Assembly: GCF_007990635.1 (NCBI RefSeq)
Contig: NZ_AP019846.1
Coordinates: 1,798,001-1,862,000, forward strand
Length of the DNA: 64,000 nt
Direction of reading: 5' to 3'
DNA from: Leptotrichia hongkongensis
Lineage (GTDB): Bacteria; Fusobacteriota; Fusobacteriia; Fusobacteriales; Leptotrichiaceae
Below, piece after piece: positions 1-64,000 of this stretch. The stretch's first letter is position 1; each line of letters starts with the position of its first letter. A model generated the notes under the pieces. That model had not been told where the DNA came from. It made no database searches and saw only the letters and a program-made list of their open reading frames with translations. A program made the position numbers and the translations under genes.

Positions 1-142
1 CTAACGATCCTCCTGTAAGAACTGCTAATACAACTGCTATTATTCTTATTAAGTTAGAATCTTTATCCATGTATTTTGCAAGTCCACCACATACACCCAT
101 TATTTTTTTGTCAGATGCTGATTTTGTTAGTTTTTTTTCCAT
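1..142 (-). CDS. PspC-domain protein (3' part cut off by window edge)
   Basis: The 47 visible residues begin [20 protein letters not shown] and run into a hydrophobic stretch ([15 protein letters not shown]). This is the start of a PspC domain: a short basic N-terminus, a GVCGGLAKY-type motif, then the first membrane helix. PspC proteins are small inner-membrane proteins tied to envelope-stress signalling. The start ATG ends at 142 and has a strong AGGAGG just upstream. The stop codon lies outside the window, so length and any C-terminal domain are unknown. Confidence 0.75.
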
Positions 143-322
143 TTTTCCTCCTAAATATTTTTATAAATGAAATTTCAAATTCTTTATTTCACATACATTA
201 TATCATATCCCTTATATTATGTAAATTATTTTATGTCAAATTTATCCAAAAAATATCTAGATGTATTATCAATTTGAATTTAACATTGTAAAATACTTTT
301 TTAACAAACTTAACATTTATAA

Positions 323-1360
323 TCAATCTCCCAACATTTCTTCAAAAATTTCTTTTAAGTCAATACTTTCAATAATTGATTTAAAAATTAATTTTTTTAG
401 TTCTTCTGAAAAAATGACTTTTATATCTTCTTTTTTGCATTCTTCAATTAATTTTGGATTTTCCTCTTTTTTAGCTGGAGTTATAACCAAAATTTTATCA
501 ATTAGTTTACCCTCTTCCTCTTCCCGTCCATATTTTTCGGCTTTTTTTACTTGATCTATAATTGTATTAATGTTTTCATCAGAAATCTTACCTTTGTAAT
601 GTTTTACTTGTATAGCTATGTTATAACTTTCTGAAATTGAGATTCCAGGTATATTTACCAAAACATCGGTTCCATGTTCTTCTTCTTTACTACCACCCGT
701 TTTTTTAATTTTATATCCAGGATAGATTTTTTCTAAAATATCTTTTAATACCTCTTCCCACTGAGAAGCTACAAATTTTTGATTATATTCATCAACAATT
801 TTGTCACAACATTCTTTTAAATTAAAATAAGATTTTACTTGCTCTGATACAATATTTTTTATATTTTCAATAACACTTGTTGATTCCCTATTTCCTTCTA
901 AATTTTTTATAATTTTTTCAATATCCTCTGAAAAACGGCTAATATTCCAAAATCTATTTCTTGCTTTTAACGTACTTTGTATATTTCCAGAAACATCCTT
1001 TCCATGTCTGTTAAAACATCCTCTGTACTCTGCAGGAAAAATATGTCCAAAATCCTTCTTTTTATCATCAATTTCAAATTTATATCCTTTATTCCAATCT
1101 TCAATTGCTTCAGCTATAGCAACACTACCCCAATCTGGTAATCTAGGTATTAGTAGTATGTCTCCTTTTTTTACATTATCATACATACTTAAATTTTTTC
1201 TAGCACCACTATCCGTTGTATCAGGCAATTTTTGGTTTTCAGCATATCCCCAACCTTGTCGTAAACGTCCTTGTTCTAATTCCTTAAAAAAGAAATCCTG
1301 ATTTTTTACATCAATTCTGTATCCCCAGTAATGTTTTTCTCTTTCTTGTGTCTTTCCCAT
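323..1360 (-). CDS. Solitary restriction endonuclease-like protein: EVE/PUA-like N-domain plus Mrr-type PD-(D/E)XK domain
   Basis: 345 residues. The C-terminal part (about 200-335) has the layout of an Mrr-like PD-(D/E)XK nuclease: GSKEEEHGTDVLV, with the metal-binding Asp, followed by a strand ending IAIQVKHYKG, the Q-x-K form of the motif. The N-terminal 1-150 (WGYRID, QGWGY, KKGDILLIPRLPDWG, FWNIS) looks like an EVE/PUA-like fold, a module often used to read modified bases. Together they suggest a modification-dependent (type IV-like) DNA-cleaving enzyme. No methyltransferase gene is adjacent, which fits. The nuclease fold is seen in the motifs; the modified-base role is inference. The start has a GAAGGGA site 8 bases upstream. 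Confidence 0.6.
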   Translation of the reverse strand: MGKTQEREKHYWGYRIDVKNQDFFFKELEQGRLRQGWGYAENQKLPDTTDSGARKNLSMYDNVKKGDILLIPRLPDWGSVAIAEAIEDWNKGYKFEIDDKKKDFGHIFPAEYRGCFNRHGKDVSGNIQSTLKARNRFWNISRFSEDIEKIIKNLEGNRESTSVIENIKNIVSEQVKSYFNLKECCDKIVDEYNQKFVASQWEEVLKDILEKIYPGYKIKKTGGSKEEEHGTDVLVNIPGISISESYNIAIQVKHYKGKISDENINTIIDQVKKAEKYGREEEEGKLIDKILVITPAKKEENPKLIEECKKEDIKVIFSEELKKLIFKSIIESIDLKEIFEEMLGD

Positions 1361-1393
1361 TCTAAATCCCTTCTTTCTATAATATTAATCAAT

Positions 1394-1854
1394 TTATTTA
1401 ACTGAATCTTCCACAATGTAAGCAATAATATTTATGAAATTTTCATTTTCTGGATGTATTTGCAGTCCCCAAAGAAATGCCCACTTGCTGTTAAAGTTTT
1501 TGTTATTCCGTTGATTCCATTTTTTAAATCCTCGGCAGATTTGCATTTTATGATAAAGTTTGTTTTTGAATCAAATAGGTCAGTATAGCCATTTCCAATA
1601 TCATAAATGCCAGTAAAAATGTCGTTTTTTTCAGTGTTTCTGATTATTTCTAAGCTAAAATTTTTATCATTTTTAAAATATGTGTTTAAAATTATCAAAA
1701 TTACATCTGTATCTTGAAAATTTATTTTTAAATCTTTGTAGTCATTTTTAATTGTAATAATGCTTATATTTTCATGTGTAATTATTTCTTTTTCAATAGT
1801 GCTTAGACCTGTTTCTCCTAAACTTATAATTTTTATTTTTGGTATTTTTTCCAT
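1394..1854 (-). CDS. Uncharacterised protein, apparently frameshifted near its 3' end
   Basis: Family not recognised. The intact frame gives 140 residues and stops at 1432 after the unnatural tail HFFGDCKYIQKMKIS. Adding one base around 1485 switches to a frame reading KWAFLWGLQIHPENENF and ending at the TAA at 1394-1396, about 150 residues in total. That tail looks more protein-like, so one base is probably missing. The N-terminus (KIKIISLGETG, then an alternating beta/alpha pattern) is vaguely like a nucleotide-binding Rossmann or tubulin-like fold, but this is too weak for a function. No signal peptide. It sits between a WYL regulator and the restriction-like gene on the same strand. Confidence 0.5.
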
Positions 1855-1878
1855 AAATTTTTTCCTTTTTATATAAAT

Positions 1879-2826
1879 TTATTTTAAAATTTTGTATTCG
1901 ATAACATAATCTCCCTGACTTCGTAGCCACATTTCTGCTCCAAAACTTCCATAAACTTCGATTTTTACAGTATAAACTGTAGTTTCCCGATTGTTTTCTT
2001 TAACTATTTTTTTATCCAATATTTCTGCAGTTGGAAATTTATCAAGTACATACTCGATATAGCCTTTATATTTAAATTCTATTTTTGTAAAAGGCCCTGA
2101 GTGCATAAAATGTATATATTTTCTAAATTCACCATCTTTAAATTTTTTAGAATAATTCAAAATCTTAAATTTCTTGCCAGTATTTTCGATTTCAGTAATT
2201 CTATCAATCCTTAATATTGCAGGGTACTCTTCTTTTTTCTCGATGTATGCAATTAAATAAAAATAATACTCTGAAAACATTATGGACAAAGGCTTTATAT
2301 TGTAATTTTTACTTTGTTTATCTTTTGTAGTGTAATTTATATGTATTAATTCCTGATTTTTTATATGCTGTGCTAAATTCCAGATAACTGTGAGCAGATT
2401 TTGTCCGTGCTGCAAAGGGATATAATTGGATTTTTCGCTATTGATAAGACCTTTTATTGTTTCTCTGTCATTTCCTGATGAGTGATTAATTAACTTATTT
2501 ATTAATGTTTGAGTTTCTTTTTCGTTAAATGCCCTGCTTTCAAGTATAATTTTACTTATTGCTAAAAGCTCTTCATTAGTAAAAGAATTTTCGCCATTTT
2601 CTTCAAGATAATATCCTTTTTTAGATTTGGAATACTTTATTTCTGCTCCATTTTCTTCCAAAAAATAAGCTCTCAAAGTTTCTATGTCTCTTTGAACTGT
2701 TTTTATATCAACATTAAATTCGTTAGCTAAATCAGTTCCATTTAATATTTCCTTCTGATACAACCTTTTTATTATTTTTAGTATTCTAATTGATTTTTCT
2801 TCAGAATTTTGATTTTTTCCCGCCAT
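1879..2826 (-). CDS. WYL-domain transcriptional regulator with N-terminal winged HTH
   Basis: About 315 residues. Residues 12-70 form a DeoR/HTH_11-type winged helix (ILNGTDLANEFNVDIKTVQRDI). The middle (about 150-230) is a WYL domain with the typical FSEYYFYLIAYIEKKEEYP core and a downstream Arg in AILRIDRI. The C-terminus matches a WCX extension ending WLRSQGDYVIEYKIL. WYL proteins bind nucleic-acid or nucleotide ligands and often control defence or DNA-damage genes, so a link to the neighbouring restriction-like gene is possible but unproven. The ATG at 2826 is chosen over the TTG at 2832 because GAAAGG is 7 bases from the ATG but only 1 from the TTG. Confidence 0.8.
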   Translation of the reverse strand: MAGKNQNSEEKSIRILKIIKRLYQKEILNGTDLANEFNVDIKTVQRDIETLRAYFLEENGAEIKYSKSKKGYYLEENGENSFTNEELLAISKIILESRAFNEKETQTLINKLINHSSGNDRETIKGLINSEKSNYIPLQHGQNLLTVIWNLAQHIKNQELIHINYTTKDKQSKNYNIKPLSIMFSEYYFYLIAYIEKKEEYPAILRIDRITEIENTGKKFKILNYSKKFKDGEFRKYIHFMHSGPFTKIEFKYKGYIEYVLDKFPTAEILDKKIVKENNRETTVYTVKIEVYGSFGAEMWLRSQGDYVIEYKILK

Positions 2827-2918
2827 AATCAAGCCTTTCGTACATTTTTTATTCTATGCTTTAATTATAACTTTATTTCTTATTTTGTCAAATAATCAAA
2901 ATTTTCTTTTCTAATCTT

Positions 2919-4015
2919 TTACCAAAACCAAATACCACCTTTTTTCCTTTCATCTTTAATATATTTATTGTATTCATCTTTTATATCTAAACTACCTCTC
3001 GCTTCATTAAATTTTTCTATTTTTTCTGTTATTTCATCCAATGTTTTCTTTATTTTACTCAACGAATCATCTTTATCTACTTTTAAATAAAATAACGGAA
3101 CTTCTTTCTCTTTTAAGTCAACTTCTTCCAAATAAATTTTTTGAAAATCTGGAAATATATTTTTTAATTCATATTGAATTGATTCAAACATATCTTCTTG
3201 CAATTCATCAAGATGGAACCAATTTAACACAAACAGTATATCAAATTCTCTATTTCTATTTTTTTTATATACACATTCTACAAAAAATTCATCTTTTATC
3301 CACTTTATACATTCATAATTTCTATATATACCATAATTTTCTCTTTTTTTATCAAAATGCCACCCTAAAATACGATATAATGATAAAATATTAAAAGAGC
3401 CATAACTCTTTTCATTCACTTCTCGCATGAGCTGATTATAATAACTATCAAAAATACTGTCATCAATCTCTTTTTTAAAAGTTTCTAAAAATTCTAAAAA
3501 TCTTTCTCCACCATACATAATAATTTTTCTCCTGCTTCTTCTTTTCATAATTAGAAATTTTATCAGGAGTAAAGTATACAATTTTTATTTTATCTGTCTC
3601 ATTATTTCCTAAATTTTCATTTATTTTAAATAATTGAACTGCTTCTTGAGTACATTCAAAAATATGGTATAAATTCTTCATAGCAAAAATATTTGAAAAA
3701 TATATATTTTCTTTTGTCCTTTTTCTTTCTATCTACAATTAATAAAAGTGTATATTTATTTAGAATTCTATTAATAAAATGCTCATATTCATTCTGAATA
3801 TCATAACTGGAATAGCATATTTCAATATCTTCTGTGTCTAGTTTCTCTTTCAAAATTTCCTCAATAAATTTTTTTGCCATGTTTTTTAAAGCCATTTTGT
3901 TAGTACTGCCCATTGTATCAACATTTAACCATTTTAACATCCAATATAAAAAAATATCATCATCAAATTTTGTATTGTAAAAAGCATCATTTTCAATTAA
4001 TTTTAAATTGCTCAT
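2919..4015 (-). pseudogene. Frameshifted remnant, probably of a PD-(D/E)XK nuclease-family protein
   Basis: Three overlapping open frames in a row (3656-4015, 3475-3681, 2919-3581) read as one protein of about 365 residues. The first begins MSNLKLIENDAFYNTKFDDD and has the FLYWMLKWLN helix seen near the start of PDDEXK_4-type nucleases. The middle carries KIVYFTPDKISNYE, and the last FLEFLETFKKEIDDS plus a long helical C-terminus. Frame changes fit one extra base in the T5 run at 3720-3724 (or nearby, down to about 3665) and in the T5 run at 3524-3528. The catalytic D...ExK residues cannot be recognised, so the family call is tentative; that it is one broken gene is better supported. Confidence 0.45.
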
Positions 4016-4089
4016 AATAATTGTCTCCTTATAATATTTTTTACATTATACTTTTTATAAAGGACATATTTTGTCTATCTAAAAAAAAA

Positions 4090-4124
4090 TTGTGTAATTC
4101 TCTAAATTTTAGAGTTTTACACAA
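4090..4124 (-). terminator. Rho-independent terminator after cbiT
   Basis: A long hairpin with outer stem TTGTGTAA/TTACACAA and inner CTCTAAA/TTTAGAG. On the minus strand it is followed by a run of nine T. It lies 23 bases past the cbiT stop. Confidence 0.8.
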
Positions 4125-4146
4125 ATTTAAATTATCATTTTTTTTA

Positions 4147-4716
4147 TTATTTCTTCGCAGTAATCACATAAATTGGATTTTCTGCCATCATCATATTAAA
4201 ATCCTTAACTTTTCTATTTTTACTTACGATAATCTGACAAATATCCACATCTTTAAAATTATATTTTTTCAGTTCCTCAACTGCCGTAGATATATTTTCC
4301 AGTACGATAAAGTTTAGTACTAAAATTCCATCTTCAACAAGATTATCATAAGAATATTTTATAATTTCCACCAGATTTCCAGCAGAACCTCCAATAAAAA
4401 TTTTATTAAACTTTGTATTTAAGTCTTTCAGTCCATCTGGAGCCATTCCTTTTATTATATTAAGATTTTCTAATCCAAATTTTTCTTTATTTTTATGAAT
4501 CAGCTCAACTGCCTCATCATTTCTCTCAATTACAAAAACTTTTCCGTTTCGTGCAAATCTTGCCATTTCCATACTCACAGAACCAGTTCCGCCACCAATG
4601 TCAAGACAAATATCATCATCTTTCATCTCCATTTTCCCAAGACTTACAAAACGAATCTCCTCTTTTGTCATAGGAACTTTTCCTCTTAAAAATTCTTCAT
4701 CTTTTATATGATACAT
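4147..4716 (-). CDS. cbiT: Cobalt-precorrin-6B C15-methyltransferase (decarboxylating) CbiT
   Basis: 189 residues, the normal CbiT length. The N-terminal GKVPMTKEEIRFVSLGKM and SAM-binding loop CLDIGGGTGSVSMEMARF (about 38-56) are diagnostic, with the acidic strand FVIERN and IFIGGSAGNL following. CbiT methylates C15 and removes the C12 acetate carboxyl in the anaerobic cobalamin pathway, in the cytosol. It stands alone here, flanked by unrelated genes, but cbiG, cbiH, cobS and cobC lie within 30 kb. In many bacteria it is fused or adjacent to CbiE; no CbiE is visible here. It has its own terminator just downstream. Confidence 0.92.
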   Translation of the reverse strand: MYHIKDEEFLRGKVPMTKEEIRFVSLGKMEMKDDDICLDIGGGTGSVSMEMARFARNGKVFVIERNDEAVELIHKNKEKFGLENLNIIKGMAPDGLKDLNTKFNKIFIGGSAGNLVEIIKYSYDNLVEDGILVLNFIVLENISTAVEELKKYNFKDVDICQIIVSKNRKVKDFNMMMAENPIYVITAKK

Positions 4717-4797
4717 TTTATCACTCCTTAAAATTAAGTAAATATATTGTAACTACTGCTAAAATACAATAGTTTATTTAAAAATGATTATGATAAA

Positions 4798-5825
4798 TCA
4801 TCGCTTCATCAACTGATTATAACTATTTATTAAAATCTTAAAAATATAATTAGCATTTTCAGGAGTTCCTACAGTTTGATCATAGTTCAGCCTGCCATCA
4901 TAATCTCTAATTCTATTTTTTCATTAACTCTCTTTATTAAAATTCTCACAGTTCCAGTAAAATTATCTGACATATTTGTAAATCTGAAAATATCTCCGCC
5001 ACTTGCTTTAAAAGCAAATCCTTCTTTTTCTATCTGATTTTTATCTGTAGAAAACTTTTTAAAATCTGAAAGGGCTTTTTCAAGTTTTTCATATAAAGGC
5101 TTAATTTTACTAATATCTGCTTCTATAACATTTCCAGCATATAATTTTTGCCTGCTGTATTCAGTAAGTATTTCTTCACCCAAAGACATTATTAAAACAG
5201 CATTATATTGAATGAAGTATCCTTTTTTCTCAAATTCTTGTAAATATTCCTGTACAGAAGCTTTTTGTATATTTCCCATTTCTGTATCAAAATCTTCCAA
5301 AGATTTTTTATATTCAGGATAAACAGCAGATATTTGCTTATGAATTTCTTTTCCCTGTTTATAGTTATCATCAAGATATTTTTTATCATTAAAATAATAA
5401 TACTGTATTTGATCTGTTAAAGGCTTCATTTTTTCTAAAGCAGTTAATAATCTTTGTGCTTTTTCATCAAGTCCTTCAATTTTAGGAGTTTTAGCAATTG
5501 TATTTTTTAAATTTGGTAAAATATCAGGAGTAAAGAGGCTAAAACCACTCCCAGGAATCTCATTTCTACTTAATTTTTCATTTTCTCCTGCATCTTGAAA
5601 ATAAGAAGTTATCTGTTTATTGACATCATGGATTTTATTGGATAAAGTTACATATTGCTTGTATTTTTTTATATAACTGTTTTTTTCTTGAATTTCTTTT
5701 TTAGATTTTTTTCCTTTGGAACTTATAACTGATTTTTGAAGATTTTCTTTATTGCTGTCTTTTTTCCCACAACTTATAATTAAGCCTAAAAAAATTAATA
5801 CTAGTAAAAATTTTGTTTTTTTCAT
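4798..5825 (-). CDS. DUF3829 lipoprotein, 3' end frameshifted
   Basis: A lipoprotein signal peptide ends in LIISC (Cys19), so the protein should be lipid-anchored in the envelope. The body matches the DUF3829 pattern: YKQYVTLSNKIHDVNKQITSYFQDAG near residue 55, then long helices. The open frame stops at 4887 after LEIMMAG. Adding one base to the T6 run at 4916-4921 restores a natural end (RIRDYDGRLNYDQTVGTPE, then NYIFKILINSYNQLMKR) with a stop at 4798, giving about 342 residues. I therefore extend the gene to 4798 and treat the break as a one-base deletion, possibly a sequencing error. Function is unknown. Confidence 0.75.
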
Positions 5826-5912
5826 AATAAAGATTATCCTTTCATTTTTATAAAATTTATTCCTCGTATATTTTATAATGATTAACAGTATTTATAATTA
5901 AATTTTAGTAAA

Positions 5913-7277
5913 TTAATTTTTCAACGCCTGAATTGGGGGAGCTACTTTTCCACCACGATTAATTAGCACAGAGCAATCTAAATTATTTATATTTATAATA
6001 TCTGCTTCTCCTAGAAGTCCTCCAAACACTACTCTATCGCCAGCTTTTTTTCCAGGAACTGGGATTATTCGGACTGCAGTAGTTTTGCTGTTTACCATTC
6101 CAATTGCCATTTCATCTGCTATTATTCCAGAAATTACAGCTTCAGAGGTATCACCTGGAATAGCTATCATATCAAGTCCGACAGAACATACACAAGTCAT
6201 TGCCTCTAGTTTTTCAAGTGTTAAATAACCTTTGCTTGTAGCTTCTATCATTCCCTGATCTTCACTTACTGGGATAAATGCCCCTGTTAAGCCTCCGACA
6301 CGAGTTGCAGCCATTGCTCCACCTTTTTTTACAGCGTCATTCAATATTGCAAGTGCAAGTGTTGTTCCATAAGCTCCGACTGCTTCCAGTCCAAATTCCT
6401 CCAATACATTTCCAACACTATCGCCTACTGCTGGAGTTGGTGCAAGTGACAAGTCAATTATTCCAAATTCAACCCCAAGTCTTTCAGCAACTTCTTTTCC
6501 AATTAATTCTCCCATTCTTGTGATTTTAAAACTTACTTTTTTTATTGCTTCTGTTATTTCATCAATTTTTGCCGTTTTTGAAATGTTAGCAAGTGTGTGT
6601 CTTACAACCCCTGGACCACTAATTCCAACGTTTAGCACAACATCTGGATTTTCTACCCCATGAAATGCACCTGCCATAAATGGATTATCAGGAACAGCAT
6701 TTGTAAATACGACAAATTTTGCAGCTGCCAGTCCATCTTTATCTTTGGAAAGTTCAGCCAGTTCCTTTACAGTTTTTCCCATCATTTTTACAGCATCCAA
6801 GTTGATTCCTGACTTTGTAGAACCTACATTTACAGAAGAGCAAACTCTGTCTGTTTCAGAAAGTGCTTTCGGAATACTGTTTATAAGCTTAACATCACCT
6901 TTTGTAAAACCTTTGTCCACAAGTGCCGAAAATCCTCCAATAAAGTCAATTCCTATTGTTTTTGCCGCTCTATCGAGTGCTTTTGCAAAAATTGTGTAAT
7001 CTTCGGCATTAGTTGCATTTCCAATTATTGAAATTGGAGTAACTGAAACTCTTTTGTTAATAATTGGCATATTATATTTGCTTGCTACTTCATCAGCGAT
7101 TTTTACCAAATCTTTTCCATTTTCCGTAATTTTGTTATAAATATTTCCTGCTGTTTTTTCGGCATCTGCATCAATGCAGTCAAGCAGGCTTATTCCCATT
7201 GTGACGGTTCTCACATCAAGGTGCTGCATTTCTACCATATCTATCGTTTCCAGTATCTCATCAGGTAATAAATTCAT
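5913..7277 (-). CDS. UPF0210/DUF711 family protein
   Basis: 454 residues, full length for UPF0210. Typical stretches are [18 protein letters not shown] near the start, [31 protein letters not shown], a glycine-rich [14 protein letters not shown] and the C-terminal [12 protein letters not shown]. Members are soluble, resemble glycyl-radical enzymes in fold, and have no established reaction. The gene directly follows the ACT-domain UPF0237 gene (52 bases apart, same strand). This pair is conserved in many bacteria, suggesting the ACT protein binds a small ligand that controls this enzyme. Confidence 0.9.
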
Positions 7278-7328
7278 TTTTCCCTCCTAAATTTCTTATA
7301 ATAATTGCTCTCGAAAAATTCTGAAAAT

Positions 7329-7604
7329 TTATATTCTGTGCATCGCCTTGAAAATATTTTCATGCTGCAAGTAAACTCTTACTCCAATCTTTTCCTCAAC
7401 CGCCTTAAACTCTTCCTGCAATCCTTTTATATCTGTATTTTTAGGAGCTTCCACAAGCATAATCATCGCAAAAATATCATTTTCAAACACTTTTTGAGTT
7501 ATGTCTATAATATTCAAATTAAGTTCACTTAACTTTGCCGACACATTCGCAACAATTCCCGATTTATCTGCTCCAATAACTGTAATAACTATTCTATCGC
7601 TCAT
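7329..7604 (-). CDS. ACT-domain protein, UPF0237 family
   Basis: 91 residues from the chosen start. A single ACT domain fills the protein: RIVITVIGADKSGIVANVSA, then LNLNIIDITQKVFENDIFAM. ACT domains bind amino acids or similar effectors. It forms the usual two-gene unit with UPF0210 downstream. Two ATGs lie close together: the one at 7610 is only 1 base from GGAGG, while the one at 7604 has a 7-base spacing, so 7604 is preferred. Confidence 0.9.
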   Translation of the reverse strand: MSDRIVITVIGADKSGIVANVSAKLSELNLNIIDITQKVFENDIFAMIMLVEAPKNTDIKGLQEEFKAVEEKIGVRVYLQHENIFKAMHRI

Positions 7605-7695
7605 CTTCATACCTCCATCTTCACAAAATTTAAATTATTTTTAAATATGCTAAATTATCGCATAAATTTAGGTATTTAGCAAGTAGAAAATTTAA

Positions 7696-7724
7696 TTGCT
7701 ATTTATTACTTAAAGTGATATAAT
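7696..7724 (+). promoter_or_regulatory. Sigma70-type promoter for sppA
   Basis: TTGCTA, 17-base spacer, TATAAT, about 60 bases before the sppA ATG and pointing away from the UPF0237 gene. Confidence 0.6.
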
Positions 7725-7784
7725 TTGTCATATTTATAGAAAAAATTTAAAATATATAAAACTACTTAAGGAGGAAAATAAAAA

Positions 7785-9570
7785 ATGAAATTTTGGAATT
7801 TTTTCAAAAGAGCTTTGATATACACATTAAAAGAAATATATTCATTTTTCTGAAGCTTTCATTATTAATATTTATAACTATCATTATTGGAATTTCAGCT
7901 ATTGCTATTTTTAATTCAAAAGCTAAAAAGGAAAACGCAAAAAAAGTTATGAGTATATACTTTTTAATGTTTCTGATGCCAATGAAGACAAAATCATAGG
8001 TTCAGACATTTTTTCAGAAAGAGAGAATCTATCTTATATGGATATCCTTCAGAGCTTAGACGACATAAAAAATAACAGGCAGGTAAAAGGTATCATTATT
8101 TCCTTAGATACAATAAACTTATCATCTTCAAAAATTGAAGAACTTTCGAAAAAATTTGAGGAATTAAAGGCAAACAACAAAAAAATATATGCTTTTGGAG
8201 CTTATATTACAAACGCTAACTACAAGCTAGCCGCCATTGCAAATGAAGTTATAATGGTTCCTTCCACTTCTGCCAGCTTGGATTTAACTGGTTATCATTA
8301 TTCAGATATTTACTATAAAGGATTGTTTGATAAATTAGGAGTAAATATGGAAGTTGTGCGTATCGGAAACTACAAGTCTTATGGTGAAAATTATACTGGA
8401 AATGAAATGACTCCTGAATTACGTTCAGAACTTACAAGAATACTAGAAAACAGATATGATAAGTTCATCACTGATATTTCCAAGAATCGTAAGATTGATA
8501 AAAATGCACTAAACAATGATATTGTAAATGGAACTGATACGAGCTTGACACCATTTGCAGCCCGTGATAAAAACCTAGTTGATAAACTGGAACATTTTTC
8601 TGATTTTACAAAGCGTTTAAATATCCGTGAAGATAATGTAGCAGATATTACTGACTATTACGAAAAAAGGGTAAAAGATCAAAATATTGGAAATCCTAGA
8701 AATGGAACTATTGCTGTAATTTATGCTGAAGGTTCAATTCTATACGATCCAAATGGAGTTACAGAAGGAGTTATAACACCTGATAATATTCTCGAAAAAG
8801 TTGAAAAAGCTATGAAAACTAAAAATTTAAGAGGAATTGTGCTTCGTGTAAATTCAGGCGGGGGTTCAGCTCTTGCTTCAGAAGTAATTTATCAAGAACT
8901 GACAAAACTAAATATTCCTATTTATGTTTCAATGTCTGATACTGCAGCTTCTGGTGGCTACTATATCTCAATGGCTGGAAATAAAGTTTTTGCAAATAAT
9001 GCCACAATTACAGGATCAATTGGAGTAGTTTCAATGATTCCAAAACTTTACAATGCACAGAATAAATACGGAGTTCATTCAAATTCAGTCTCAAAAGGAA
9101 AATATTCTGATATCAATGACACTTTTGCTCCGCTATCTGAAGAATCTCGTGCTAAAATTACTCAATCAATGGAAGAAACATACAAAGAATTCAAATCACG
9201 TGTTTCTAAAAATCGTAAAATTGATGAAAATACTCTTGAAAACTATGCACAAGGTAAGATATGGCTTGGAGATGAAGCAAAAAATATAAATTTAGTTGAT
9301 GGAATTGCGAGTCTTGATGAAGTTATAAGAATAATGGCAAAAGATTTAGGATTACGACAAAATTATGCTGTAGAAAATATTTATCTGGAAGAAGATTTTT
9401 CAAAGAAACTAAGATCTCTTACAAATATGATTACAGAAAAATTCAGTTTATCGGCACAGTTACAAAAAAGTATGCCTCAAGCAAAAAAAGCATTTAGCGA
9501 ATACGACTTTGCAGTACAAAATCAAAATAAACCACTTTATTATTTAACATATAAACTGGATTTATATTAA
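7785..9570 (+). pseudogene. sppA: Signal peptide peptidase SppA (67K-type), two frameshifts in the N-terminal region
   Basis: The ATG at 7785 has GGAGG upstream and starts MKFWNFFKRALIYTLKEIYS. A base is missing in the T5 run at 7845-7849, after which a second frame encodes the membrane anchor LKLSLLIFITIIIGISAIA. A base is missing in the A7 run at 7939-7945, after which the rest (SYEYILFNVSDANEDKIIGS, then an uninterrupted reading frame to 9570) follows. The duplicated protease domains are intact: Lys in RIGNYKSYGENYTG and the serine in DTAASGGYYISMAG form the Ser-Lys dyad. SppA degrades leftover signal peptides in the membrane. If the breaks are real, only an anchorless 510-residue protein from 8038 could be made; sequencing error is at least as likely. 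Confidence 0.85.
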
Positions 9571-9581
9571 TAAATAAATTT

Positions 9582-9636
9582 AAGCGAAGTGAAAAATGAG
9601 AACATTTATAAATAAATGCTTTTTGAAACTTCGCTT
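9582..9636 (+). terminator. Terminator after sppA
   Basis: AAGCGAAGT pairs with ACTTCGCTT, with an inner CATTTAT/ATAAATG hairpin, followed by TTTTT. Confidence 0.75.
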
Positions 9637-9654
9637 TTTATATCTAAAAAATAC

Positions 9655-9686
9655 AGGATTATACGTTATCCTAAATTAACGTAAAT
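9655..9686 (+). repeat. 32-bp dispersed repeat, copy 1
   Basis: Begins AGGATTATACGTTATCCT and ends TTAACGTAAAT. A near-identical copy (about 31 of 33 positions) lies inverted at 18126-18158. Both sit just upstream of a gene start (yitT here, argS there). The first half holds an AGGAT/ATCCT inverted repeat. Confidence 0.65.
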
Positions 9687-9706
9687 ATTTTTAGTGAGGA
9701 TATTAT

Positions 9707-10564
9707 ATGAATAAAAAGACAATTTTCAAATTGATTAAAGAATATTTTTTAATTGGACTAGGTACTCTTATTCTTGCAATTGGACTCCAATTTTTCTTTT
9801 TCCCAAACAAAATAGCCAGTGGAGGCGTAACTGGATTGGCACTAGTCGTAAACAGCATATTTGGATTTTCTACAGGACTTTTTGTAGCCATTAGCAATCT
9901 AATCCTATTTACTTTAGCCTTTATCGTAATTAGTGGGCAATTTGGATTTAAAAGCATTTATGCAACTGTACTTTTATCTGTTTTTCTTTCTCTTTTTGAA
10001 AAATTTTATCCAAATTATACTCTTACAAAGGATATATTTTTAGCTACTGTATTTGGAAGCACTATTTGTGCTTTGGGAGTAACTATCATCTACTTATACG
10101 AGTCTTCTACTGGAGGTACTTCAATAATTGCTAGAATTGTTAACAAATATTGTCATATTGGCTATGGAATGTCTAGTTTTATCGTTGATGCCATTGTTAC
10201 TCTGTTAGCAATTTTCGCATTTGGGATAGAACTTGGACTTGTTGGGCTTTTAAGTGTCTACATAACTGGTTTTATTACCGATAAATTCATTGAAGGATTT
10301 AATTCACGTAAACAGATTATGATTATTACATCTAATAAAGATGTTGTCCTAAACTATATTCTAAAGGACTTTGACAGAGGTTGCACTGTTCTTAAAGGTG
10401 TTGGAGGTTTCTCTGGAACAGAAAAAGACATTTTAATAACGATTATTGAAAGAAGACAGTTTATACAATTAAGAAAATTTTTAAAAGAACATGATCCTTC
10501 TGCTTTTGTTACAGTTACAGACACTACAAAAGTCTTTGGGGAAGGATTTGATCAACTGCATTAA
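9707..10564 (+). CDS. YitT family membrane protein (DUF161 plus DUF2179)
   Basis: 285 residues, the family's usual length. Several hydrophobic helices fill 15-205 (LIGLGTLILAIGLQFFFFP, then NKIASGGVTGLALVVN, a YitT hallmark), with further helices at SIYATVLLSVFLSLF and GLLSVYITGFITD. The C-terminal 210-285 is a soluble DUF2179 domain (DRGCTVLKGVGGFSGTEKDI, HDPSAFVTVTDTTKVFGEGF). The protein acts in the cytoplasmic membrane; its substrate is unknown, and transport is only presumed. It is a single gene between the sppA terminator and the ahpC promoter. Confidence 0.9.
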   Translation: MNKKTIFKLIKEYFLIGLGTLILAIGLQFFFFPNKIASGGVTGLALVVNSIFGFSTGLFVAISNLILFTLAFIVISGQFGFKSIYATVLLSVFLSLFEKFYPNYTLTKDIFLATVFGSTICALGVTIIYLYESSTGGTSIIARIVNKYCHIGYGMSSFIVDAIVTLLAIFAFGIELGLVGLLSVYITGFITDKFIEGFNSRKQIMIITSNKDVVLNYILKDFDRGCTVLKGVGGFSGTEKDILITIIERRQFIQLRKFLKEHDPSAFVTVTDTTKVFGEGFDQLH

Positions 10565-10582
10565 CTTTATTAAAAAATTTAT

Positions 10583-10610
10583 TTGACAAAATGTTTTTTT
10601 ATGATATAAT
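10583..10610 (+). promoter_or_regulatory. Consensus sigma70 promoter for ahpC
   Basis: TTGACA, 16-base spacer, TATAAT. Both boxes are perfect, as expected for an abundant peroxiredoxin. Confidence 0.8.
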
Positions 10611-10676
10611 GTAATCAAGAAATATTTGTAATCATTTCAAATTAAAAATAATAATATTATTAAATTAGGAGGAATT

Positions 10677-11243
10677 ATGTCTTTAATTGGAAAAAAAATC
10701 GAAAATTTTACAGCTCAAGCTTATCAAAATGAAGAATTTAGAGAAGTTAACTTTGAAAAGGATTTTTTAGGAAAATGGAATGTTGTAGTCTTCTATCCAG
10801 CTGATTTTACATTCGTATGTCCTACAGAATTGGAAGATTTAGAAGATCACAGGGAAGAATTGGAAAAATTAGGATTTAATGTTTATTCAGTAAGTACAGA
10901 TACTCACTTTACTCACAAAGCATGGCATGACCATTCTGAAGCAATTGGAAAAGTAAAATATACAATGATTGGAGATCCTACAAAAGCTATCTCAAGAGAA
11001 TTTGAAGTATTAAATGAAGAAACTGGATTAGCTTACAGAGGAACATTTGTTATAAATCCTGAAGGAAAAATCGTTGCTTACGAAGTAAATGATGAAGGAA
11101 TCGGAAGAGATGCCTCAGAATTAGTAAGAAGAGCGAAAGCTGCAAAATTTGTTGCTGATAATCCAGGATTAGTTTGTCCTGCAAAATGGAAAGAAGGAGA
11201 AGCTACATTAAAACCAGGATTAGACTTAGTAGGTAAAATTTAA
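10677..11243 (+). CDS. ahpC: Alkyl hydroperoxide reductase subunit C (2-Cys peroxiredoxin)
   Basis: 188 residues, typical for AhpC. The peroxidatic cysteine is C48 in [17 protein letters not shown] and the resolving cysteine C167 in [10 protein letters not shown], so it is a typical 2-Cys enzyme. It reduces hydrogen peroxide and organic hydroperoxides in the cytosol. A perfect promoter and an AGGAGG site precede it. The next gene, 53 bases on, encodes an AhpF N-terminal-type domain that would hand electrons to the C48/C167 disulfide. Confidence 0.96.
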
Positions 11244-11296
11244 TAGTTTTTAGGTTTTGTAAATTTATAGAATGAACTATTTAGAAAGGAGAAAAT

Positions 11297-11929
11297 ATGG
11301 CTTTACTGGATAGCAATATTGTAGAACAGTTAAAAGGTTATTTTGACAACATTAACGGAAATATTGAATTAGTATCATTTCTTGACGATAGTGAAAAATC
11401 AAACGAACTAGACAGCTTCTTAAAGGAAGTTGATGTAATTTCTGAAAAAGTAAATTATATAAAAAAATCATTTGAAAATGATAAGGCTGATTTAGAAAAA
11501 GCAAATATTACACGTCCAATATCTTTTACAATTTTAAAAGATGGAGAAAATACTGGAATTAATTTTTCAGGAATTCCTGGGGGACATGAATTTAACAGTT
11601 TTATTCTAGCGATTCTAGGACTTGCAGGATTAGGTAAAAAGCTGGAAGGAGAGCAGCTTTCAAAAGTTGAATCGATCAATAAACCTGTAAATATCGAAAC
11701 ATTTATTTCATTGTCTTGTACACATTGTCCAGATGTTGTTCAAGCTTTAAATTTAATTTCAACAAATAATAAAAACATTACAACAACTATGGTTGATAGC
11801 GCTGTATTCTTTGAAGAAGCAAAAGAAAAAGATATTCAAGCAGTACCAGTTGTATTTATAAATGGAGAACAAAAATCAGTTGGTGCAAAAACTATGGAGG
11901 AATTAATAAATCTTGTTATTAATGCTTAA
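11297..11929 (+). CDS. Stand-alone AhpF N-terminal-like domain (double thioredoxin fold)
   Basis: 210 residues matching only the N-terminal domain of AhpF: two fused thioredoxin folds, with the redox motif C141-T-H-C144 in the second (SLSCTHCPDVVQALN), the AhpF-specific GIPGGHEFNSFILAILGL in the first, and the cis-proline VPVVFING. The flavoprotein (thioredoxin-reductase-like) half of AhpF is absent and no remnant follows; a terminator lies about 80 bases on. It likely shuttles electrons from a separate reductase to AhpC. The organisation with ahpC as one operon supports this; the reductase partner is unknown. Confidence 0.85.
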   Translation: MALLDSNIVEQLKGYFDNINGNIELVSFLDDSEKSNELDSFLKEVDVISEKVNYIKKSFENDKADLEKANITRPISFTILKDGENTGINFSGIPGGHEFNSFILAILGLAGLGKKLEGEQLSKVESINKPVNIETFISLSCTHCPDVVQALNLISTNNKNITTTMVDSAVFFEEAKEKDIQAVPVVFINGEQKSVGAKTMEELINLVINA

Positions 11930-12006
11930 TTACATAAAGTGAAAATTGATTTATCTAATAAAATAAATATTTTAAGAAAAAACTTGTGAAATAAAAAATA
12001 GAATTT

Positions 12007-12051
12007 GTACTTCTAAACTTGTAAAACGAAAAAGTTTAGAGGTACTTTTTT
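12007..12051 (+). terminator. Terminator of the ahpC operon
   Basis: GTACTTCTAAACTT pairs with AAGTTTAGAGGTAC (one G-U), followed by TTTTTT. Confidence 0.85.
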
Positions 12052-12164
12052 AGTTTATAATAGATTTTGCTTAAAAAGTAAAAATTATATTTTAATTATT
12101 GAAAATATTAGATTTGTATTTTTTATTAGAAAAGTTTGTAATAAATTTGTTATTTAAATAGATT

Positions 12165-12271
12165 TATACTCAAACCTATTTAAAATTAAACTACTAAAAA
12201 TTATATTGATTTTGGGTTTGAGTAAAATAGTCATAGCCTTTTGAGTTTAGTTTTAAAGTAGTTTTACTATA
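12165..12271 (+). repeat. ~105-bp MITE-like element, copy 1
   Basis: Begins TATACTCAAACC and ends TTTTACTATA; the ends are imperfect inverted repeats. Internal GGGTTTGAGTAAAATAGTCA is shared with the copies at 31306, 37911 (inverted) and 54679. This copy is the most diverged. It lies in a 437-base intergenic stretch that otherwise holds only two terminators. Confidence 0.8.
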
Positions 12272-12310
12272 GAATTGATATACTTAAAAATATGGATTTT
12301 CTTTCATTAC

Positions 12311-12353
12311 AAAAAAAGAAACTTAATTCATTTTTACTTCTGAAAAAAGTTTC
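12311..12353 (-). terminator. Terminator for the 12368-13475 genes
   Basis: GAAACTT pairs with AAGTTTC over a long loop; on the minus strand it is followed by seven T. Confidence 0.6.
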
Positions 12354-12367
12354 TATTATTTTTATTA

Positions 12368-12820
12368 CTAATTTCCAGTTTCTTGATTACCTGTATTGTT
12401 TAAATTTGGAGCATCATCATTTGAAGTATTCTCATTATTACTAGAATTTGTTGATGCTGGTGTTTCATATTCTGATGCATGTAATCTATCTTCAGGAACT
12501 TGATAATTATTTATCTTTTTTATAGTTACTAACCCAGTTTTATTAGAAATAGTTCCATTAACATTAAGAACAATAATATCTGTATCTGTAACTCCATATT
12601 TTTCACTAATAAAGTTATAAATTTGGTCTAATAGCCCAGAATCATCTTTTACTGTGTAAGTAATTACTTTATTTGGAAATACCAAATTATCTTTTACATA
12701 GGTAAATGTATTTGTTGATTTTGTATATTGACCTTCAAAAGTTTTACTTATAGGTTTCTTTGCTGCTGTTCCAATTACAGATATTGTTAACATCATTACC
12801 ATTAATAATATTTTTTTCAT
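12368..12820 (-). CDS. Small secreted protein of unknown function
   Basis: 150 residues. A clear Sec signal peptide (MKKILLMVMMLTISVIGTAA, with cleavage expected after A-A) is followed by a compact beta-rich part with KTFEGQYTKSTNTFTYVK and DTDIIVLNVNGTISNKTGL. The C-terminal 35 residues are low-complexity Asn/Ser/Thr/Asp-rich. I do not recognise the family. It is probably periplasmic. It lies 22 bases after the RNase H gene on the same strand and may be co-transcribed. Confidence 0.7.
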   Translation of the reverse strand: MKKILLMVMMLTISVIGTAAKKPISKTFEGQYTKSTNTFTYVKDNLVFPNKVITYTVKDDSGLLDQIYNFISEKYGVTDTDIIVLNVNGTISNKTGLVTIKKINNYQVPEDRLHASEYETPASTNSSNNENTSNDDAPNLNNTGNQETGN

Positions 12821-12842
12821 GAAAAGCCTCCTTTATTTAGTA

Positions 12843-13475
12843 TTATTTGTGGAATCCTAAATCAGCGGGATTAACATCTCCTGAGATTTTTTTTACGATT
12901 CCACCTTTTTTTTCAAATTCATTTCTCATTAAAGCAACTTTTTTTATGAGTTCAATTGTATCATTTTCCAAACTGGAATTATTATATCGCCCTTTTGACC
13001 AATATTCAATAACGAGAGAACTATCTCCACAAATTATCTTTGTATCATATTTTTTGGCATAAACAAAAGCTGTGTAAATACCGACTAATTCACCAAAGTT
13101 ATTTGTTCTGGTGTCAGCGACATAATAATTTCCAAATTCATTGATATTTTTTTCGTTCATAATTTTGTAAAGTAGTGAATTACCGTCAAAATCAGTCAAT
13201 CTGACTTCCACACCGTTTCCACGTCCTGTTCCTGCATCAAAATAAATTGCCTCACGCTCTAGCTCAGAATACAGTTTCGTCAAATCACTTTTCTCTTTTT
13301 TTTCATAATTTGCTCCGGAATTTAGCCATTCTTGTGCTTCAGAAAAATTTTTAAATGATTTATAACGAACTTTTTTACCGCTTACTTTTTTTTGACAATC
13401 TGCCCAGTTTTCAAGTATTCCATTTTCATTTGTATCTATAATGAAATAAGCATAGAATTTTTTATTTTTTGACAT
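12843..13475 (-). CDS. Ribonuclease HI with N-terminal viroplasmin (hybrid-binding) domain
   Basis: 210 residues. Residues 6-51 form a viroplasmin/hybrid-binding domain (FYAYFII, NWADCQKKVSGKKVRYKSF, AQEWLN). Residues 76-210 form the RNase H fold with all four acidic catalytic positions visible: D80 in YFDAGTG, E129 in FGELVGIY, D151 in CGDSSLVI and D205 in NPADLGFH. It removes RNA from RNA-DNA hybrids such as R-loops and primers; the N-domain raises affinity for hybrids. This two-domain form is common in Firmicutes and Fusobacteria. Confidence 0.9.
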   Translation of the reverse strand: MSKNKKFYAYFIIDTNENGILENWADCQKKVSGKKVRYKSFKNFSEAQEWLNSGANYEKKEKSDLTKLYSELEREAIYFDAGTGRGNGVEVRLTDFDGNSLLYKIMNEKNINEFGNYYVADTRTNNFGELVGIYTAFVYAKKYDTKIICGDSSLVIEYWSKGRYNNSSLENDTIELIKKVALMRNEFEKKGGIVKKISGDVNPADLGFHK

Positions 13476-13496
13476 TTTTTAATAAATTTATTTGAA

Positions 13497-14219
13497 TTAT
13501 AAATTTAATCCTCCATCAACTCTTAAAACTTGCCCTGTAACAAATTTAGACATGTCACTTGCTAAATACAATGCAGCATTTGCAACATCTTCAGCATCTC
13601 CCATTTTTCTAAGCGGAGTATTTGCAAGTACAGTTTCTACAACTTTTTCAGGTAATACGTGAGTCATATTTGTTTCGATAAATCCTGGTGCAATTGCATT
13701 TGATCTAAGATTTTTTCTACCGAATTCTTTTGCCCAAGTTTTTGCCATAGCGATTACTCCACCTTTTGTAGCTGCGTAGTTAGTTTGTCCGGCATTTCCA
13801 TCAACTCCTACAACAGAAGCCATATTTATTACACTTGAGGCTTTACTCTTTAATAATAAAGAAACAAAACCTTGCATCACATTGTAGACACCTTTTAAGT
13901 TAATATCAATTACTAAATCCCAGTCTGCTTCCTTCATTCTTTGAAGTAATGAATCTCTTGTAATTCCTGCATTATTTACAAGAATATCCAATCTTCCATA
14001 TTTTTCTTTGATTTCATTTGCAATCTCTTTTATATTTTCTCTATCAGTAACATTTAATTTAACGTGTGAAACATTTTCATGGCTGTAATCAGGATCTATT
14101 AAATCTCCAGAAATTACTGTCGCTCCATTTTCTGCAAATTTTAGTGCGATTTCCTTACCAATTCCTCTTGAACCACCTGTAATTAATGCAATTTTACCGC
14201 TTAACAATGTATTTTCCAC
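13497..14219 (-). CDS. fabG: 3-oxoacyl-[ACP] reductase FabG
   Basis: 240 residues, a standard short-chain dehydrogenase. The NADP-binding loop TGGSRGIG is at 14-21, NNAG at 82-85, and the catalytic residues are S135, Y148 and K152 (NYAATKGG). The C-terminal PLRKMGDAEDVANAALYLAS and GQVLRVDGG are typical of FabG. It reduces 3-oxoacyl-ACP in fatty-acid elongation in the cytosol. It is not beside other fab genes here, so a different SDR substrate is possible, though the sequence is strongly FabG-like. Confidence 0.88.
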   Translation of the reverse strand: MENTLLSGKIALITGGSRGIGKEIALKFAENGATVISGDLIDPDYSHENVSHVKLNVTDRENIKEIANEIKEKYGRLDILVNNAGITRDSLLQRMKEADWDLVIDINLKGVYNVMQGFVSLLLKSKASSVINMASVVGVDGNAGQTNYAATKGGVIAMAKTWAKEFGRKNLRSNAIAPGFIETNMTHVLPEKVVETVLANTPLRKMGDAEDVANAALYLASDMSKFVTGQVLRVDGGLNL

Positions 14220-14275
14220 CTTTCCTCATTTTCTTTTAATTTAGAATTATATAAAAATTTTTAAATAGTAAGTAA

Positions 14276-14758
14276 TTATTTTAAAATTTCAAGTTTTACT
14301 TTTGTAATTCCTTTTCCAGGATTTTCTATTTTTGAAAAAGCTCCATAACTTAAATCAATTACACGTCCCTTAATAAAAGGTCCTCTATCGTTTATTCTTA
14401 CCACAACTTCTTTTCCGTTGCTCAAGTTTGTAACTTTTACCTTTGTACCAAATGGAAGAGATTTATGTGCTGCTACCATTTCATTTCTATTATGTCTTTC
14501 TCCATTTGCTGTTCTGCTTCCATGCAATCCTTTACCATAATATGAAGCTACTCCACTTTGTGAATTTTTAGAACTTCCAGAATTTGAAGCTTTTTCTTTT
14601 GTAGAAGTGTTTGATTTTGCAGCGTACAAGTCAGTACCATTATCTACAGTTCTTATCATTTCGTTCTTTATGTAAATTATATTGTTATTAGTATTTGTTT
14701 CTGCGATTATTGATAGTGATACTACTAAACCTGCAAACAAAGTAACTATTTTTTTCAT
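14276..14758 (-). CDS. rlpA: RlpA-like double-psi beta-barrel protein (septal ring/peptidoglycan)
   Basis: 160 residues. A signal peptide ([19 protein letters not shown]) precedes a Ser/Asn-rich linker, then an RlpA/DPBB domain from about 70: [61 protein letters not shown]. RlpA proteins act on peptidoglycan lacking stem peptides during division. There is no lipobox cysteine and no SPOR domain, so it is a short periplasmic version. It is followed on the same strand by fabG. Confidence 0.82.
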
Positions 14759-14895
14759 TAATTTTCTCCTTAAATAAAATTTTTATAACATCAAGTTGTT
14801 ATAGTGTTTAACATTTAAAAGGATTAATTTTAAAGTTTAAACAACTTCTACATTATATCATATTTTTAATGTTTAATTACTTTTTTTTTACTTAG

Positions 14896-16059
14896 TTATT
14901 TCATTTCAGGTTGTTTAACGTGTTGAATTTTAGGACTATTTACATTTAATGTTTCAAATGTATAACCAGCTTTTCTATATCCATCTATTATTCTTTGCAG
15001 AGCCTGAACTGTTGTTTTTTTAGCATTTGTATCATGCATTAAAACATTAATATCAGGATGTGTTGTACATATACCATACTTAACAAGTTTTTCTACAGGA
15101 ACATTATTTCCAGAAGCATCTGTTGAATCACAGTTCCAGTCAAAGTATACATACCCTTCTTTTGTCATTCTATTAATTATAGCTGTCTTTAAAGCTTTTG
15201 AAGCTTTTGCATTACTTGATCCACCTGGAAATCTTGTTATTTTAACATCTAAACCTGTTGTTGATTTTACAGCATCTCTTATTTTATAAAGATCTTTAAA
15301 GAAACTTTCTTCATTTGCGTAAACTTCTTTATATTCGTGTGAATAAGTATGTAATCCAAGTACATGCCCTTGATCAATTATTTTTTTATAGTCATTATAA
15401 TTTTTCCCAATTCCAATTACAAAGAATGTTGCTTTTATGTTATTTTTCTTCAAAATCTCAAGTATTTGATCTGTATGTCCTGAAGGTCCATCGTCAAATG
15501 TTAAATAAACTGTTTTTATTTTTTTGTCAGCTTTCAGTTTTTCATATTGCGCTTTCACATCTGCACTTTTTTTAGTGACTGCAGCTAATTCAGCATTTTT
15601 TTTATCCTTTTCTTCCGATAATTTTTTTACATTTGATTTTAAACTATGATATTCCATATATTTTGAAGTTGTTCCAAAAATATGTACTCCTGCATATAAA
15701 AATCCAGCAATAGCTACTAATATTCCAATAAACGAAAATGTTTTTTTCATGTTTGTATCCCTCTCATTTCTTATTTGTGCTAATTCGCTTAATTCTTCAA
15801 TTTCCTTTTCAACCTCATCATTATGTTTTATATTACCATCAAGAGCTTCTACTTCTTTTTCCAATTTTTGTTTATTCTCCTTTAATAATGGAATTTCCTT
15901 TTTAAATTTCTCTTTTTGTTTGATTAACACAAAATGTGAAAATGCAACTAACAGTATTGAAATAACAAGTAGAACAATTGCTGTTGTTGTTAATTTTCCA
16001 TTATTCTTACCATCATGATCATCTCTATAATCATAAAGAAATTGTTGTTGTTTTGCCAT
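14896..16059 (-). CDS. Membrane-anchored polysaccharide deacetylase (NodB homology)
   Basis: 387 residues. Two membrane segments (about 25-45 and 107-126) each precede a coiled coil (48-95 and 138-178). The NodB domain follows from 183: TFDDGP with D189/D190, the metal-binding HTYSH (H237, H241), R-FPGGSSN at 276-283, the Trp/Asp strand FDWNCDSTDASG and the C-terminal LMHDT histidine. All catalytic motifs are intact. It likely removes N-acetyl groups from peptidoglycan or another envelope glycan outside the inner membrane. The tandem helix plus coiled-coil N-terminus is unusual for the family and could act as a spacer. Confidence 0.87.
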   Translation of the reverse strand: MAKQQQFLYDYRDDHDGKNNGKLTTTAIVLLVISILLVAFSHFVLIKQKEKFKKEIPLLKENKQKLEKEVEALDGNIKHNDEVEKEIEELSELAQIRNERDTNMKKTFSFIGILVAIAGFLYAGVHIFGTTSKYMEYHSLKSNVKKLSEEKDKKNAELAAVTKKSADVKAQYEKLKADKKIKTVYLTFDDGPSGHTDQILEILKKNNIKATFFVIGIGKNYNDYKKIIDQGHVLGLHTYSHEYKEVYANEESFFKDLYKIRDAVKSTTGLDVKITRFPGGSSNAKASKALKTAIINRMTKEGYVYFDWNCDSTDASGNNVPVEKLVKYGICTTHPDINVLMHDTNAKKTTVQALQRIIDGYRKAGYTFETLNVNSPKIQHVKQPEMK

Positions 16060-16166
16060 TTTTTCTCCTCTTTTCTATTTTTTGTTTATTAATTTTTTTA
16101 TTTTTTATTTTTAAAAACTATTATTTTAATATTTTTAAACTAAATATTAAAATTAATTGTATAATA

Positions 16167-16195
16167 GTAAAAAAGACCTCTTAAAAAAGAGGTCT
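16167..16195 (-). terminator. Terminator after argS
   Basis: AGACCTCTT pairs with AAGAGGTCT (16174-16195), with a T-run on the minus strand. The other 280 bases between the deacetylase and argS genes hold nothing else recognised. Confidence 0.8.
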
Positions 16196-16367
16196 CATAA
16201 AAGGGGGGGTTAATTGAGGTTTCAGATCTTTTAATCAATCTGAGTATAGTATACACCATAATCATTAAACCACCATTAAATCAAAATTGTTTTTTGATTA
16301 ATTTGTTTCTCTTTTTTAGTAAATATAACTTTATTATTAATTTTTATAAGAATTATATCAATAGGTT

Positions 16368-18092
16368 TTACATTCTATCTACTGTATTTATTCCAAGAAG
16401 ACCGAGTCCTTCCTTTAAAATAAATGCGGTTTTTTCAGCCAGCAAAATTCGTGCATCCATAACTTTTTTATTTTCTTCCTTTAGAATAGAATTTGAATTA
16501 TAGAAATTATTAAATAATTTTGCTATGTCAAATAAATAATCCGCTATTATGTTTGGACGATGACTTTCATAAGATTTTACAACTGTTTGTGGAAATCTTA
16601 GAAGCTCAACTACTAATTCACGCTCAACACAATTCATATTTTCCAAAATAATATCTTTATTTTCAACATTGATATTTTCTTCCTTCAATTTTCTGAAAAT
16701 AGACATAATCCGTACATAAGTATATTGTAAATAAGGTCCTGTATTACCTTCAAAACTAAGTACCTTGTCCCAAGTAAATGTTATATCAGAAGTCCTATTC
16801 TGGCTCAAATCAAAGTATTTTATAGCTCCACTTCCCACAATTTCAGCAATTTTTTCTTTTTCTTCTTCTGGAATATTCGGATTTTTTTCATCAATTACCT
16901 TTTTAACTTGAGTTTTTGCCTCATCCAGCAAATCAACAAGTCTTATTATATTTCCACTTCTAGAAGAAAAAATCATTCCATCACCAAATCTCATAATTCC
17001 AAATACAACATGAGTCTTTTTGTAATTATAAGGTTCTCCAAGCATTTCTCCAATTTCAAAAACCTGCTTAAAATGATTTTGCTGCCTATCGTCAGTTAGG
17101 TAAACAGCTTCGTCTACATTTAATTCATCTTTTCTAAATTTCATTGTAGCCAGGTCAGAAGTTGTATATAAGAAACTTCCGTCTTTTTTCTGCACAATTG
17201 CAGGTGGCAGCTTGTCATTTTCAAAAAACACAACCAACGCTCCCTGATCTTCACGTGCAATACCTTTTTCCTTCAATTCTTCCAGTACAGCTGGCATCAT
17301 ATCATTGTAAAACGATTCACCATAATAATAGTCGAAGTTCACACCAAGCCTATCATAAATTTTATTGTATTCTTTTAGTGAAATATCTATAAATTCCTTC
17401 CACAATTTTTGATTTTCTTCATCTCCAAGCTGTAATTTTTTCAGTTCTTCACGAGCCTCATCCTCCAAAGCAGGATTTTTTTTAGCTTCATCAGAAAACT
17501 GCACATAAATTCTTTCCAGTTCACCAATCGGATCTTCTTCATAGGACTTCTTATTCAGCCAATTCTTATAAGCTACAATGAGTTTTCCAAATTGTGTTCC
17601 CCAATCACCAATATGATTGTCAGCAAGTGTATGAAAACCTAAAAATTGTAAAGTTCTCTTGATGGAATCCCCAATAATTGTACTTCTCAAATGTCCAATG
17701 TGCATTCTCTTAGCAATATTAGGTGAAGAATAATCAATTATTATAGTTTTATCTGTATTTAAAAAAGAAAAATCATATTTTTCATTTTCCACTTTTTTTA
17801 ATTCTTCATTCAAAAAGTTATTTTTCAAATAAATATTAATAAATCCTGGCCCTGCAATTTCCAACTTTTCAATAATATCATTTTCTTTAAAATTATCTAC
17901 AAGTGTACTTGCAATCTCTCGTGGATTTTTACCAATTAATTTTGAACTAACCATCGCAAAATTTGTCTGAAAATCTCCAAATTCTCTTTTTGTGGAATTT
18001 TGAATATCGACTTTTTCTGTATAATCAGCACCAAAAATATTATTTATATTTTCTGAAAATAATTTTTTTAACTTTATTGTCAACAATTCCAT
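16368..18092 (-). CDS. argS: Arginyl-tRNA synthetase
   Basis: 574 residues, full length for class I ArgRS. The N-terminal Arg-specific additional domain (1-110) is followed by the HIGH signature at 131-134 (AKRMHIGHLRST), DNHIGDWGTQFG, YTTSDLATM, and the C-terminal anticodon-binding domain beginning near QYTYVRIMSI. It charges tRNA-Arg; a tRNA-Arg(ACG) gene is at 36958. The ATG at 18092 is preceded by GGAAGGG at a somewhat long distance. A 33-bp dispersed repeat lies 34 bases upstream. No T-box leader is visible. Confidence 0.96.
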   Translation of the reverse strand: MELLTIKLKKLFSENINNIFGADYTEKVDIQNSTKREFGDFQTNFAMVSSKLIGKNPREIASTLVDNFKENDIIEKLEIAGPGFINIYLKNNFLNEELKKVENEKYDFSFLNTDKTIIIDYSSPNIAKRMHIGHLRSTIIGDSIKRTLQFLGFHTLADNHIGDWGTQFGKLIVAYKNWLNKKSYEEDPIGELERIYVQFSDEAKKNPALEDEAREELKKLQLGDEENQKLWKEFIDISLKEYNKIYDRLGVNFDYYYGESFYNDMMPAVLEELKEKGIAREDQGALVVFFENDKLPPAIVQKKDGSFLYTTSDLATMKFRKDELNVDEAVYLTDDRQQNHFKQVFEIGEMLGEPYNYKKTHVVFGIMRFGDGMIFSSRSGNIIRLVDLLDEAKTQVKKVIDEKNPNIPEEEKEKIAEIVGSGAIKYFDLSQNRTSDITFTWDKVLSFEGNTGPYLQYTYVRIMSIFRKLKEENINVENKDIILENMNCVERELVVELLRFPQTVVKSYESHRPNIIADYLFDIAKLFNNFYNSNSILKEENKKVMDARILLAEKTAFILKEGLGLLGINTVDRM

Positions 18093-18125
18093 TATCTTAA
18101 AAACTTTTTTCCCTTCCTTTCATAG

Positions 18126-18158
18126 ATTTACGTTAATTTTAGGATAACGCATAATCCT
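18126..18158 (-). repeat. 33-bp dispersed repeat, copy 2
   Basis: Inverted relative to copy 1 at 9655-9686. On the minus strand it reads AGGATTATGCGTTATCCT and so on to TTAACGTAAAT, just ahead of argS. Confidence 0.65.
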
Positions 18159-18292
18159 TTTATTAAAAAATATTTACTTGAATATTATATAACAAATTTA
18201 ATAAAATTTGAAGAGTTTATTTTTATATTATTTTTACTTTTTGTTACATTTAATTAAATTTACAGATTTATAAAATTTTAAAAATAATTTAG

Positions 18293-18321
18293 TTGATTTA
18301 AAACAACTTATGTGATATAAT
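18293..18321 (+). promoter_or_regulatory. Promoter of candidate antitoxin RNA
   Basis: TTGATT, 17-base spacer, TATAAT. It points right into a stretch with no ORF that ends 60 bases later at a strong hairpin. Confidence 0.6.
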
Positions 18322-18337
18322 TATTTCGTAAAACTAA

Positions 18338-18354
18338 CTAACATTTGGAGATAA
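18338..18354 (+). repeat. Direct repeat A of the type I locus
   Basis: CTAACATTTGGAGATAA. It matches repeat B at 15 of 17 positions. Confidence 0.7.
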
Positions 18355-18356
18355 AA

Positions 18357-18384
18357 AAAGAGAGTGTTGCACCACTCTCTTTTT
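18357..18384. terminator. Shared bidirectional terminator of the type I locus
   Basis: A perfect 10-bp stem AAAGAGAGTG/CACTCTCTTT with a 6-base loop. T-runs follow on both strands (TTTTCTTTT on plus, seven T on minus). Confidence 0.85.
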
Positions 18385-18387
18385 CTT

Positions 18388-18468
18388 TTACAGGAATTTT
18401 TCAATTAAGTATCTCAATAGTTCCAGTAAAATTAGTAAAAGAATTTTGATAGTTTCTTTTACTCTCAT
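18388..18468 (-). CDS. Candidate type I toxin: 26-residue hydrophobic peptide
   Basis: The ORF encodes MRVKETIKILLLILLELLRY followed by LIEKFL. It has a short basic start, a leucine/isoleucine helix and a charged C-terminal end, so it could span or lie on the membrane. AGGAG is 10 bases upstream of the ATG. A second ATG at 18478 opens a hydrophilic 25-codon frame but touches the ribosome site directly, so it is less likely. The transcript would run from an extended -10 at 18502-18510 to the shared terminator. The bases next to the ribosome site are complementary to the convergent RNA. No similarity to a named toxin could be confirmed by eye. Confidence 0.5.
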   Translation of the reverse strand: MRVKETIKILLLILLELLRYLIEKFL

Positions 18469-18481
18469 CTTTATTCATCTC

Positions 18482-18498
18482 CTAACATTCGGAGTTAA
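18482..18498 (+). repeat. Direct repeat B of the type I locus
   Basis: CTAACATTCGGAGTTAA, in the predicted toxin 5' leader just upstream of its AGGAG. On the minus strand CTCC can also fold onto GGAG and mask the ribosome site. Confidence 0.7.
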
Positions 18499-18501
18499 TA
18501 T

Positions 18502-18510
18502 ATTATAACA
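18502..18510 (-). promoter_or_regulatory. Extended -10 promoter of the candidate toxin
   Basis: The minus strand reads TGTTATAAT, an extended -10. The -35 region is only A/T-rich. Confidence 0.5.
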
Positions 18511-18575
18511 TAAATTTTAGTTGATTAAAATTATTCAGATAAATATTAAAAATAAAACTATAAAAAATTGATATT

Positions 18576-19175
18576 TTATTTATTAATATAATTAAAATAA
18601 ATAAATCCGTCATCCATAACAGTCATTTTTGTAATACTTCCGTTATCTATCTTAAATTTCCAGTATCCATCCAAATTGCAGAATAGATAATAGCTAATTA
18701 AGGATTGGATAACTCCCGCATGAGCTATAATAAGTATTCTTTTGTTTTGATAATCTTTCTTTATTTTCTCAATTTTTTTCACAATTCGTTTTTGCAAATC
18801 AGAAAGGCTTTCTCCACCTTCTGCCTTAAAATTTCTCCAGTTATTTTTCATTTCATTGATATAATGTGGGAACTCTTTTTCTATCTCTTTGTAAGTTTTC
18901 CCTTCAAGTATCCCAAAATTCAGTTCTCTCAAATTTTCAGAAAAATTCTTTTTTATATTTTTGTCAATTTCCAAAAGTTCTAAACTTTCTCTACATCGAT
19001 TTAAGTCACTTGAAAATATTATATCTATTTTTTCACTCAGTTCTTTAAGTTTTTTTTTCGTATTTTTTAACTGATTTATTCCTGTTGTATTCAAGCTTGG
19101 ATTTAGATGTCCGTAATACAAATGTTTCTTATTATAGTCAGTTTCACCGTGTCTTATAAATAATATTTCTGTCAT
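18576..19175 (-). CDS. cobC: Histidine phosphatase, probable alpha-ribazole phosphatase CobC
   Basis: 199 residues of the phosphoglycerate-mutase-like superfamily. The RHGETDYN motif at 8-15 holds the phosphorylated His9, with the second catalytic histidine in LIIAHAGVIQS near 152 and Glu in the LRELNFGILEGKTY segment. CobC removes phosphate from alpha-ribazole-5-phosphate (or adenosylcobalamin phosphate) in the last steps of B12 assembly. The specific assignment rests on its place 47 bases after cobS on the same strand; other superfamily members look alike. Confidence 0.8.
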   Translation of the reverse strand: MTEILFIRHGETDYNKKHLYYGHLNPSLNTTGINQLKNTKKKLKELSEKIDIIFSSDLNRCRESLELLEIDKNIKKNFSENLRELNFGILEGKTYKEIEKEFPHYINEMKNNWRNFKAEGGESLSDLQKRIVKKIEKIKKDYQNKRILIIAHAGVIQSLISYYLFCNLDGYWKFKIDNGSITKMTVMDDGFIYFNYINK

Positions 19176-19222
19176 TTTATTCTCCTCTTTGGTTATCTTT
19201 ATTTTTACTGTATTTTATTTAG

Positions 19223-19989
19223 TTATCGTAAAACAATCCCTAAAAATAGTACTAATATTGATGTTAATTCAAGAGAAGCTCCCATTGTATCGCCAGTTAT
19301 CCCGCCAATCTTTTTTCGTACATTAAGCATAAACAGAATTATAAACAGAAGTGCGATAAATAAAGCAATGCCACCTTTTGTTCCAATTATAAGAAATACT
19401 AGAGCATTTGTCAAAATAAGTGAAAAAATCACTTCAAAAATACCATTTTCAGAAATTATGGCATTACTCATTCCAGATTTTCTAGCATAGTCAGAAAGAC
19501 CAGCATTTACTGATGTTGAAAGTCTTGCAATGATTGGAAAAATTATTAGATATTTCGGGTTTATTGTGATAATTTCAGAAATTATAGTAATTTTTGTAAT
19601 GAAATATAAAATTAATACAACTGTTCCATTTGTACCAATTCTTGAATCTTTCATAATTTCCAGCATTTTTTCTTTCTTAGCATAGCTAAAAAGCCCATCA
19701 AAAGTATCAGCAAGTCCATCAATGTGGATTATTCCAACAGCTAAAATTTCTATAATTATAATAAGTACAGCAATTATCACTTTATTATAAAAAATATTTT
19801 TAGATAGACTGTAATTAAAAAATTTGAAAAATATAAAATTAAGCCAATGATTAAGCCAACCAATGGAAAAAATTTAATTGACTTTCCTAATTTTTTCTCA
19901 CTATACTCTACTTTTATTGGTATTGGAATACGTGTCATAAATTGGATTAAGATAATGAATTGTTCAAAAAAATTTTTTATGTATTTCAT
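19223..19989 (-). pseudogene. cobS: Adenosylcobinamide-GDP ribazoletransferase CobS, one frameshift
   Basis: Two abutting frames make one CobS of about 255 residues. The first 70 residues (MKYIKNFFEQFIILIQFMTR, PIPIKVEYS, FFPLVGLIIGLI) are the usual N-terminus. The remainder from 19780 has HIDGLADTFDGLFS, the metal/substrate motif, MKDSRIGTNGTVVL and GITGDTMGASLE. Adding a T to the T6 run (19789-19794) joins them smoothly. CobS is a multi-pass membrane enzyme that joins adenosylcobinamide-GDP to alpha-ribazole. It is divergent from the precorrin-2 dehydrogenase gene and followed by cobC. The break may be a sequencing error. Confidence 0.88.
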
Positions 19990-20169
19990 AATAAAGCTCC
20001 CCGTATTTTATTTTTAGAAATTTTTCTATATTTTATCATTTTTGTAAAAAAAAATCACGTTATTTCTATATTTTTAGTGAAAAAAATATTATGTTATAAA
20101 TCGCTTGTTTTTCTACTTATAATATGTTATCCTATTGTCATCAGAAAAAAGTGAAAGGAGCATTAAAAT

Positions 20170-20640
20170 ATGTGGTTTCCATTATTTATAAACTTGGAAA
20201 ATAAAAAAGTTCTTGTTATTGGAGGTGGAAAAGTTGCACTAAAAAAAATCAAAAAAGTTTTAGAGTACGGAGCTGATGTTACTGTTGTTACTGATAACAT
20301 TAAAGAGCAAAGTATATTAGAACTAAAAAATTTAAAAATAGAAGATAACAAGAAAATCGAAAACAATAAAGATGAAATTGAAAAACTTGTAAAAGATTTC
20401 TTTCTAGTTATTTCAGCTACAGATGATGAACAGCTGAATGAAAATATAGCACAAGTTTGTGATTCTAAAGAGATACTAATTAACAACGCATCTTCAAAAA
20501 CTAAAATGAACGCAATGTTTGGAGGAATTGTAAAAAACAGCGAATTTCAAATTGCAATTTCTACGAGCGGTAAAAACTGCAAACGTTCACGTGCTATGAA
20601 AAGTGAAATTCAAAAAGTTCTTGACAAAATAGAAAAATAA
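20170..20640 (+). CDS. Precorrin-2 dehydrogenase/sirohydrochlorin chelatase-like (CysG N-terminal/Met8 type)
   Basis: 156 residues. An N-terminal Rossmann loop VLVIGGGKVALKKIKKVLEYGADVTVV binds NAD. The family signatures FLVISATDDEQLNENIAQVC, then a variant of the NxP segment, and the C-terminal FQIAISTSGKNCKRSRAMK follow. It is shorter than Met8/SirC (about 200 residues), lacking most of the C-terminal dimer domain. It converts precorrin-2 to sirohydrochlorin for siroheme or cobalt-first B12. It begins a rightward operon with hemB 45 bases downstream, so tetrapyrrole genes are clustered. Confidence 0.87.
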   Translation: MWFPLFINLENKKVLVIGGGKVALKKIKKVLEYGADVTVVTDNIKEQSILELKNLKIEDNKKIENNKDEIEKLVKDFFLVISATDDEQLNENIAQVCDSKEILINNASSKTKMNAMFGGIVKNSEFQIAISTSGKNCKRSRAMKSEIQKVLDKIEK

Positions 20641-20684
20641 ATGTTTAAACTTTAAAATAACAAAATGAAAAAAGGTGAACAAAA

Positions 20685-21656
20685 ATGTTTAAAAGACATA
20701 GAAAATTACGAAAAAATGAAGTGATAAGAAATCTTGTAAAAGATGTTTATGTCTCAAAGGAAGATTTGATTTATCCAATTTTTATTGAAGAGGGAGAAAA
20801 TATCAAGAACGAAATCCCTTCAATGCCAGGAATTTTTAGATACTCTATTGACAGGCTTTCTGAAGAACTGGATGAACTGGTAAAATTGGGAATAAATTCG
20901 ATTTTGCTTTTTGGAATTCCTAAAAAAAAGGATGCCTGTGCAACAGAAGCCTACAATGAAAACGGTATTATTCAGAATGCAGTTCGATTTATAAAAGAAA
21001 AATATGACAATTTTCTTGTAATCTGTGATATTTGCTGCTGTGAATATACAAGTCATGGTCATTGTGGTATTCTTGATGAAAATGGTTATGTAAAAAATGA
21101 TGAAACTTTAGAAGTTCTTGGAAAAACAGCACTCTCCTACGCAAAGGCTGGAGCAGATATTGTAGCACCTTCAGACATGATGGATGGACGTGTGGAAAAA
21201 ATTTCCAATGTTTTAGCTCAAAATAATTTTGAAAATATTCCGGTAATGGCTTATTCAGTAAAATATTCATCAGCATTTTATGGACCTTTTAGAGATGCAG
21301 CAGATTCAGCTCCTCAATTTGGAGATAGAAAGTCTTACCAGATGAATTTTCAATATTCAAAAGATGCGATAGACGAAGTTGCTGAAGATTTACGTCAAGG
21401 AGCAGATATTATAATTGTGAAGCCTGCAATGGCATATCTTGATGTTATAAAAAAGGTAAGTGATAAATTTGAAATCCCAATCGTAGCTTACAGCGTCTCT
21501 GGAGAATATTCAATGGTAAAAGCTGCAGCTGAAAATGGATGGATTGATGAAATGAAAATTGTCATGGAACAGATGTACGCGATGAAAAGAGCTGGAGCAA
21601 ACGCTATCATTACTTATTATGCAAAAGAAATTTCAAAATATTTAGAAAATAAATAA
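20685..21656 (+). CDS. hemB: Delta-aminolevulinic acid dehydratase (porphobilinogen synthase)
   Basis: 323 residues, the normal HemB size. Zinc ligands C117, C119 and C127 lie in CDICCCEYTSHGHC, so this is a zinc-type enzyme. The Schiff-base lysines are K193 (YSVKYSSAFYGPFRDAA) and K246 (IIIVKPAMAYLD). It condenses two aminolevulinates to porphobilinogen in the cytosol, the common entry to siroheme and cobalamin. It follows precorrin-2 dehydrogenase and precedes trkA by 22 bases, so it may be read with the potassium genes. Confidence 0.97.
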   Translation: MFKRHRKLRKNEVIRNLVKDVYVSKEDLIYPIFIEEGENIKNEIPSMPGIFRYSIDRLSEELDELVKLGINSILLFGIPKKKDACATEAYNENGIIQNAVRFIKEKYDNFLVICDICCCEYTSHGHCGILDENGYVKNDETLEVLGKTALSYAKAGADIVAPSDMMDGRVEKISNVLAQNNFENIPVMAYSVKYSSAFYGPFRDAADSAPQFGDRKSYQMNFQYSKDAIDEVAEDLRQGADIIIVKPAMAYLDVIKKVSDKFEIPIVAYSVSGEYSMVKAAAENGWIDEMKIVMEQMYAMKRAGANAIITYYAKEISKYLENK

Positions 21657-21678
21657 AAAAACAAGAAAGAGAAAAAAT

Positions 21679-23031
21679 ATGAAAATAGTTATAGCAGGAG
21701 CTGGTGTCGTTGGTGAATCGCTTTGTAGCGAACTTTCAGCTGAAGGTAACGATGTCATTTTAATTGAGAAAGAAGAAAAAGTATTAAATAAGCTTGTAGA
21801 AACTTACGATATAACTGGGCTTGTAGGAAATGGAGAGTCTTATGAGACTTTACTTGAAGCTGGTGCAGACAGTGCCGATATTTTTATTGCTGCAACAGAA
21901 TCAGATGAGCTAAACATAATCTCTTCAATAATAGCAAAAAAAATTGGTTCAAAATTTACTATAGCAAGAGTAAGAAATCCTGAATACAGTTCAAATATGC
22001 AATTTGTAAGGGAAGGACTTGGAATTTCCCTTATGATAAATCCCGAAATGGAAACTGCCAAAAGCATTGCAAATAAACTAATGTTCCCAGTTGCCTTAAG
22101 TGTAGAAAACTTTTTTGGACAAAAAGCCAGCTTTATTTCAATAAAAGTTGAAAAAAATAGTTTTCTGAATGGGACACAGTTAAAAAACCTTGAATTTAGC
22201 ACAAAAGACAAAGTTATTATCTGCGCTGTCAGAAGAGATGAAAATGTCTTTATTCCAACTGGAGATTTTACTATCCTGGAAGGAGATGTTGTCTATGTTG
22301 CAGGTTCTATAGAAGCAGTTCATAAATTTTATGACAGAATTGAACAAAGCAACTTAAAAATCGGATCTACACTGCTTATAGGTGGAGGAACAATTTCTCA
22401 TTATTTAATTGGAAAACTTATTGAAAACAAAAACAAGGTAAAAGTCATAGAAAATGATAGAACACGTGCAGAAAAACTGAGTGAAGCTTATCCAAAAGCA
22501 ATTGTAATAAAAGGAGATGAAGCCGATCAGGAATTCTTAGTACAGGAAGGAATAAATAACTATGATGCAACTGTAATTCTTACAGATAGTGATGAAGAAA
22601 ATGTTGTTATTTCAATGTTTGTAAACTCCATAACAAATTCTAAGTTAATTACAAAAATGAACAGAACATTGCTACTTCCTATACTTGAAAACAATACTAG
22701 AACATCGACGGTTGTGCCCAAAAAAGTTATTTCTGACATGATAATAAGAGTTGTAAGATCAAAAACAGATATGCGAGGATCCACAATGAGTTTTTTATAC
22801 AGGCTAGAAAACCAGGTGGAATTTATTACTTTCGAAATCAATGAAAATAGTGCCGCTGTTAATGTTCCGCTAAAAGATTTAAAATTAAAAAAAGGAATAT
22901 TGATTGTAAGTATATTGCGGGATAATAAAATGATTTTTCCGGGAGGAAATGATGCTATCAAAAACAATGACAGCGTAATGATTGTAGCAATAGCATCTTC
23001 TATCGAAGATTTTGACGATATTTTAGAATAA
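21679..23031 (+). CDS. trkA: Trk potassium uptake regulatory protein TrkA
   Basis: 450 residues with two RCK units. Each has a Rossmann NAD-binding loop (IAGAGVVGESL at residue 4; LLIGGGTISHYLIGKL near 235) followed by a TrkA_C domain (SFISIKVEKNSFLNGTQL; NVPLKDLKLKKGILIVSILR). The peripheral cytosolic subunit gates the TrkH channel in response to nucleotides. trkH follows 91 bases downstream on the same strand. Confidence 0.95.
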   Translation: MKIVIAGAGVVGESLCSELSAEGNDVILIEKEEKVLNKLVETYDITGLVGNGESYETLLEAGADSADIFIAATESDELNIISSIIAKKIGSKFTIARVRNPEYSSNMQFVREGLGISLMINPEMETAKSIANKLMFPVALSVENFFGQKASFISIKVEKNSFLNGTQLKNLEFSTKDKVIICAVRRDENVFIPTGDFTILEGDVVYVAGSIEAVHKFYDRIEQSNLKIGSTLLIGGGTISHYLIGKLIENKNKVKVIENDRTRAEKLSEAYPKAIVIKGDEADQEFLVQEGINNYDATVILTDSDEENVVISMFVNSITNSKLITKMNRTLLLPILENNTRTSTVVPKKVISDMIIRVVRSKTDMRGSTMSFLYRLENQVEFITFEINENSAAVNVPLKDLKLKKGILIVSILRDNKMIFPGGNDAIKNNDSVMIVAIASSIEDFDDILE

Positions 23032-23122
23032 AACTGTAAAATTTAAATATATTCGCATCTAAAATTTAAGTCCAAATTCACTTAAATAAAAAAAATCGAT
23101 TATATTAATTTAAGGAGTAAAA

Positions 23123-24568
23123 ATGAATAAAAGAATGATAGGTTTTATAACTGGAAAAATACTTATACTTGAAGCTGGATTAATGGTATTACCTTTAATT
23201 ATAAGTTTTTTATACAACGAAAATGCAAAATATAAAATTGCTTATGGTTCTGTAATACTTCTTCTTCTAGCAATAGGTTTTCTTCTCTCTATGAAGCTTC
23301 CTGAAGATGAACGGATTCAAGGTAGGGAAGGCTATATAATAGTTTCTTTATCTTGGATTTTGATGTCTATTTTTGGTGCATTTCCATTTGTATTTACAAA
23401 GGAAATCCCTTCTTTTATAGATGCGTTTTTTGAGATTGTAAGCGGTTTTACAACAACTGGATCTAGCATAATACCAGATCTTAGCAAAATTAGCCATTCT
23501 AATTTATTTTGGCGAAGTTTTACCCATTTTGTTGGTGGAATGGGAGTTCTAGTTCTAGCACTTGCAATTTTTCCAAGTTCTGCAACATCAGTTCATGTAA
23601 TGAAAGCTGAAGTGCCTGGTCCAACATTTGGAAAATTAGTTTCAAAACTATCAACAACAGCCAGAATGCTTTATAAAATTTATATTGTTATGACAATCGT
23701 TCTTATAATTTTATTAATGTTTGGCGGACTTAATCTATTTGAGTCTACTCTTCTTGCATTTGGTACCGCAGGAACAGGAGGATTTGGAGTAAGAAATGGT
23801 AGCATTTTACCATACAATAACCCTTATGTCGAAATAATACTTGGAATTGGAATGATAGTATTTGGAGTAAACTTTAATATTTATTATTTTATTTTAATCG
23901 GAAAAATAAAAGACATCTTTAAAAATGAAGAATTAAAATATTATTTACTAATAGTTTTTGGAGCAATTACGCTAATAGTTTTCAATATATATCAGACATA
24001 CGGCTCCATATGGAACTGTATAAGAGATGTATTTTTCTCAGTTTCCTCAGTCATAACAACAACTGGATATTCTACAGCTGATTTTGGAAAATGGCCGTTA
24101 TTTTCACAAGTTATCTTGCTTATCCTAATGTTTTTTGGAGCATGTGCAGGCTCTACAGCTGGAGGACTGAAAATATCAAGAGTTGTATTAATGGTAAAAA
24201 TCTATTTTGCTGAAATTGTCCAAATGATAAGTCCAAATCGTGTAGTTACAGTAAAATATGATGATAAGCCAGTAAATTCAGCTATGCAAAAAAGTATTGC
24301 AGTATATTTTTTAGTCTATTCACTAGTTTTTGGAGGAATTCTTCTAATGATTTCCTACTCAACAGATGACTTTATGACTGCTTTTAGTGCTGTTGCCGCC
24401 ACATTTAATAATATCGGTCCTGGATTAGGAAAAGTAGGTCCTGCATTCAGTTTTGCTGAATTAAACAATTTCTCAAAAGTAATTCTTAGTTTTGGAATGC
24501 TTGCAGGAAGACTGGAAATTTTTCCAATGTTAATATTATTTTCTCCAACAACATGGAAATTAAAATAA
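23123..24568 (+). CDS. trkH: Trk potassium transporter membrane subunit TrkH
   Basis: 481 residues, a multi-pass inner-membrane protein of the SKT family. The four pore-loop filters are visible: SGFTTTGSSI, GTAGTGGFGV, ITTTGYSTADF and NNIGPGLGKVGP, each with the central glycine that coordinates potassium. The C-terminal FGMLAGRLEIFPMLILFSP is the standard ending. It works with TrkA. Confidence 0.95.
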   Translation: MNKRMIGFITGKILILEAGLMVLPLIISFLYNENAKYKIAYGSVILLLLAIGFLLSMKLPEDERIQGREGYIIVSLSWILMSIFGAFPFVFTKEIPSFIDAFFEIVSGFTTTGSSIIPDLSKISHSNLFWRSFTHFVGGMGVLVLALAIFPSSATSVHVMKAEVPGPTFGKLVSKLSTTARMLYKIYIVMTIVLIILLMFGGLNLFESTLLAFGTAGTGGFGVRNGSILPYNNPYVEIILGIGMIVFGVNFNIYYFILIGKIKDIFKNEELKYYLLIVFGAITLIVFNIYQTYGSIWNCIRDVFFSVSSVITTTGYSTADFGKWPLFSQVILLILMFFGACAGSTAGGLKISRVVLMVKIYFAEIVQMISPNRVVTVKYDDKPVNSAMQKSIAVYFLVYSLVFGGILLMISYSTDDFMTAFSAVAATFNNIGPGLGKVGPAFSFAELNNFSKVILSFGMLAGRLEIFPMLILFSPTTWKLK

Positions 24569-24903
24569 AAAAAGAAAGTTGGATAATTTTTAAAATAATG
24601 TTTTTAAAGAGACTATACTATAATGGTTCATTACAATAGACAATTGGTGAAGATGTATTTACAGGAATCAACAGTATGACACATAAATATTTAATTTTAG
24701 ATAAATATTCCAGTCAAAATCTAAAAAAAGAATTAAGGACAGCAAAACTTACAGTTAGCTGTTCTTTTTTCTATTTTTATTACATTTGGTTATACAGCAT
24801 ACTTAAAAAATAATTTTGAATTCATTACAAAAATAAAAGCATTTTTTATAAAAATGTGATATAATTCTAAAAGATATAAATTCAGAAAAAGGAAAGATTA
24901 AAA
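24569..24903. other. Intergenic stretch with a trkH terminator
   Basis: 335 bases without a convincing gene. A hairpin AAGGACAGC/GCTGTTCTT at 24735-24766 followed by a T-run terminates rightward transcripts. TGTGATATAAT at about 24855-24865 may be the -10 of the next gene. Confidence 0.6.
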
Positions 24904-25266
24904 ATGAATAAACTAAACTGGAAAAGAATTTATGAAAAAGCAGAAGAAATTGATGGATTTAGAGTGTTTGTAGACAGGCTGTGGGCAAGGGGAATGAAAA
25001 AGGAAGATGCTAAAATTGATTACTGGGCAAAGGAAATTACACCTACAAAAGAGCTTAGGGAAGATTATCATAAAGGAAGAATTAATTTTGAGACATTTGC
25101 AGCAGGATATCTGAATGAATTAGAAAAAAATCCTGATTTTGATAAATTTTTAAAAATAATAAAATCTGAACTGCTTTCAAAAAATGTTACAATGCTTTTT
25201 GCAAGCAAGACTCCTGAAATTAGTCATATTCCAATTTTGAAAAAGTATTTGGAAAATAAATTATAA
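24904..25266 (+). CDS. DUF488 family protein (YeaO-like)
   Basis: 120 residues filling a DUF488 domain: RIYEKAEEIDGFRVFVDRLW, ARGMKKEDAKIDYWAKEI, TPTKELREDYHKG, NVTMLFASKTPEISH. Members are small cytosolic proteins of unknown activity. It lacks cysteines in the usual variant positions. The Nudix-fusion gene begins 15 bases downstream, suggesting co-transcription. Confidence 0.85.
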   Translation: MNKLNWKRIYEKAEEIDGFRVFVDRLWARGMKKEDAKIDYWAKEITPTKELREDYHKGRINFETFAAGYLNELEKNPDFDKFLKIIKSELLSKNVTMLFASKTPEISHIPILKKYLENKL

Positions 25267-25281
25267 AAATAGGAGAAAAAT

Positions 25282-26049
25282 ATGATTGCGACATTATGTT
25301 ATCTTGAAAAGGATAATAAATATTTGATGTTATACAGAAATAAAAAAGAAATTGATATAAATAAAGGAAAATGGATTGGCGTTGGCGGAAAACTAGAAAA
25401 GGGCGAAACACCTGAACAATGCTTAATACGTGAAGTCTGGGAAGAAACAGGATACACGCTAAATAGTTATGAATATCGTGGAATTGTAATTTTTAATTAT
25501 AATGAAGACGACCCCTTGTTTATGTATGTTTACACAAGCTCTAATTTTCCCGGTATAGAAAAGGAGTGTAATGAAGGCGATTTGAAATGGATTCCAAAAG
25601 ATGAAATTTTAGATTTGAAATTGTGGGAAGGCGATAAAATATTTTTGAAATTATTGTTTGAAAATTCCCCATTCTTTTATTTAACTCTAAATTATGAAAA
25701 TGATAATGTTGTTAGTTCAAAGCTGGAATTTAAGGAAAAATATAGTTGTTTTGAAGTTTTTGTGCCAGAAAATTATGTGGAAAAAATTGTGGAAAACTTG
25801 CAAAAATATTCACTTTTGACGGAAGGATTCTATGCAGATGTATATTCTACAGCTGATGCGGTTGGGCATTGGAAAACGTTGGAAGGCGGGAGTCCTTTTG
25901 ATGGAGAAATTGGAAAATCAAGTGTAGCCAATGAAAAAATAATGAGATTTAGAGTAAAAAGAGATTTTGAAGAACTGGCATATTATCTGGTAAAAGAGGC
26001 TCATCCTTATGAAACTGCCGTTATTAATGTATTCAGGATGGAAGTTTAG
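25282..26049 (+). CDS. Nudix hydrolase fused to a NIF3/YqfO-type C-terminal domain
   Basis: 255 residues. Residues 1-150 form a Nudix (MutT-type) hydrolase with a complete box: GKLEKGETPEQCLIREVWEE then TGY. Such enzymes cleave nucleoside diphosphates linked to another group, for example 8-oxo-dGTP. Residues 155-255 match the small CutA-like domain found inserted in YqfO/NIF3 proteins: CFEVFVPENYVEKIVENLQ, SPFDGEIGKSS, and the terminal LVKEAHPYETAVINVFRMEV. The second domain is thought to bind a metal or ligand; its role in the fusion is unknown. Confidence 0.82.
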   Translation: MIATLCYLEKDNKYLMLYRNKKEIDINKGKWIGVGGKLEKGETPEQCLIREVWEETGYTLNSYEYRGIVIFNYNEDDPLFMYVYTSSNFPGIEKECNEGDLKWIPKDEILDLKLWEGDKIFLKLLFENSPFFYLTLNYENDNVVSSKLEFKEKYSCFEVFVPENYVEKIVENLQKYSLLTEGFYADVYSTADAVGHWKTLEGGSPFDGEIGKSSVANEKIMRFRVKRDFEELAYYLVKEAHPYETAVINVFRMEV

Positions 26050-26075
26050 AAAATTTTAGGAAGGGGCGCAAAAAT

Positions 26076-27685
26076 ATGAAAAAGAATTTTATTAAAATAT
26101 TTTTATTGATATTTTTAATTAGTAATCTGATTTTTTCAGAAAATAAAAAGTTAAATGAAAATTTTGGAATAGAAGATGGAAAAGTTTATTATATAAATAG
26201 AAAAATTGAGGAAGCTGATGTAAAGACTTTTGAAGTTTTTGAAGATGGTGAGTATGCAAAAGATAAGAATAATGTTTATTATCAAGAAAATGTTCTTAAT
26301 GAAGCAGATCCTAAAAGTTTTAAATTATTGACAAAAATTAGTTACGGATTGGGTAAAGATAAAAATAATCTTTATTTTTGGGAGAATAAGGTAGATAATA
26401 TAGATGTAAAAACTCTTGAAATAATGACAGATGAATTTTCAATTTATTTAAAAGATAAAAACGGAGTGTATATTTTATTTTCATATAATGGAGGACTTCC
26501 TGTCGATTTAGATAATGTGATAATGTCTCCAAAAATTTTAAAAAATGTTGACAAACAAACTTTTCAGCTAATTGGTGGAGGGTATTCAAAAGATAAAAAT
26601 AGTGTTTATTATATTGGTAAAAAAATAGATGGAGTAGCTCCCCAAAACTTTAAAGTTTTAAAAGATTATATTTTTACAGATGGAAAAAATGTCTATCTTT
26701 ATGGAGAAAAAAAAGAAGAAATAGATTTACAGACATTAAAATTTTTTGATAATGATTCCAGTTATTTTTTTGATAAAAATAATATTTATTTTCAAGGTGA
26801 TAAACTCGAAAATGCTGATTTTAAAAGTTTTAAAACAATGGAATTGAATTTTTCAAAAGATAAAAATAATGTTTACTTAGGAAATGAAAAATTGAAGGTG
26901 CAGATGCAAAAACTTTTGAAGTAATTGATATTTATGCAGGATTTGCGAGGGATAAAAATTATTTGTATGATTCTAATGAAAGAATAAAAAATTCCGATCC
27001 ATATACTTTTCAAAGAATTAATGAACATTTGGTAAGAGATAAAAATCAATTTTATTCTAATGACGGAACGGTTTTAAATGTGGATGGAAAAAGTTTTCAA
27101 ATAGTAAAAGATTATGAAAAAGATTATTTTATGTATGCAAAAGATAAAAATAAAGCATATTACATAAATTTCATGGATGGAAAAGATGAAATGGTAAAAG
27201 AACTGAAAGGATTAAATCCTAAAAATTTTAAAGTGCTAAATCGTTATTATACAAAAGACGATAAAAAAGTTTATTTTAGTAAAGAATATGCGGATATACA
27301 AGAAGTTCAAAATGTAGATGTAAAATCATTTGAAGTATTATATTTTGAAAATATAGAGAATAAAGATGATTTTGGAAAAGATAAAAATAAAGTTTATTTG
27401 TTTGGTCTTGAATTAAAAGGTGTAAAACCTGAAAAATTTCAAGTTATGAAAGAGCCAATAACGGAAAAAATTATATATGTTCGAGATGAGAATAATTTGT
27501 TCGTAATTTTTTATGATTATTTTTCAGGATTTAATTTTGTAAAGACTAAAAAAATTGAAAATATAGATTTTGCAACTCTTAAATGGAAATCAGCAAGAGA
27601 ACTGGAAGACAAAAATGGGGAATATATTGTGAACGGCAGCGTAATTGATGAAGATAAAATAGAAATTAAATTTATAAAAAAATAG
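26076..27685 (+). pseudogene. Secreted DKNYY-repeat protein, one frameshift
   Basis: A signal peptide (FIKIFLLIFLISNLIFS) is followed by about a dozen repeats of the form YxKDKNNVYYxxxxIEGADxxTFKVL, the DKNYY family. The frame breaks at the A5 run 26887-26891. One added A gives NEKIEGADAKTFEVIDIYAG and joins to the second frame, which begins LYDSNERIKNSD and ends at 27685 (about 536 residues in all). The repeats probably stack as a beta structure in the periplasm or on the surface. Function is unknown. It lies between the Nudix fusion and cbiG on the same strand with short gaps. Confidence 0.75.
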
Positions 27686-27700
27686 AAAAAAGGAGAAAAA

Positions 27701-28714
27701 ATGAGAACAGCGATTTACTGTGTAAGTAAAACTGGTTATAAAACTTGTTTAAGAATAAAAGAGAATGTGTATAAGGATTTGCATATTTATGTTTCAGGAA
27801 GAGTTGCTAATTTATTAAATCTTGAAAATGAAAATATCGAAAATCTATTTATTATAAATGAAAGAGTGCCGATTTTGCTTGAAAAAACATTTAATAAATA
27901 TGATTTACATATATTTGTTGCAGCAACTGGAGCTGTTGTGAGAATAATTGACGGAAAATTTAAAAGTAAGGATACCGATCCTGCGGTAATTACTGTTGAT
28001 GACCATGCCAATTTTGTTATTTCACTCCTTTCAGGACATCTAGGAGGAGCAAATGAAGAATGTGAGAAAATCGCACAAGGAATCGGTGCTATCCCCGTAA
28101 TTACAACTGCTTCAGACGTAGGCGGAAAAATAGCTGTAGACACATTTTCACAAAAAATAAAAGCAAAATTAGAAGATTTGGAAGGAGCTAAAAGAGTTAC
28201 TTCGCTAATTGTGAATGGAGAGAAGGTTAGCCTGCATTTACCAAAAAACATTGTATCTCACGATGAAAACAGTGCTGGAGCAATAATTGTATCAAATAGA
28301 AAAAATATTGAAATTTCAAAGGTTATACCACAAAATATTTTTATCGGAATTGGTTGCAGGAGAGGAGTTAGCAAGGAGCATATTATAGAAAAATTAAAAT
28401 ATGTGATGGATAAACAAAATTTAGAGCTTTCCGCTATAAAAATGGCAGCATCTGCCTGGGTAAAATCTGATGAAATTGGGCTTATTGATGCAATGGAAGA
28501 ACTTGGAATTCCAATTAAATTTTTTGATAAGGAAGAAATATTAAAAGTAGAAGATTTAGTTGAAGAACGTTCAGAATTTGTAAAAAATCAAATTGGAGTA
28601 TACGGTGTTTCCGAGCCTTGTGCCTATCTGGCTTCAAGTAGAAAAGGAAGCTTTTTGGTGAAAAAAGTGAAGTTAGAAGGAGTTACAATTTCAATTTTTG
28701 AGGAGCAAATGTGA
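27701..28714 (+). CDS. cbiG: Cobalt-precorrin-5A hydrolase CbiG
   Basis: 337 residues, full CbiG length. N-terminal domain: YDLHIFVAATGAVVRIIDGK, then SKDTDPAVITVDDHANFVIS and LLSGHLGGANE, the most conserved CbiG stretch. C-terminal domain: IGIGCRRGVSKEHI, ALEELGIPIKFF-like segment and GVSEPCAYLASSRKGSFLV. It opens the ring lactone and releases acetaldehyde in anaerobic corrin synthesis. Its stop overlaps the possible GTG start of the next gene. Confidence 0.95.
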   Translation: MRTAIYCVSKTGYKTCLRIKENVYKDLHIYVSGRVANLLNLENENIENLFIINERVPILLEKTFNKYDLHIFVAATGAVVRIIDGKFKSKDTDPAVITVDDHANFVISLLSGHLGGANEECEKIAQGIGAIPVITTASDVGGKIAVDTFSQKIKAKLEDLEGAKRVTSLIVNGEKVSLHLPKNIVSHDENSAGAIIVSNRKNIEISKVIPQNIFIGIGCRRGVSKEHIIEKLKYVMDKQNLELSAIKMAASAWVKSDEIGLIDAMEELGIPIKFFDKEEILKVEDLVEERSEFVKNQIGVYGVSEPCAYLASSRKGSFLVKKVKLEGVTISIFEEQM

Positions 28715-29229
28715 GAATGAAAATATACAAATTGTCATTTATAACAATAGTGCTATTTATGATACACGAATTTGAAGAAATAATTTTTTTAAAAAAATTT
28801 ATAGAAAAAAATAAAGTTGTAAAAGATATGAAAAATGAATTATTTATGAAGAAAAAGGAAAGTTATCCATCTACAGAAACAACTTCATTAATAATTGCCG
28901 AAGAATTTATAATTTTATCAACATTACTTTTTATAGCAAGCAAGTTTAGGATGTATGAAATAGTTCTGTCATTATTTATTGTATATATTGCACATTTAGT
29001 ACCTCATATATATGATGCGCTTAGATATAGAAAGTTTTCCCCAGGAAGTCGGACATCTTTTATAATTTTCCCTTTAGGAATTTTAATGATCTGGAATGTT
29101 ATTTTAAATAAAGAAATTAATTTTGTTATTTTTATTTTATGTGTTATAATAATTGGATTTCTGATGATTTTAAATTTGATATTTTTGCATAAAATTAGTA
29201 AAAAAATTGATAAGTATCTGTGGAAATAA
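28711..29229 (+). CDS. HXXEE-domain membrane protein
   Basis: 172 residues with four hydrophobic segments. The signature IHEFEE (about 18-23) and a second histidine pair in IAHLVPHIYDALRYR match the HXXEE family of small integral membrane proteins, whose function is unknown. The GTG at 28711 overlaps the cbiG stop (GTGA) and has AGGAG 6 bases upstream; the ATG at 28717 is an alternative. Confidence 0.75.
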   Translation: MRMKIYKLSFITIVLFMIHEFEEIIFLKKFIEKNKVVKDMKNELFMKKKESYPSTETTSLIIAEEFIILSTLLFIASKFRMYEIVLSLFIVYIAHLVPHIYDALRYRKFSPGSRTSFIIFPLGILMIWNVILNKEINFVIFILCVIIIGFLMILNLIFLHKISKKIDKYLWK

Positions 29230-29289
29230 AAAAATCACAAAAATATTTTAAATAAAAATAGATTAAAAAATTTAAGAAAGGAAAATAAT

Positions 29290-30324
29290 ATGAAAAAAAT
29301 ATCTCTAATCATAGTCCTTTTTTTAATAAATCTAAATTTAGTCGCCTTAACAATGAAGGAAAAAATCCAGCAGGATTTGTCAAAAGTTGGTGTGAAGCAG
29401 GAAATTATAGATGAAACTGTGAAATTGGATAAAGAAACTGGAGAGGGATTTACAACGAAAAACGAAGATGGAGAAGTATCAACAGAAGATAGGGACAAAT
29501 GGGAAAAAATTTATTTGAAGGATAAAAGAAATTATGTTGCTTTAGAAAGATTGATAGAATTCTATTTTTTGACTAGAACAGAAAATGATTCTAAAAAAGA
29601 GAAGTATATTTCAGAATATTTGAAAACAGATATTTCAGAAGATAGAAAAAATTTCTTTTTGGGAAAGAATTTTTGGATCAGTTCAAAAGAAAAAAATAAA
29701 AAAAATAAATATTTTGAAAAAGTTAAAAGTATTAGCAATAATCAGTATTATTTGAAAGTAATAGATTTTTTTGAGTATCTGTCAAAAGAATCAAAAAATA
29801 TAAATGAAGATAATAATTTGAAAATGGTTAAGCCAAAAATAAACGAAATAACGCAAAAAATGGATGAAATTGATAAAATACTCAATAATAAAGATTTGAG
29901 AGAAAAATACAGAATTTCTGATGAAGAAGCATATTCTGAGCAATTGATCTTTTTTTTGGCTGGTGGTACTTTAAAAGTAATAGCAGGGGATACAGAAGGA
30001 ATGGTCAATGATTTTATAAATAAAATTGCGAATAAAAAGATTTCTAAGGAAGTGGCGGAATATAATAAAAACAAGGAAATGATGACTGTTATGACAATTC
30101 AGATGGCAATGGCTTTAAAAGGATTTTTTGGAGAAATGTCAGAAAAAGAAATTACAAAACTTGAAAAATTGACAAAAAAACTTCAAGATACTGAAATGTT
30201 TAAAAGAATTATGGAAAATTCTGAAAAAGATGAAACTATTAAAAGCGATATTCATTTAGAAGATAAAAGAAAAAAATTTGAATCACTTTCATATGATGAA
30301 CAAATAAAACAAATTGTTAATTAA
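29290..30324 (+). CDS. Secreted protein of unknown function
   Basis: 344 residues, family not recognised. A signal peptide (ISLIIVLFLINLNLVAL) leads into a lysine/glutamate-rich, almost wholly helical protein. There is a moderately hydrophobic segment LIFFLAGGTLKVIAG near 220 and MTVMTIQMAMALKGFFG near 265. It is probably periplasmic. The stretch after its stop stays open in the same frame for another 39 codons (see 30325-30444). Confidence 0.65.
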   Translation: MKKISLIIVLFLINLNLVALTMKEKIQQDLSKVGVKQEIIDETVKLDKETGEGFTTKNEDGEVSTEDRDKWEKIYLKDKRNYVALERLIEFYFLTRTENDSKKEKYISEYLKTDISEDRKNFFLGKNFWISSKEKNKKNKYFEKVKSISNNQYYLKVIDFFEYLSKESKNINEDNNLKMVKPKINEITQKMDEIDKILNNKDLREKYRISDEEAYSEQLIFFLAGGTLKVIAGDTEGMVNDFINKIANKKISKEVAEYNKNKEMMTVMTIQMAMALKGFFGEMSEKEITKLEKLTKKLQDTEMFKRIMENSEKDETIKSDIHLEDKRKKFESLSYDEQIKQIVN

Positions 30325-30444
30325 AAAAAATTTGACTATATCGAAACGAGAATAGATAAGGAGAAAAAGATTTTTGATTGGATATTTGGATGTAGTGGAT
30401 TAAATTGTGAACTTATTTTTTTAGGGAAAAATAAAAAATCTTGA
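30325..30444 (+). other. Unexplained in-frame coding-like fragment
   Basis: Directly after the TAA of the preceding gene and in the same frame, 39 codons read KKFDYIETRIDKEKKIFDWI, then FGCSGLNCELIFLGKNKKS and a stop. There is an AAGGAG before the AAAAAGATT segment but no good start codon. It looks like the tail of a lost gene. Nothing else is seen between 30445 and 30521 except an AGGAGG site for cbiH. Confidence 0.25.
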
Positions 30445-30521
30445 AGCATTGAAAATATATAATAAAATTGTAAATTAATTTTTTAATTAATTAGATAATA
30501 AAATTTAGGAGGAGAGAAAAA

Positions 30522-31271
30522 ATGAACAAAAAAGGAAAAATTTATGTAGTAGGAATTGGGCCTGGAAAAAAGGCAGACATGACTTTCAAGGCTTATGAGG
30601 CAATGGAAAAAAGTGATATTATTGTAGGTTACAAAACTTATACTGACTTAATTGAGGAATACTTCCCAAATACTGAAATAAAAAGTTCAAGTATGATGAA
30701 AGAAGTTGACAGATGTATTGAAGTTCTAGAGCTTGCAAAATCTGGTAAAAATGTTGCTTTGATTAGTAGTGGAGATGCTGGAGTATACGGTATGGCTGGA
30801 ATAATGTACGAAGTAATTGGAGAAAATGATGATGTGGAAATTGAAGTAATTGCAGGAGTTACAGCAACAAATGCTGCAGCCGCAATCGTAGGAGCTCCAA
30901 TTATGCACGATTATGTAACAATCAGCCTAAGCAACCTTCTAACAGACTGGGAACTAATAAAAAAACGTCTAGAATTAGCTGCACAAGGTGATTTCATCGT
31001 AAGCTTATACAATCCAAAAAGTAAAGGAAGAACGACTCAAATCGTAGAAGCACAGCAAATTATGCTAAAACACAAATCAAAAGACACGCCAGTTGCAATC
31101 GTAAGAAATGCAGGACGTGAAACTGAAGAGCATGAAATCACAACACTTGAAAAAATGCTTGATTCTGAAATAAATATGCTTACAATTGTATTAATCGGAA
31201 ATTCAAATACATTTGTTAAAAAAGGAAAAATGGTTACACCTAGAGGTTATGATAAAAAATATGAATATTAA
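30522..31271 (+). CDS. cbiH: Precorrin-3B/cobalt-factor III C17-methyltransferase (CbiH/CobJ)
   Basis: 249 residues of the SAM-dependent corrin methylase family. KIYVVGIGPGKKADMTFKA at the start, the SAM loop LISSGDAGVYGMAGIMYE near 83-100, EVIAGVTATNAAAAIVGAP and HDYVTISLSNLLTDWE are typical of CbiH/CobJ. It methylates C17 with ring contraction. With cbiG nearby (and the anaerobic-type CbiT) the cobalt-first reaction is the likelier one. It is the last cobalamin gene on this strand and is preceded by AGGAGG. Confidence 0.94.
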   Translation: MNKKGKIYVVGIGPGKKADMTFKAYEAMEKSDIIVGYKTYTDLIEEYFPNTEIKSSSMMKEVDRCIEVLELAKSGKNVALISSGDAGVYGMAGIMYEVIGENDDVEIEVIAGVTATNAAAAIVGAPIMHDYVTISLSNLLTDWELIKKRLELAAQGDFIVSLYNPKSKGRTTQIVEAQQIMLKHKSKDTPVAIVRNAGRETEEHEITTLEKMLDSEINMLTIVLIGNSNTFVKKGKMVTPRGYDKKYEY

Positions 31272-31305
31272 TACTTTTTAAAAAGTCAGAAACAAAATTT
31301 GATAA

Positions 31306-31410
31306 TATACTCGAACCTATTTAAAATTAAACTGCTAGAAATTATATAATTTAGGGTTTGAGTAAAATAGTCATAATTTTTGAGTTCTGTTTTAAACTAG
31401 TTTTACTATA
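31306..31410 (+). repeat. ~105-bp MITE-like element, copy 2
   Basis: TATACTCGAACC at the left and TTTTACTATA at the right, with imperfect inverted termini. It is near-identical to the copies at 37911 and 54679. It lies between cbiH and its terminator. Confidence 0.85.
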
Positions 31411-31420
31411 TTTATAAAAT

Positions 31421-31459
31421 AAAAAAATTGGACTATCATATAAAGTTAGTCCATTTTTA
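31421..31459. terminator. Bidirectional terminator between cbiH and the DUF956 gene
   Basis: TTGGACTA/TAGTCCA hairpin with T-runs on both strands, between convergent genes. Confidence 0.75.
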
Positions 31460-31476
31460 TTTTCAAATCTGTATTT

Positions 31477-31851
31477 TTATTTCTTCTTAAACCATTCAAA
31501 CACTTTTTTCAGCGACAATACAGGTTTATTTCTTACAATTTTTTCATTTCCAAGAAAATCACGCATTGTCTTTAGTGTTTTTCCCGCATTTTTTACAACA
31601 AAATTATACGATCCATCACTTTTAGTATCTATGAAAAAACCACGAATATACTTATCTTTAAAAAAGATTTGTGCTCTCACTCTCACAATTTCTCCCCAAG
31701 GAATCTGAATATAGTCTTCGGGATTACGGTTATTATAAAATTCGAAAGCTTTGTCACCTACAAGTATATTTCCATTTTTATTTCCAAACATTCCCGATAG
31801 AGAATTTGCCTTTGTTGTAAATAACACTTTTGTATTCATCGAAATAGCCAC
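31477..31851 (-). CDS. DUF956 family protein of the mannose PTS locus
   Basis: 124 residues. MNTKVLFTTKANSLSGMFG at the start, GDKAFEFYNNRNPEDYIQIP, and IRGFFIDTKSDGSYNFVVKN match DUF956 (ManO-like) proteins, which almost always follow manXYZ genes and are thought to tune their expression. It is the last gene of the leftward man operon, 135 bases after manZ. Confidence 0.85.
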   Translation of the reverse strand: MAISMNTKVLFTTKANSLSGMFGNKNGNILVGDKAFEFYNNRNPEDYIQIPWGEIVRVRAQIFFKDKYIRGFFIDTKSDGSYNFVVKNAGKTLKTMRDFLGNEKIVRNKPVLSLKKVFEWFKKK

Positions 31852-31986
31852 TTTTATTCCTCATTTCTTTAATTCAAATTTATTACATAAAATTAGAAAA
31901 AAGTTGGCTTTTTAGTTCCAACTTCTCTCTTTTAAATAGATTTTCCAATTATTTAAAATTGAATTTTTAGTAGTCATTTTTTATTT

Positions 31987-32904
31987 TTAGAATATTTTAA
32001 CTAAATGTCCTAAAATTCCAACTAAGAATAATCCAAAGATAATTAGAATTGGACTTATTTTTTTCTTTAACAGCCACATACATAGGAATGTTAATAATAA
32101 AGCCGCTAATCCCGGTACTAGTTGATTTAAGTTATCTTGTAAAGTCGTTACTTTTTCTGGAGAAAGCGATAGTCCTTTTGCTACATCTCCAAGAATTTTT
32201 TGTAACTGGGTACTGTCTATAGGTCCTTTTGGAAATTCTACATAAGCCCCTTTTGCTAAAGGAACTTTTGATACAACCATTGGGAAATTAATTGTTGTCC
32301 AACGTTGAACTAGTATTCCCATAACGAACATTCCTAAAATGGATGCTCCTTTAGTAATTGTTTGTAATAAACCACCTGATAAATCTTTTGTAATTTCAGC
32401 ACCTTTTTGGTAACCAAATTCTTGAGTATACCATAAAAAGCCTATACGTATTACATTCCATACAATAAAGAAGAAGAAAGGTGCTATAAGTGATCCACCT
32501 GCTGCCAATGAAGCTGCAATTGCTCCTAAAATTGGACGTACTGTGAACCAGAATACTGGATCTCCGATTCCTGCAAGTGGTCCCATCATTCCAACTTTTA
32601 CCCCTTGAATAGCTGCATCATCAATTTTTGCTCCATTTGCTCTTTCTTCTTCAAGAGCAAGAGTTACTCCTAAAATTGGTGCAGCAATATATGGGTGAGT
32701 ATTAAAGAATTCCATATGTCTTTTTAAAGCTGCTGAAGCATCATCTTTATTTGGATATAATTTTTTCAATGCTGGGATTAAAGAATAAGCCCAACCTCCA
32801 TTTTGCATACGTTCGTAGTTCCAAGAACCTTGAAGAAATTGAGAACGTAACATTACACTACGACGATCTGATTTTGATAATTTTATTCTATTATTTTCTG
32901 CCAT
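31987..32904 (-). CDS. manZ: Mannose-family PTS component IID
   Basis: 305 residues. It begins with the IID signature MLRSQFLQGSWNYERMQNGG and continues YSLIPALKKLYP, VGMMGPLAGIGDPVFWFTV and several membrane helices in the C-terminal half (ILIIFGLFLVGILGHL). With IIC it forms the membrane channel for mannose, glucose, fructose or amino sugars. It follows manY by 17 bases. Confidence 0.95.
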   Translation of the reverse strand: MAENNRIKLSKSDRRSVMLRSQFLQGSWNYERMQNGGWAYSLIPALKKLYPNKDDASAALKRHMEFFNTHPYIAAPILGVTLALEEERANGAKIDDAAIQGVKVGMMGPLAGIGDPVFWFTVRPILGAIAASLAAGGSLIAPFFFFIVWNVIRIGFLWYTQEFGYQKGAEITKDLSGGLLQTITKGASILGMFVMGILVQRWTTINFPMVVSKVPLAKGAYVEFPKGPIDSTQLQKILGDVAKGLSLSPEKVTTLQDNLNQLVPGLAALLLTFLCMWLLKKKISPILIIFGLFLVGILGHLVKIF

Positions 32905-32921
32905 TTCTTGTTCCTCCCTTA

Positions 32922-33737
32922 TTAATAATCGTTTAAAATGTCACCTAGCGGATCTCCAGAAGAAGATGTTCCGCCATCTCCGCCACCGTTACCTTTATTA
33001 TTTGTAACATTTAAGTAAATAATAGCTGCACATACACCTATAATACCAGTTGCAATCAATGTCAATTCATTTAATGGTGCTAATGCAAAACCTAGGAAGA
33101 AGAACGGCCATACTTCTTTAGTTGCCATTAAGTTAATAACCATTGCATATCCTACTGCTACAACGAATCCACCACCAATTTTCATTCCATCAGTAAACCA
33201 TTCTGGCAATAATTTAAGAGCATGTTGAATAACAGGAGAAGGTATAAATAACAATAATAGGGCAGGAATAGCAATACGTAAACCTTGACATGCAAGCGCA
33301 ACCATATGCCATAATTCTACGCCTTTGAAATTTCCTTTTTCTGCTTCTCTATCAGCCTGGTGAACAATAACTACTGATAAAGTACGAACAACCATAGTTA
33401 AAACTAACCCAGCTGTAGCAAGTGCAATCGCTGTACCAATCGCTACAGTTTGACCTGCAGCATCAAATTTTCCAGCTTTAACAAAAATAATTGCCGAAGC
33501 TACAGAAGCAAGAGCCGCGTCTGGAGCAACTGCCGCTCCTACATTTGCCCAACCTAAAGCCATCAACTGTAAAGCCCCACCTAACATAACACATTCCTTT
33601 ATATGTCCTGTCGCAACCCCAACTAATGAACACGCAATAATTGGCTGATGGAATTGGAACTGATCAAGGATTCCTTCCATTCCTGCTAGAAATGCGACGA
33701 TTAATATTAAAATAATTGATAAAATATTAAAATCCAT
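32922..33737 (-). CDS. manY: Mannose-family PTS component IIC
   Basis: 271 residues, a polytopic membrane protein. AGMEGILDQFQFHQPIIACS and LVGVATGHIKECVMLGGALQ are the IIC signature; GWANVGAAVAPDAALASVAS follows. The C-terminus is glycine/serine-rich. It is the sugar-binding membrane subunit, placed between the IIAB and IID genes. Confidence 0.95.
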   Translation of the reverse strand: MDFNILSIILILIVAFLAGMEGILDQFQFHQPIIACSLVGVATGHIKECVMLGGALQLMALGWANVGAAVAPDAALASVASAIIFVKAGKFDAAGQTVAIGTAIALATAGLVLTMVVRTLSVVIVHQADREAEKGNFKGVELWHMVALACQGLRIAIPALLLLFIPSPVIQHALKLLPEWFTDGMKIGGGFVVAVGYAMVINLMATKEVWPFFFLGFALAPLNELTLIATGIIGVCAAIIYLNVTNNKGNGGGDGGTSSSGDPLGDILNDY

Positions 33738-33752
33738 AATAACCTCCTAAAA

Positions 33753-34742
33753 TTAAAGTTTTAATCCTTCGTTTTGTTTTTCTGAAATTAGTTTAAATAA
33801 GTCTGCTCTCTTATCAGCAGCAACTTTTCTTACATCAAATTGAACACCTAAATCTCTAAGTTTCTTATAAGTGTCAACATCATTCTGATCCATTGAAAGT
33901 ACATTATTTACCATAACTTTTCCAACACTATGTGCCATTGATCCTACATTTAACTCTTTAATATCTACACCTTTTTCAATTACATAAAGTGCATCCTGAG
34001 GATTTTCAAATAACAATAATGCTTTTGTATTTCCAAATCTTGGATCTTTTGAAACTTCTACTAATTTATCAAGTGGAATAACATGTGCACGTACACCTGG
34101 AGGCGCTGCCTGTTCGATTAATTTTTTACGTAGTTCATCTTTTGAAACTGTGTCTGAAACTACGATTATTCTATTTGGATTTGTTGCTTTTGTCCAGCTT
34201 GTTGCAACTTGTCCGTGTAACAAACGTGTATCAATACGAGCCAGAACAAATTTTATTTTCCCATCTCCGATAACTGTTCCTTCTGGAATTGCTCCTTTTG
34301 GCGTGTCATCTTGAGCTACTGCTTTTGCTACTGTTTCTTTAGGCTGTAATTCTTCAGGACGAACCTTGACTTGATCTCTTCCTTCTGGAACAATAGCCTT
34401 TGCTACTTCATGAGCTGTATCTAAATCTTCTCTTTCTGATAAAGCTGCTAATAGCATTGGCAAGTTAAGCCCTGCTACAATTGCTCTTTTTTCAGGTGCT
34501 TCTTCAAAGAAACGATTTGATTGGTTGAATGGGCTTCCTCCCCATAAATCAACTAAAAATAGAACTTCTTCAGTTCCTAATTTCGTAATGGCATCTTGAA
34601 TTTTTTTATATAAGTCATCTGGTCCTTCACTGGGCATAAACACAACTGATTCCAATAATTCTGCTTCACCTAGAATCATTGAAGCTGACTGTTTTATACC
34701 AGCTGCAAATTCACCATGACTTGCAACGATAATTCCTACCAT
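33753..34742 (-). CDS. manX: Mannose-family PTS component IIAB
   Basis: 329 residues. The IIA domain (1-130) has phospho-acceptor His9 (IIVASHGEFAAGIKQSAS) and FLVDLWGGSPFN. A linker rich in Glu/Pro/Ala (about 130-160) joins the IIB domain (163-329) with phospho-acceptor H176 in ARIDTRLLHGQVATSW and the C-terminal DLFKLISEKQN. It passes phosphate from HPr to the incoming sugar in the cytosol. It is the first gene of manXYZ-DUF956. Confidence 0.96.
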   Translation of the reverse strand: MVGIIVASHGEFAAGIKQSASMILGEAELLESVVFMPSEGPDDLYKKIQDAITKLGTEEVLFLVDLWGGSPFNQSNRFFEEAPEKRAIVAGLNLPMLLAALSEREDLDTAHEVAKAIVPEGRDQVKVRPEELQPKETVAKAVAQDDTPKGAIPEGTVIGDGKIKFVLARIDTRLLHGQVATSWTKATNPNRIIVVSDTVSKDELRKKLIEQAAPPGVRAHVIPLDKLVEVSKDPRFGNTKALLLFENPQDALYVIEKGVDIKELNVGSMAHSVGKVMVNNVLSMDQNDVDTYKKLRDLGVQFDVRKVAADKRADLFKLISEKQNEGLKL

Positions 34743-34779
34743 CTTGAGCCTCCTTTTAGATAAAATTTATTTTTAAGTT

Positions 34780-34827
34780 TTCACTTTATAAGATTACAAT
34801 ATCTTTATTATTTTTAACAAAAGTGAA
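34780..34827. promoter_or_regulatory. Inverted repeat in the manX 5' leader
   Basis: TTCACTTT and AAAGTGAA are perfect inverted repeats 32 bases apart, between the man promoter and the manX start. It could be an operator or an RNA stem. Confidence 0.4.
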
Positions 34828-34836
34828 TAATCCTAT

Positions 34837-34864
34837 ATTATAAGTGTACCACATTTTTTTTGAA
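34837..34864 (-). promoter_or_regulatory. Probable man operon promoter
   Basis: On the minus strand TTCAAA, 16-base spacer, TATAAT, about 95 bases before manX. The 250 bases further upstream hold no gene. Confidence 0.5.
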
Positions 34865-35115
34865 TTACAAGTATTTTATAAGAAATTTATAAAACAAAAT
34901 TAATGGATATTGATTTTTAGTACATTTTTTATAATTTATAATATTGGAATAAGTATAACTTGACATAAAAAATAGTTTTTATTGATGTGTATATACAAAG
35001 AAAATGTGACAAGAGCAGATAAAAATCAGAATACTAAAATCATAAATAAAGAATTCGTTTGAATTTTTTTCTAAAAAGAATAATAAATTAATTTATTAGA
35101 TATTTTCGATTTTAT

Positions 35116-35155
35116 AAAGAGCTGTCCTCATATATAATTTGAAACAGCTCTTTTT
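35116..35155. terminator. Terminator next to the YciI gene
   Basis: AAAGAGCTGT/ACAGCTCTTT perfect 10-bp stem. The T-run is better on the plus strand, where no upstream gene is evident within 370 bases; the minus-strand genes end just to its right. Confidence 0.7.
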
Positions 35156-35162
35156 ATACTAT

Positions 35163-35459
35163 TTAATTGAGTAAATTTTCTATTGAAAAATTTTGACTAA
35201 ACTTAACTGGTTGAAATTCGATTATTTCATAATCTGCTATTTCTTCAATATAAAATGGATCTTCATACAATATTTTTTTTGCTTCTTCCAAATTGTTAGA
35301 ATCAAACAAGATTACTCCTCCTAATTCAGGAAAACTTTTCTTCCCTGTACATATAAATTTCCCTTTTTCAAAATATTTGTCAAGATATTCTAAATGAGCT
35401 TCTAAAACCTTATTTACTTCTTCTGTTGATTTTTTATATTTTAAATTAGCAATAAACAT
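35163..35459 (-). CDS. YciI family protein
   Basis: 98 residues with a ferredoxin-like YCII fold: MFIANLKYKKSTEEVNKVLE, HLEYLDKYFEKGKFICTGKK, GGVILFDSNNLEEAKKIL and the His/Asp-type DPFYIEEIADYEIIEFQPVK. The small cytosolic protein has an unproven role, with dehydrochlorinase-like relatives. Its start overlaps the stop of the flavoprotein gene, so the two are translationally coupled. Confidence 0.85.
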   Translation of the reverse strand: MFIANLKYKKSTEEVNKVLEAHLEYLDKYFEKGKFICTGKKSFPELGGVILFDSNNLEEAKKILYEDPFYIEEIADYEIIEFQPVKFSQNFSIENLLN

Positions 35460-36013
35460 TATTTATCCCCCTCTTCTCTTGTCTTACGGATATATTCAAC
35501 ATATTCCTTTGCGTTTTTGTCAAGTTCATCATCACTTAATTCGTTTATGTGTGGAGAAACTCCGTAAACACTGAAATACGGTAAATAAATTCCTTGAGCA
35601 TAATTTATAGTTTCTTCAAATGGAATAAGTATTTCATCAAGAGAAAATTTATTTTTTCCACCATGCTTGTAATATTCTCTCTTCCCTCCAGTTGTAACAG
35701 CTAACCCAATCTTTTTATTCTTCAGCTTGTCCCCATTCAATCCATATGCCCAATTATACTCAAATACTTCATCCAGCCATTTTTTTAACAAAGGCGGACA
35801 GTTAAACCAATACAGAGGGAATTGAAAAATAATATGTTCATATTTAACCAATAATTCCTGTTCCCTTTTTACATCTATATTCCAATCCGAATATTCTTTA
35901 TACAATTCATGAACTTCTATTTCTTGCGGATATTTTAACAGCTCTTCCTTCCATCTCTTATTTGCTCTTGATTCGTTAATATCTGGATGTGCTAAAATTA
36001 CTAAAGTTTTCAT
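35459..36013 (-). CDS. NAD(P)H:quinone oxidoreductase-like flavoprotein (KefF/MdaB type)
   Basis: 184 residues with a flavodoxin-like fold. The start MKTLVILAHPDINESRANKR is the FMN-phosphate loop; IIFQFPLYWFNCPPLLKKWL and GLAVTTGGKREYYKHGG are the other hallmarks. It should reduce quinones or similar electrophiles in the cytosol. It is divergent from an HxlR regulator, a common arrangement in which the regulator senses electrophiles and controls this gene. Confidence 0.88.
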   Translation of the reverse strand: MKTLVILAHPDINESRANKRWKEELLKYPQEIEVHELYKEYSDWNIDVKREQELLVKYEHIIFQFPLYWFNCPPLLKKWLDEVFEYNWAYGLNGDKLKNKKIGLAVTTGGKREYYKHGGKNKFSLDEILIPFEETINYAQGIYLPYFSVYGVSPHINELSDDELDKNAKEYVEYIRKTREEGDK

Positions 36014-36086
36014 AGTTATAAACCATTCCTTTCATTAATTTTATTATATTATATAATCCTAATTTAAATTTGTAAATACACACGAA

Positions 36087-36115
36087 AACGTAATCATATA
36101 CTTACCTAAACGTAA
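36087..36115. promoter_or_regulatory. Direct repeats between the flavoprotein and hxlR genes
   Basis: AACGTAA occurs at 36087-36093 and 36109-36115, 22 bases (two helical turns) apart in the shared divergent promoter region. It is a plausible HxlR operator. Confidence 0.35.
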
Positions 36116-36183
36116 CTACTGGACTTAACTGAAAATTTATGCAATAATGTATTCATAATAATATTTACAACAGGAGATTAACT

Positions 36184-36561
36184 ATGAAACAATATATTTT
36201 AGGAATAGAAGCAACACTTGAAATATTTGGTGGAAAATGGAAAGCATTGATTACATACATTCTTACCTTTGGAACAAAAAGGACAGGCGAATTACAAAGA
36301 TTAATCCCTGGTATTTCTCAAAAGGTTCTTATTGAAAAATTGAAAGAGCTGGAAAAAGATGGAATTATAGAAAAATATGTGTATGAAGAGATGCCTCCAA
36401 AGGTAGAATACACACTCACAGAATATGGACAATCATTTTCAAATATTTTATATGCAATGTGCTTCTGGGGTCGAGAAAATATTAAATTACGGCAAAAAAT
36501 GGGTGAAGATATTATACTGCTTGATAAAAAAGAAGAATTTAGAAAAAATATTGATAAATAA
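36184..36561 (+). CDS. HxlR family winged-helix regulator
   Basis: 125 residues: IEATLEIFGGKWKALITYIL, then FGTKRTGELQRLIPGISQKV, then LKELEKDGIIEKYVYEEMPP and KVEYTLTEYGQS. This is the full HxlR domain. The N-terminal cysteine often used for thiol sensing before the GGKW segment is absent. It probably controls the divergent flavoprotein/YciI operon and itself. Confidence 0.9.
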   Translation: MKQYILGIEATLEIFGGKWKALITYILTFGTKRTGELQRLIPGISQKVLIEKLKELEKDGIIEKYVYEEMPPKVEYTLTEYGQSFSNILYAMCFWGRENIKLRQKMGEDIILLDKKEEFRKNIDK

Positions 36562-36686
36562 TTTTATTACTCTTTAATTTTTACAAAACATTAAAGAAAT
36601 ATTATCATAAAATACAAATAGATCAAATATTGTAATTTCACACTAAAATCCTTACTTCAACAAAAGCGAAAATACGAAAAAAGTAG

Positions 36687-36716
36687 TTGACAAATTATTG
36701 AAATATATGATATACT
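36687..36716 (+). promoter_or_regulatory. Promoter of the tRNA-Ser/Ser/Arg cluster
   Basis: TTGACA, 18-base spacer, TATACT, ending 15 bases before the first tRNA. Confidence 0.7.
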
Positions 36717-36731
36717 AACTGAGTAACGTAT

Positions 36732-36818
36732 GGGTGGATGTCCGAACGGCTAAGGGACCGGTCTTGAAAACCGGCGAAATCGCAAGATGTCTGGGTTCGA
36801 ATCCCAGTTCACCCGCCA
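36732..36818 (+). tRNA. tRNA-Ser (anticodon TGA)
   Basis: 87 nt. Acceptor GGGTGGA/TTCACCC, anticodon loop CTTGAAA, variable arm GCGAAATCGC, TTCGAAT T-loop, encoded CCA. Confidence 0.95.
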
Positions 36819-36836
36819 TTTAAAATTTATACTTTT

Positions 36837-36930
36837 GGAGAAGTGGCAGAGAGGCCGAATGCGCTCCCCTGCTAAGGGAGTATCCGAGCTAAAACTTGGA
36901 TCGAGGGTTCAAATCCCTCCTTCTCCGCCA
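36837..36930 (+). tRNA. tRNA-Ser (anticodon GCT)
   Basis: 94 nt. Acceptor GGAGAAG/CTTCTCC, anticodon loop CTGCTAA, long variable arm, TTCAAAT T-loop, encoded CCA. Confidence 0.95.
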
Positions 36931-36957
36931 TTTTTTTTTAGTAAATTTATTAATAAT

Positions 36958-37034
<77 letters not shown>

Positions 37035-37116
37035 TTTTTATATAAAGACATTGATATTAAACTAATTTCTGATTAATCATAAATTAGTGATATTTATCTA
37101 ATATTACTATAAATTT

Positions 37117-37143
37117 ATCGTACTTAAAGTGCGATTTTTTTTT
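37117..37143 (+). terminator. Terminator of the tRNA cluster
   Basis: ATCGTAC/GTGCGAT stem (one G-U) followed by nine T. Confidence 0.75.
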
Positions 37144-37217
37144 GTTAAAAAAATTAGGTATTAAAAAAATAACGAGAATAAGCTGTTAAGAACAAATTAT
37201 TTTCGTTAGAGATTTAA

Positions 37218-37367
37218 TTAAATACGTAAAATATTAGAAAAAACATCAAACTCACGATTACAAAAAACTTTGATAATCTTTATGAGTAACCCAAAAATAA
37301 GTGATATTGTTATGACATATATAATAAGAATGAAAATAAATGAACAACAGAAAAATTTTATATTCAA
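37218..37367 (-). CDS. Candidate small membrane protein (49 residues, TTG start)
   Basis: A strong GGAGG at 37374-37378 sits 6 bases from a TTG that opens a 49-codon frame: IKFFCCSFIFILIIYVITIS, then LIFGLLIKIIKVFCNREFDV, SNILRI, stop. One long hydrophobic helix is followed by a basic/acidic tail. A TATAAT (minus strand, 37394-37399) inside an inverted repeat lies just upstream. No homology is recognised. The good ribosome site, membrane helix and promoter are the evidence; the TTG start lowers confidence. Confidence 0.4.
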   Translation of the reverse strand: MNIKFFCCSFIFILIIYVITISLIFGLLIKIIKVFCNREFDVFSNILRI

Positions 37368-37383
37368 ATATTTCCTCCTTCGT

Positions 37384-37414
37384 GTTTGAATGAATTATAT
37401 CTATGTATTCAAAC
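37384..37414. promoter_or_regulatory. Inverted repeat over a TATAAT box
   Basis: GTTTGAAT (37384-37391) and ATTCAAAC (37407-37414) flank a minus-strand TATAAT, directly ahead of the small ORF at 37218-37367. Its position suggests an operator. Confidence 0.4.
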
Positions 37415-37460
37415 GAAATATTTCAAAAAAATTTATAAATTTAAAATAATATATGTTGAG

Positions 37461-37489
37461 TCAGATGAGTATTTTTTCATCTGATTTTT
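37461..37489 (+). terminator. Orphan rightward terminator
   Basis: TCAGATGA/TCATCTGA perfect stem followed by TTTTT. No plus-strand gene is visible between it and the tRNA terminator. Confidence 0.65.
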
Positions 37490-37692
37490 CATTAATAAAT
37501 ATTATATACAACATAGTAAATATCCAACGTTGAATCTTTAATTTTGTAGTCCAACACTAGTCCAATTGACAAGGTAAATGGTTATTTTCCCAAACTTTTA
37601 AAAAGATATAGTAAAATTATATCAATTTTAACAATTTTAAAAAAATTATCTCAAAATACCGTATTATTTGGCTTAGTAGGAAGAATAGCTAT

Positions 37693-37725
37693 AAAAAAAT
37701 ATGCTACCCTTGTGATAGCATATTT
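37693..37725 (-). terminator. Orphan leftward terminator
   Basis: AAATATGCTA/TAGCATATTT perfect 10-bp stem; the minus strand continues with T. Between it and the porin terminator (about 480 bases) only a repeat element is recognised. Confidence 0.6.
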
Positions 37726-37910
37726 AAAAAGGAGTTTTGAAGAAAAAAGTTTTCACTTTTTCTATTGGTCAGATATAATTATACATTATAATCCTTATGA
37801 TATTTATTGTAATGCCTTAGTTTTAGATTTGTTAAAAAGAATTATACTTAAACTTTACTTTGCACATCCTATAATACTTAATTTATTTCTTTTATCTATC
37901 TGTTTAATAG

Positions 37911-38015
37911 TATAGTAAAACTAGTTTAAAACAGAACTCAAAAATTATGACTATTCTACTCAAACCCTAAATTATATAATTTCTATCAGTTCAATTTTAA
38001 ATGGGTTCGAGTATA
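37911..38015 (-). repeat. ~105-bp MITE-like element, copy 3 (inverted)
   Basis: TATAGTAAAAC at the left and GTTCGAGTATA at the right: the family in reverse orientation, in a 1.2-kb gene-poor stretch between tRNA-Arg and the porin gene. Confidence 0.85.
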
Positions 38016-38202
38016 TCTAAATTATCTTTTACACAATTTATACTACTCTCTCTTTTAAAAATGAAAATTATATATGACATTATTCATTATTTAAATAAAA
38101 AAAAACAATTAAAACTGCTTTTTATAAAATTAGATAAATACTATAAAGTTTAATTTATACTTTTAAATAGAATTTTGTATAGCATCATATTTATATTAAA
38201 CT

Positions 38203-38227
38203 CAAAAAGCTGGATTTACATCCAGCT
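38203..38227 (-). terminator. Terminator of the porin gene
   Basis: AGCTGGAT/ATCCAGCT stem followed by TTTTT on the minus strand. Confidence 0.85.
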
Positions 38228-38261
38228 CCTTTTAAGTTATTTTTATATGAATTATTAGTGA

Positions 38262-39365
38262 TTATTTAACTTCTAAACCAACTTTTAATCCAGCTCTTAA
38301 TTCATTATATTCTCTTGTATATTTATCGTTGTTGAAGTAACGTCCATCGTTATAAACACCTTTAACAGTTTCTTTGTTAACAACTCTGTATTTAACTTCA
38401 GGGTTTACAGTCAATGTTCCTACTGGCAAATCAATACCTTTTTTGTATCCTAATCCAGTCCATACTGAGAAGTTGTTTTGGAATCCATGTCTAGCAGTTT
38501 GTCTTTCCCATTCATTTTCAGCATTGATTAATCCATAGAATCCTGCTAAATCAGGAGTTTTATATGTTAACCCTGCAACATAGTCTAAATAAACAGTAGA
38601 TTTTGCATCTTTTCCTGTTTCAGATAATTTACCTTTTGCATCTCTTAATTTATTAGTTAAACCAACGTTATAGTTTAAAGTTCCGATTCCATTATCAAAA
38701 ATTTGTCCGTTATTTTCTAAAGCAAAGTTGATTCCCCATCCAGATACTTTTCCTTTTGTGAAATCATTTCCGCTCCATGCGTTATCTGCACTTTTGTTTC
38801 CTGATTGATCGAAGTAAACTAATTGAGTTGTTGCATCAAAGTTATGTCCGAAGAAGTTAATTCCAAATGATGGTCCTACATAAATTTCATTTGATGTTCC
38901 TCTATGTCCTGAGTATCTACCAGTACCACTTGTATTTTTATTTTTCCATCCTAAAGTCCATTTATTAGTCCAAGAACCTAATGTAATATCTCTATATAAT
39001 TCAATATTATTTTCCCAAGTTTGAGATTTGTCATAAGTTCCTTTTGTACCTGTTTTAGTTTCATAATCAAAATCATTTTTGTATCTATCTTGATCATTTT
39101 GGAATTCAAATTTTAATCCTAAGTCTCCTTCATCTACTAAATGTAAATCTCCACCAAAGATATTTCTCCATCTAGTTCTATCTTTATTTGCTCCTTTGAA
39201 TCCTGCGATTCCTAATCCATTTCCTGTATTTTCTTTTTTGTCTGTATACCCTTGTCTCAATTCTGTAGAGAAATGGATTTCTTTTACTGTATCTTGGTCT
39301 TGATCAGCTAAAGCTAGACTAGATACGCTTAATACTAATGCTAATACTCCTAATACTTTTTTCAT
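38262..39365 (-). CDS. Outer-membrane beta-barrel porin (FomA-like)
   Basis: 367 residues from the chosen start. A signal peptide MKKVLGVLALVLSVSSLALA is followed by alternating amphipathic strands rich in Gly/Asn/Tyr/Trp (GDLGLKFEFQNDQ, TNKWTLGWKNKNTSG, LRAGLKVGLEVK) ending in a strand, as expected for a fusobacterial porin barrel. It should form a general diffusion channel. An upstream in-frame start would add 10 residues, but GGAGG is spaced correctly for the ATG at 39365. It has a good promoter and terminator, so it is a single, probably highly expressed gene. Confidence 0.8.
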   Translation of the reverse strand: MKKVLGVLALVLSVSSLALADQDQDTVKEIHFSTELRQGYTDKKENTGNGLGIAGFKGANKDRTRWRNIFGGDLHLVDEGDLGLKFEFQNDQDRYKNDFDYETKTGTKGTYDKSQTWENNIELYRDITLGSWTNKWTLGWKNKNTSGTGRYSGHRGTSNEIYVGPSFGINFFGHNFDATTQLVYFDQSGNKSADNAWSGNDFTKGKVSGWGINFALENNGQIFDNGIGTLNYNVGLTNKLRDAKGKLSETGKDAKSTVYLDYVAGLTYKTPDLAGFYGLINAENEWERQTARHGFQNNFSVWTGLGYKKGIDLPVGTLTVNPEVKYRVVNKETVKGVYNDGRYFNNDKYTREYNELRAGLKVGLEVK

Positions 39366-39421
39366 TGTTTTTCCTCCTAAAAATAATTTTAACAAATATA
39401 TATCTTAACAATTCACAGTTA

Positions 39422-39450
39422 ATTTTAGCATAATAATATGAATTTGTAAA
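39422..39450 (-). promoter_or_regulatory. Porin promoter
   Basis: On the minus strand TTTACA, 17-base spacer, TAAAAT, about 57 bases before the porin ATG. The rest of the 570-base gap to tuf is A/T-rich with only a terminator recognised. Confidence 0.65.
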
Positions 39451-39786
39451 GTTTTTTTTTAAAAAGTGCATTTGTAAAGTAAAACAATATTTAATAAAGA
39501 AACTAAAATCAATTTTTAAAAAGTTATTTATATACTATAAAAAGCACTTTAAAATAAAATATGAAACTGTATTTATTTACAATAAAACTAAAGATAAAAA
39601 CCTGAATTTTAGTAAATAAAAAAATTGATATAATCATGCTTTTTAAATTTAAAGTCATACTTTTGTAATAAAAAATTTTTGAATGTAAGATATATAAGTT
39701 ATTAATATGAAATTTTATAATTAATTTCAAAATTTCATCATATAATTAATTCTATGTTAAGTATACCCTATAATCTCAAAAAAAAC

Positions 39787-39837
39787 AATAGCACTATGAT
39801 AAATTTATAAAAAACTTTTTATTTACCAAGTGCTATT
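39787..39837 (-). terminator. Terminator of tuf
   Basis: AATAGCACT/AGTGCTATT stem with a 33-base loop; the minus strand then reads G followed by eight T. Confidence 0.65.
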
Positions 39838-39939
39838 TGATTATATTTTACTTATAACTATTTTAATTTTCAAATAAATTATCAAAAATTTTAAATAATT
39901 ATTTTTATTTTTATCTTTAAGAAAGTTCCTTACAGAAAA

Positions 39940-41124
39940 CTATTTAGTAATAGTTGCTACTACTCCTGAAGCTACTGTTCTTCCACCTTCTCTTATCGCA
40001 AATCTTAATCCTTCTTCCATTGCGATTGGGTGAATTAGTTCAACTGTCATTTCAATGTTGTCTCCAGGCATTACCATTTCTACACCTTCTGGCAAGTTTA
40101 CTTCTCCTGTAATGTCAGTCGTTCTGAAGTAGAATTGTGGTTTGTATCCTGTGAAGAATGGTGTATGTCTTCCTCCTTCATCTTTTGTCAATACGTATAC
40201 TTCTGACTTGAATCCTGTATGTGGATTGATTGTTCCTGGTTTTGCAAGTACTTGTCCTCTTTCCACTTCTTCTTTCTTAGTTCCTCTTAACAATGCTCCA
40301 ATGTTGTCTCCAGCTTGTCCTGAATCCAATAATTTTCTGAACATTTCTACTCCTGTTACAGTAGTTTTTGTTGTTGGCTTGATTCCTACGATTTCTACTT
40401 CTTCACCAACATTGATTACTCCTCTTTCTACTCTTCCTGTTACAACTGTTCCTCTTCCTGTTATTGTGAACACGTCTTCAATCGGCATTAGGAATGCTTG
40501 GTCTACTGGTCTTTCTGGTGTTGGAATGTAGTCATCAACTGCATCCATTAATTCCATGATTCTGTCTACCCATTGAGCTTCTCCATTTAATGCTCCTAAT
40601 GAAGACCCTTTGATTACTGGTACATCATCTCCAGGGAATCCGTATTCTGTAAGTAATTCTCTTACTTCCATTTCTACTAGTTCTAATAATTCTTCGTCAT
40701 CTACCATGTCAACTTTGTTCAAGTAAACTACGATGTAAGGTACTCCAACCTGTCTTGCAAGTAGGATATGCTCTCTTGTTTGAGGCATAGGACCGTCAGC
40801 TGCTGATACTACTAAGATAGCACCATCCATTTGAGCTGCTCCTGTAATCATGTTTTTTACGTAGTCCGCATGCCCTGGACAGTCAACGTGGGCATAGTGT
40901 CTTTTTTCTGTTTCATACTCAATGTGAGCTGTGTTGATTGTAATCCCTCTTTCTCTTTCTTCAGGCGCTTGGTCAATGTTTTCAAAATCAACTTTTTCAG
41001 CTAGCCCTTTTTCAGCCAATACTTTTGAAATTGCTGCTGTTGTTGTTGTTTTCCCGTGGTCAACGTGACCTATTGTTCCTACGTTTACGTGTGGTTTGCT
41101 TCTCTCGAATTTAGCTTTTGCCAT
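39940..41124 (-). CDS. tuf: Elongation factor Tu
   Basis: 394 residues. GTPase motifs are complete: GHVDHGKT (P-loop, 19-26), the switch [15 protein letters not shown], and NKVD. The C-terminal domains end [13 protein letters not shown]. It delivers aminoacyl-tRNA to the ribosome. It is monocistronic here with its own promoter, away from fusA and rpsL, suggesting a separate or second tuf copy. Codon use is visibly more C/G-ending than in its neighbours, as usual for a highly expressed gene. Confidence 0.98.
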
Positions 41125-41186
41125 TTTAATTTTTCCTCCATTTATTTTGATTTTTTGTTTTTTAATAATTTATCTTTATCATTTTG

Positions 41187-41215
41187 ATTATATCATATTT
41201 AAAAAATAATTGCAA
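41187..41215 (-). promoter_or_regulatory. tuf promoter
   Basis: On the minus strand TTGCAA, 17-base spacer, TATAAT. Confidence 0.7.
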
Positions 41216-41242
41216 GCACGTAAAATTAGTCAAAAAATAAAA

Positions 41243-41271
41243 TTGCACAAATTAATTAAAATTGGTATAAT
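41243..41271 (+). promoter_or_regulatory. Thioredoxin gene promoter
   Basis: TTGCAC, 17-base spacer, TATAAT, 39 bases before the trx ATG and back to back with the tuf promoter. Confidence 0.7.
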
Positions 41272-41310
41272 AACTGAAAATATAATTTTATTAAAATATG
41301 AGGTGAAAAT

Positions 41311-41628
41311 ATGAGTAAAATCATTAATTATGCTGGCGAAGACTTTGATAATGAAATAATTTTACAAACTGGACTTACACTTATAGATTTTTATGCTATC
41401 TGGTGCGGACCTTGTCAAATGCTTGAAAAGGTTATTAGCGAAGTAGCTGACAATTCTGAGTGCAAGATTGTCAAAGTTGATGTTGACGATTATCCTGAAT
41501 TTGGAACCAAATTTAAAATAAGAGGATTGCCTATGCTTATTTTATTTAAGGATGGGAAAATTGTAGAAACTTTAAATGGTTTTCAAACTTTTGATGAGAT
41601 TATGGAAAAAATCAATTTACATAATTAA
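41311..41628 (+). CDS. trxA: Thioredoxin
   Basis: 105 residues, a single thioredoxin fold. Active site W31-C32-G-P-C35 in DFYAIWCGPCQMLEKV and the cis-proline in IRGLPMLILFKDG are present. It is a general disulfide reductase in the cytosol; it could also serve the AhpC system. Followed 72 bases on by galE. Confidence 0.95.
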   Translation: MSKIINYAGEDFDNEIILQTGLTLIDFYAIWCGPCQMLEKVISEVADNSECKIVKVDVDDYPEFGTKFKIRGLPMLILFKDGKIVETLNGFQTFDEIMEKINLHN

Positions 41629-41700
41629 TTAGGTAATTTTAAAATTTGACTAAAATAATATAAAAAATTAAAAATTTTTAGAAAGAAGGTAGATATTTTT

Positions 41701-42720
41701 ATGAAAACAATTTTAGTGCCAGGAGGAGCTGGATATATTGGTTCCCATACAGTTTTAGATTTAATAAAGAAAGGATTTAATCCAATAATAGTAGATGATT
41801 TTAGCAATTCAAGCAAAAAAGTTATTACAATTTTAGAAGAACTTGCTGGAACAAAAATATCTTTTTATGAACTGGATATAAAAAATAAAGAAGGATTGAG
41901 AAAAATCTTTAGTGAAAATAAAATTGATGCTGTAATTAACTTTGCAGGGTTTAAGGCAGTTGGAGAATCTGTGGAAAAACCACTTATGTACTATGAAAAT
42001 AATTTATTTGGTATGATTACTTTACTTGAAATGATGAAAGAATTTAATGTAAAAAATATTGTATTCAGTTCTTCAGCTACAGTTTACGGTATTCCTGAAA
42101 AAATGCCTTTAGTTGAAGGTGATCCAATGGGTGCAACAAATCCTTATGGACGAACAAAACTTATGATTGAAAATATTTTAGTTGATTTAGCAACTTCTGA
42201 TGATTCTTGGAATATTATTGCCCTTAGATATTTTAACCCATTAGGAGCTCATGAAAGCGGAAGAATCGGAGAAGATCCAAACGGTATTCCAAACAACCTT
42301 GCCCCTTACATAACTCAAGTTGCAGTAGGAAAATTAGAAAAACTGCATGTTTTCGGAAATGATTACGATACACCTGATGGGACTTGTATAAGGGACTTTA
42401 TTCACGTAAATGACTTAGCAGCAGGGCATTCAGCCGCTATAAATTATTTGTTTAGTGGAAACATTGGATTTGAAGCAATAAATTTAGGAAGTGAAAAAGG
42501 TTACAGCGTCCTTGAAATTCTAAAAAACTTTGAAAAAGCCGTTGGAAAAACTATTCCATATGTAATTGACGGCCGTAGAGCAGGAGATATTGCCGTTTCC
42601 TATGCCGATGCCTCAAAAGCTAAAAAATTATTAAACTGGGAAGCAAAATACACTATCGAAGATATGTGCAGAGATTTTTGGAACTGGCAGAAAAAAAATC
42701 CAAATGGATTTGAAGACTAA
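41701..42720 (+). CDS. galE: UDP-glucose 4-epimerase
   Basis: 339 residues. NAD-binding GGAGYIGSH at 8-16, catalytic S124/S125 region in VFSSSATVYG, Y149 and K153 in NPYGRTK. FNPLGAHESGRIGEDPNGIP and the C-terminal NWQKKNPNGF are classic GalE. It interconverts UDP-glucose and UDP-galactose for sugar use and surface glycans. No gal operon accompanies it. Confidence 0.95.
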   Translation: MKTILVPGGAGYIGSHTVLDLIKKGFNPIIVDDFSNSSKKVITILEELAGTKISFYELDIKNKEGLRKIFSENKIDAVINFAGFKAVGESVEKPLMYYENNLFGMITLLEMMKEFNVKNIVFSSSATVYGIPEKMPLVEGDPMGATNPYGRTKLMIENILVDLATSDDSWNIIALRYFNPLGAHESGRIGEDPNGIPNNLAPYITQVAVGKLEKLHVFGNDYDTPDGTCIRDFIHVNDLAAGHSAAINYLFSGNIGFEAINLGSEKGYSVLEILKNFEKAVGKTIPYVIDGRRAGDIAVSYADASKAKKLLNWEAKYTIEDMCRDFWNWQKKNPNGFED

Positions 42721-42855
42721 TTTTTTATAAAGGGCTAAAAAATTAAAAAATAATAATTCTAATTTCAAGTTAACTATTTTTAAAAGTAAAAAATATAATG
42801 ATTTACAGTTTTATAACAATAATAAATAAAAAATATTGTACAAGGAGAATTTAGA

Positions 42856-43469
42856 ATGAAAAAATTATTTTTGATGTTTATGTTATTAACGCCATTTACA
42901 ATAGCAGATGAAAGAGCAGAAATTTTTATAAGTCCTAGTTATGGGAGTTATAGAGGGCAGAAAAAAAATGATTTTAATCAAGAAGTAAAAAATGTAATAG
43001 GAAGAGCGGAGTTAAAATTTCATTTGAAAGAAGACAGCCATTTATTGATGATTCCGGAGCAGGAATTGGAGCAGGGATAGTATACAATGCTTTAAAAGTC
43101 AAAGGAAATGGTATAAAAAGCAGTTCAGGAAGTTTAATTTCAGTTCCACTTTATATGACATTAGGAACTGGGCTAGATAATGGAATATACACTAAAGTTT
43201 TATTCGGTCTGGCATTTTCAAACGGAAATGTGAAATGGACTGATAAAAATGGTGGTCACGGAGAAATAAAGGCGGCCCCAATAAATGGGTATGGAGGTAT
43301 TGGTATTGGAGTTCAAAAAGATAAATTTTCGGTTGGAATAAGTGCTGTAACAGCGCCTAGATTAAAAAGAAGTTACTCTAGTCCTACTAAAAAATATAGA
43401 GATAAAATTTCAGATGGTTTAATTTCACTAGAATTCGGATATAATCCAAATTCAAATAAACAAAAATAG
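42856..43469 (+). pseudogene. Small outer-membrane barrel protein, one frameshift
   Basis: A signal peptide (KKLFLMFMLLTPFTIA) and short strand-forming segments (AEIFISPSYGSYRG) precede a break near 43023. Adding a T to CATTTG gives HFERRQPFIDDSGAGIGAGI and continues to 43469 with GLDNGIYTKVLFGLAFSNGN, GYGGIGIGVQKDKFSVGIS and LISLEFGYNPNS, about 205 residues. The glycine/aromatic strand pattern and its length suggest an 8-stranded surface barrel. Function unknown. The M29 peptidase gene follows 21 bases later. Confidence 0.65.
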
Positions 43470-43490
43470 TTTGAAAGGAGAAAAATAAAA

Positions 43491-44726
43491 ATGAACAACT
43501 TTGAAGAAAAATTAAGTAAATATGCAGAAGTAATTGTAAAAATTGGGGCAAATGTACAGAAAGGGCAGAAAGTATGGGTAAACTGTACAACTGATGCTTT
43601 GCCATTAGTCTATAAGGTTACAGAATTAGCTTATCAAGCGGGAGCAAGTGATGTTCACGTAAAATTGACAGATGATAAATTATCAAGACTTCATGCTGAA
43701 TATCAATCAAAAGAAGTCTATTCACACATCCCACAATGGGCAATTGACGAAAGAAATGATTATCTTGACAATAATGTCGTATTTATCCACATTTTAAGCA
43801 GTTCTCCAAATTTATTTGCTGGAATTGATGCTGAAAAACTGGGAGCATTGACAAAAAATTCAGGAGAAGCCTATAAACATTACAGAACTTGCATTATGAC
43901 AGATGTAAATTCATGGACAATTGCTAGCTATCCTTCGGCAGATTGGGCAAAACTTGTATTCCCAGATGAAGAAAATACTGACATTGCACAGGAAAAACTG
44001 CTTGACGCAATATTAAAGACTGTAAGAGTTGATAAAGCTGATTCTGTTAAGGCTTGGGAAGAACATAGGCAAAACTTGACTGAAAAAGCTGAATTTTTAA
44101 ATAATAAAAACTTTGTGGCACTTCATTATACTTCAAAAGGTACTGACTTGACAGTAGGACTTCCTAAAAATCACATTTGGGTAGCTGCTGGAAGTAAAAA
44201 TGCCAAAGGGGCGGATTTCTTGCCAAATATGCCGACAGAAGAAGTATTTACAGCTGGAGATAGAGACCGTGTAGATGGTTATGTTTCAAATAAAAAGCCA
44301 CTTTCTTATCAAGGGAATATCATTGATAACTTTAAATTGACTTTTAAAGATGGAAAAGTTGTGGATTTTGAAGCGGAGCAAGGATATGAGATTTTGAAGC
44401 AGCTGCTTGATACTGATGAAGGTTCGAGAAGAATTGGAGAAGTTGCCCTTGTGCCGAATGACTCCCCTATTTCTAACTCTGGGCTTCTTTATTATCAGAC
44501 ATTATTTGATGAAAACGCCTCAAACCATCTGGCATTGGGTGCAGCATACCCAACTACTCTAAAAGATGGGACAAAAATGACTGAAGAAGAATTAGAAAAA
44601 GCTCACATTAATCAGTCTATTTCCCACGTTGACTTTATGATTGGTGATGCGGAAATGGATATTGATGGAATTTTGGAAGATGGGACAAGAGTTCCTGTAT
44701 TTAGAAAAGGAAATTGGGCATTTTAA
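43491..44726 (+). CDS. M29 family metallo-aminopeptidase
   Basis: 411 residues, the standard M29 length. FEEKLSKYAEVIVKIGANVQ and KGQKVWVNC at the start, the metal-ligand regions NMPTEEVFTAGDRDRVDGYV, FEAEQGYEILKQLLDTDEGS-RRIGEVALVP, ASNHLALGAAYP, and the C-terminal SHVDFMIGDAEMDIDG are diagnostic. It trims N-terminal residues from peptides in the cytosol. It ends in a bidirectional terminator. Confidence 0.95.
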   Translation: MNNFEEKLSKYAEVIVKIGANVQKGQKVWVNCTTDALPLVYKVTELAYQAGASDVHVKLTDDKLSRLHAEYQSKEVYSHIPQWAIDERNDYLDNNVVFIHILSSSPNLFAGIDAEKLGALTKNSGEAYKHYRTCIMTDVNSWTIASYPSADWAKLVFPDEENTDIAQEKLLDAILKTVRVDKADSVKAWEEHRQNLTEKAEFLNNKNFVALHYTSKGTDLTVGLPKNHIWVAAGSKNAKGADFLPNMPTEEVFTAGDRDRVDGYVSNKKPLSYQGNIIDNFKLTFKDGKVVDFEAEQGYEILKQLLDTDEGSRRIGEVALVPNDSPISNSGLLYYQTLFDENASNHLALGAAYPTTLKDGTKMTEEELEKAHINQSISHVDFMIGDAEMDIDGILEDGTRVPVFRKGNWAF

Positions 44727-44737
44727 AACAAAAAAAT

Positions 44738-44768
44738 CCGTAGATTTAATAATTTCTACGGGTTTTTA
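44738..44768. terminator. Bidirectional terminator between the aminopeptidase and relA operons
   Basis: CCGTAGA/TCTACGG stem with T-runs on both strands. Confidence 0.85.
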
Positions 44769-44807
44769 TTTTATCTGTATAACAAGAAATAATTTTGCTC
44801 TAAATAT

Positions 44808-44942
44808 TTATTTCAAATAATTCAAAATAACTGCAAAAATAACAATTACAAAAAAGAAAAATAATATTTTTTTAGTAATTTTTATAAAAATTTTAAATAA
44901 AAATATTAGTATAATTATTGCGATTATTATTTTTAATTCCAT
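44808..44942 (-). CDS. Candidate small membrane protein downstream of relA (44 residues)
   Basis: MELKIIIAIIILIFLFKIFI, then KITKKILFFFFVIVIFAVIL and NYLK: two hydrophobic segments split by a basic hinge. GGGGGAG is 6 bases upstream of the ATG. It starts 31 bases after the relA stop, on the same strand, and is followed by a terminator, so it would be the last gene of the relA operon. No homology recognised. The ribosome site and operon position make it more than a chance ORF, though AT-rich DNA makes hydrophobic ORFs common. Confidence 0.45.
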   Translation of the reverse strand: MELKIIIAIIILIFLFKIFIKITKKILFFFFVIVIFAVILNYLK

Positions 44943-44973
44943 TTATAACTCCCCCTTTTTATCCTTTCACTTA

Positions 44974-47238
44974 CTATTTTTTGATTATATCTATCACTTC
45001 TGACATTGATTTCAAATTATTTGCCAATCTATCAAAATCTTCACGGCTTCTTATTGTTATTCTTAAATGTATAAGTATTCTTTTATTCCCATTTTCCTTA
45101 AAAGTATTTGTATTTACATTTAAAAGGTTCATTTTGTATTCGTTTAGAATTCGAATAATGTCAAGAAGAAGTCCGTTTCTATCCGAAGCTTTTATTGTAA
45201 AATTAAATTCATATGTTGCATTGGCAGACATTGCAGATTCATCCCAGTAAACATCAATTTCCCTTTCAGGCTCCTTTTCCATAAGGGATATGAAATTTTG
45301 ACAATCTGAGCGGTGTATTGCTATTCCACGTCCTCTTGTTACATAACCTCGTATTTCATCTCCAGGAAGTGGACTGCAGCATTTTGCAAAACGATACATC
45401 GTATTCTCAGTTCCAGATATTTTGACTCCACCATTATTTTTCCCTTTTTGTCTATTTGCTTTTTCTGTTTCTTCCTCAAGCACTTTTTCAAGAGCCTTTT
45501 CTTCTTTTTTCTCAAATTTGTTCATAAATCCGTCAAGCGACAAATCTCCGATAGCAAATCTGTAAAATAATGTTTTAGTATCAGCTACATTAAATTTTTT
45601 CATATAAAGGAAAACACGTTCATCTTCAAGCATATCCTTCAATTTTAGTCCAAGCTGCTCAAATTCCTTTTCTAGAATTTGTTCTCCTTCTTTTGATTTT
45701 TCTTCAAATTCCTTATCCTTAAACCATTTTCGGATTTTCACACGGGAACCGTGATTGTTTACCATTTCAATCCAGTCTTTTCCAGGACCTTTATTAACAT
45801 TTTTGGAAGTCATGACTTCGACTTTATCTCCATTTTTAAGTACCTGATTTAGCTGCGTAATTCTTCCGTTTACCTTTGCTCCAATCGTTCTGTACCCAAT
45901 TTGAGTATGTACTTGGAATGCAAAATCAAGCGCTGTTGAATTTCTAGGCATTTCCATTACATCGTCTTTTGGTGTGAATACAAATATTGTCTGTTTTAAA
46001 ACATCTCCTGTAACTTCCTGTGCAAATCCCTTCTGTTCCTTCTCATCCGATTTGCTTTGAACAGAATCAGTCAATTTTTTTGCATCTGCATAAAATTTTT
46101 CATTTTTAGACTTAGATTTTTTTTCTTTATATTTCCAATGTGCAGCAACCCCTTCTTCTGCTATTTCGTGCATTTCTTGAGTTCTAATCTGAATTTCCAC
46201 ATTTTGGTCATTAGGCCCTTTTACAGTTGTATGGATGGATTGGTAGCCGTTTGGTTTTGGCTGGGAAATATAGTCCTTGAAACGCTTAAATACTGGAATG
46301 AATAAATCGTGAATTATTCCAAGTACATTATAGCACTCATTTTTTTTCTTAACAATAATTCTTATCGCAATCAAGTCATTCAAATCTACGAATCTTTTTT
46401 CCTTTTCATTCATTTTACGATAAATGCTGTATAAATGCTTTGGACGTCCTGTAACTTCTCCTTTTATATGATTTTTTTCAAGTTCTGCTTGAATTTTTTC
46501 AATAAAATTTGCTGTATATTCTTCACGTTCCTTCCTTTTGGAATTTATAAGTTCCTTAATCTCGTAATAATCTTTTGGATATAAAAATCTAAAACTAATA
46601 TCTTCCAGTTCCCATTTTATCTTTGCCATCCCAATTCTATGTGCAATCGGTGCGTAAATTTCAATGGTTTCTTTTGATTTTTCCTGCTGCTTTTCAGGCT
46701 TCATATATTTTAATGTCCGCATATTATGAAGCCTATCCGCAAGTTTTATAATTACAACCCGAATATCTTCCGACATTGCAACTACCATTTTTCTTATATT
46801 CTCCAGCTTTTTACTGTCCGTTCTTGGTAAATTCCTAAGTTTAGTAACTCCATCTACAAGTTTTTTTACATCTTCTCCAAAGCTGTACTCAATATCTGCC
46901 AGCGTTATAAGCGTATCTTCAACCACATCGTGAAGAAGCCCTGCTACAATCGTATCTGTATCCATTCTCATATCAGCGAGTATTTCTGCTACTTCTACAG
47001 GATGCAAAATGTAGTCCTCTCCACTTTTTCTCTTCTGTCCCACATGTGACTCGTAAGCAAGTGTAAAAGCCTCTGCCACTTTATCCATATCTACATCCAG
47101 ATTATTTTCCTTAATTCTGTCTGCCAGCTGCTTATACAGCTCATCATAGCTTTTATTAACAATCTCCGGCATTTTCATATCTTCAATCTCATCATCTGTC
47201 ATTTTCCAGTCATTTTTTAACACTTTTTTCTCATCCAT
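44974..47238 (-). CDS. relA: Bifunctional (p)ppGpp synthetase/hydrolase (RelA/SpoT)
   Basis: About 754 residues. HD hydrolase (about 35-190): YILHPVEVAEIL, AGLLHDVVEDT, RLHNMRTLKYM. Synthetase: GRPKHLYSIYRKM, FVDLNDLIAIRIIV, KPNGYQSIHTTVKG, MHEIAEEGVAAHWKYK. TGS domain: FVFTPKDDVMEMPRNSTALD. A zinc-finger-like stretch (RFAKCCSPLPGDEIRGYV) and a C-terminal ACT domain follow. Both catalytic halves look intact, so it should make and destroy (p)ppGpp. Possible starts are 47268 (TTG), 47250 and 47238; the last is best spaced from GAGAGG. Confidence 0.95.
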   Translation of the reverse strand: MDEKKVLKNDWKMTDDEIEDMKMPEIVNKSYDELYKQLADRIKENNLDVDMDKVAEAFTLAYESHVGQKRKSGEDYILHPVEVAEILADMRMDTDTIVAGLLHDVVEDTLITLADIEYSFGEDVKKLVDGVTKLRNLPRTDSKKLENIRKMVVAMSEDIRVVIIKLADRLHNMRTLKYMKPEKQQEKSKETIEIYAPIAHRIGMAKIKWELEDISFRFLYPKDYYEIKELINSKRKEREEYTANFIEKIQAELEKNHIKGEVTGRPKHLYSIYRKMNEKEKRFVDLNDLIAIRIIVKKKNECYNVLGIIHDLFIPVFKRFKDYISQPKPNGYQSIHTTVKGPNDQNVEIQIRTQEMHEIAEEGVAAHWKYKEKKSKSKNEKFYADAKKLTDSVQSKSDEKEQKGFAQEVTGDVLKQTIFVFTPKDDVMEMPRNSTALDFAFQVHTQIGYRTIGAKVNGRITQLNQVLKNGDKVEVMTSKNVNKGPGKDWIEMVNNHGSRVKIRKWFKDKEFEEKSKEGEQILEKEFEQLGLKLKDMLEDERVFLYMKKFNVADTKTLFYRFAIGDLSLDGFMNKFEKKEEKALEKVLEEETEKANRQKGKNNGGVKISGTENTMYRFAKCCSPLPGDEIRGYVTRGRGIAIHRSDCQNFISLMEKEPEREIDVYWDESAMSANATYEFNFTIKASDRNGLLLDIIRILNEYKMNLLNVNTNTFKENGNKRILIHLRITIRSREDFDRLANNLKSMSEVIDIIKK

Positions 47239-47442
47239 CTCGCATCCCATCCTCTCAGTATCAAACAAAATCCATTTTATCTTATTTTATCCAATCACTT
47301 TTTCTTAAAATTATTTTACTATACATTTTAAAAAAAATCTATTATAAAGTGTGAATATTGTTAATTATTTTTGTTTTGGGATTCTAAATTATTATTCATT
47401 ATTTTTATTTCATATTAAATCCATTATAAATCACTAGTAATA

Positions 47443-47477
47443 CAAAAAAGCCAAATTTTTACATCTGGCTTTTTTTC
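47443..47477. terminator. Terminator after the DeoR-type regulator
   Basis: AGCCA/TGGCT hairpin with T-runs on both strands, 70 bases past the regulator stop. Confidence 0.7.
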
Positions 47478-47547
47478 AAATATATAAAAATTATAATGTA
47501 TAGAAGACTACCTTAAACTAGATAATAGCTTAAAAATTTTTTATAAA

Positions 47548-48318
47548 CTATAAAATTTCCACTTCAGACTTATCAAATATTTTTTTATAGCTTTCTAAAA
47601 AATCTTTTTTATCTTTTTCACAAATAAATACATCAAAATCAGACAAATTACTAAATTTATAATTTCCTAAAATCCCTAATTTTCTGTATTCAGTTGCTAA
47701 AAATATTTTTTTTGAAATATTCATTATTTCTTTTTTTGTATTTCCGTCATTTGCTTCAAAATTCATCACTTTTCCAGCTTCCAAATCTATTCCTGCACTT
47801 CCAACAAAGGCTTTATCCACATTATATTTTTTTATGTAGTTAATTGCCTCTATCCCCACGTTTCCGCCAATTTCCTTGTTGTATTCGCCACCTATCATAA
47901 TGATGTTTATTTTCGAATTTTTATTAAAATGTGTTGTTATGCTAGGCATATTTGTAATAAGGGTTATTTCTTTTTGAGAATTTGCAAGATATTCTGCCGC
48001 AATATAGTTTATGCTTGTAATATCAAAAAATACTGTTTCCCTGTTTTGAATATTTTCTATTATTTTTCTTGCGATAATTTCCTTCGGCTTTGTTCTATTT
48101 ATGACTCTTTCTTCAAGTGTGCTGGAATGTGCCAGTTCCTTTAGCAAGATTGCTCCCCCGTGGGTTCTTTTAAGTTTTCCTTCCTGCTCCAGCCTTTTTA
48201 GGTTCTTTCTTATAATAACTTCTGAAACGTTAAATTTTACTGCCAAATCAGCAACTTTTACTTTTTTCTCATTTTTTAGAATTTCCAGTATTTTTTCCAG
48301 TCTTTCATCCAAAAACAT
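47548..48318 (-). CDS. DeoR family sugar-responsive repressor
   Basis: 256 residues. The N-terminal DeoR helix-turn-helix (KVADLAVKFNVSEVIIRKNL, RTHGGAIL) is followed by the DeoR C-terminal sensor (DKAFVGSAGIDLEAG, ATEYRKLGILGNYKF). Such repressors respond to sugar phosphates. It lies 76 bases after the FSA-type aldolase gene on the same strand and faces a glycyl-radical operon beyond it, so it probably controls one or both. Confidence 0.92.
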   Translation of the reverse strand: MFLDERLEKILEILKNEKKVKVADLAVKFNVSEVIIRKNLKRLEQEGKLKRTHGGAILLKELAHSSTLEERVINRTKPKEIIARKIIENIQNRETVFFDITSINYIAAEYLANSQKEITLITNMPSITTHFNKNSKINIIMIGGEYNKEIGGNVGIEAINYIKKYNVDKAFVGSAGIDLEAGKVMNFEANDGNTKKEIMNISKKIFLATEYRKLGILGNYKFSNLSDFDVFICEKDKKDFLESYKKIFDKSEVEIL

Positions 48319-48394
48319 ATTAAATCTCCAATGCTTTTTATAGTTACTTAGATTATACCAAAATTCATTTAATATTTCAAAATTTTATAAAAAA

Positions 48395-49111
48395 TCATAA
48401 TAAATCAAGCAATGTTTTTTGGCCATAAACTTTTTCCCAGTCTGAATTAAATGTATCCATGCTCCAGTCTGTGTAAGGATGATAAATTAATTTTTCAAAA
48501 ACGTCTGGAGCTACTGTTACAGATTTTGATCCAGCTAGAATTGCTTCATGAACTTGTCTTACATTCTTAAATGAAGCTCCTAATATTTTTGGCTCAAAAA
48601 TTCTTTTGTACCGTGCCAGTTTTTCCTCATCAGTTTTTTTAGTCATTTCAAGGATTTTATAGGCATCTTTTACAATTTCAATTCCATTTTCGCCAATGTT
48701 ATCAGAACGATTAATATATGGAGCCATATATTCTGCTCCTGCTTCAGCTGCCATAATTATCTGCTGAGGTGACAAAATACCTGTTGCAGTGATTTTATAT
48801 CCATCTTTTGCCAAATTTTTTATGGCTTTTATGCCTTCAGGCGTTACAGGGATTTTTGTATAAAGATTTTCTCCAAAAGCATCATGCAGAAGTTTCACTT
48901 CTTTTATCATTATTTCAGCTGTACTTGCCACAGCCTGTGCATGCACAATTTTATCTCTTCCAATAATATCAAAAATATCATTTATAATATCCTTAAAATC
49001 TCTTTTTTCCTTTGCAATAATAGTAGGATTTGTAGTTACACCTGCTATTGGAAAAATATCACTGATTTTTTTTATACTTTCCAAATTTGCCGTATCAATA
49101 AAATATTGCAT
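48395..49111 (-). CDS. Fructose-6-phosphate aldolase/transaldolase-like protein (FSA/TalC type)
   Basis: 238 residues, slightly longer than FSA (about 220). MQYFIDTANLESIKKISD, GVTTNPTIIAKE, YTKIPVTPEGIKAIK (Schiff-base lysine), TATGILSPQQIIMAAEAGAE and YMAPYINR are the signature. FSA-type enzymes cleave fructose-6-phosphate or deoxy-analogues to glyceraldehyde-3-phosphate and a ketone. In E. coli fsa genes sit beside glycyl-radical enzyme genes; the same neighbourhood appears here. Confidence 0.9.
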   Translation of the reverse strand: MQYFIDTANLESIKKISDIFPIAGVTTNPTIIAKEKRDFKDIINDIFDIIGRDKIVHAQAVASTAEIMIKEVKLLHDAFGENLYTKIPVTPEGIKAIKNLAKDGYKITATGILSPQQIIMAAEAGAEYMAPYINRSDNIGENGIEIVKDAYKILEMTKKTDEEKLARYKRIFEPKILGASFKNVRQVHEAILAGSKSVTVAPDVFEKLIYHPYTDWSMDTFNSDWEKVYGQKTLLDLL

Positions 49112-49185
49112 TTCTGTTGTCCTTCCTTTTGTTTTTTATATCAAATAGTTTAATATTTTAATTAGTTTCGTTTTATTTCGATATA

Positions 49186-49214
49186 ATTTTAATACATAAT
49201 TTAAGAAATGTCAA
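49186..49214 (-). promoter_or_regulatory. Promoter of the aldolase-DeoR unit
   Basis: On the minus strand TTGACA, 17-base spacer, TAAAAT. Confidence 0.65.
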
Positions 49215-49246
49215 TCTATTTTTTTAATTTTTTTGAAATTTTTTGA

Positions 49247-49274
49247 TTGAATAATTATTTTTTTATAGTATAAT
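49247..49274 (+). promoter_or_regulatory. Promoter of a short candidate antisense RNA
   Basis: TTGAAT, 16-base spacer, TATAAT, pointing into a gene-free stretch that ends at a terminator 70 bases on. Confidence 0.5.
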
Positions 49275-49280
49275 TGTTAT

Positions 49281-49346
49281 ACAAGAAAACAATCATAATA
49301 TGAAAAAACAATGACAAGAGCTAGCTCAATTTGGGCTAGTTTTTTT
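49281..49346 (+). ncRNA. Candidate small RNA complementary to the toxin leader
   Basis: A predicted ~66-nt RNA ending in the hairpin CTAGCTC/GGGCTAG (49321-49339) plus seven T. Its bases AATCATAATATGAA (49291-49304) are the exact reverse complement of TTCATATTATGATT at 49387-49400, directly upstream of the small ORF's ribosome site. As both are transcribed rightward, the RNA could pair with the leader in trans. Ends are inferred. Confidence 0.4.
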
Positions 49347-49370
49347 GTATTAAATTTTTTATAACATTTT

Positions 49371-49385
49371 TAGGTTCGTTACCTA
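49371..49385 (+). repeat. Short hairpin at the start of the small-ORF leader
   Basis: TAGGT/ACCTA perfect stem with a 5-base loop, followed at once by the 14-base complementary segment. It may protect the 5' end of the toxin mRNA. Confidence 0.45.
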
Positions 49386-49414
49386 ATTCATATTATGATT
49401 TGGGGTGATGTCCA

Positions 49415-49483
49415 ATGGAACGGGATATAGTTTTTATATTAGTTCAACTTGTGGTTATTTACTACATCCTAAGCAGAAGATGA
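49415..49483 (+). CDS. Candidate type I toxin: 22-residue hydrophobic peptide
   Basis: The peptide begins MERDIVFILVQLVVIYYILS and ends Arg-Arg: one membrane helix flanked by charges, like small type I toxins. The ribosome site GGGGTG (49402-49407) is inside TTTGGGGTG, whose exact complement CACCCCAAA starts right after the stop codon (49484-49492), so the full-length mRNA can fold with the ribosome site closed. A terminator follows at 49510-49540. No named family recognised. Confidence 0.5.
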   Translation: MERDIVFILVQLVVIYYILSRR

Positions 49484-49509
49484 CACCCCAAAATGAAAAA
49501 ACATTTTCC

Positions 49510-49540
49510 CCTGCAATTATATTTATATTGCAGGTTTTTT
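49510..49540 (+). terminator. Terminator of the small-toxin candidate
   Basis: CCTGCAAT/ATTGCAGG perfect 8-bp stem followed by six T. Confidence 0.85.
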
Positions 49541-49569
49541 ATAATTTTTTATAAAATTAAATAAAACTA

Positions 49570-49598
49570 TTGACAAATTTTCAAAAATAGGATAAAAT
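49570..49598 (+). promoter_or_regulatory. Promoter of the glycyl-radical operon
   Basis: TTGACA, 17-base spacer, TAAAAT, 65 bases before the activase ATG. Confidence 0.7.
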
Positions 49599-49662
49599 CG
49601 AAATATAAAGAAACAATTTGAAACTACAGATTTTTTTAAAAAGAAAAAGAGGTAGATAATCT

Positions 49663-50481
49663 ATGAGAGCATTAGTTACAGATATTGAAAGAGGAGCTAC
49701 ATTTGATGGACCAGGAATTAGAACAGTCGTGTATTTTAAAGGATGTCCACTTAGATGTCTGTGGTGTTCCAATCCTGAAACGCAAAAATTAGAAAATGAA
49801 TTTTGGGATTATGATGGCTCTCTTTATAAGGGAAACAAAAATCAATGTTCTGGCTGTCCTGCCGCAAATTCACTAAAACAAGTTGCAAAAGACATGACAC
49901 TGGAAGAAGTATTTGAAATCGTTATGAAAGATGAAAACTTTTATAGAAATTCTGGTGGCGGTGTTACATTGAGTGGCGGAGAAATACTTGTAAATTCAGC
50001 TTTTGCAATAGAACTTTTTGAAAAGTTAAAAGAAGAATATATTAACACGGCCATAGAAACGACAGGATATGGGAATTATAAGGATCTTGAAAATTTAGCA
50101 AAACTAACAGATACTGTATTATTTGATATAAAGCACTTAAATAGCCAAAAACATAAGGAATACACTTCTGTCTCAAATGAAATTATTTTAGAAAATCTTA
50201 CAAAACTTTCAAAATGGCACAAAAAAATCATTATGCGTTTTCCGTTTATAAAAGGAATTAATGATGACGAGAAAAATATTCGTCAAACAGCAGAATTCCT
50301 AAAAAAATTGAATCTTCTAGAAGTAAACATTCTTCCCTATCACACAATGGGGTTAGAAAAATATAGAAAACTAGGTCGTGAATATCCTATGAAAACATTG
50401 GAAAAACATACACAAGCGGAACTGGATAACGCTGTAGGCATAATGAACAGTTACGGATTGAAAGCAAAATTATATGGATAA
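49663..50481 (+). CDS. Glycyl-radical enzyme activating enzyme (radical SAM, PflA/PflC type)
   Basis: 272 residues. The radical SAM cluster is C28-x3-C32-x2-C35 in FKGCPLRCLWCSNPE. GGGVTLSGGEILVN and the conserved KGINDDE segment follow. Only a short CSGC-type insert sits near residue 62; the usual eight-cysteine ferredoxin insert of PflC-type activases is lacking, so it appears to be a single-cluster or reduced form. It installs the glycyl radical on the enzyme encoded 47 bases downstream. Confidence 0.93.
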   Translation: MRALVTDIERGATFDGPGIRTVVYFKGCPLRCLWCSNPETQKLENEFWDYDGSLYKGNKNQCSGCPAANSLKQVAKDMTLEEVFEIVMKDENFYRNSGGGVTLSGGEILVNSAFAIELFEKLKEEYINTAIETTGYGNYKDLENLAKLTDTVLFDIKHLNSQKHKEYTSVSNEIILENLTKLSKWHKKIIMRFPFIKGINDDEKNIRQTAEFLKKLNLLEVNILPYHTMGLEKYRKLGREYPMKTLEKHTQAELDNAVGIMNSYGLKAKLYG

Positions 50482-50528
50482 CGAAAATTAAAGATAAAGA
50501 TAAAATATAAAAAATGGAGGAAAAAACA

Positions 50529-52931
50529 ATGAAAGAATTTGTTTTGAAAAGCGAAAGAGTAAAAAAATTAAGAGAATCGGCTTTATCAAAATTTCCTGGT
50601 GTCAGTGTCGAAAGAGGAAGACTTTTGACAAAAGCATACAAAGAACACGAAGGAAAATCAAAATATATTGTCCGTGCTTACGCAGTTAAGGAAATTTTAG
50701 AAAATATGACAATTTATATAAAAGATGGAGAACTTGTCGTAGGAAATCAGTCTGTAGACGAGAGAACTGCTCCCCTTTTCCCAGAATATGCAGTAGACTG
50801 GATTATTGATGAAATCAAGACAAAAGGTAACTTTGACCATAGAGACGGAGATAAATTCAGAATACCCGAAGAAGAAATTCCAGAATTACTTGAAATATGC
50901 GAATGGTGGCGTGGAAAAACATTAAAGGACAAAGCTCACGCTCAAATGCCTCAGGAAATAAAAGAAGCTGGAATCGCAAAAATTATTCACGGAGAAGGAA
51001 ATATGACTTCTGGTGACGGACACATTGTTCCTGATTTTAAAAAGGTTTTGACAAAAGGGCTAAAAGGTGTCATCGAAGAAGCTAAGGCTTCTATGGAAAA
51101 AGTAGACATTACAGTTTATGGCGGGTATAATAAAATTGATTTCTTAAAAGCTGTACAAATTGTGGCACAAGCAACTATTGATTTTGCTCATAGATTTGCA
51201 AATTTGGCAAAGGAACTTGCTGAAAAGGAAACTGATTCCCAAAGAAAAGAAGAATTACTTCAAATTCACAAAAATTGTCTAAACGTACCAGAAAATCCTG
51301 CTCAGACATTTTGGGAAGGAGTACAAGCAATCTGGTTTATCCATCTAGTAATTCAGATTGAAAGCAATGGACATTCAGCTTCTCTTGGAAGAGTGGATCA
51401 ATATTTATATCCACTTTACAAAAAAGAGGTACTGGAAGGTGATTTAGACAGAGAATTTGCAAAAGAAATGCTGCAATGTCTATGGGTAAAACTTTACTCT
51501 GTAATAAAAGTCCGTTCAACTTCGCATTCTGGTTATGGTGCAGGTTATCCAACTTATCAAAATGTTACAATAGGAGGATCGACTCCAGCTGGAAAAGATT
51601 CTACAAATGAATTAAGCTATTTAATACTGGAAAGTGTTGGAGAAAATAAGCTTACACAGCCAAACCTGTCAGCAAGATTTCACATAAATTCTCCAGAAAA
51701 ATTTATTAGAAAATGTGCCGAAGTAGCCGCAACAGGTTATGGAATGCCTGCAATGCATACAGATGAAATAATAGTTCCTGCATTGTTAAATAAAGGCGTA
51801 AAAATTGAAGATGCCTACAATTATTCAATGGTAGGATGTGTAGAAGTGGCTGTTCCTGGAAAATGGGGATATAGATGTACTGGTATGACTTTCTTAAACT
51901 TTGTAAAAGCAACTGAACTTGTATTGACTGACGGCTATGATGCTAGAACTGGACTTCAATTACTAAAAGCTGGAAAACTAACTGACTATGAAACTTATGA
52001 TGATTTGTGGGAAGCATGGAAAAAATATATGAAACACTATACAAAATTGTCAGTAGCGCTTGACGCATTGTCTGATACACATTTGGAAGAATTCCCTGAC
52101 ATTTTATTATCAAGCCTTATTGATGACTGTATCGGCAGAGGACTTTCCGCAAAAGAAGGTGGAGCTGTTTATGACATCATTTCAGGACTTCAAGTGGGAA
52201 TTGCAAATGCTGCAAATTCACTATACGCTCTAAAAACTACTGTTTTTGATAACAAAATTTTAACAAAAGAAGAAGTTTACAATGCCCTTCAGACAAATTA
52301 TGCTGGAGAAAATGGGCAACGAATCAGAAAAATATTGTTAGAAGTACCTAAATATGGAAATGATATTGATGAAGTGGATGTATTTGCTACAAATATTTAC
52401 TGGACATATATTGATGAAATTCAAAAATATCATAATACAAGATATGGAAGAGGCCCTATTAATTGTGGTTACGGAGTTTCTACATCTGGAATCTCATCAA
52501 ATGTACCAATGGGAACAGTGAGCGGTGCAACTCCAGATGGAAGATATGCCTATACACCAGCGGCTGAAGGTGGTTCACCAACTCAAGGAACTGACACAAA
52601 TGGTCCAACAGCAGTACTAAATTCTGTAAATAAATTGCCAACTCTTATGATTACAGGTGGACAGTTATTGAATCAAAAATATCCGCCAGAATTAGTAAAC
52701 ACTCCAGAACAATTTGAAAAATTTGTAAATGTAATAAAATCATTTATAAGTTCAAAAGGATGGCATATACAATTTAACATTATTTCAGGAAAAACATTAA
52801 AACAAGCACAAGTTGAACCTGAAAAACATAGAGATATAATAGTAAGAGTGGCTGGATACTGCGCTCAATTTGTTACACTTGACAGGACTACACAGAATGA
52901 TATTATTTCAAGAACAGAACAAAGAATATAA
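50529..52931 (+). CDS. Glycyl-radical enzyme of the PFL/dehydratase family
   Basis: 800 residues from the ATG at 50529, which has TGGAGG at the right distance (an upstream in-frame start would overlap that site). The thiyl cysteine and base lie in MVGCVEVAVPGKWGYRC (C437, E439), and the radical glycine in IIVRVAGYCAQFVTLD (about G771). GCVE is the dehydratase/lyase signature, not the Cys-Cys of true pyruvate formate-lyase, so the substrate is more likely a polyol, hydroxy-amino acid or sugar derivative. The neighbouring FSA-type aldolase and DeoR regulator point to a sugar derivative, as in the E. coli ybiW/ybiY-fsaA area. Exact substrate not determinable. Confidence 0.88.
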   Translation: MKEFVLKSERVKKLRESALSKFPGVSVERGRLLTKAYKEHEGKSKYIVRAYAVKEILENMTIYIKDGELVVGNQSVDERTAPLFPEYAVDWIIDEIKTKGNFDHRDGDKFRIPEEEIPELLEICEWWRGKTLKDKAHAQMPQEIKEAGIAKIIHGEGNMTSGDGHIVPDFKKVLTKGLKGVIEEAKASMEKVDITVYGGYNKIDFLKAVQIVAQATIDFAHRFANLAKELAEKETDSQRKEELLQIHKNCLNVPENPAQTFWEGVQAIWFIHLVIQIESNGHSASLGRVDQYLYPLYKKEVLEGDLDREFAKEMLQCLWVKLYSVIKVRSTSHSGYGAGYPTYQNVTIGGSTPAGKDSTNELSYLILESVGENKLTQPNLSARFHINSPEKFIRKCAEVAATGYGMPAMHTDEIIVPALLNKGVKIEDAYNYSMVGCVEVAVPGKWGYRCTGMTFLNFVKATELVLTDGYDARTGLQLLKAGKLTDYETYDDLWEAWKKYMKHYTKLSVALDALSDTHLEEFPDILLSSLIDDCIGRGLSAKEGGAVYDIISGLQVGIANAANSLYALKTTVFDNKILTKEEVYNALQTNYAGENGQRIRKILLEVPKYGNDIDEVDVFATNIYWTYIDEIQKYHNTRYGRGPINCGYGVSTSGISSNVPMGTVSGATPDGRYAYTPAAEGGSPTQGTDTNGPTAVLNSVNKLPTLMITGGQLLNQKYPPELVNTPEQFEKFVNVIKSFISSKGWHIQFNIISGKTLKQAQVEPEKHRDIIVRVAGYCAQFVTLDRTTQNDIISRTEQRI

Positions 52932-52976
52932 ATATGTATCTTTTTAGATAGTTTTTATAAATAAGTTTTCTCTTTA

Positions 52977-53016
52977 TACAAGAAGCTAGTAATTTTAGGC
53001 TTCTTGTATTTTTTTG
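52977..53016 (+). terminator. Terminator of the glycyl-radical operon
   Basis: TACAAGAAGC/GCTTCTTGTA perfect 10-bp stem followed by TTTTTTT. Confidence 0.9.
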
Positions 53017-53153
53017 CATAATCAACGTAACAAAACTCTACTTAAATACTTTATAAATTCATATTTTACACTAATTTTTGGGATTATTCACAAGTTGTAT
53101 TCTGATATTTTCAAATATTATTTCATCATATCTTTAGTTATCAAATAAATCTA

Positions 53154-53624
53154 TTATTTTACCAAATATCTCATCAAGTATCTTTCAACATTATCCCCAT
53201 ACTCGTTATCTAAAGTTTCTACTATTTTAAATCCCAGTTCTTCATAAATTTTTTTCGCAGTAAAATTATCCATATCTACAGTAAGCTCTATTCTCTTTAT
53301 TCCCATTTCTTTCAAAGTTTCCATTACATACTGAAGCAACTTTCTAGCATATCCATTTCTCTCAAATTTCGGCACAGTCGAAACTCCATAAACATAAGCT
53401 ACTTCTCTATCAAAACTGCTCAAAACTTCAATAACTGACATCAATTCTTCATTTTCATCGTTACTTAGCATCGCAAAAACTTTTCCATATTTAGTAAATG
53501 GCTTAATGTTCCAGTTTCCAACTGTTGCTTCTCCAAACACTTCATTTTCATGTTTAACAATCTTAAATAACAATTCTGAATCTTTTTTCGCATCCAATAT
53601 TCTAATCTTATAATTTTTTTCCAT
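53154..53624 (-). CDS. GNAT family N-acetyltransferase
   Basis: 156 residues from the chosen start. The acetyl-CoA loop VPKFERNGYARKLLQYVMET is the GNAT motif A, followed by RIELTVDMDNFTAKKIYEEL and GFKIVETLDN. The substrate is unknown. The ATG at 53624 is 9 bases from AAAGG; the ATG at 53633 touches it directly, so 53624 is preferred. Nothing is recognised in the 226-base gap before truA. Confidence 0.85.
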   Translation of the reverse strand: MEKNYKIRILDAKKDSELLFKIVKHENEVFGEATVGNWNIKPFTKYGKVFAMLSNDENEELMSVIEVLSSFDREVAYVYGVSTVPKFERNGYARKLLQYVMETLKEMGIKRIELTVDMDNFTAKKIYEELGFKIVETLDNEYGDNVERYLMRYLVK

Positions 53625-53850
53625 GGAAATCATCCTTTCTCATAAATTCTTCATATAATTCATTTTAACACAAAACTAGATTGATTAATTTGTAATATTT
53701 TTATTACAAAACATCTTCCTTATTAAATTAATCATTCTAAATAATATTAGAATCTAAATAAAATTTATTAAATTAGTAAAGCTATATAATATCAAATTTA
53801 ATTAAAATAACTATAATTTCTTTAGCCAGTTTTAGATTTTTACAAACAAT

Positions 53851-54603
53851 TTAATAACTTACCTTATATAAATACAACCCTTCTGAAGCTGCCAAAATTT
53901 TTTTACCATCAACATTAGGTTTCTCCAGTCTTTTCCTGATATAATCTTTTTCTTCATTCCCAAAATAAACTGCAAGTGCTGAACCAATCATAATTCTGAC
54001 CATTGTTTTCAAAAATCCGTTACCACAAATTTCCACATTTACTTGTTTTTCTCCAAATTTCTCATCATAATAACATTTCACATAAAAAATCTCTCTCTCA
54101 GGATTTCTGTAAGCCTTATCTTTTTTCATAAAACTGCTAAAATCATACTTTCCTATAAAATCATTCATTATTTCCTGAAATCTTTCCACATCTAGACTTT
54201 TTCTCAATCCAGTCACATAATTTGCCTCAAACGGTGTAATATTCTCCTCGTCCCTCATGGTATACAAATAAGTTCGACTTTTTGCATTAAATCTCGCATT
54301 AAATTTTTTATCTGCTTTCTCAATACTTAATACTTTAACTTCTCTTTTCAGACATTTATTAATTTGTCTTTTTATCGCCTCAAGTGGAATTTTGCTATCA
54401 ATCACAAAATTAGAAACCTGTTCCATCGCATGAACTCCTTTATCAGTTCTCCCAGATGAAATCATATTTATCTTTTGTGAAAATGTCCTAAAAATAATTT
54501 TTTCAATTTCCCCTTGTACAGTTTTCATACCATTTTGCCTTTGAAACCCACAAAATTTACTTCCATCATACTGATAAACCATCTTTACATTTGTTTTTTC
54601 CAT
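53851..54603 (-). CDS. truA: tRNA pseudouridine(38-40) synthase TruA
   Basis: 250 residues. The catalytic aspartate D54 is in SGRTDKGVHAMEQVSNF; YDGSKFCGFQRQ near the start and the C-terminal VRIMIGSALAVYFGN are TruA signatures. It makes pseudouridine at positions 38-40 of tRNA anticodon arms. Confidence 0.95.
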   Translation of the reverse strand: MEKTNVKMVYQYDGSKFCGFQRQNGMKTVQGEIEKIIFRTFSQKINMISSGRTDKGVHAMEQVSNFVIDSKIPLEAIKRQINKCLKREVKVLSIEKADKKFNARFNAKSRTYLYTMRDEENITPFEANYVTGLRKSLDVERFQEIMNDFIGKYDFSSFMKKDKAYRNPEREIFYVKCYYDEKFGEKQVNVEICGNGFLKTMVRIMIGSALAVYFGNEEKDYIRKRLEKPNVDGKKILAASEGLYLYKVSY

Positions 54604-54678
54604 TTTTCTCTCTTATTTCTCCAGTTAATAGCTTATTTTAAAATATATATTTTTTACAACCTAATACTATTTTCCATT

Positions 54679-54783
54679 TATACTCGAACTCCTTTAAAAT
54701 TGAACTAATAGAAATTATATAATTTAGGGTTTGAGTAAAATAGTCATAATTTTTGAGTTCTATTTTAAACTAGTTTTACTATA
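54679..54783 (+). repeat. ~105-bp MITE-like element, copy 4
   Basis: TATACTCGAACT to TTTTACTATA, near-identical to copies 2 and 3. It lies in the 430-base gap between truA and the tRNA cluster, which otherwise holds only a terminator. Confidence 0.85.
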
Positions 54784-54982
54784 TAACAATTCTATTATAA
54801 TTTTAGAATAAAAAAAATTTAAGAAATATCAAAATTGCTTATTATAGTCAATTTACTCAAAATTTAGAATAAAAATATGTAAAAGTCAATAAATTCTCTA
54901 TAGTATACACTAACTTTCTAATTTTTTTACTAAAATTTTTAAAATATAATTTCCATTTTTTATGGAGTTTAGCATAAATTAT

Positions 54983-55007
54983 AAAAAAAAGAGCAATTTA
55001 TGCTCTT
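54983..55007 (-). terminator. Terminator of the five-tRNA cluster
   Basis: AAGAGCA/TGCTCTT stem, followed by six or more T on the minus strand. Confidence 0.85.
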
Positions 55008-55035
55008 ATATCTATCTGTAATTTTAATTTTTAAA

Positions 55036-55119
55036 TGGTGCGAAAGGTGGGACTCGAACCCACATGTCGAAGACGCTAGATCCTAAGTCTAGTGCGTATA
55101 CCAATTTCGCCACTCTCGC
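55036..55119 (-). tRNA. tRNA-Leu (anticodon TAG)
   Basis: 84 nt. Acceptor GCGAGAG/CTTTCGC, anticodon loop CTTAGGA, long variable arm, TTCGAGT T-loop, encoded CCA. Confidence 0.95.
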
Positions 55120-55142
55120 AAAGTTATTATTAAATTTTAAAA

Positions 55143-55218
55143 TGGTGAGCCATACTGGAATCGAACCAGTGACACCTTGATTAAAAGTCAAGTGCTCTAC
55201 CGACTGAGCTAATGGCTC
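55143..55218 (-). tRNA. tRNA-Lys (anticodon TTT)
   Basis: 76 nt. Acceptor GAGCCAT/ATGGCTC, anticodon loop CTTTTAA, TTCGATT T-loop, encoded CCA. Confidence 0.95.
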
Positions 55219-55225
55219 GTAGTTA

Positions 55226-55302
55226 TGGGGTGACCGACGGGACTTGAACCCGCGACAACCAGTGCCACAAACTGGCGCTCTACCAACTGAACTACGGTCA
55301 CC
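55226..55302 (-). tRNA. tRNA-His (anticodon GTG)
   Basis: 77 nt including the encoded G-1 that pairs with C73. Anticodon loop TTGTGGC, TTCAAGT T-loop, encoded CCA. Confidence 0.95.
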
Positions 55303-55338
55303 ATAATATTTATAACCAAATTGTTCTTATAAATAAAA

Positions 55339-55414
55339 TGGAGCGGGAGACGAGGGTCGAACTCGCGACATTCAGCTTGGAAGGCTGACGCTCTACCAAC
55401 TGAGCTACTCCCGC
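55339..55414 (-). tRNA. tRNA-Gly (anticodon TCC)
   Basis: 76 nt. Acceptor GCGGGAG/CTCCCGC, anticodon loop CTTCCAA, TTCGACC T-loop, encoded CCA. Confidence 0.95.
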
Positions 55415-55425
55415 AAATTTATAGA

Positions 55426-55502
55426 TGGTCGGTGTAGTAGGATTTGAACCTACGACCCCCTGCTCCCAAGGCAGGTGCGCTACCGAGCTGCGCTATACAC
55501 CG
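55426..55502 (-). tRNA. tRNA-Pro (anticodon TGG)
   Basis: 77 nt. Acceptor CGGTGTA/TACACCG, anticodon loop CTTGGGA, TTCAAAT T-loop, encoded CCA. First tRNA of the cluster. Confidence 0.95.
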
Positions 55503-55543
55503 TTCCAAAGAATAATTCTTATTTCCATTCTCGGACAAGAAAT

Positions 55544-55572
55544 ATAATACCATAATTTAAAATAAATGTCAA
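55544..55572 (-). promoter_or_regulatory. Promoter of the five-tRNA cluster
   Basis: On the minus strand TTGACA, 17-base spacer, TATTAT, about 40 bases before tRNA-Pro. Confidence 0.8.
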
Positions 55573-55700
55573 CTACTTTTTTTTAGATTTTTGATAATTT
55601 CTTTTTAGGATGTATTGTATAATCAAGTGCAATATTTAAAAATACCTTGAAAATCCTTTTTTTGATTATATTTTTATTTTTTGTTTGTGAACATTTTATG

Positions 55701-55724
55701 AAAAAACTCTCAATTTAATGAGAG
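55701..55724 (-). terminator. Terminator after the cyclophilin gene
   Basis: CTCTCA/TGAGAG stem followed by six T on the minus strand. Confidence 0.8.
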
Positions 55725-55737
55725 CTTTATCTGTATT

Positions 55738-56382
55738 CTATTCATGATTTACTGGTTTTTCTAGCTTTCTTTCCCATTCGCTAACTTCTTCAGAGAAATA
55801 ATCTAAAAATTTATCAACTTTTCTACCTTTGATATCAATATTTAATATTTTATCATCTTGCCTTATTGTCCTTAATACACTTAAATCTTCACGTGATTTT
55901 GTTCCACCTATAATTGTATGTTTTCCATTTAAGCTGCTCATTGCCTGCATTGTTATAAAAAATTGACTACTATTTGTATTTGGTCCAGAATTTGCAAAAG
56001 CAAGCATACCTTCATTATCAAAGTTTAACCAGTCAGAAATTTCATCATTTAGAAAATATCCAGCTGTTCCAGTGCCGTTTCCAAGAGGGTCTCCACCCTG
56101 CACTAGTCCATTAGGAATAACTCTATGAAAAGTTAGTCCGTTGTAAAAATTATTTTTTGCAAGAAATACAAAATTTGCAACATTTTTAGGAGCTGCTTCA
56201 GGATATAAGTATACAGAAATATTTCCTTTTGTCGTTTCTATTACTGCTTCAAGTTGAAAATCTTTCATTATTTTCTCAAATTTTTTATCTCCTATTCTTT
56301 TTTTTGCCTTATTTGATTTTGCATTTACAATATTAACCATTAAAAGCATTAAAACACTAACCAATATCACTATTTTCTTCAT
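55738..56382 (-). CDS. Secreted cyclophilin-type peptidyl-prolyl isomerase
   Basis: 214 residues from the chosen start. A signal peptide (KKIVILVSVLMLLMVNIVNA) makes it an envelope protein. The cyclophilin domain has ETTKGNISVYLYPEAAPKNV, the catalytic FHRVIPNGLVQGGDP (Arg in FHR), MLAFANSGPNTNSSQFFIT and NGKHTIIGG. It assists folding of exported proteins. An upstream in-frame start would add 12 residues before the signal; GAGG is correctly spaced for 56382. Confidence 0.92.
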   Translation of the reverse strand: MKKIVILVSVLMLLMVNIVNAKSNKAKKRIGDKKFEKIMKDFQLEAVIETTKGNISVYLYPEAAPKNVANFVFLAKNNFYNGLTFHRVIPNGLVQGGDPLGNGTGTAGYFLNDEISDWLNFDNEGMLAFANSGPNTNSSQFFITMQAMSSLNGKHTIIGGTKSREDLSVLRTIRQDDKILNIDIKGRKVDKFLDYFSEEVSEWERKLEKPVNHE

Positions 56383-56418
56383 TATTTTACCTCTTTTTTT
56401 ATTTTTTAAATTAGGCAC

Positions 56419-56772
56419 TTAGTATAGCCTTTTTATATGCTCTATCATTTCTTCAATTTCCATTTTACCATTGAAATCAAATTCCAGAATTCTGAAATCT
56501 ATGTCCTCAATTTCCAAATTATATTTTAGAAGCTCCTTTTCCTCCATAATATTATCATAAATTACAAGAACAGAAAACTGATTTCCAAATCCATCAACTA
56601 ATTCTAATGTATTAATTACTCTATTTTTTTTCATATTAAGAGAATTTCTTATTGCTTCATTCGCTGTCTTTTTACTTCTGACTTCCTTATAAAGTTCAGA
56701 AATTATTGCAGGCAGCTTTATTGCAAATAATATTTTTAATTCTTCTCTTTTCCTAAATTTTACTATTGCCAT
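56419..56772 (-). CDS. Uncharacterised small cytosolic protein
   Basis: 117 residues, family not recognised. No signal or membrane segment; alternating Lys/Glu-rich helices and strands (LKILFAIKLPAIISELYKEV, GFGNQFSVLVIYDNIMEEKE). It is in a row with ppaC (32 bases upstream) and the cyclophilin gene (36 bases downstream) on the same strand, so it is probably co-transcribed. Confidence 0.65.
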   Translation of the reverse strand: MAIVKFRKREELKILFAIKLPAIISELYKEVRSKKTANEAIRNSLNMKKNRVINTLELVDGFGNQFSVLVIYDNIMEEKELLKYNLEIEDIDFRILEFDFNGKMEIEEMIEHIKRLY

Positions 56773-56804
56773 TTTTAAAATCCTTATTTTTTATTTTTAT
56801 AAAT

Positions 56805-57725
56805 TTATCCTTGAATCGCTTTTGTCAATGGCGGAATAATTTGTTTCTTTCTTGAAACTACACCTTTCAAAGTTACTAAGTTACTATCAACTTTTTCTCC
56901 AAACGCTTTTTCGATAATATCATTTCCATCTCCTGAAACCAGAGCCACAGAATCATTTGATAAAATATTTGTGATTGCAAACATAAAGAATTTTAATCCT
57001 TCTTTTGCAATGATATTATCAATTTCAGCAAGTAATTTTTCTTTTCTTTCCAAAACTTCTGATTCATTTACAGTATTAACTTGTGCAACACCAATTTTTG
57101 AACCATCAATTTCAAAGATTTTCATATCCATATTTAACAGTTCTGCTTCAGATTTATCTCCAAGTGCAGTTCCAGCCTTTAACATTTCAAGACCATACTC
57201 ATCCGTATTTACTCCAGCGATTTCAGACAGTTCCTTACCAGCCTTCACATCACATTCTGTGCAAGTTGGAGATTTGAACAATAATGTATCTGAAATAATC
57301 GCACTTAACATAAGTCCTGCAGTTTCCTTGCTTGGTACAAGATTATTTTCCTTAAATAATTTTAAGATAATTGTCGCAGTACATCCAACAGGCTCTAATC
57401 TTGCATATAAAGGCTCATCCACATTAAAGTTTGAAATTCTGTGATGGTCAATTAGTTCCAGAACTTTTGCTTCTTCAAATCCTTCAGCAGTTTGAGTTCT
57501 CTCATTATGATCCACCAGTATTATTTCTTTTCCAGCCACATTTTCGACTAATTCAGGCTTTTCAACTTTAAAATAATTCAAGGCATACTTGGTTTCTTCA
57601 TTAATTTCTCCAAGTCTTGCAGCCTTAACATCTTTTCCCAATTTATTTTTCAGTTCCGCATAAGCAATCGCTGAACAAATTGTATCTGTATCTGGATTTT
57701 TGTGTCCAAAAACTAATATTGACAT
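56805..57725 (-). CDS. ppaC: Manganese-dependent inorganic pyrophosphatase (family II)
   Basis: 306 residues. DHH-family motifs: ILVFGHKNPDTDTICSAIAY, ILVDHNERTQ, LELIDHHRISNF, and LSAIISDTLLFKSPT; the C-terminal DHHA2 domain ends RKKQIIPPLTKA. Family II PPases are Mn-activated and drive biosynthesis by hydrolysing pyrophosphate. Good GGAGG site before the ATG. Confidence 0.95.
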   Translation of the reverse strand: MSILVFGHKNPDTDTICSAIAYAELKNKLGKDVKAARLGEINEETKYALNYFKVEKPELVENVAGKEIILVDHNERTQTAEGFEEAKVLELIDHHRISNFNVDEPLYARLEPVGCTATIILKLFKENNLVPSKETAGLMLSAIISDTLLFKSPTCTECDVKAGKELSEIAGVNTDEYGLEMLKAGTALGDKSEAELLNMDMKIFEIDGSKIGVAQVNTVNESEVLERKEKLLAEIDNIIAKEGLKFFMFAITNILSNDSVALVSGDGNDIIEKAFGEKVDSNLVTLKGVVSRKKQIIPPLTKAIQG

Positions 57726-57817
57726 ATTTTTTCCTCCTAAATTTTAATCATTTTATATTATTATAACCTATTAATCTTATTTTTGAAATAGAAAAATTCG
57801 TTTTTTTCAAAAATTCC

Positions 57818-60800
57818 CTAAACTTCTAATAATTGGATATCGATTTCATAATCTGCTGAAACTTTTTTGCTTAAAATATCTCTATATTCATTAATCTGTT
57901 CCTGATATTTCTCATTCGTTTCAGGCTCAAATCCAGTCTTGTAGTCATAAATATAAATTTTCTTATTTTCCTCATCAATGTTAATTCTATCAATGATACG
58001 CTTTCTTCCTTCAGAATCATAAATTTCAAATTCTGTATAAACTTTGTATTTCTCATTATAAATATCGCTGTTTTTTTCAATAAATTTTTCCATTCGGACA
58101 ATTAATTCTTCTACAATCTTTTTCCCAAGCATATTTCCATATCGGCTTAAAAGTGCAGATTTTGCAATTAGTTTATCATTTTCCAGATTATTTGAAATAT
58201 GTTCAAAGTAATAGTGCATTGCAAGCCCTTTTTTACGTTTAAATTCCTTTTCTAAAGTGATTGAAGATTTCTTAACAACAAATTTATCGTCATCAAAGTA
58301 TGTTTTTAAGATTTTATTATTTATTTTATTTTCTTCTAATTTAGTATTTTCTTTTAAATTTTCAGAATTTGACACAATTTTTCTTTCTGTTTCAGTGATT
58401 TCTCCAATTTCAAATTCTGTGTTTTCATCGTAAACATCAATTAGTTTATTGACTAAATCATCAGAATAGCCATTTTTTGTTATGTAAGCCTCGAAGTACA
58501 GCAGCAGATTTTTTTTCGCACGTGTCAAAGCCACATAATCGGCATTTATTTCTTCCATCTTTTCCTTTTGGACATTTTTTTCAGCGATTATTCCATATTC
58601 TTTTATATTTTTCAAATTTTTAGCATATTTTGAAAATGTTATTAAAAAATTAGTTACATTTGTAAAATTTTCATCATAATCAAAATATGTTTCAAAAATT
58701 TTAAAATTATTTCCGCCAGTTTTTGCTTTTCGGTAATAGATTATCGTGTCAAATTCCAGCCCTTTGGACTTATGAATTGTCATCAGATTTATGGCATTTT
58801 CATCTGAACTGCTTATTTGTTTCAAGTTATCCTTTTCATCTTCAATATGCACAACAAATTCGTAAAGGTTGTCAAATTCCTTTAGAATATTGAAAAATTG
58901 AAAAATATTTTTTATATCGCTGTTTGTTGAATAAAAACTTGTTACATCAAAATCTTGAATAATTTTTTTTGAAAAGTTTTCTTTTACATATTTATCATTC
59001 AAATTAATTGAAAGTTTGTAAAGTTCCTTTATTTTTTCCAAAATTTCAGAAAACGAAAGTCCATTTCTTTCCATAAAATCAATATTTTTATATTCCAGAA
59101 AATTTTCTTTTTTTTCAAAATTTTCCAAGTTTTCTACAAAATATTCAAAACTGTTTTTACTTTTCAAATTTTTACTAGGCAACTTAATATTTTTTGTAAT
59201 ATATTTTTCAATTAATTCCTTATTTTCTACCAAATATTTTACATGGTCATTTAGGCAGCCAATTAAATCACTTCGCATAAATTCCAATAAATAAACAAAA
59301 TTATGATAAACAAAAAATTTTATCAGCTTGTACAGCGGTTTAACAGCCCTGTAATCCAGAATCGAAGAGTTGCTTTCAAGCGTAAATGGAATTTTTTCCT
59401 CATTCAGCCTTGTTGTTATTTCCGAAAGTTCTTTATTTCCACGGCAAATTATACAGCTTTTCCCAAAATTCTGAATCTTGCCTTCCTTCAAGTTTCGTAT
59501 CATTTCTTCATATGCTTTTTCAGGCTTTTCTTCCTCATCGCCATATCTAGATTTTCTTTCTTGAAAATAATATCCAAAATATCCTCTCTGATAGTCCTTG
59601 TCATCACGATACAACGAATTCGTATATTTCCAGTTTTCATTATAATTAGTAAAAATTTTATTCACATTTTCGATAATCTGCTTGTAGCTTCGATAGGATT
59701 TTTCCAGATTCTGAACATTTCCGCCAATTAAATTTTCCAAATTTTCAAAAAGTTCCTTTTCTCCACCACGCCAATTATAAATACTCTGTTTTTCATCGCC
59801 AACACAAATAATATTTTTGGCACTTGAAAGCAATAACTCTAAAATTTTCCACTGCAAAATACTCGTATCCTGAAACTCATCAATCATAATTGTATCAATC
59901 TGCCCACCGATAAGTTCCAGAAAATCCTCCGTAACTGTGCTGCTGTTGTTATTATCAGTCTTCACAAATCCTAGTTCCTTGTCAAAAATAAACTTATATG
60001 TATACGTGGAAATATCCGTGTGAGTAAATCTTTTTGTATTTAATTTCATTTGTTCTGCAATATCGAATATAATTTTTGCCAATTCCTTTATTTTCTTGTC
60101 AGTTGGCAATACTTCCTCATTAAAAATATAGTTCGAAATTTTTCCCCGTAAAATTTCCTGTTCTTCAGCCATTTCATCCAGTAAGTCTTTGGCGTCTTTT
60201 CCGCCAGTTTTCTTTCCGTTCCAAATATTACCTTTAGCAAAAATATCATCAGATTTCTCTAATATTAACTCAATTTTTTTATTTTGAACACTAAATGTAT
60301 CAAAACTATCTTGATTCAATTCCTCAAACTTTTTGAAAACATCAGTAAATTTCACACTTAATATTTCAGTAGTAGTTTTTCCTTTTATCTCAGCAATCTT
60401 TTTCACATTTTCAAAAATATTTTCAAAATTCTCTACAAAACTTCTACTTGATTTATTATTTCTTAAAATTAAATTCGCTTCCTTGTAGTTATCACCAGCC
60501 AGCAAAAATTTCTCCTGCATGTCCAATAGCGATTTTACAATTTTCACATAAGTTGAAATATTTTTTCTGTCTTTTTCCTCATTCAATATAAACTTAAATT
60601 TTTCAAAATAATAGCTGTTTTCGATTATTTTTATCAAAATATCATTGTAAAACTCATCTTCTTCCTTGTCAATTGTTTCGTAGTTGTAAATACCAAAATA
60701 TGGAGCAATAGTATTTTTAAAAATTCTGTTTGTAAATCCGTCAATTGTGTAAATCCTGATTTCATCCTTATTTTTTATCATTTCAAAATATACATTTTGT

Positions 60801-61099
60801 AAATTTTCCTTCAAGATTTCGCTGTCAGAAAATCCATAAAGTTCTTTTAGACTTTCTTCCAATCCTATCCAGTCATATTTTTCAAACGCAATCTGATACA
60901 GAAAGTCGTAAATCCGCTCCTTAATTTCCGCAGTAGCCTTTTTTGTAAAAGTCATCACAACAATATTTTTATAATTTACGCCTTTTATTAAGTTTGCAAT
61001 GTATTCCAACGATAGTCTATAAGTTTTTCCAGTTCCTGCACTTGCCTTCAAAATAATCTTATTTTGTTTATTATCATTTACGTTATTTATTTTCATCAT
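57818..61099 (-). CDS. addA: ATP-dependent helicase/nuclease subunit AddA
   Basis: 1093 residues of the UvrD/RecB family. Walker A ASAGTGKTYRL at 19-29, motif II IDEFQDTS, motif III GDEKQSIYNWRGG, motif V NLMTIHKSKGLEFD, motif VI VALTRAKKNLLLY. The C-terminal RecB-type nuclease is complete: the His in GLAMHYYFEHI, RIIDRINID and IYDYKTGFEPE. With AddB it resects double-strand breaks for RecA. It overlaps the addB frame by 17 bases. Confidence 0.9.
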   Translation of the reverse strand: MMKINNVNDNKQNKIILKASAGTGKTYRLSLEYIANLIKGVNYKNIVVMTFTKKATAEIKERIYDFLYQIAFEKYDWIGLEESLKELYGFSDSEILKENLQNVYFEMIKNKDEIRIYTIDGFTNRIFKNTIAPYFGIYNYETIDKEEDEFYNDILIKIIENSYYFEKFKFILNEEKDRKNISTYVKIVKSLLDMQEKFLLAGDNYKEANLILRNNKSSRSFVENFENIFENVKKIAEIKGKTTTEILSVKFTDVFKKFEELNQDSFDTFSVQNKKIELILEKSDDIFAKGNIWNGKKTGGKDAKDLLDEMAEEQEILRGKISNYIFNEEVLPTDKKIKELAKIIFDIAEQMKLNTKRFTHTDISTYTYKFIFDKELGFVKTDNNNSSTVTEDFLELIGGQIDTIMIDEFQDTSILQWKILELLLSSAKNIICVGDEKQSIYNWRGGEKELFENLENLIGGNVQNLEKSYRSYKQIIENVNKIFTNYNENWKYTNSLYRDDKDYQRGYFGYYFQERKSRYGDEEEKPEKAYEEMIRNLKEGKIQNFGKSCIICRGNKELSEITTRLNEEKIPFTLESNSSILDYRAVKPLYKLIKFFVYHNFVYLLEFMRSDLIGCLNDHVKYLVENKELIEKYITKNIKLPSKNLKSKNSFEYFVENLENFEKKENFLEYKNIDFMERNGLSFSEILEKIKELYKLSINLNDKYVKENFSKKIIQDFDVTSFYSTNSDIKNIFQFFNILKEFDNLYEFVVHIEDEKDNLKQISSSDENAINLMTIHKSKGLEFDTIIYYRKAKTGGNNFKIFETYFDYDENFTNVTNFLITFSKYAKNLKNIKEYGIIAEKNVQKEKMEEINADYVALTRAKKNLLLYFEAYITKNGYSDDLVNKLIDVYDENTEFEIGEITETERKIVSNSENLKENTKLEENKINNKILKTYFDDDKFVVKKSSITLEKEFKRKKGLAMHYYFEHISNNLENDKLIAKSALLSRYGNMLGKKIVEELIVRMEKFIEKNSDIYNEKYKVYTEFEIYDSEGRKRIIDRINIDEENKKIYIYDYKTGFEPETNEKYQEQINEYRDILSKKVSADYEIDIQLLEV

Positions 61100-63958
61100 T
61101 TAATTCGTCCTCCCTTCTGCATACATCCTTAAAAGTTTGATAAGTGTAATTTTGAACATCTTTTACATCGCCAATATCATAGCAGTCAGTTTCATAATAT
61201 TTTTTTACAACTTCCCGAATATTCTTTTCACTCAGAAATTCCTCTTCCTTTTCTCTTGTATCCCCAATTATATCACCGTTCCAAACATCTACCACAAATC
61301 TCTCTATTTCCTGCCCATTTTTTTCAGGCAGCATAACAGAATAATAATCCAGCTGTTTAAAAGCATTTACGACTTTTTCTTTCTTTTCCTCCCCTTTTTT
61401 ATTTTTCAAAATACCAGATTTATAGTCATACAAAATCTCCTTGTTTTTCAATTTTATGTGTAAATCAATCATTCCATTTATAAAAATATTTTCATAAATT
61501 TCCTTTTCAGATTTCAGTTTTATTCTTTCTTCCGAATAAATTTCGATTTCTTCTTCATTTTCTAATGTTTTCATCACTTTTTGCAATATTTTTTCAACAG
61601 ATTTTACAATTTCCTCAAACGAAACTTTTTTATAAAATTCTAGATATTCTTTCGGAATTTTGTATTCAAACGAATTTAGAATACTTTTCAATGTTTTCCT
61701 AATTTCCTCGTTATTTATAACAAATTTCCCCTTCTCAAGCACCTCCTTGTTTTCCATCACAATTTTCTCATAAAGCCCGTGAATAATATTTCCAAACATC
61801 AGATTGTCAACTTTGTCCTCAATTTTTTCAACTTCTGTATTTCCAATCATTTTTTTCAAATAATATCCATACTCAAAGTTCTGCATCTCCTCAAACGAAT
61901 AATACCCCAAACTCACTTTTTCAGCCTTAATTCTATCCAAGTCCTTTTTCAGCTTCGATGGAATAAATTTTCCAATTTGTCTTGATTCCCAAGACTTTTC
62001 CACATTTTCCAAAAAGTATTTCTTAATGAAATTCAGTTCATCATTTTCATCTATTTTATTTTTTTGTGCCTCTATTGCGTATTTCAGCTTAATTTCCTCA
62101 ACAGCTCCAGCAGAATCTATATTTTCATCTAGATTTTTTACATAGGACAAATATACATTTTTTGCTCCTAAAATATTTTGATAGAATTTAAAAATCTCAA
62201 TTTGCTTTTCATCATCACTTACTGGAAGTCCCATTTTTGCACGTTGAATTTTTGTAAATAAATAATTGTTTATATTTATTTTGGGAAATGTATCCTGAAT
62301 ATTAAGAAATATCAGATTTTCCTTTTGTGTTTCTGAAATTGCTGAAAATGAATTAATTGAATATCTTGAAATATTTTCACTGTCCTGCTCATCGGTTTCC
62401 TCAAGGTTCAGGCTGATTGCCTTTTTATCCAAATATTTCAAAAACAATTTCAATAAACTTGCCGAAATCCCATTTTCATTAAAAAATCCTTTCCAGAGAT
62501 TATCAAATGAAAAGTCTTCCAGCACTACCATTTCCGATAATGCCTCAAAATATTTATCTCTTACATTCTTATCCACTTCTCCGCTTCTCTCAAAAATCTT
62601 TTCAAGATAGTTTTCATATTCCCCAAGCGTCTGATATTCAAAAATTTTTTCAATTTCATCAATAAAATTAATTATTCCAGCAGCTTCAACATCTTTTGGA
62701 TTTCTATAAAATTTCCCATTTTGATTTTCTAGAATTCTAAAAATTTCATTTTTTGACATATATCTATAATCTTGTTCCACAATTTCTATAAAAAAATCAT
62801 ACGACTTTTTTAAGCCAAAAATTCTCAGAAAATCGTCAGATTTAAATCCAGAATACAAATCTTTCATTCTAATTCTTAAATCATGCCCAAAATTTTTTTC
62901 ATCTTTTTTTTCAATATTTTCAAATTTCTCATTATTTTCCAATTTTTTTCAACAATTTTTACATTTTCCAAAATATTACAAATTAATTCTAATATTTTAT
63001 AAATTTTTGTTTTCTTCATTGTAAGTTCCAAATTTGAAGAAATCTTTTCCTGCCTTAAAAGCTGATAATCTTTTTTTCCATCTTCTCCATTATCCTGCAA
63101 ATCATAAATTTTATAATTTACTCTATTTTCGATTTTTTCTTCATTTTCACTCTCATCCAGTTTTTTTACAATCCCTAAAACCTGTGAAAATTTATTTTCA
63201 TACTGAAAAATCTTAATATTTGTCCCAAATTTTTCCAAAAACTCATTTTTCTCAGGCAATGAAAAACTGTCCTTTATTTTCAACTTTTCCTCATTAAAAT
63301 CATTTTCAGAAAGCTGCAAAATATTTTCTACAGCAATTCCTCTATTTTCAATTTCTCCAATTAACTCCTTTTCAAATGGAGTAATTTTAACTTTATTTAC
63401 AAAGCAAATTTTAGAAAATTTATTCAAAAAATTGTTTGAAATATTTTCCACATTTCTAAGCATATATGGCAAAATAAGCCCTTTCTGCTGCACAACTTTT
63501 TTCATCTCATTATCAATCTCAACCAAAGTTCTAAAAGTTTCAACTTGCCATTTCTCCAGCTCAATTTTTTCCAAATCAATCTTGTATTCCTGCAATTCTG
63601 CAAATAAATTGTAATAATTATAGGCAACATCAATAATATCATAATAATTATTTACCTTCATATCCTTTTTCAGCTTCTCGGTTAAAGCATTGTAAAACAG
63701 CACAACCTGTTTTTCTTCTTTTACCACAATTTTATCGGTAACAAATACATTCTCATAAAAATCATAACTATTCATCATCTTAAAATTCTGAAAAATTCCC
63801 AATTTCTGCTGCATTTCCTCATCCTGCAAAAATTCCCTTTTTATTTCAAAAAACGAAGCCGAATTTTCAAATACAAAAAGCGTGTCTTCATTCTTTTCAA
63901 ACTCTTTAAACAATATATTCTTTAAATCAGAACCAATTCCTTTATAACTAATTTTCAT
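61083..63958 (-). pseudogene. addB: AddB-type subunit of the AddAB recombination enzyme, one frameshift
   Basis: Two overlapping frames (62876-63958 and 61083-62942) join when one base is added to the T7 run at 62943-62949, giving about 958 residues. The N-terminal half (DTLFVFENSASFFEIKREFL) is a degenerate helicase-like domain without Walker A, as in many AddB proteins. The C-terminal half has a PD-(D/E)XK nuclease: MFGNIIHGLYEKIV, NGMIDLHIKLKNKEILYDYK. Two late cysteines (ETDCYDIG and FKDVCRRED) are fewer than the four iron-sulfur ligands of classic AddB. It is upstream of and overlaps addA. The break may be sequence error. Confidence 0.78.
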
Positions 63959-64000
63959 AATATTCTTTCTCTCCTTGAACTACAAATTTTTCTTATTTTT

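Follow-up and report, generated by a model that had tools for sequence, protein, structure and literature searches.

The gap between argS and cobC in the chromosome of Leptotrichia hongkongensis very probably harbors a type I toxin-antitoxin module operating in the manner of par on plasmid pAD1, in which two opposed RNAs would be transcribed and the peptide encoded by one of them would be toxic. The locus lies within a 64-kb stretch of NZ_AP019846.1 (64,000 nucleotides; the window hereafter), and coordinates are positions within this window unless a genome:contig prefix is stated, G000 being the window's own genome. Convergent promoter-like sites, a shared terminator, complementarity that is specific to each locus, and a ribosome site that can be masked in the predicted fold are all present in the sequence (Table 1). 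Comparison with related genomes gives good support to a new, previously unnamed toxin family under a par-type antisense circuit. The wider reading, toward which we lean with some reserve, is that Fusobacteriota have a family of plasmid-addiction modules of the par type, to which these loci belong. Its toxins would form a family of their own, unrelated to Fst, its RNA plan would have arisen independently, and paired changes in two short repeats would have given rise to 14 or more separable antisense specificities.

Table 1. Features of the candidate module and its site in the window.
Feature	Position	Strand	Basis or remark
Toxin-like ORF, 26 aa, MRVKETIKILLLILLELLRYLIEKFL	18388..18468	-	Peptide type recurs in 9 loci
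Predicted toxin mRNA (RNA I), about 144 nt	18352..18497	-	Inferred from -10 position and terminator
Extended -10 TGTTATAAT for RNA I, without clear -35	18502..18510	-	Sequence
5' stem-loop CUCC-8 nt-GGAG, pairs the Shine-Dalgarno	18479..18494	-	Predicted fold
Shine-Dalgarno AGGAG, ATG 10 nt downstream	18479..18483	-	Sequence
Direct repeat (DR) CTAACATTCGGAGTTAA at RNA I 5' end, overlaps first Shine-Dalgarno bases	18482..18498	.	Sequence
Direct repeat CTAACATTTGGAGATAA within RNA II	18338..18354	.	Sequence
Bidirectional terminator common to both RNAs, 12-bp perfect stem, 6-nt loop	18355..18384	.	Sequence and folding
RNA II promoter TTGATT-17-TATAAT, TG precedes -10	18293..18321	+	Sequence
Predicted antisense antitoxin RNA (RNA II), about 58 nt	18328..18385	+	Inferred from promoter and terminator
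Segment of about 352 bp without counterpart in the cobC-argS gap of G001 (empty site)	18225..18576	.	Alignment gap, size and ends hand-counted

Both promoters in the window are of the extended -10 type, and they converge. A scan for the full architecture (an extended -10, a short ORF with a ribosome site, an A-tract/stem/T-tract, and a convergent -10) returned a single match in the 64 kb, which is this locus, and none in 60 first-order Markov resamplings; the match between the two direct repeats (DRs) was equaled by 0 of 1000 shuffles. Between 18093 and 18600, a generic promoter scan gave 7 matches where 4.8 ± 2.0 were expected, and a generic terminator rule listed none, which we attribute to its stem/T-run rule, as the stem is plain when the sequence is folded. 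A first-pass annotation of this DNA had described the hydrophobic 26-codon frame with its AGGAG, the extended -10 on the minus strand, the opposing promoter and the two DRs, and each was recovered as described, the DRs letter for letter and the plus-strand promoter with an additional TG extension. The perfect bidirectional terminator that it placed at 18357-18384 is also present, but is two bases wider, and its estimates of ~58 nt (plus) and ~140 nt (minus) for the two RNAs agree with the sizes predicted here. Some distance away, cobS (19223-19989, minus strand) reads as two overlapping frames (185 and 70 aa) versus a single 255-aa frame in G011 and G006, reflecting either a frameshift or a sequencing error.

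Strong DNA matches to the module occur in five other Leptotrichia genomes and at three loci of G019, a member of another genus within the same family, when 60 genomes (the window's own included) are searched. Some DNA match at E up to 0.001 is found in 28 of the 60, and those outside module loci are all short. A peptide profile for this window-type family (family 1), applied to 33 genomes of the taxonomic family and then to 98 of the phylum, recovers nine loci at E ≤ 4.2e-9, with the next matches at 0.0056 or weaker; they belong to G000, G006, G008, G009, G010, G011 (the closest ortholog of the window locus) and, as copies a, b, and c, to G019. The ORF, the terminator stem GAGAGTG and a convergent -10 are common to all nine. 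The extended TATAAT on the toxin side is kept in eight (it is missing in G006), and the RNA II -10 is TATAAT in seven and TATGAT in G006 and G009. The combined pattern of terminator stem and RNA II -10 occurs at only seven places in 98 genomes, all of them module loci, and at none when the pattern is reversed. Between non-orthologous copies, 172-292 bp can be aligned, and the flanks share only scattered short matches. Judged from these alignments, the module is conserved as one unit. The par-like layout proposed in the first-pass annotation, comprising ORF, promoters, terminator, and both repeats, is thus kept together in related genomes, and the joint conservation of ORF and repeats, whose absence it had named as telling against the proposal, has one exception, the visibly decayed copy in G006. 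Among the window peptide and the three from G019, codon position 2 differs least (24/144; position 1 has 57 differences and position 3 has 65), with one shifted frame giving a similar ratio.

Gene order around the module varies. It follows cobC in six Leptotrichia genomes, and argS adjoins it only in G000 and G011 (two of the six orthologous loci). A gene of ~800 codons lies between module and argS in G006, G008, and G010 (L119, L120, and L122; two open frames in G008), and argS of G009 is on a different contig. In G001, cobC and argS are 126 bp apart with no module between them, and the three G019 copies occupy three unrelated places, none near argS. Since argS is rarely adjacent, G001 has an empty site, and the G019 copies lie elsewhere, a role in the expression of argS or cobC is unlikely; the position between these two genes, as first annotated, holds for the window, but the neighbors are incidental. 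In G002 and G003, neither of which has a family-1 module, cobC is likewise followed by a long open frame, marking a variable site beside this gene. Two argS-like genes are present in G019 (G019:C1:1262767-1264512 and 2037353-2039080, with 57% and 71% identity), and the argS match of G007 (G007:C1:1630058-1631734) contains one in-frame stop.

A search of 98 genomes with the leader pattern identified a second locus in the window's own genome, G000:C1:1595911-1595988 (-), and found it in four relatives as well. This copy encodes a 26-aa peptide ending in EFWK; AATCCTTGA..AAAGGAGGT lies ahead of the frame, and behind it come a bidirectional terminator and a convergent -10. Near it (L186), on the opposite strand, is a 79-aa frame with IEGMHCENCAKKV that resembles a heavy-metal-binding protein by eye. 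A profile built for this second family (family 2) recovers 16 loci in the 98 genomes at the acceptance threshold of E ≤ 7e-4. A combined profile adds six matches beyond the known set: one is a further module (G026) and one a decayed module (G022:C1:1722086), a match in G025 proved spurious on inspection, and those in G050, G074, and G077, in frames 151-410 codons long, stand outside the count of loci given here. With G026, the decayed G022 copy and a core-deleted G006 copy, family 2 totals 19. An end-to-end alignment of family 1 with family 2 (hhalign probability 53, P 1.3e-4, 22 of 26 columns) is suggestive of a relationship between them; the peptides are 26-27 aa long (25 in G026). Altogether, 28 loci of two peptide types, with membership decided by inspection, occur in 13 of the 98 Fusobacteriota genomes, spanning four genera of one family; the carriers are 10 of the 13 Leptotrichia genomes plus G019, G022, and G026. 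The combined-profile search of the 98 genomes found no copy in the congeners G001, G005, and G007.

Small second contigs, 18-38 kb in length, carry five of the family-2 copies. A Pfam search of two such contigs places a Rep3 plasmid initiator near the module on both. On G006:C2 the initiator is ~1.6 kb away, and ParA-type, Mob_Pre, resolvase, and PemK genes are also present; on G022:C2 there are two Rep3 genes. The remaining three contigs were assessed by the resemblance of their ORFs. The module was first annotated as chromosomal, which is correct for the window, but it is not a lone oddity, given these relatives on second contigs. A PemK/MazF-like gene (L172:10536-11039, minus strand) is ~550 bp from the G006:C2 module, so two stability systems may stand side by side there. 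On the 23-kb contig G000:C2 (L187), for which no module is reported, ParA-like and Rep-like frames are apparent by eye together with a 3251-aa surface-protein-like ORF. Two tandem family-2 modules with different repeats (L176, G022:C1:44361-44704) lie near a frame that looks by eye like phosphoglycerate kinase.

Several groups of weaker matches were set aside. Thirteen weak family-1 peptide matches (E from 0.009 to 0.8) show no instance of promoter, terminator, and repeats together, and many of them lie opposite other genes. Four DNA matches were read (the L032-L034 regions and L010), one of which is G019c and three of which are not modules, and a weaker family-2 match (G011:C65, E > 7e-4) was rejected on inspection. 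A family-1 pattern scan of a wider collection of genome contigs matched 188 stretches, of which one was confirmed; the other carriers were not recovered by it.

Co-evolution of the DRs is the strongest evidence for the module in these sequences, in which both the complementarity and the paired change of the repeats are shown computationally. Duplex energies were calculated between the 5'-terminal 60-65 nt of each toxin mRNA and the pre-terminator antisense RNA, from predicted start sites, for 14 distinct types. Loci repeating an included type were left out of this matrix, as were the damaged family-1 copies of G006 and G009, the family-2 copies G002, G002p, and G010 (no RNA I -10), the core-deleted chromosomal copy of G006, and the decayed copy of G022; a duplex value of -13.5 for G002 was discarded as an artifact of the start-site rule. 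Cognate duplexes range from -17.0 to -27.0 kcal/mol, against a non-cognate mean of -8.7, and the strongest non-cognate duplex (-21.6 kcal/mol) joins RNAs from two family-2 types of Leptotrichia chromosomes. In all 14 rows and all 14 columns of the matrix, the cognate partner ranks first, and the diagonal sum is reached by 0 of 100,000 permutations, the 14 types being not fully independent because they are related by descent. No cognate energy is equaled by more than 2 of 500 shuffles, and for a five-type subset the cognate arrangement is the best of all 120 permutations.

The same pattern appears within orthologous pairs and within single genomes. Between the window and its ortholog in G008, 6 of the 17 DR positions have changed, three of them on both sides, with no pair broken; the family-2 orthologs of G000 and G009 both begin with residues MRT, for which they use different codons that in each case match the RNA II of the same locus. 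Paralogs of the same genome (a, b, and c in G019; a, b, and p in G022; the two in G000) are separated in energy, with G022 showing the narrowest margin, 5.2 kcal/mol. In 12 of the 14 types, the start codon falls within the paired mRNA segment (by inspection for G026). The two others are the window and G008, where the segment lies on the 5' leader and reaches into (window) or over (G008) the Shine-Dalgarno. The window DR covers the anti-Shine-Dalgarno arm and the first AGGAG bases, not the start codon; its block of translation would therefore be less direct than in most relatives, and the strength of a block by the DR alone is in some doubt. Here the fully complementary terminators may carry the first contact, by analogy with the description of par in part of one account (PMC7472228).

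When the first 24-26 nt are folded, a pyrimidine run upstream of the Shine-Dalgarno is predicted to pair with at least part of it in all 14 types. Taken singly, types give p values from 0.002 to 0.22 and several are weak; the Fisher combination of 1e-9 overstates the significance because the types are related. A 32-nt leader stretch of G019b prefers a different fold, and the whole G019b RNA I shows the hairpin. It is absent from the predicted folds of the damaged family-1 copies in G006 and G009.

Seven of the 28 copies are damaged, as counted by eye, every one of them at least on the toxin side. The family-1 copy of G006 has lost its toxin promoter, Shine-Dalgarno, and DR, with the ORF intact, and that of G009 has an altered ribosome site. 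Both also carry the weaker TATGAT as their RNA II -10, and since this element is weakened and the G006 ORF is intact, damage is not confined to the toxin side. Among family-2 copies, those on the chromosome and the second contig of G002 have frame changes, the chromosomal copy of G006 has the ORF core deleted, that of G010 has lost its 5' part, and the decayed G022 copy has an in-frame stop and no start region. These five retain a readable RNA II -10. Decay of this kind on the toxin side, seen in a small number of copies, is the pattern expected if a harmful peptide is held in check by an antisense RNA.

Taken together, these features suggest the following mechanism. RNA I, from the minus strand, would encode the hydrophobic peptide of 26 aa, which is probably membrane-active, and its 5' end is predicted to fold such that the Shine-Dalgarno is masked, an arrangement that could delay translation. 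The short RNA II would be transcribed from the opposite strand, where its promoter is recognizable by sequence, and the two RNAs could pair through the fully complementary terminator hairpin and through a second patch formed by the DRs. This pairing would block the ribosome and keep the peptide off. By analogy, loss of the locus, combined with a faster decay of RNA II than of RNA I, would release the toxin. The original role may have been plasmid maintenance, with the chromosomal copies as settled or decaying descendants; we infer such an origin because small second contigs account for 5 of the 28 copies and plasmid replication genes occur on at least two of these contigs.

The identity of the peptide bears on the ancestry of the module. 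The first-pass annotation had called the peptide unfamiliar, and this stands: none of 16 family peptides matches an Fst model in Pfam or NCBIfam. Matches to Prli42 (NCBIfam, E 0.02, 2 of 16 members) and ASFV_J13L (Pfam, E 7.2) were taken as chance. No match to the peptides was found among PDB profiles, PADLOC, or PHROGs, nor in plasmid and phage records; viral contigs contain no relative of either family, and one viral-contig pattern match (L131) is not the module. With E allowed up to 10, Rfam gives 13 matches, none of which attains the gathering score. Of four peptides compared with shuffles, two have a higher hydrophobic moment (at about 0.04-0.06) and two do not, which weakens the case for a strongly amphipathic helix.

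The par-like mechanism would also be compatible with an extremely diverged true member of the Fst/Ldr group that came from Firmicutes, and we regard this ancestry as improbable, though the likeliest of the alternatives weighed here. Fst/Ldr toxins, known from Firmicutes (Fst) and enterobacteria (Ldr), are described in the portion of PMC7472228 available to us by a PXXXG-type motif, a tryptophan, and a charged tail. The shared par anatomy fits such a descent, and a W near the C-terminus of 9 of 11 distinct family-2 peptides (G026 is without it) recalls the Fst tryptophan of that partial account; against it, the 16 peptides yield no Fst model match, both the (P/D/S/T)XXXG motif and the charged C-terminal tail are absent from the family peptides, and the window family has no W. 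PF13955 was found in none of four genomes, a result with a weak control in that 0 of 14 control genomes passed the cut-off. As the signature of the Fst toxin is absent, the peptide is not filed as Fst, despite its par-like working. A different proposal keeps the RNA circuit and assigns it a small membrane peptide that is not toxic, for instance a regulator of a membrane protein; such a function is unlikely in our estimation, somewhat more so than Fst ancestry. The conserved peptide core agrees with it, and the circuit is known from sequence alone, but repeated toxin-side damage with the RNA II -10 readable in five of seven cases, the copies on plasmid-like contigs, and the patchy presence of the module speak for a toxin.

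The repeats, rather than pairing as RNA, could serve as the operator of a protein that represses both promoters, with RNA complementarity incidental, as their closeness to both promoters in the window might suggest. This is very unlikely: the paired segment spans the start codon in most types, repeats differ among paralogs of one genome yet stay self-complementary, and the copies have unrelated flanks, so no regulator gene travels with the module. The window module does lie upstream of argS on the same strand, but that argS is so seldom its neighbor, is not near the three G019 copies, and adjoins cobC without the module in G001 leaves a leader peptide or attenuator of argS with a negligible probability, as does the failure of 60 resampled windows to produce a match for chance features of an AT-rich gap. 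The preferred reading thus remains that of a toxin under par-type antisense control.

RNA-controlled toxins appear to have been undescribed in Fusobacteriota. According to the consulted portion of a 2025 report on a cyanobacterial system (PMC12390103), type I systems had previously been known only from Proteobacteria, Firmicutes, and Tenericutes. The text available from PMC4147584 mentions type III, not type I, systems for Fusobacteria, and that from PMC10326533 labels a RelB protein as type I. In the sections seen of a transcriptome paper on Fusobacterium nucleatum (PMC11005410), no such system appears under toxin or antisense terms. The literature covered, outside of which lie subscription papers and preprints, yielded neither a type I toxin-antitoxin system in Leptotrichia or other Fusobacteriota nor an RNA-regulated toxin in Fusobacterium; absence from print is unproven. 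If our reading is correct, Fusobacteriota would join the phyla with type I systems, with a toxin family that is absent from the libraries searched and resides on chromosomes and plasmid-like contigs. The modules would also form a natural data set for the presumably open question of how an antisense pair changes specificity without a lethal intermediate, which the matched but different repeats of orthologs and the separated paralogs of single cells make directly testable. Small stabilizing modules may, in addition, aid plasmid genetics in Leptotrichia.

Among known systems, the closest in plan is par of Enterococcus faecalis pAD1 (Fst/RNA I/RNA II), with parEF0409 and Fst-Sm. The features given for par in the part of PMC7472228 consulted are convergent promoters, a bidirectional terminator, DRa/DRb, a 5' stem-loop, and often a U-turn. 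The convergent toxin and antitoxin promoters are found here in sequence, the shared bidirectional intrinsic terminator in sequence and folding, complementarity of the DRa/DRb type at the translation start (in the window reaching the first Shine-Dalgarno bases only), and a 5' stem-loop sequestering the Shine-Dalgarno in the predicted fold. A locus-encoded antisense RNA complementary to the toxin mRNA, the general mark of type I systems, is likewise indicated by sequence and duplex energies. The likeness to par and its chromosomal relatives, as they are partially described there, extends to a short hydrophobic peptide, to DRs of opposed reading near or over the translation start that are locus-specific and poorly conserved, and to the occurrence of both plasmid and chromosomal copies. 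The Leptotrichia modules differ in a peptide that is unrelated by profile, without PXXXG or a charged tail and 26-27 aa long (25 in G026) versus 33 in Fst; in a host from Fusobacteriota versus Firmicutes; and, in the window, in a DR off the start codon and a terminator loop without a U-turn. The YUNR U-turn is present in 7 of 16 loops (hand-delimited) of RNA I terminators, and the same partial source reports it missing from some Fst homologs (PMC7472228).

Some features are shared with other type I systems. Systems of the txpA/ratA type also have convergent transcripts with overlapping 3' ends, as predicted for Leptotrichia, where, in contrast, the overlap comprises only the terminator, outside of the ORF, and a second complementary patch is present; this type is named beside par in the available part of PMC4147584. 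The msoT1/msoA1 system of Microcystis, called the first outside Proteobacteria, Firmicutes, and Tenericutes in the consulted part of its report (PMC12390103), belongs to a different phylum, and the Leptotrichia module resembles it as a type I system beyond the classical phyla.
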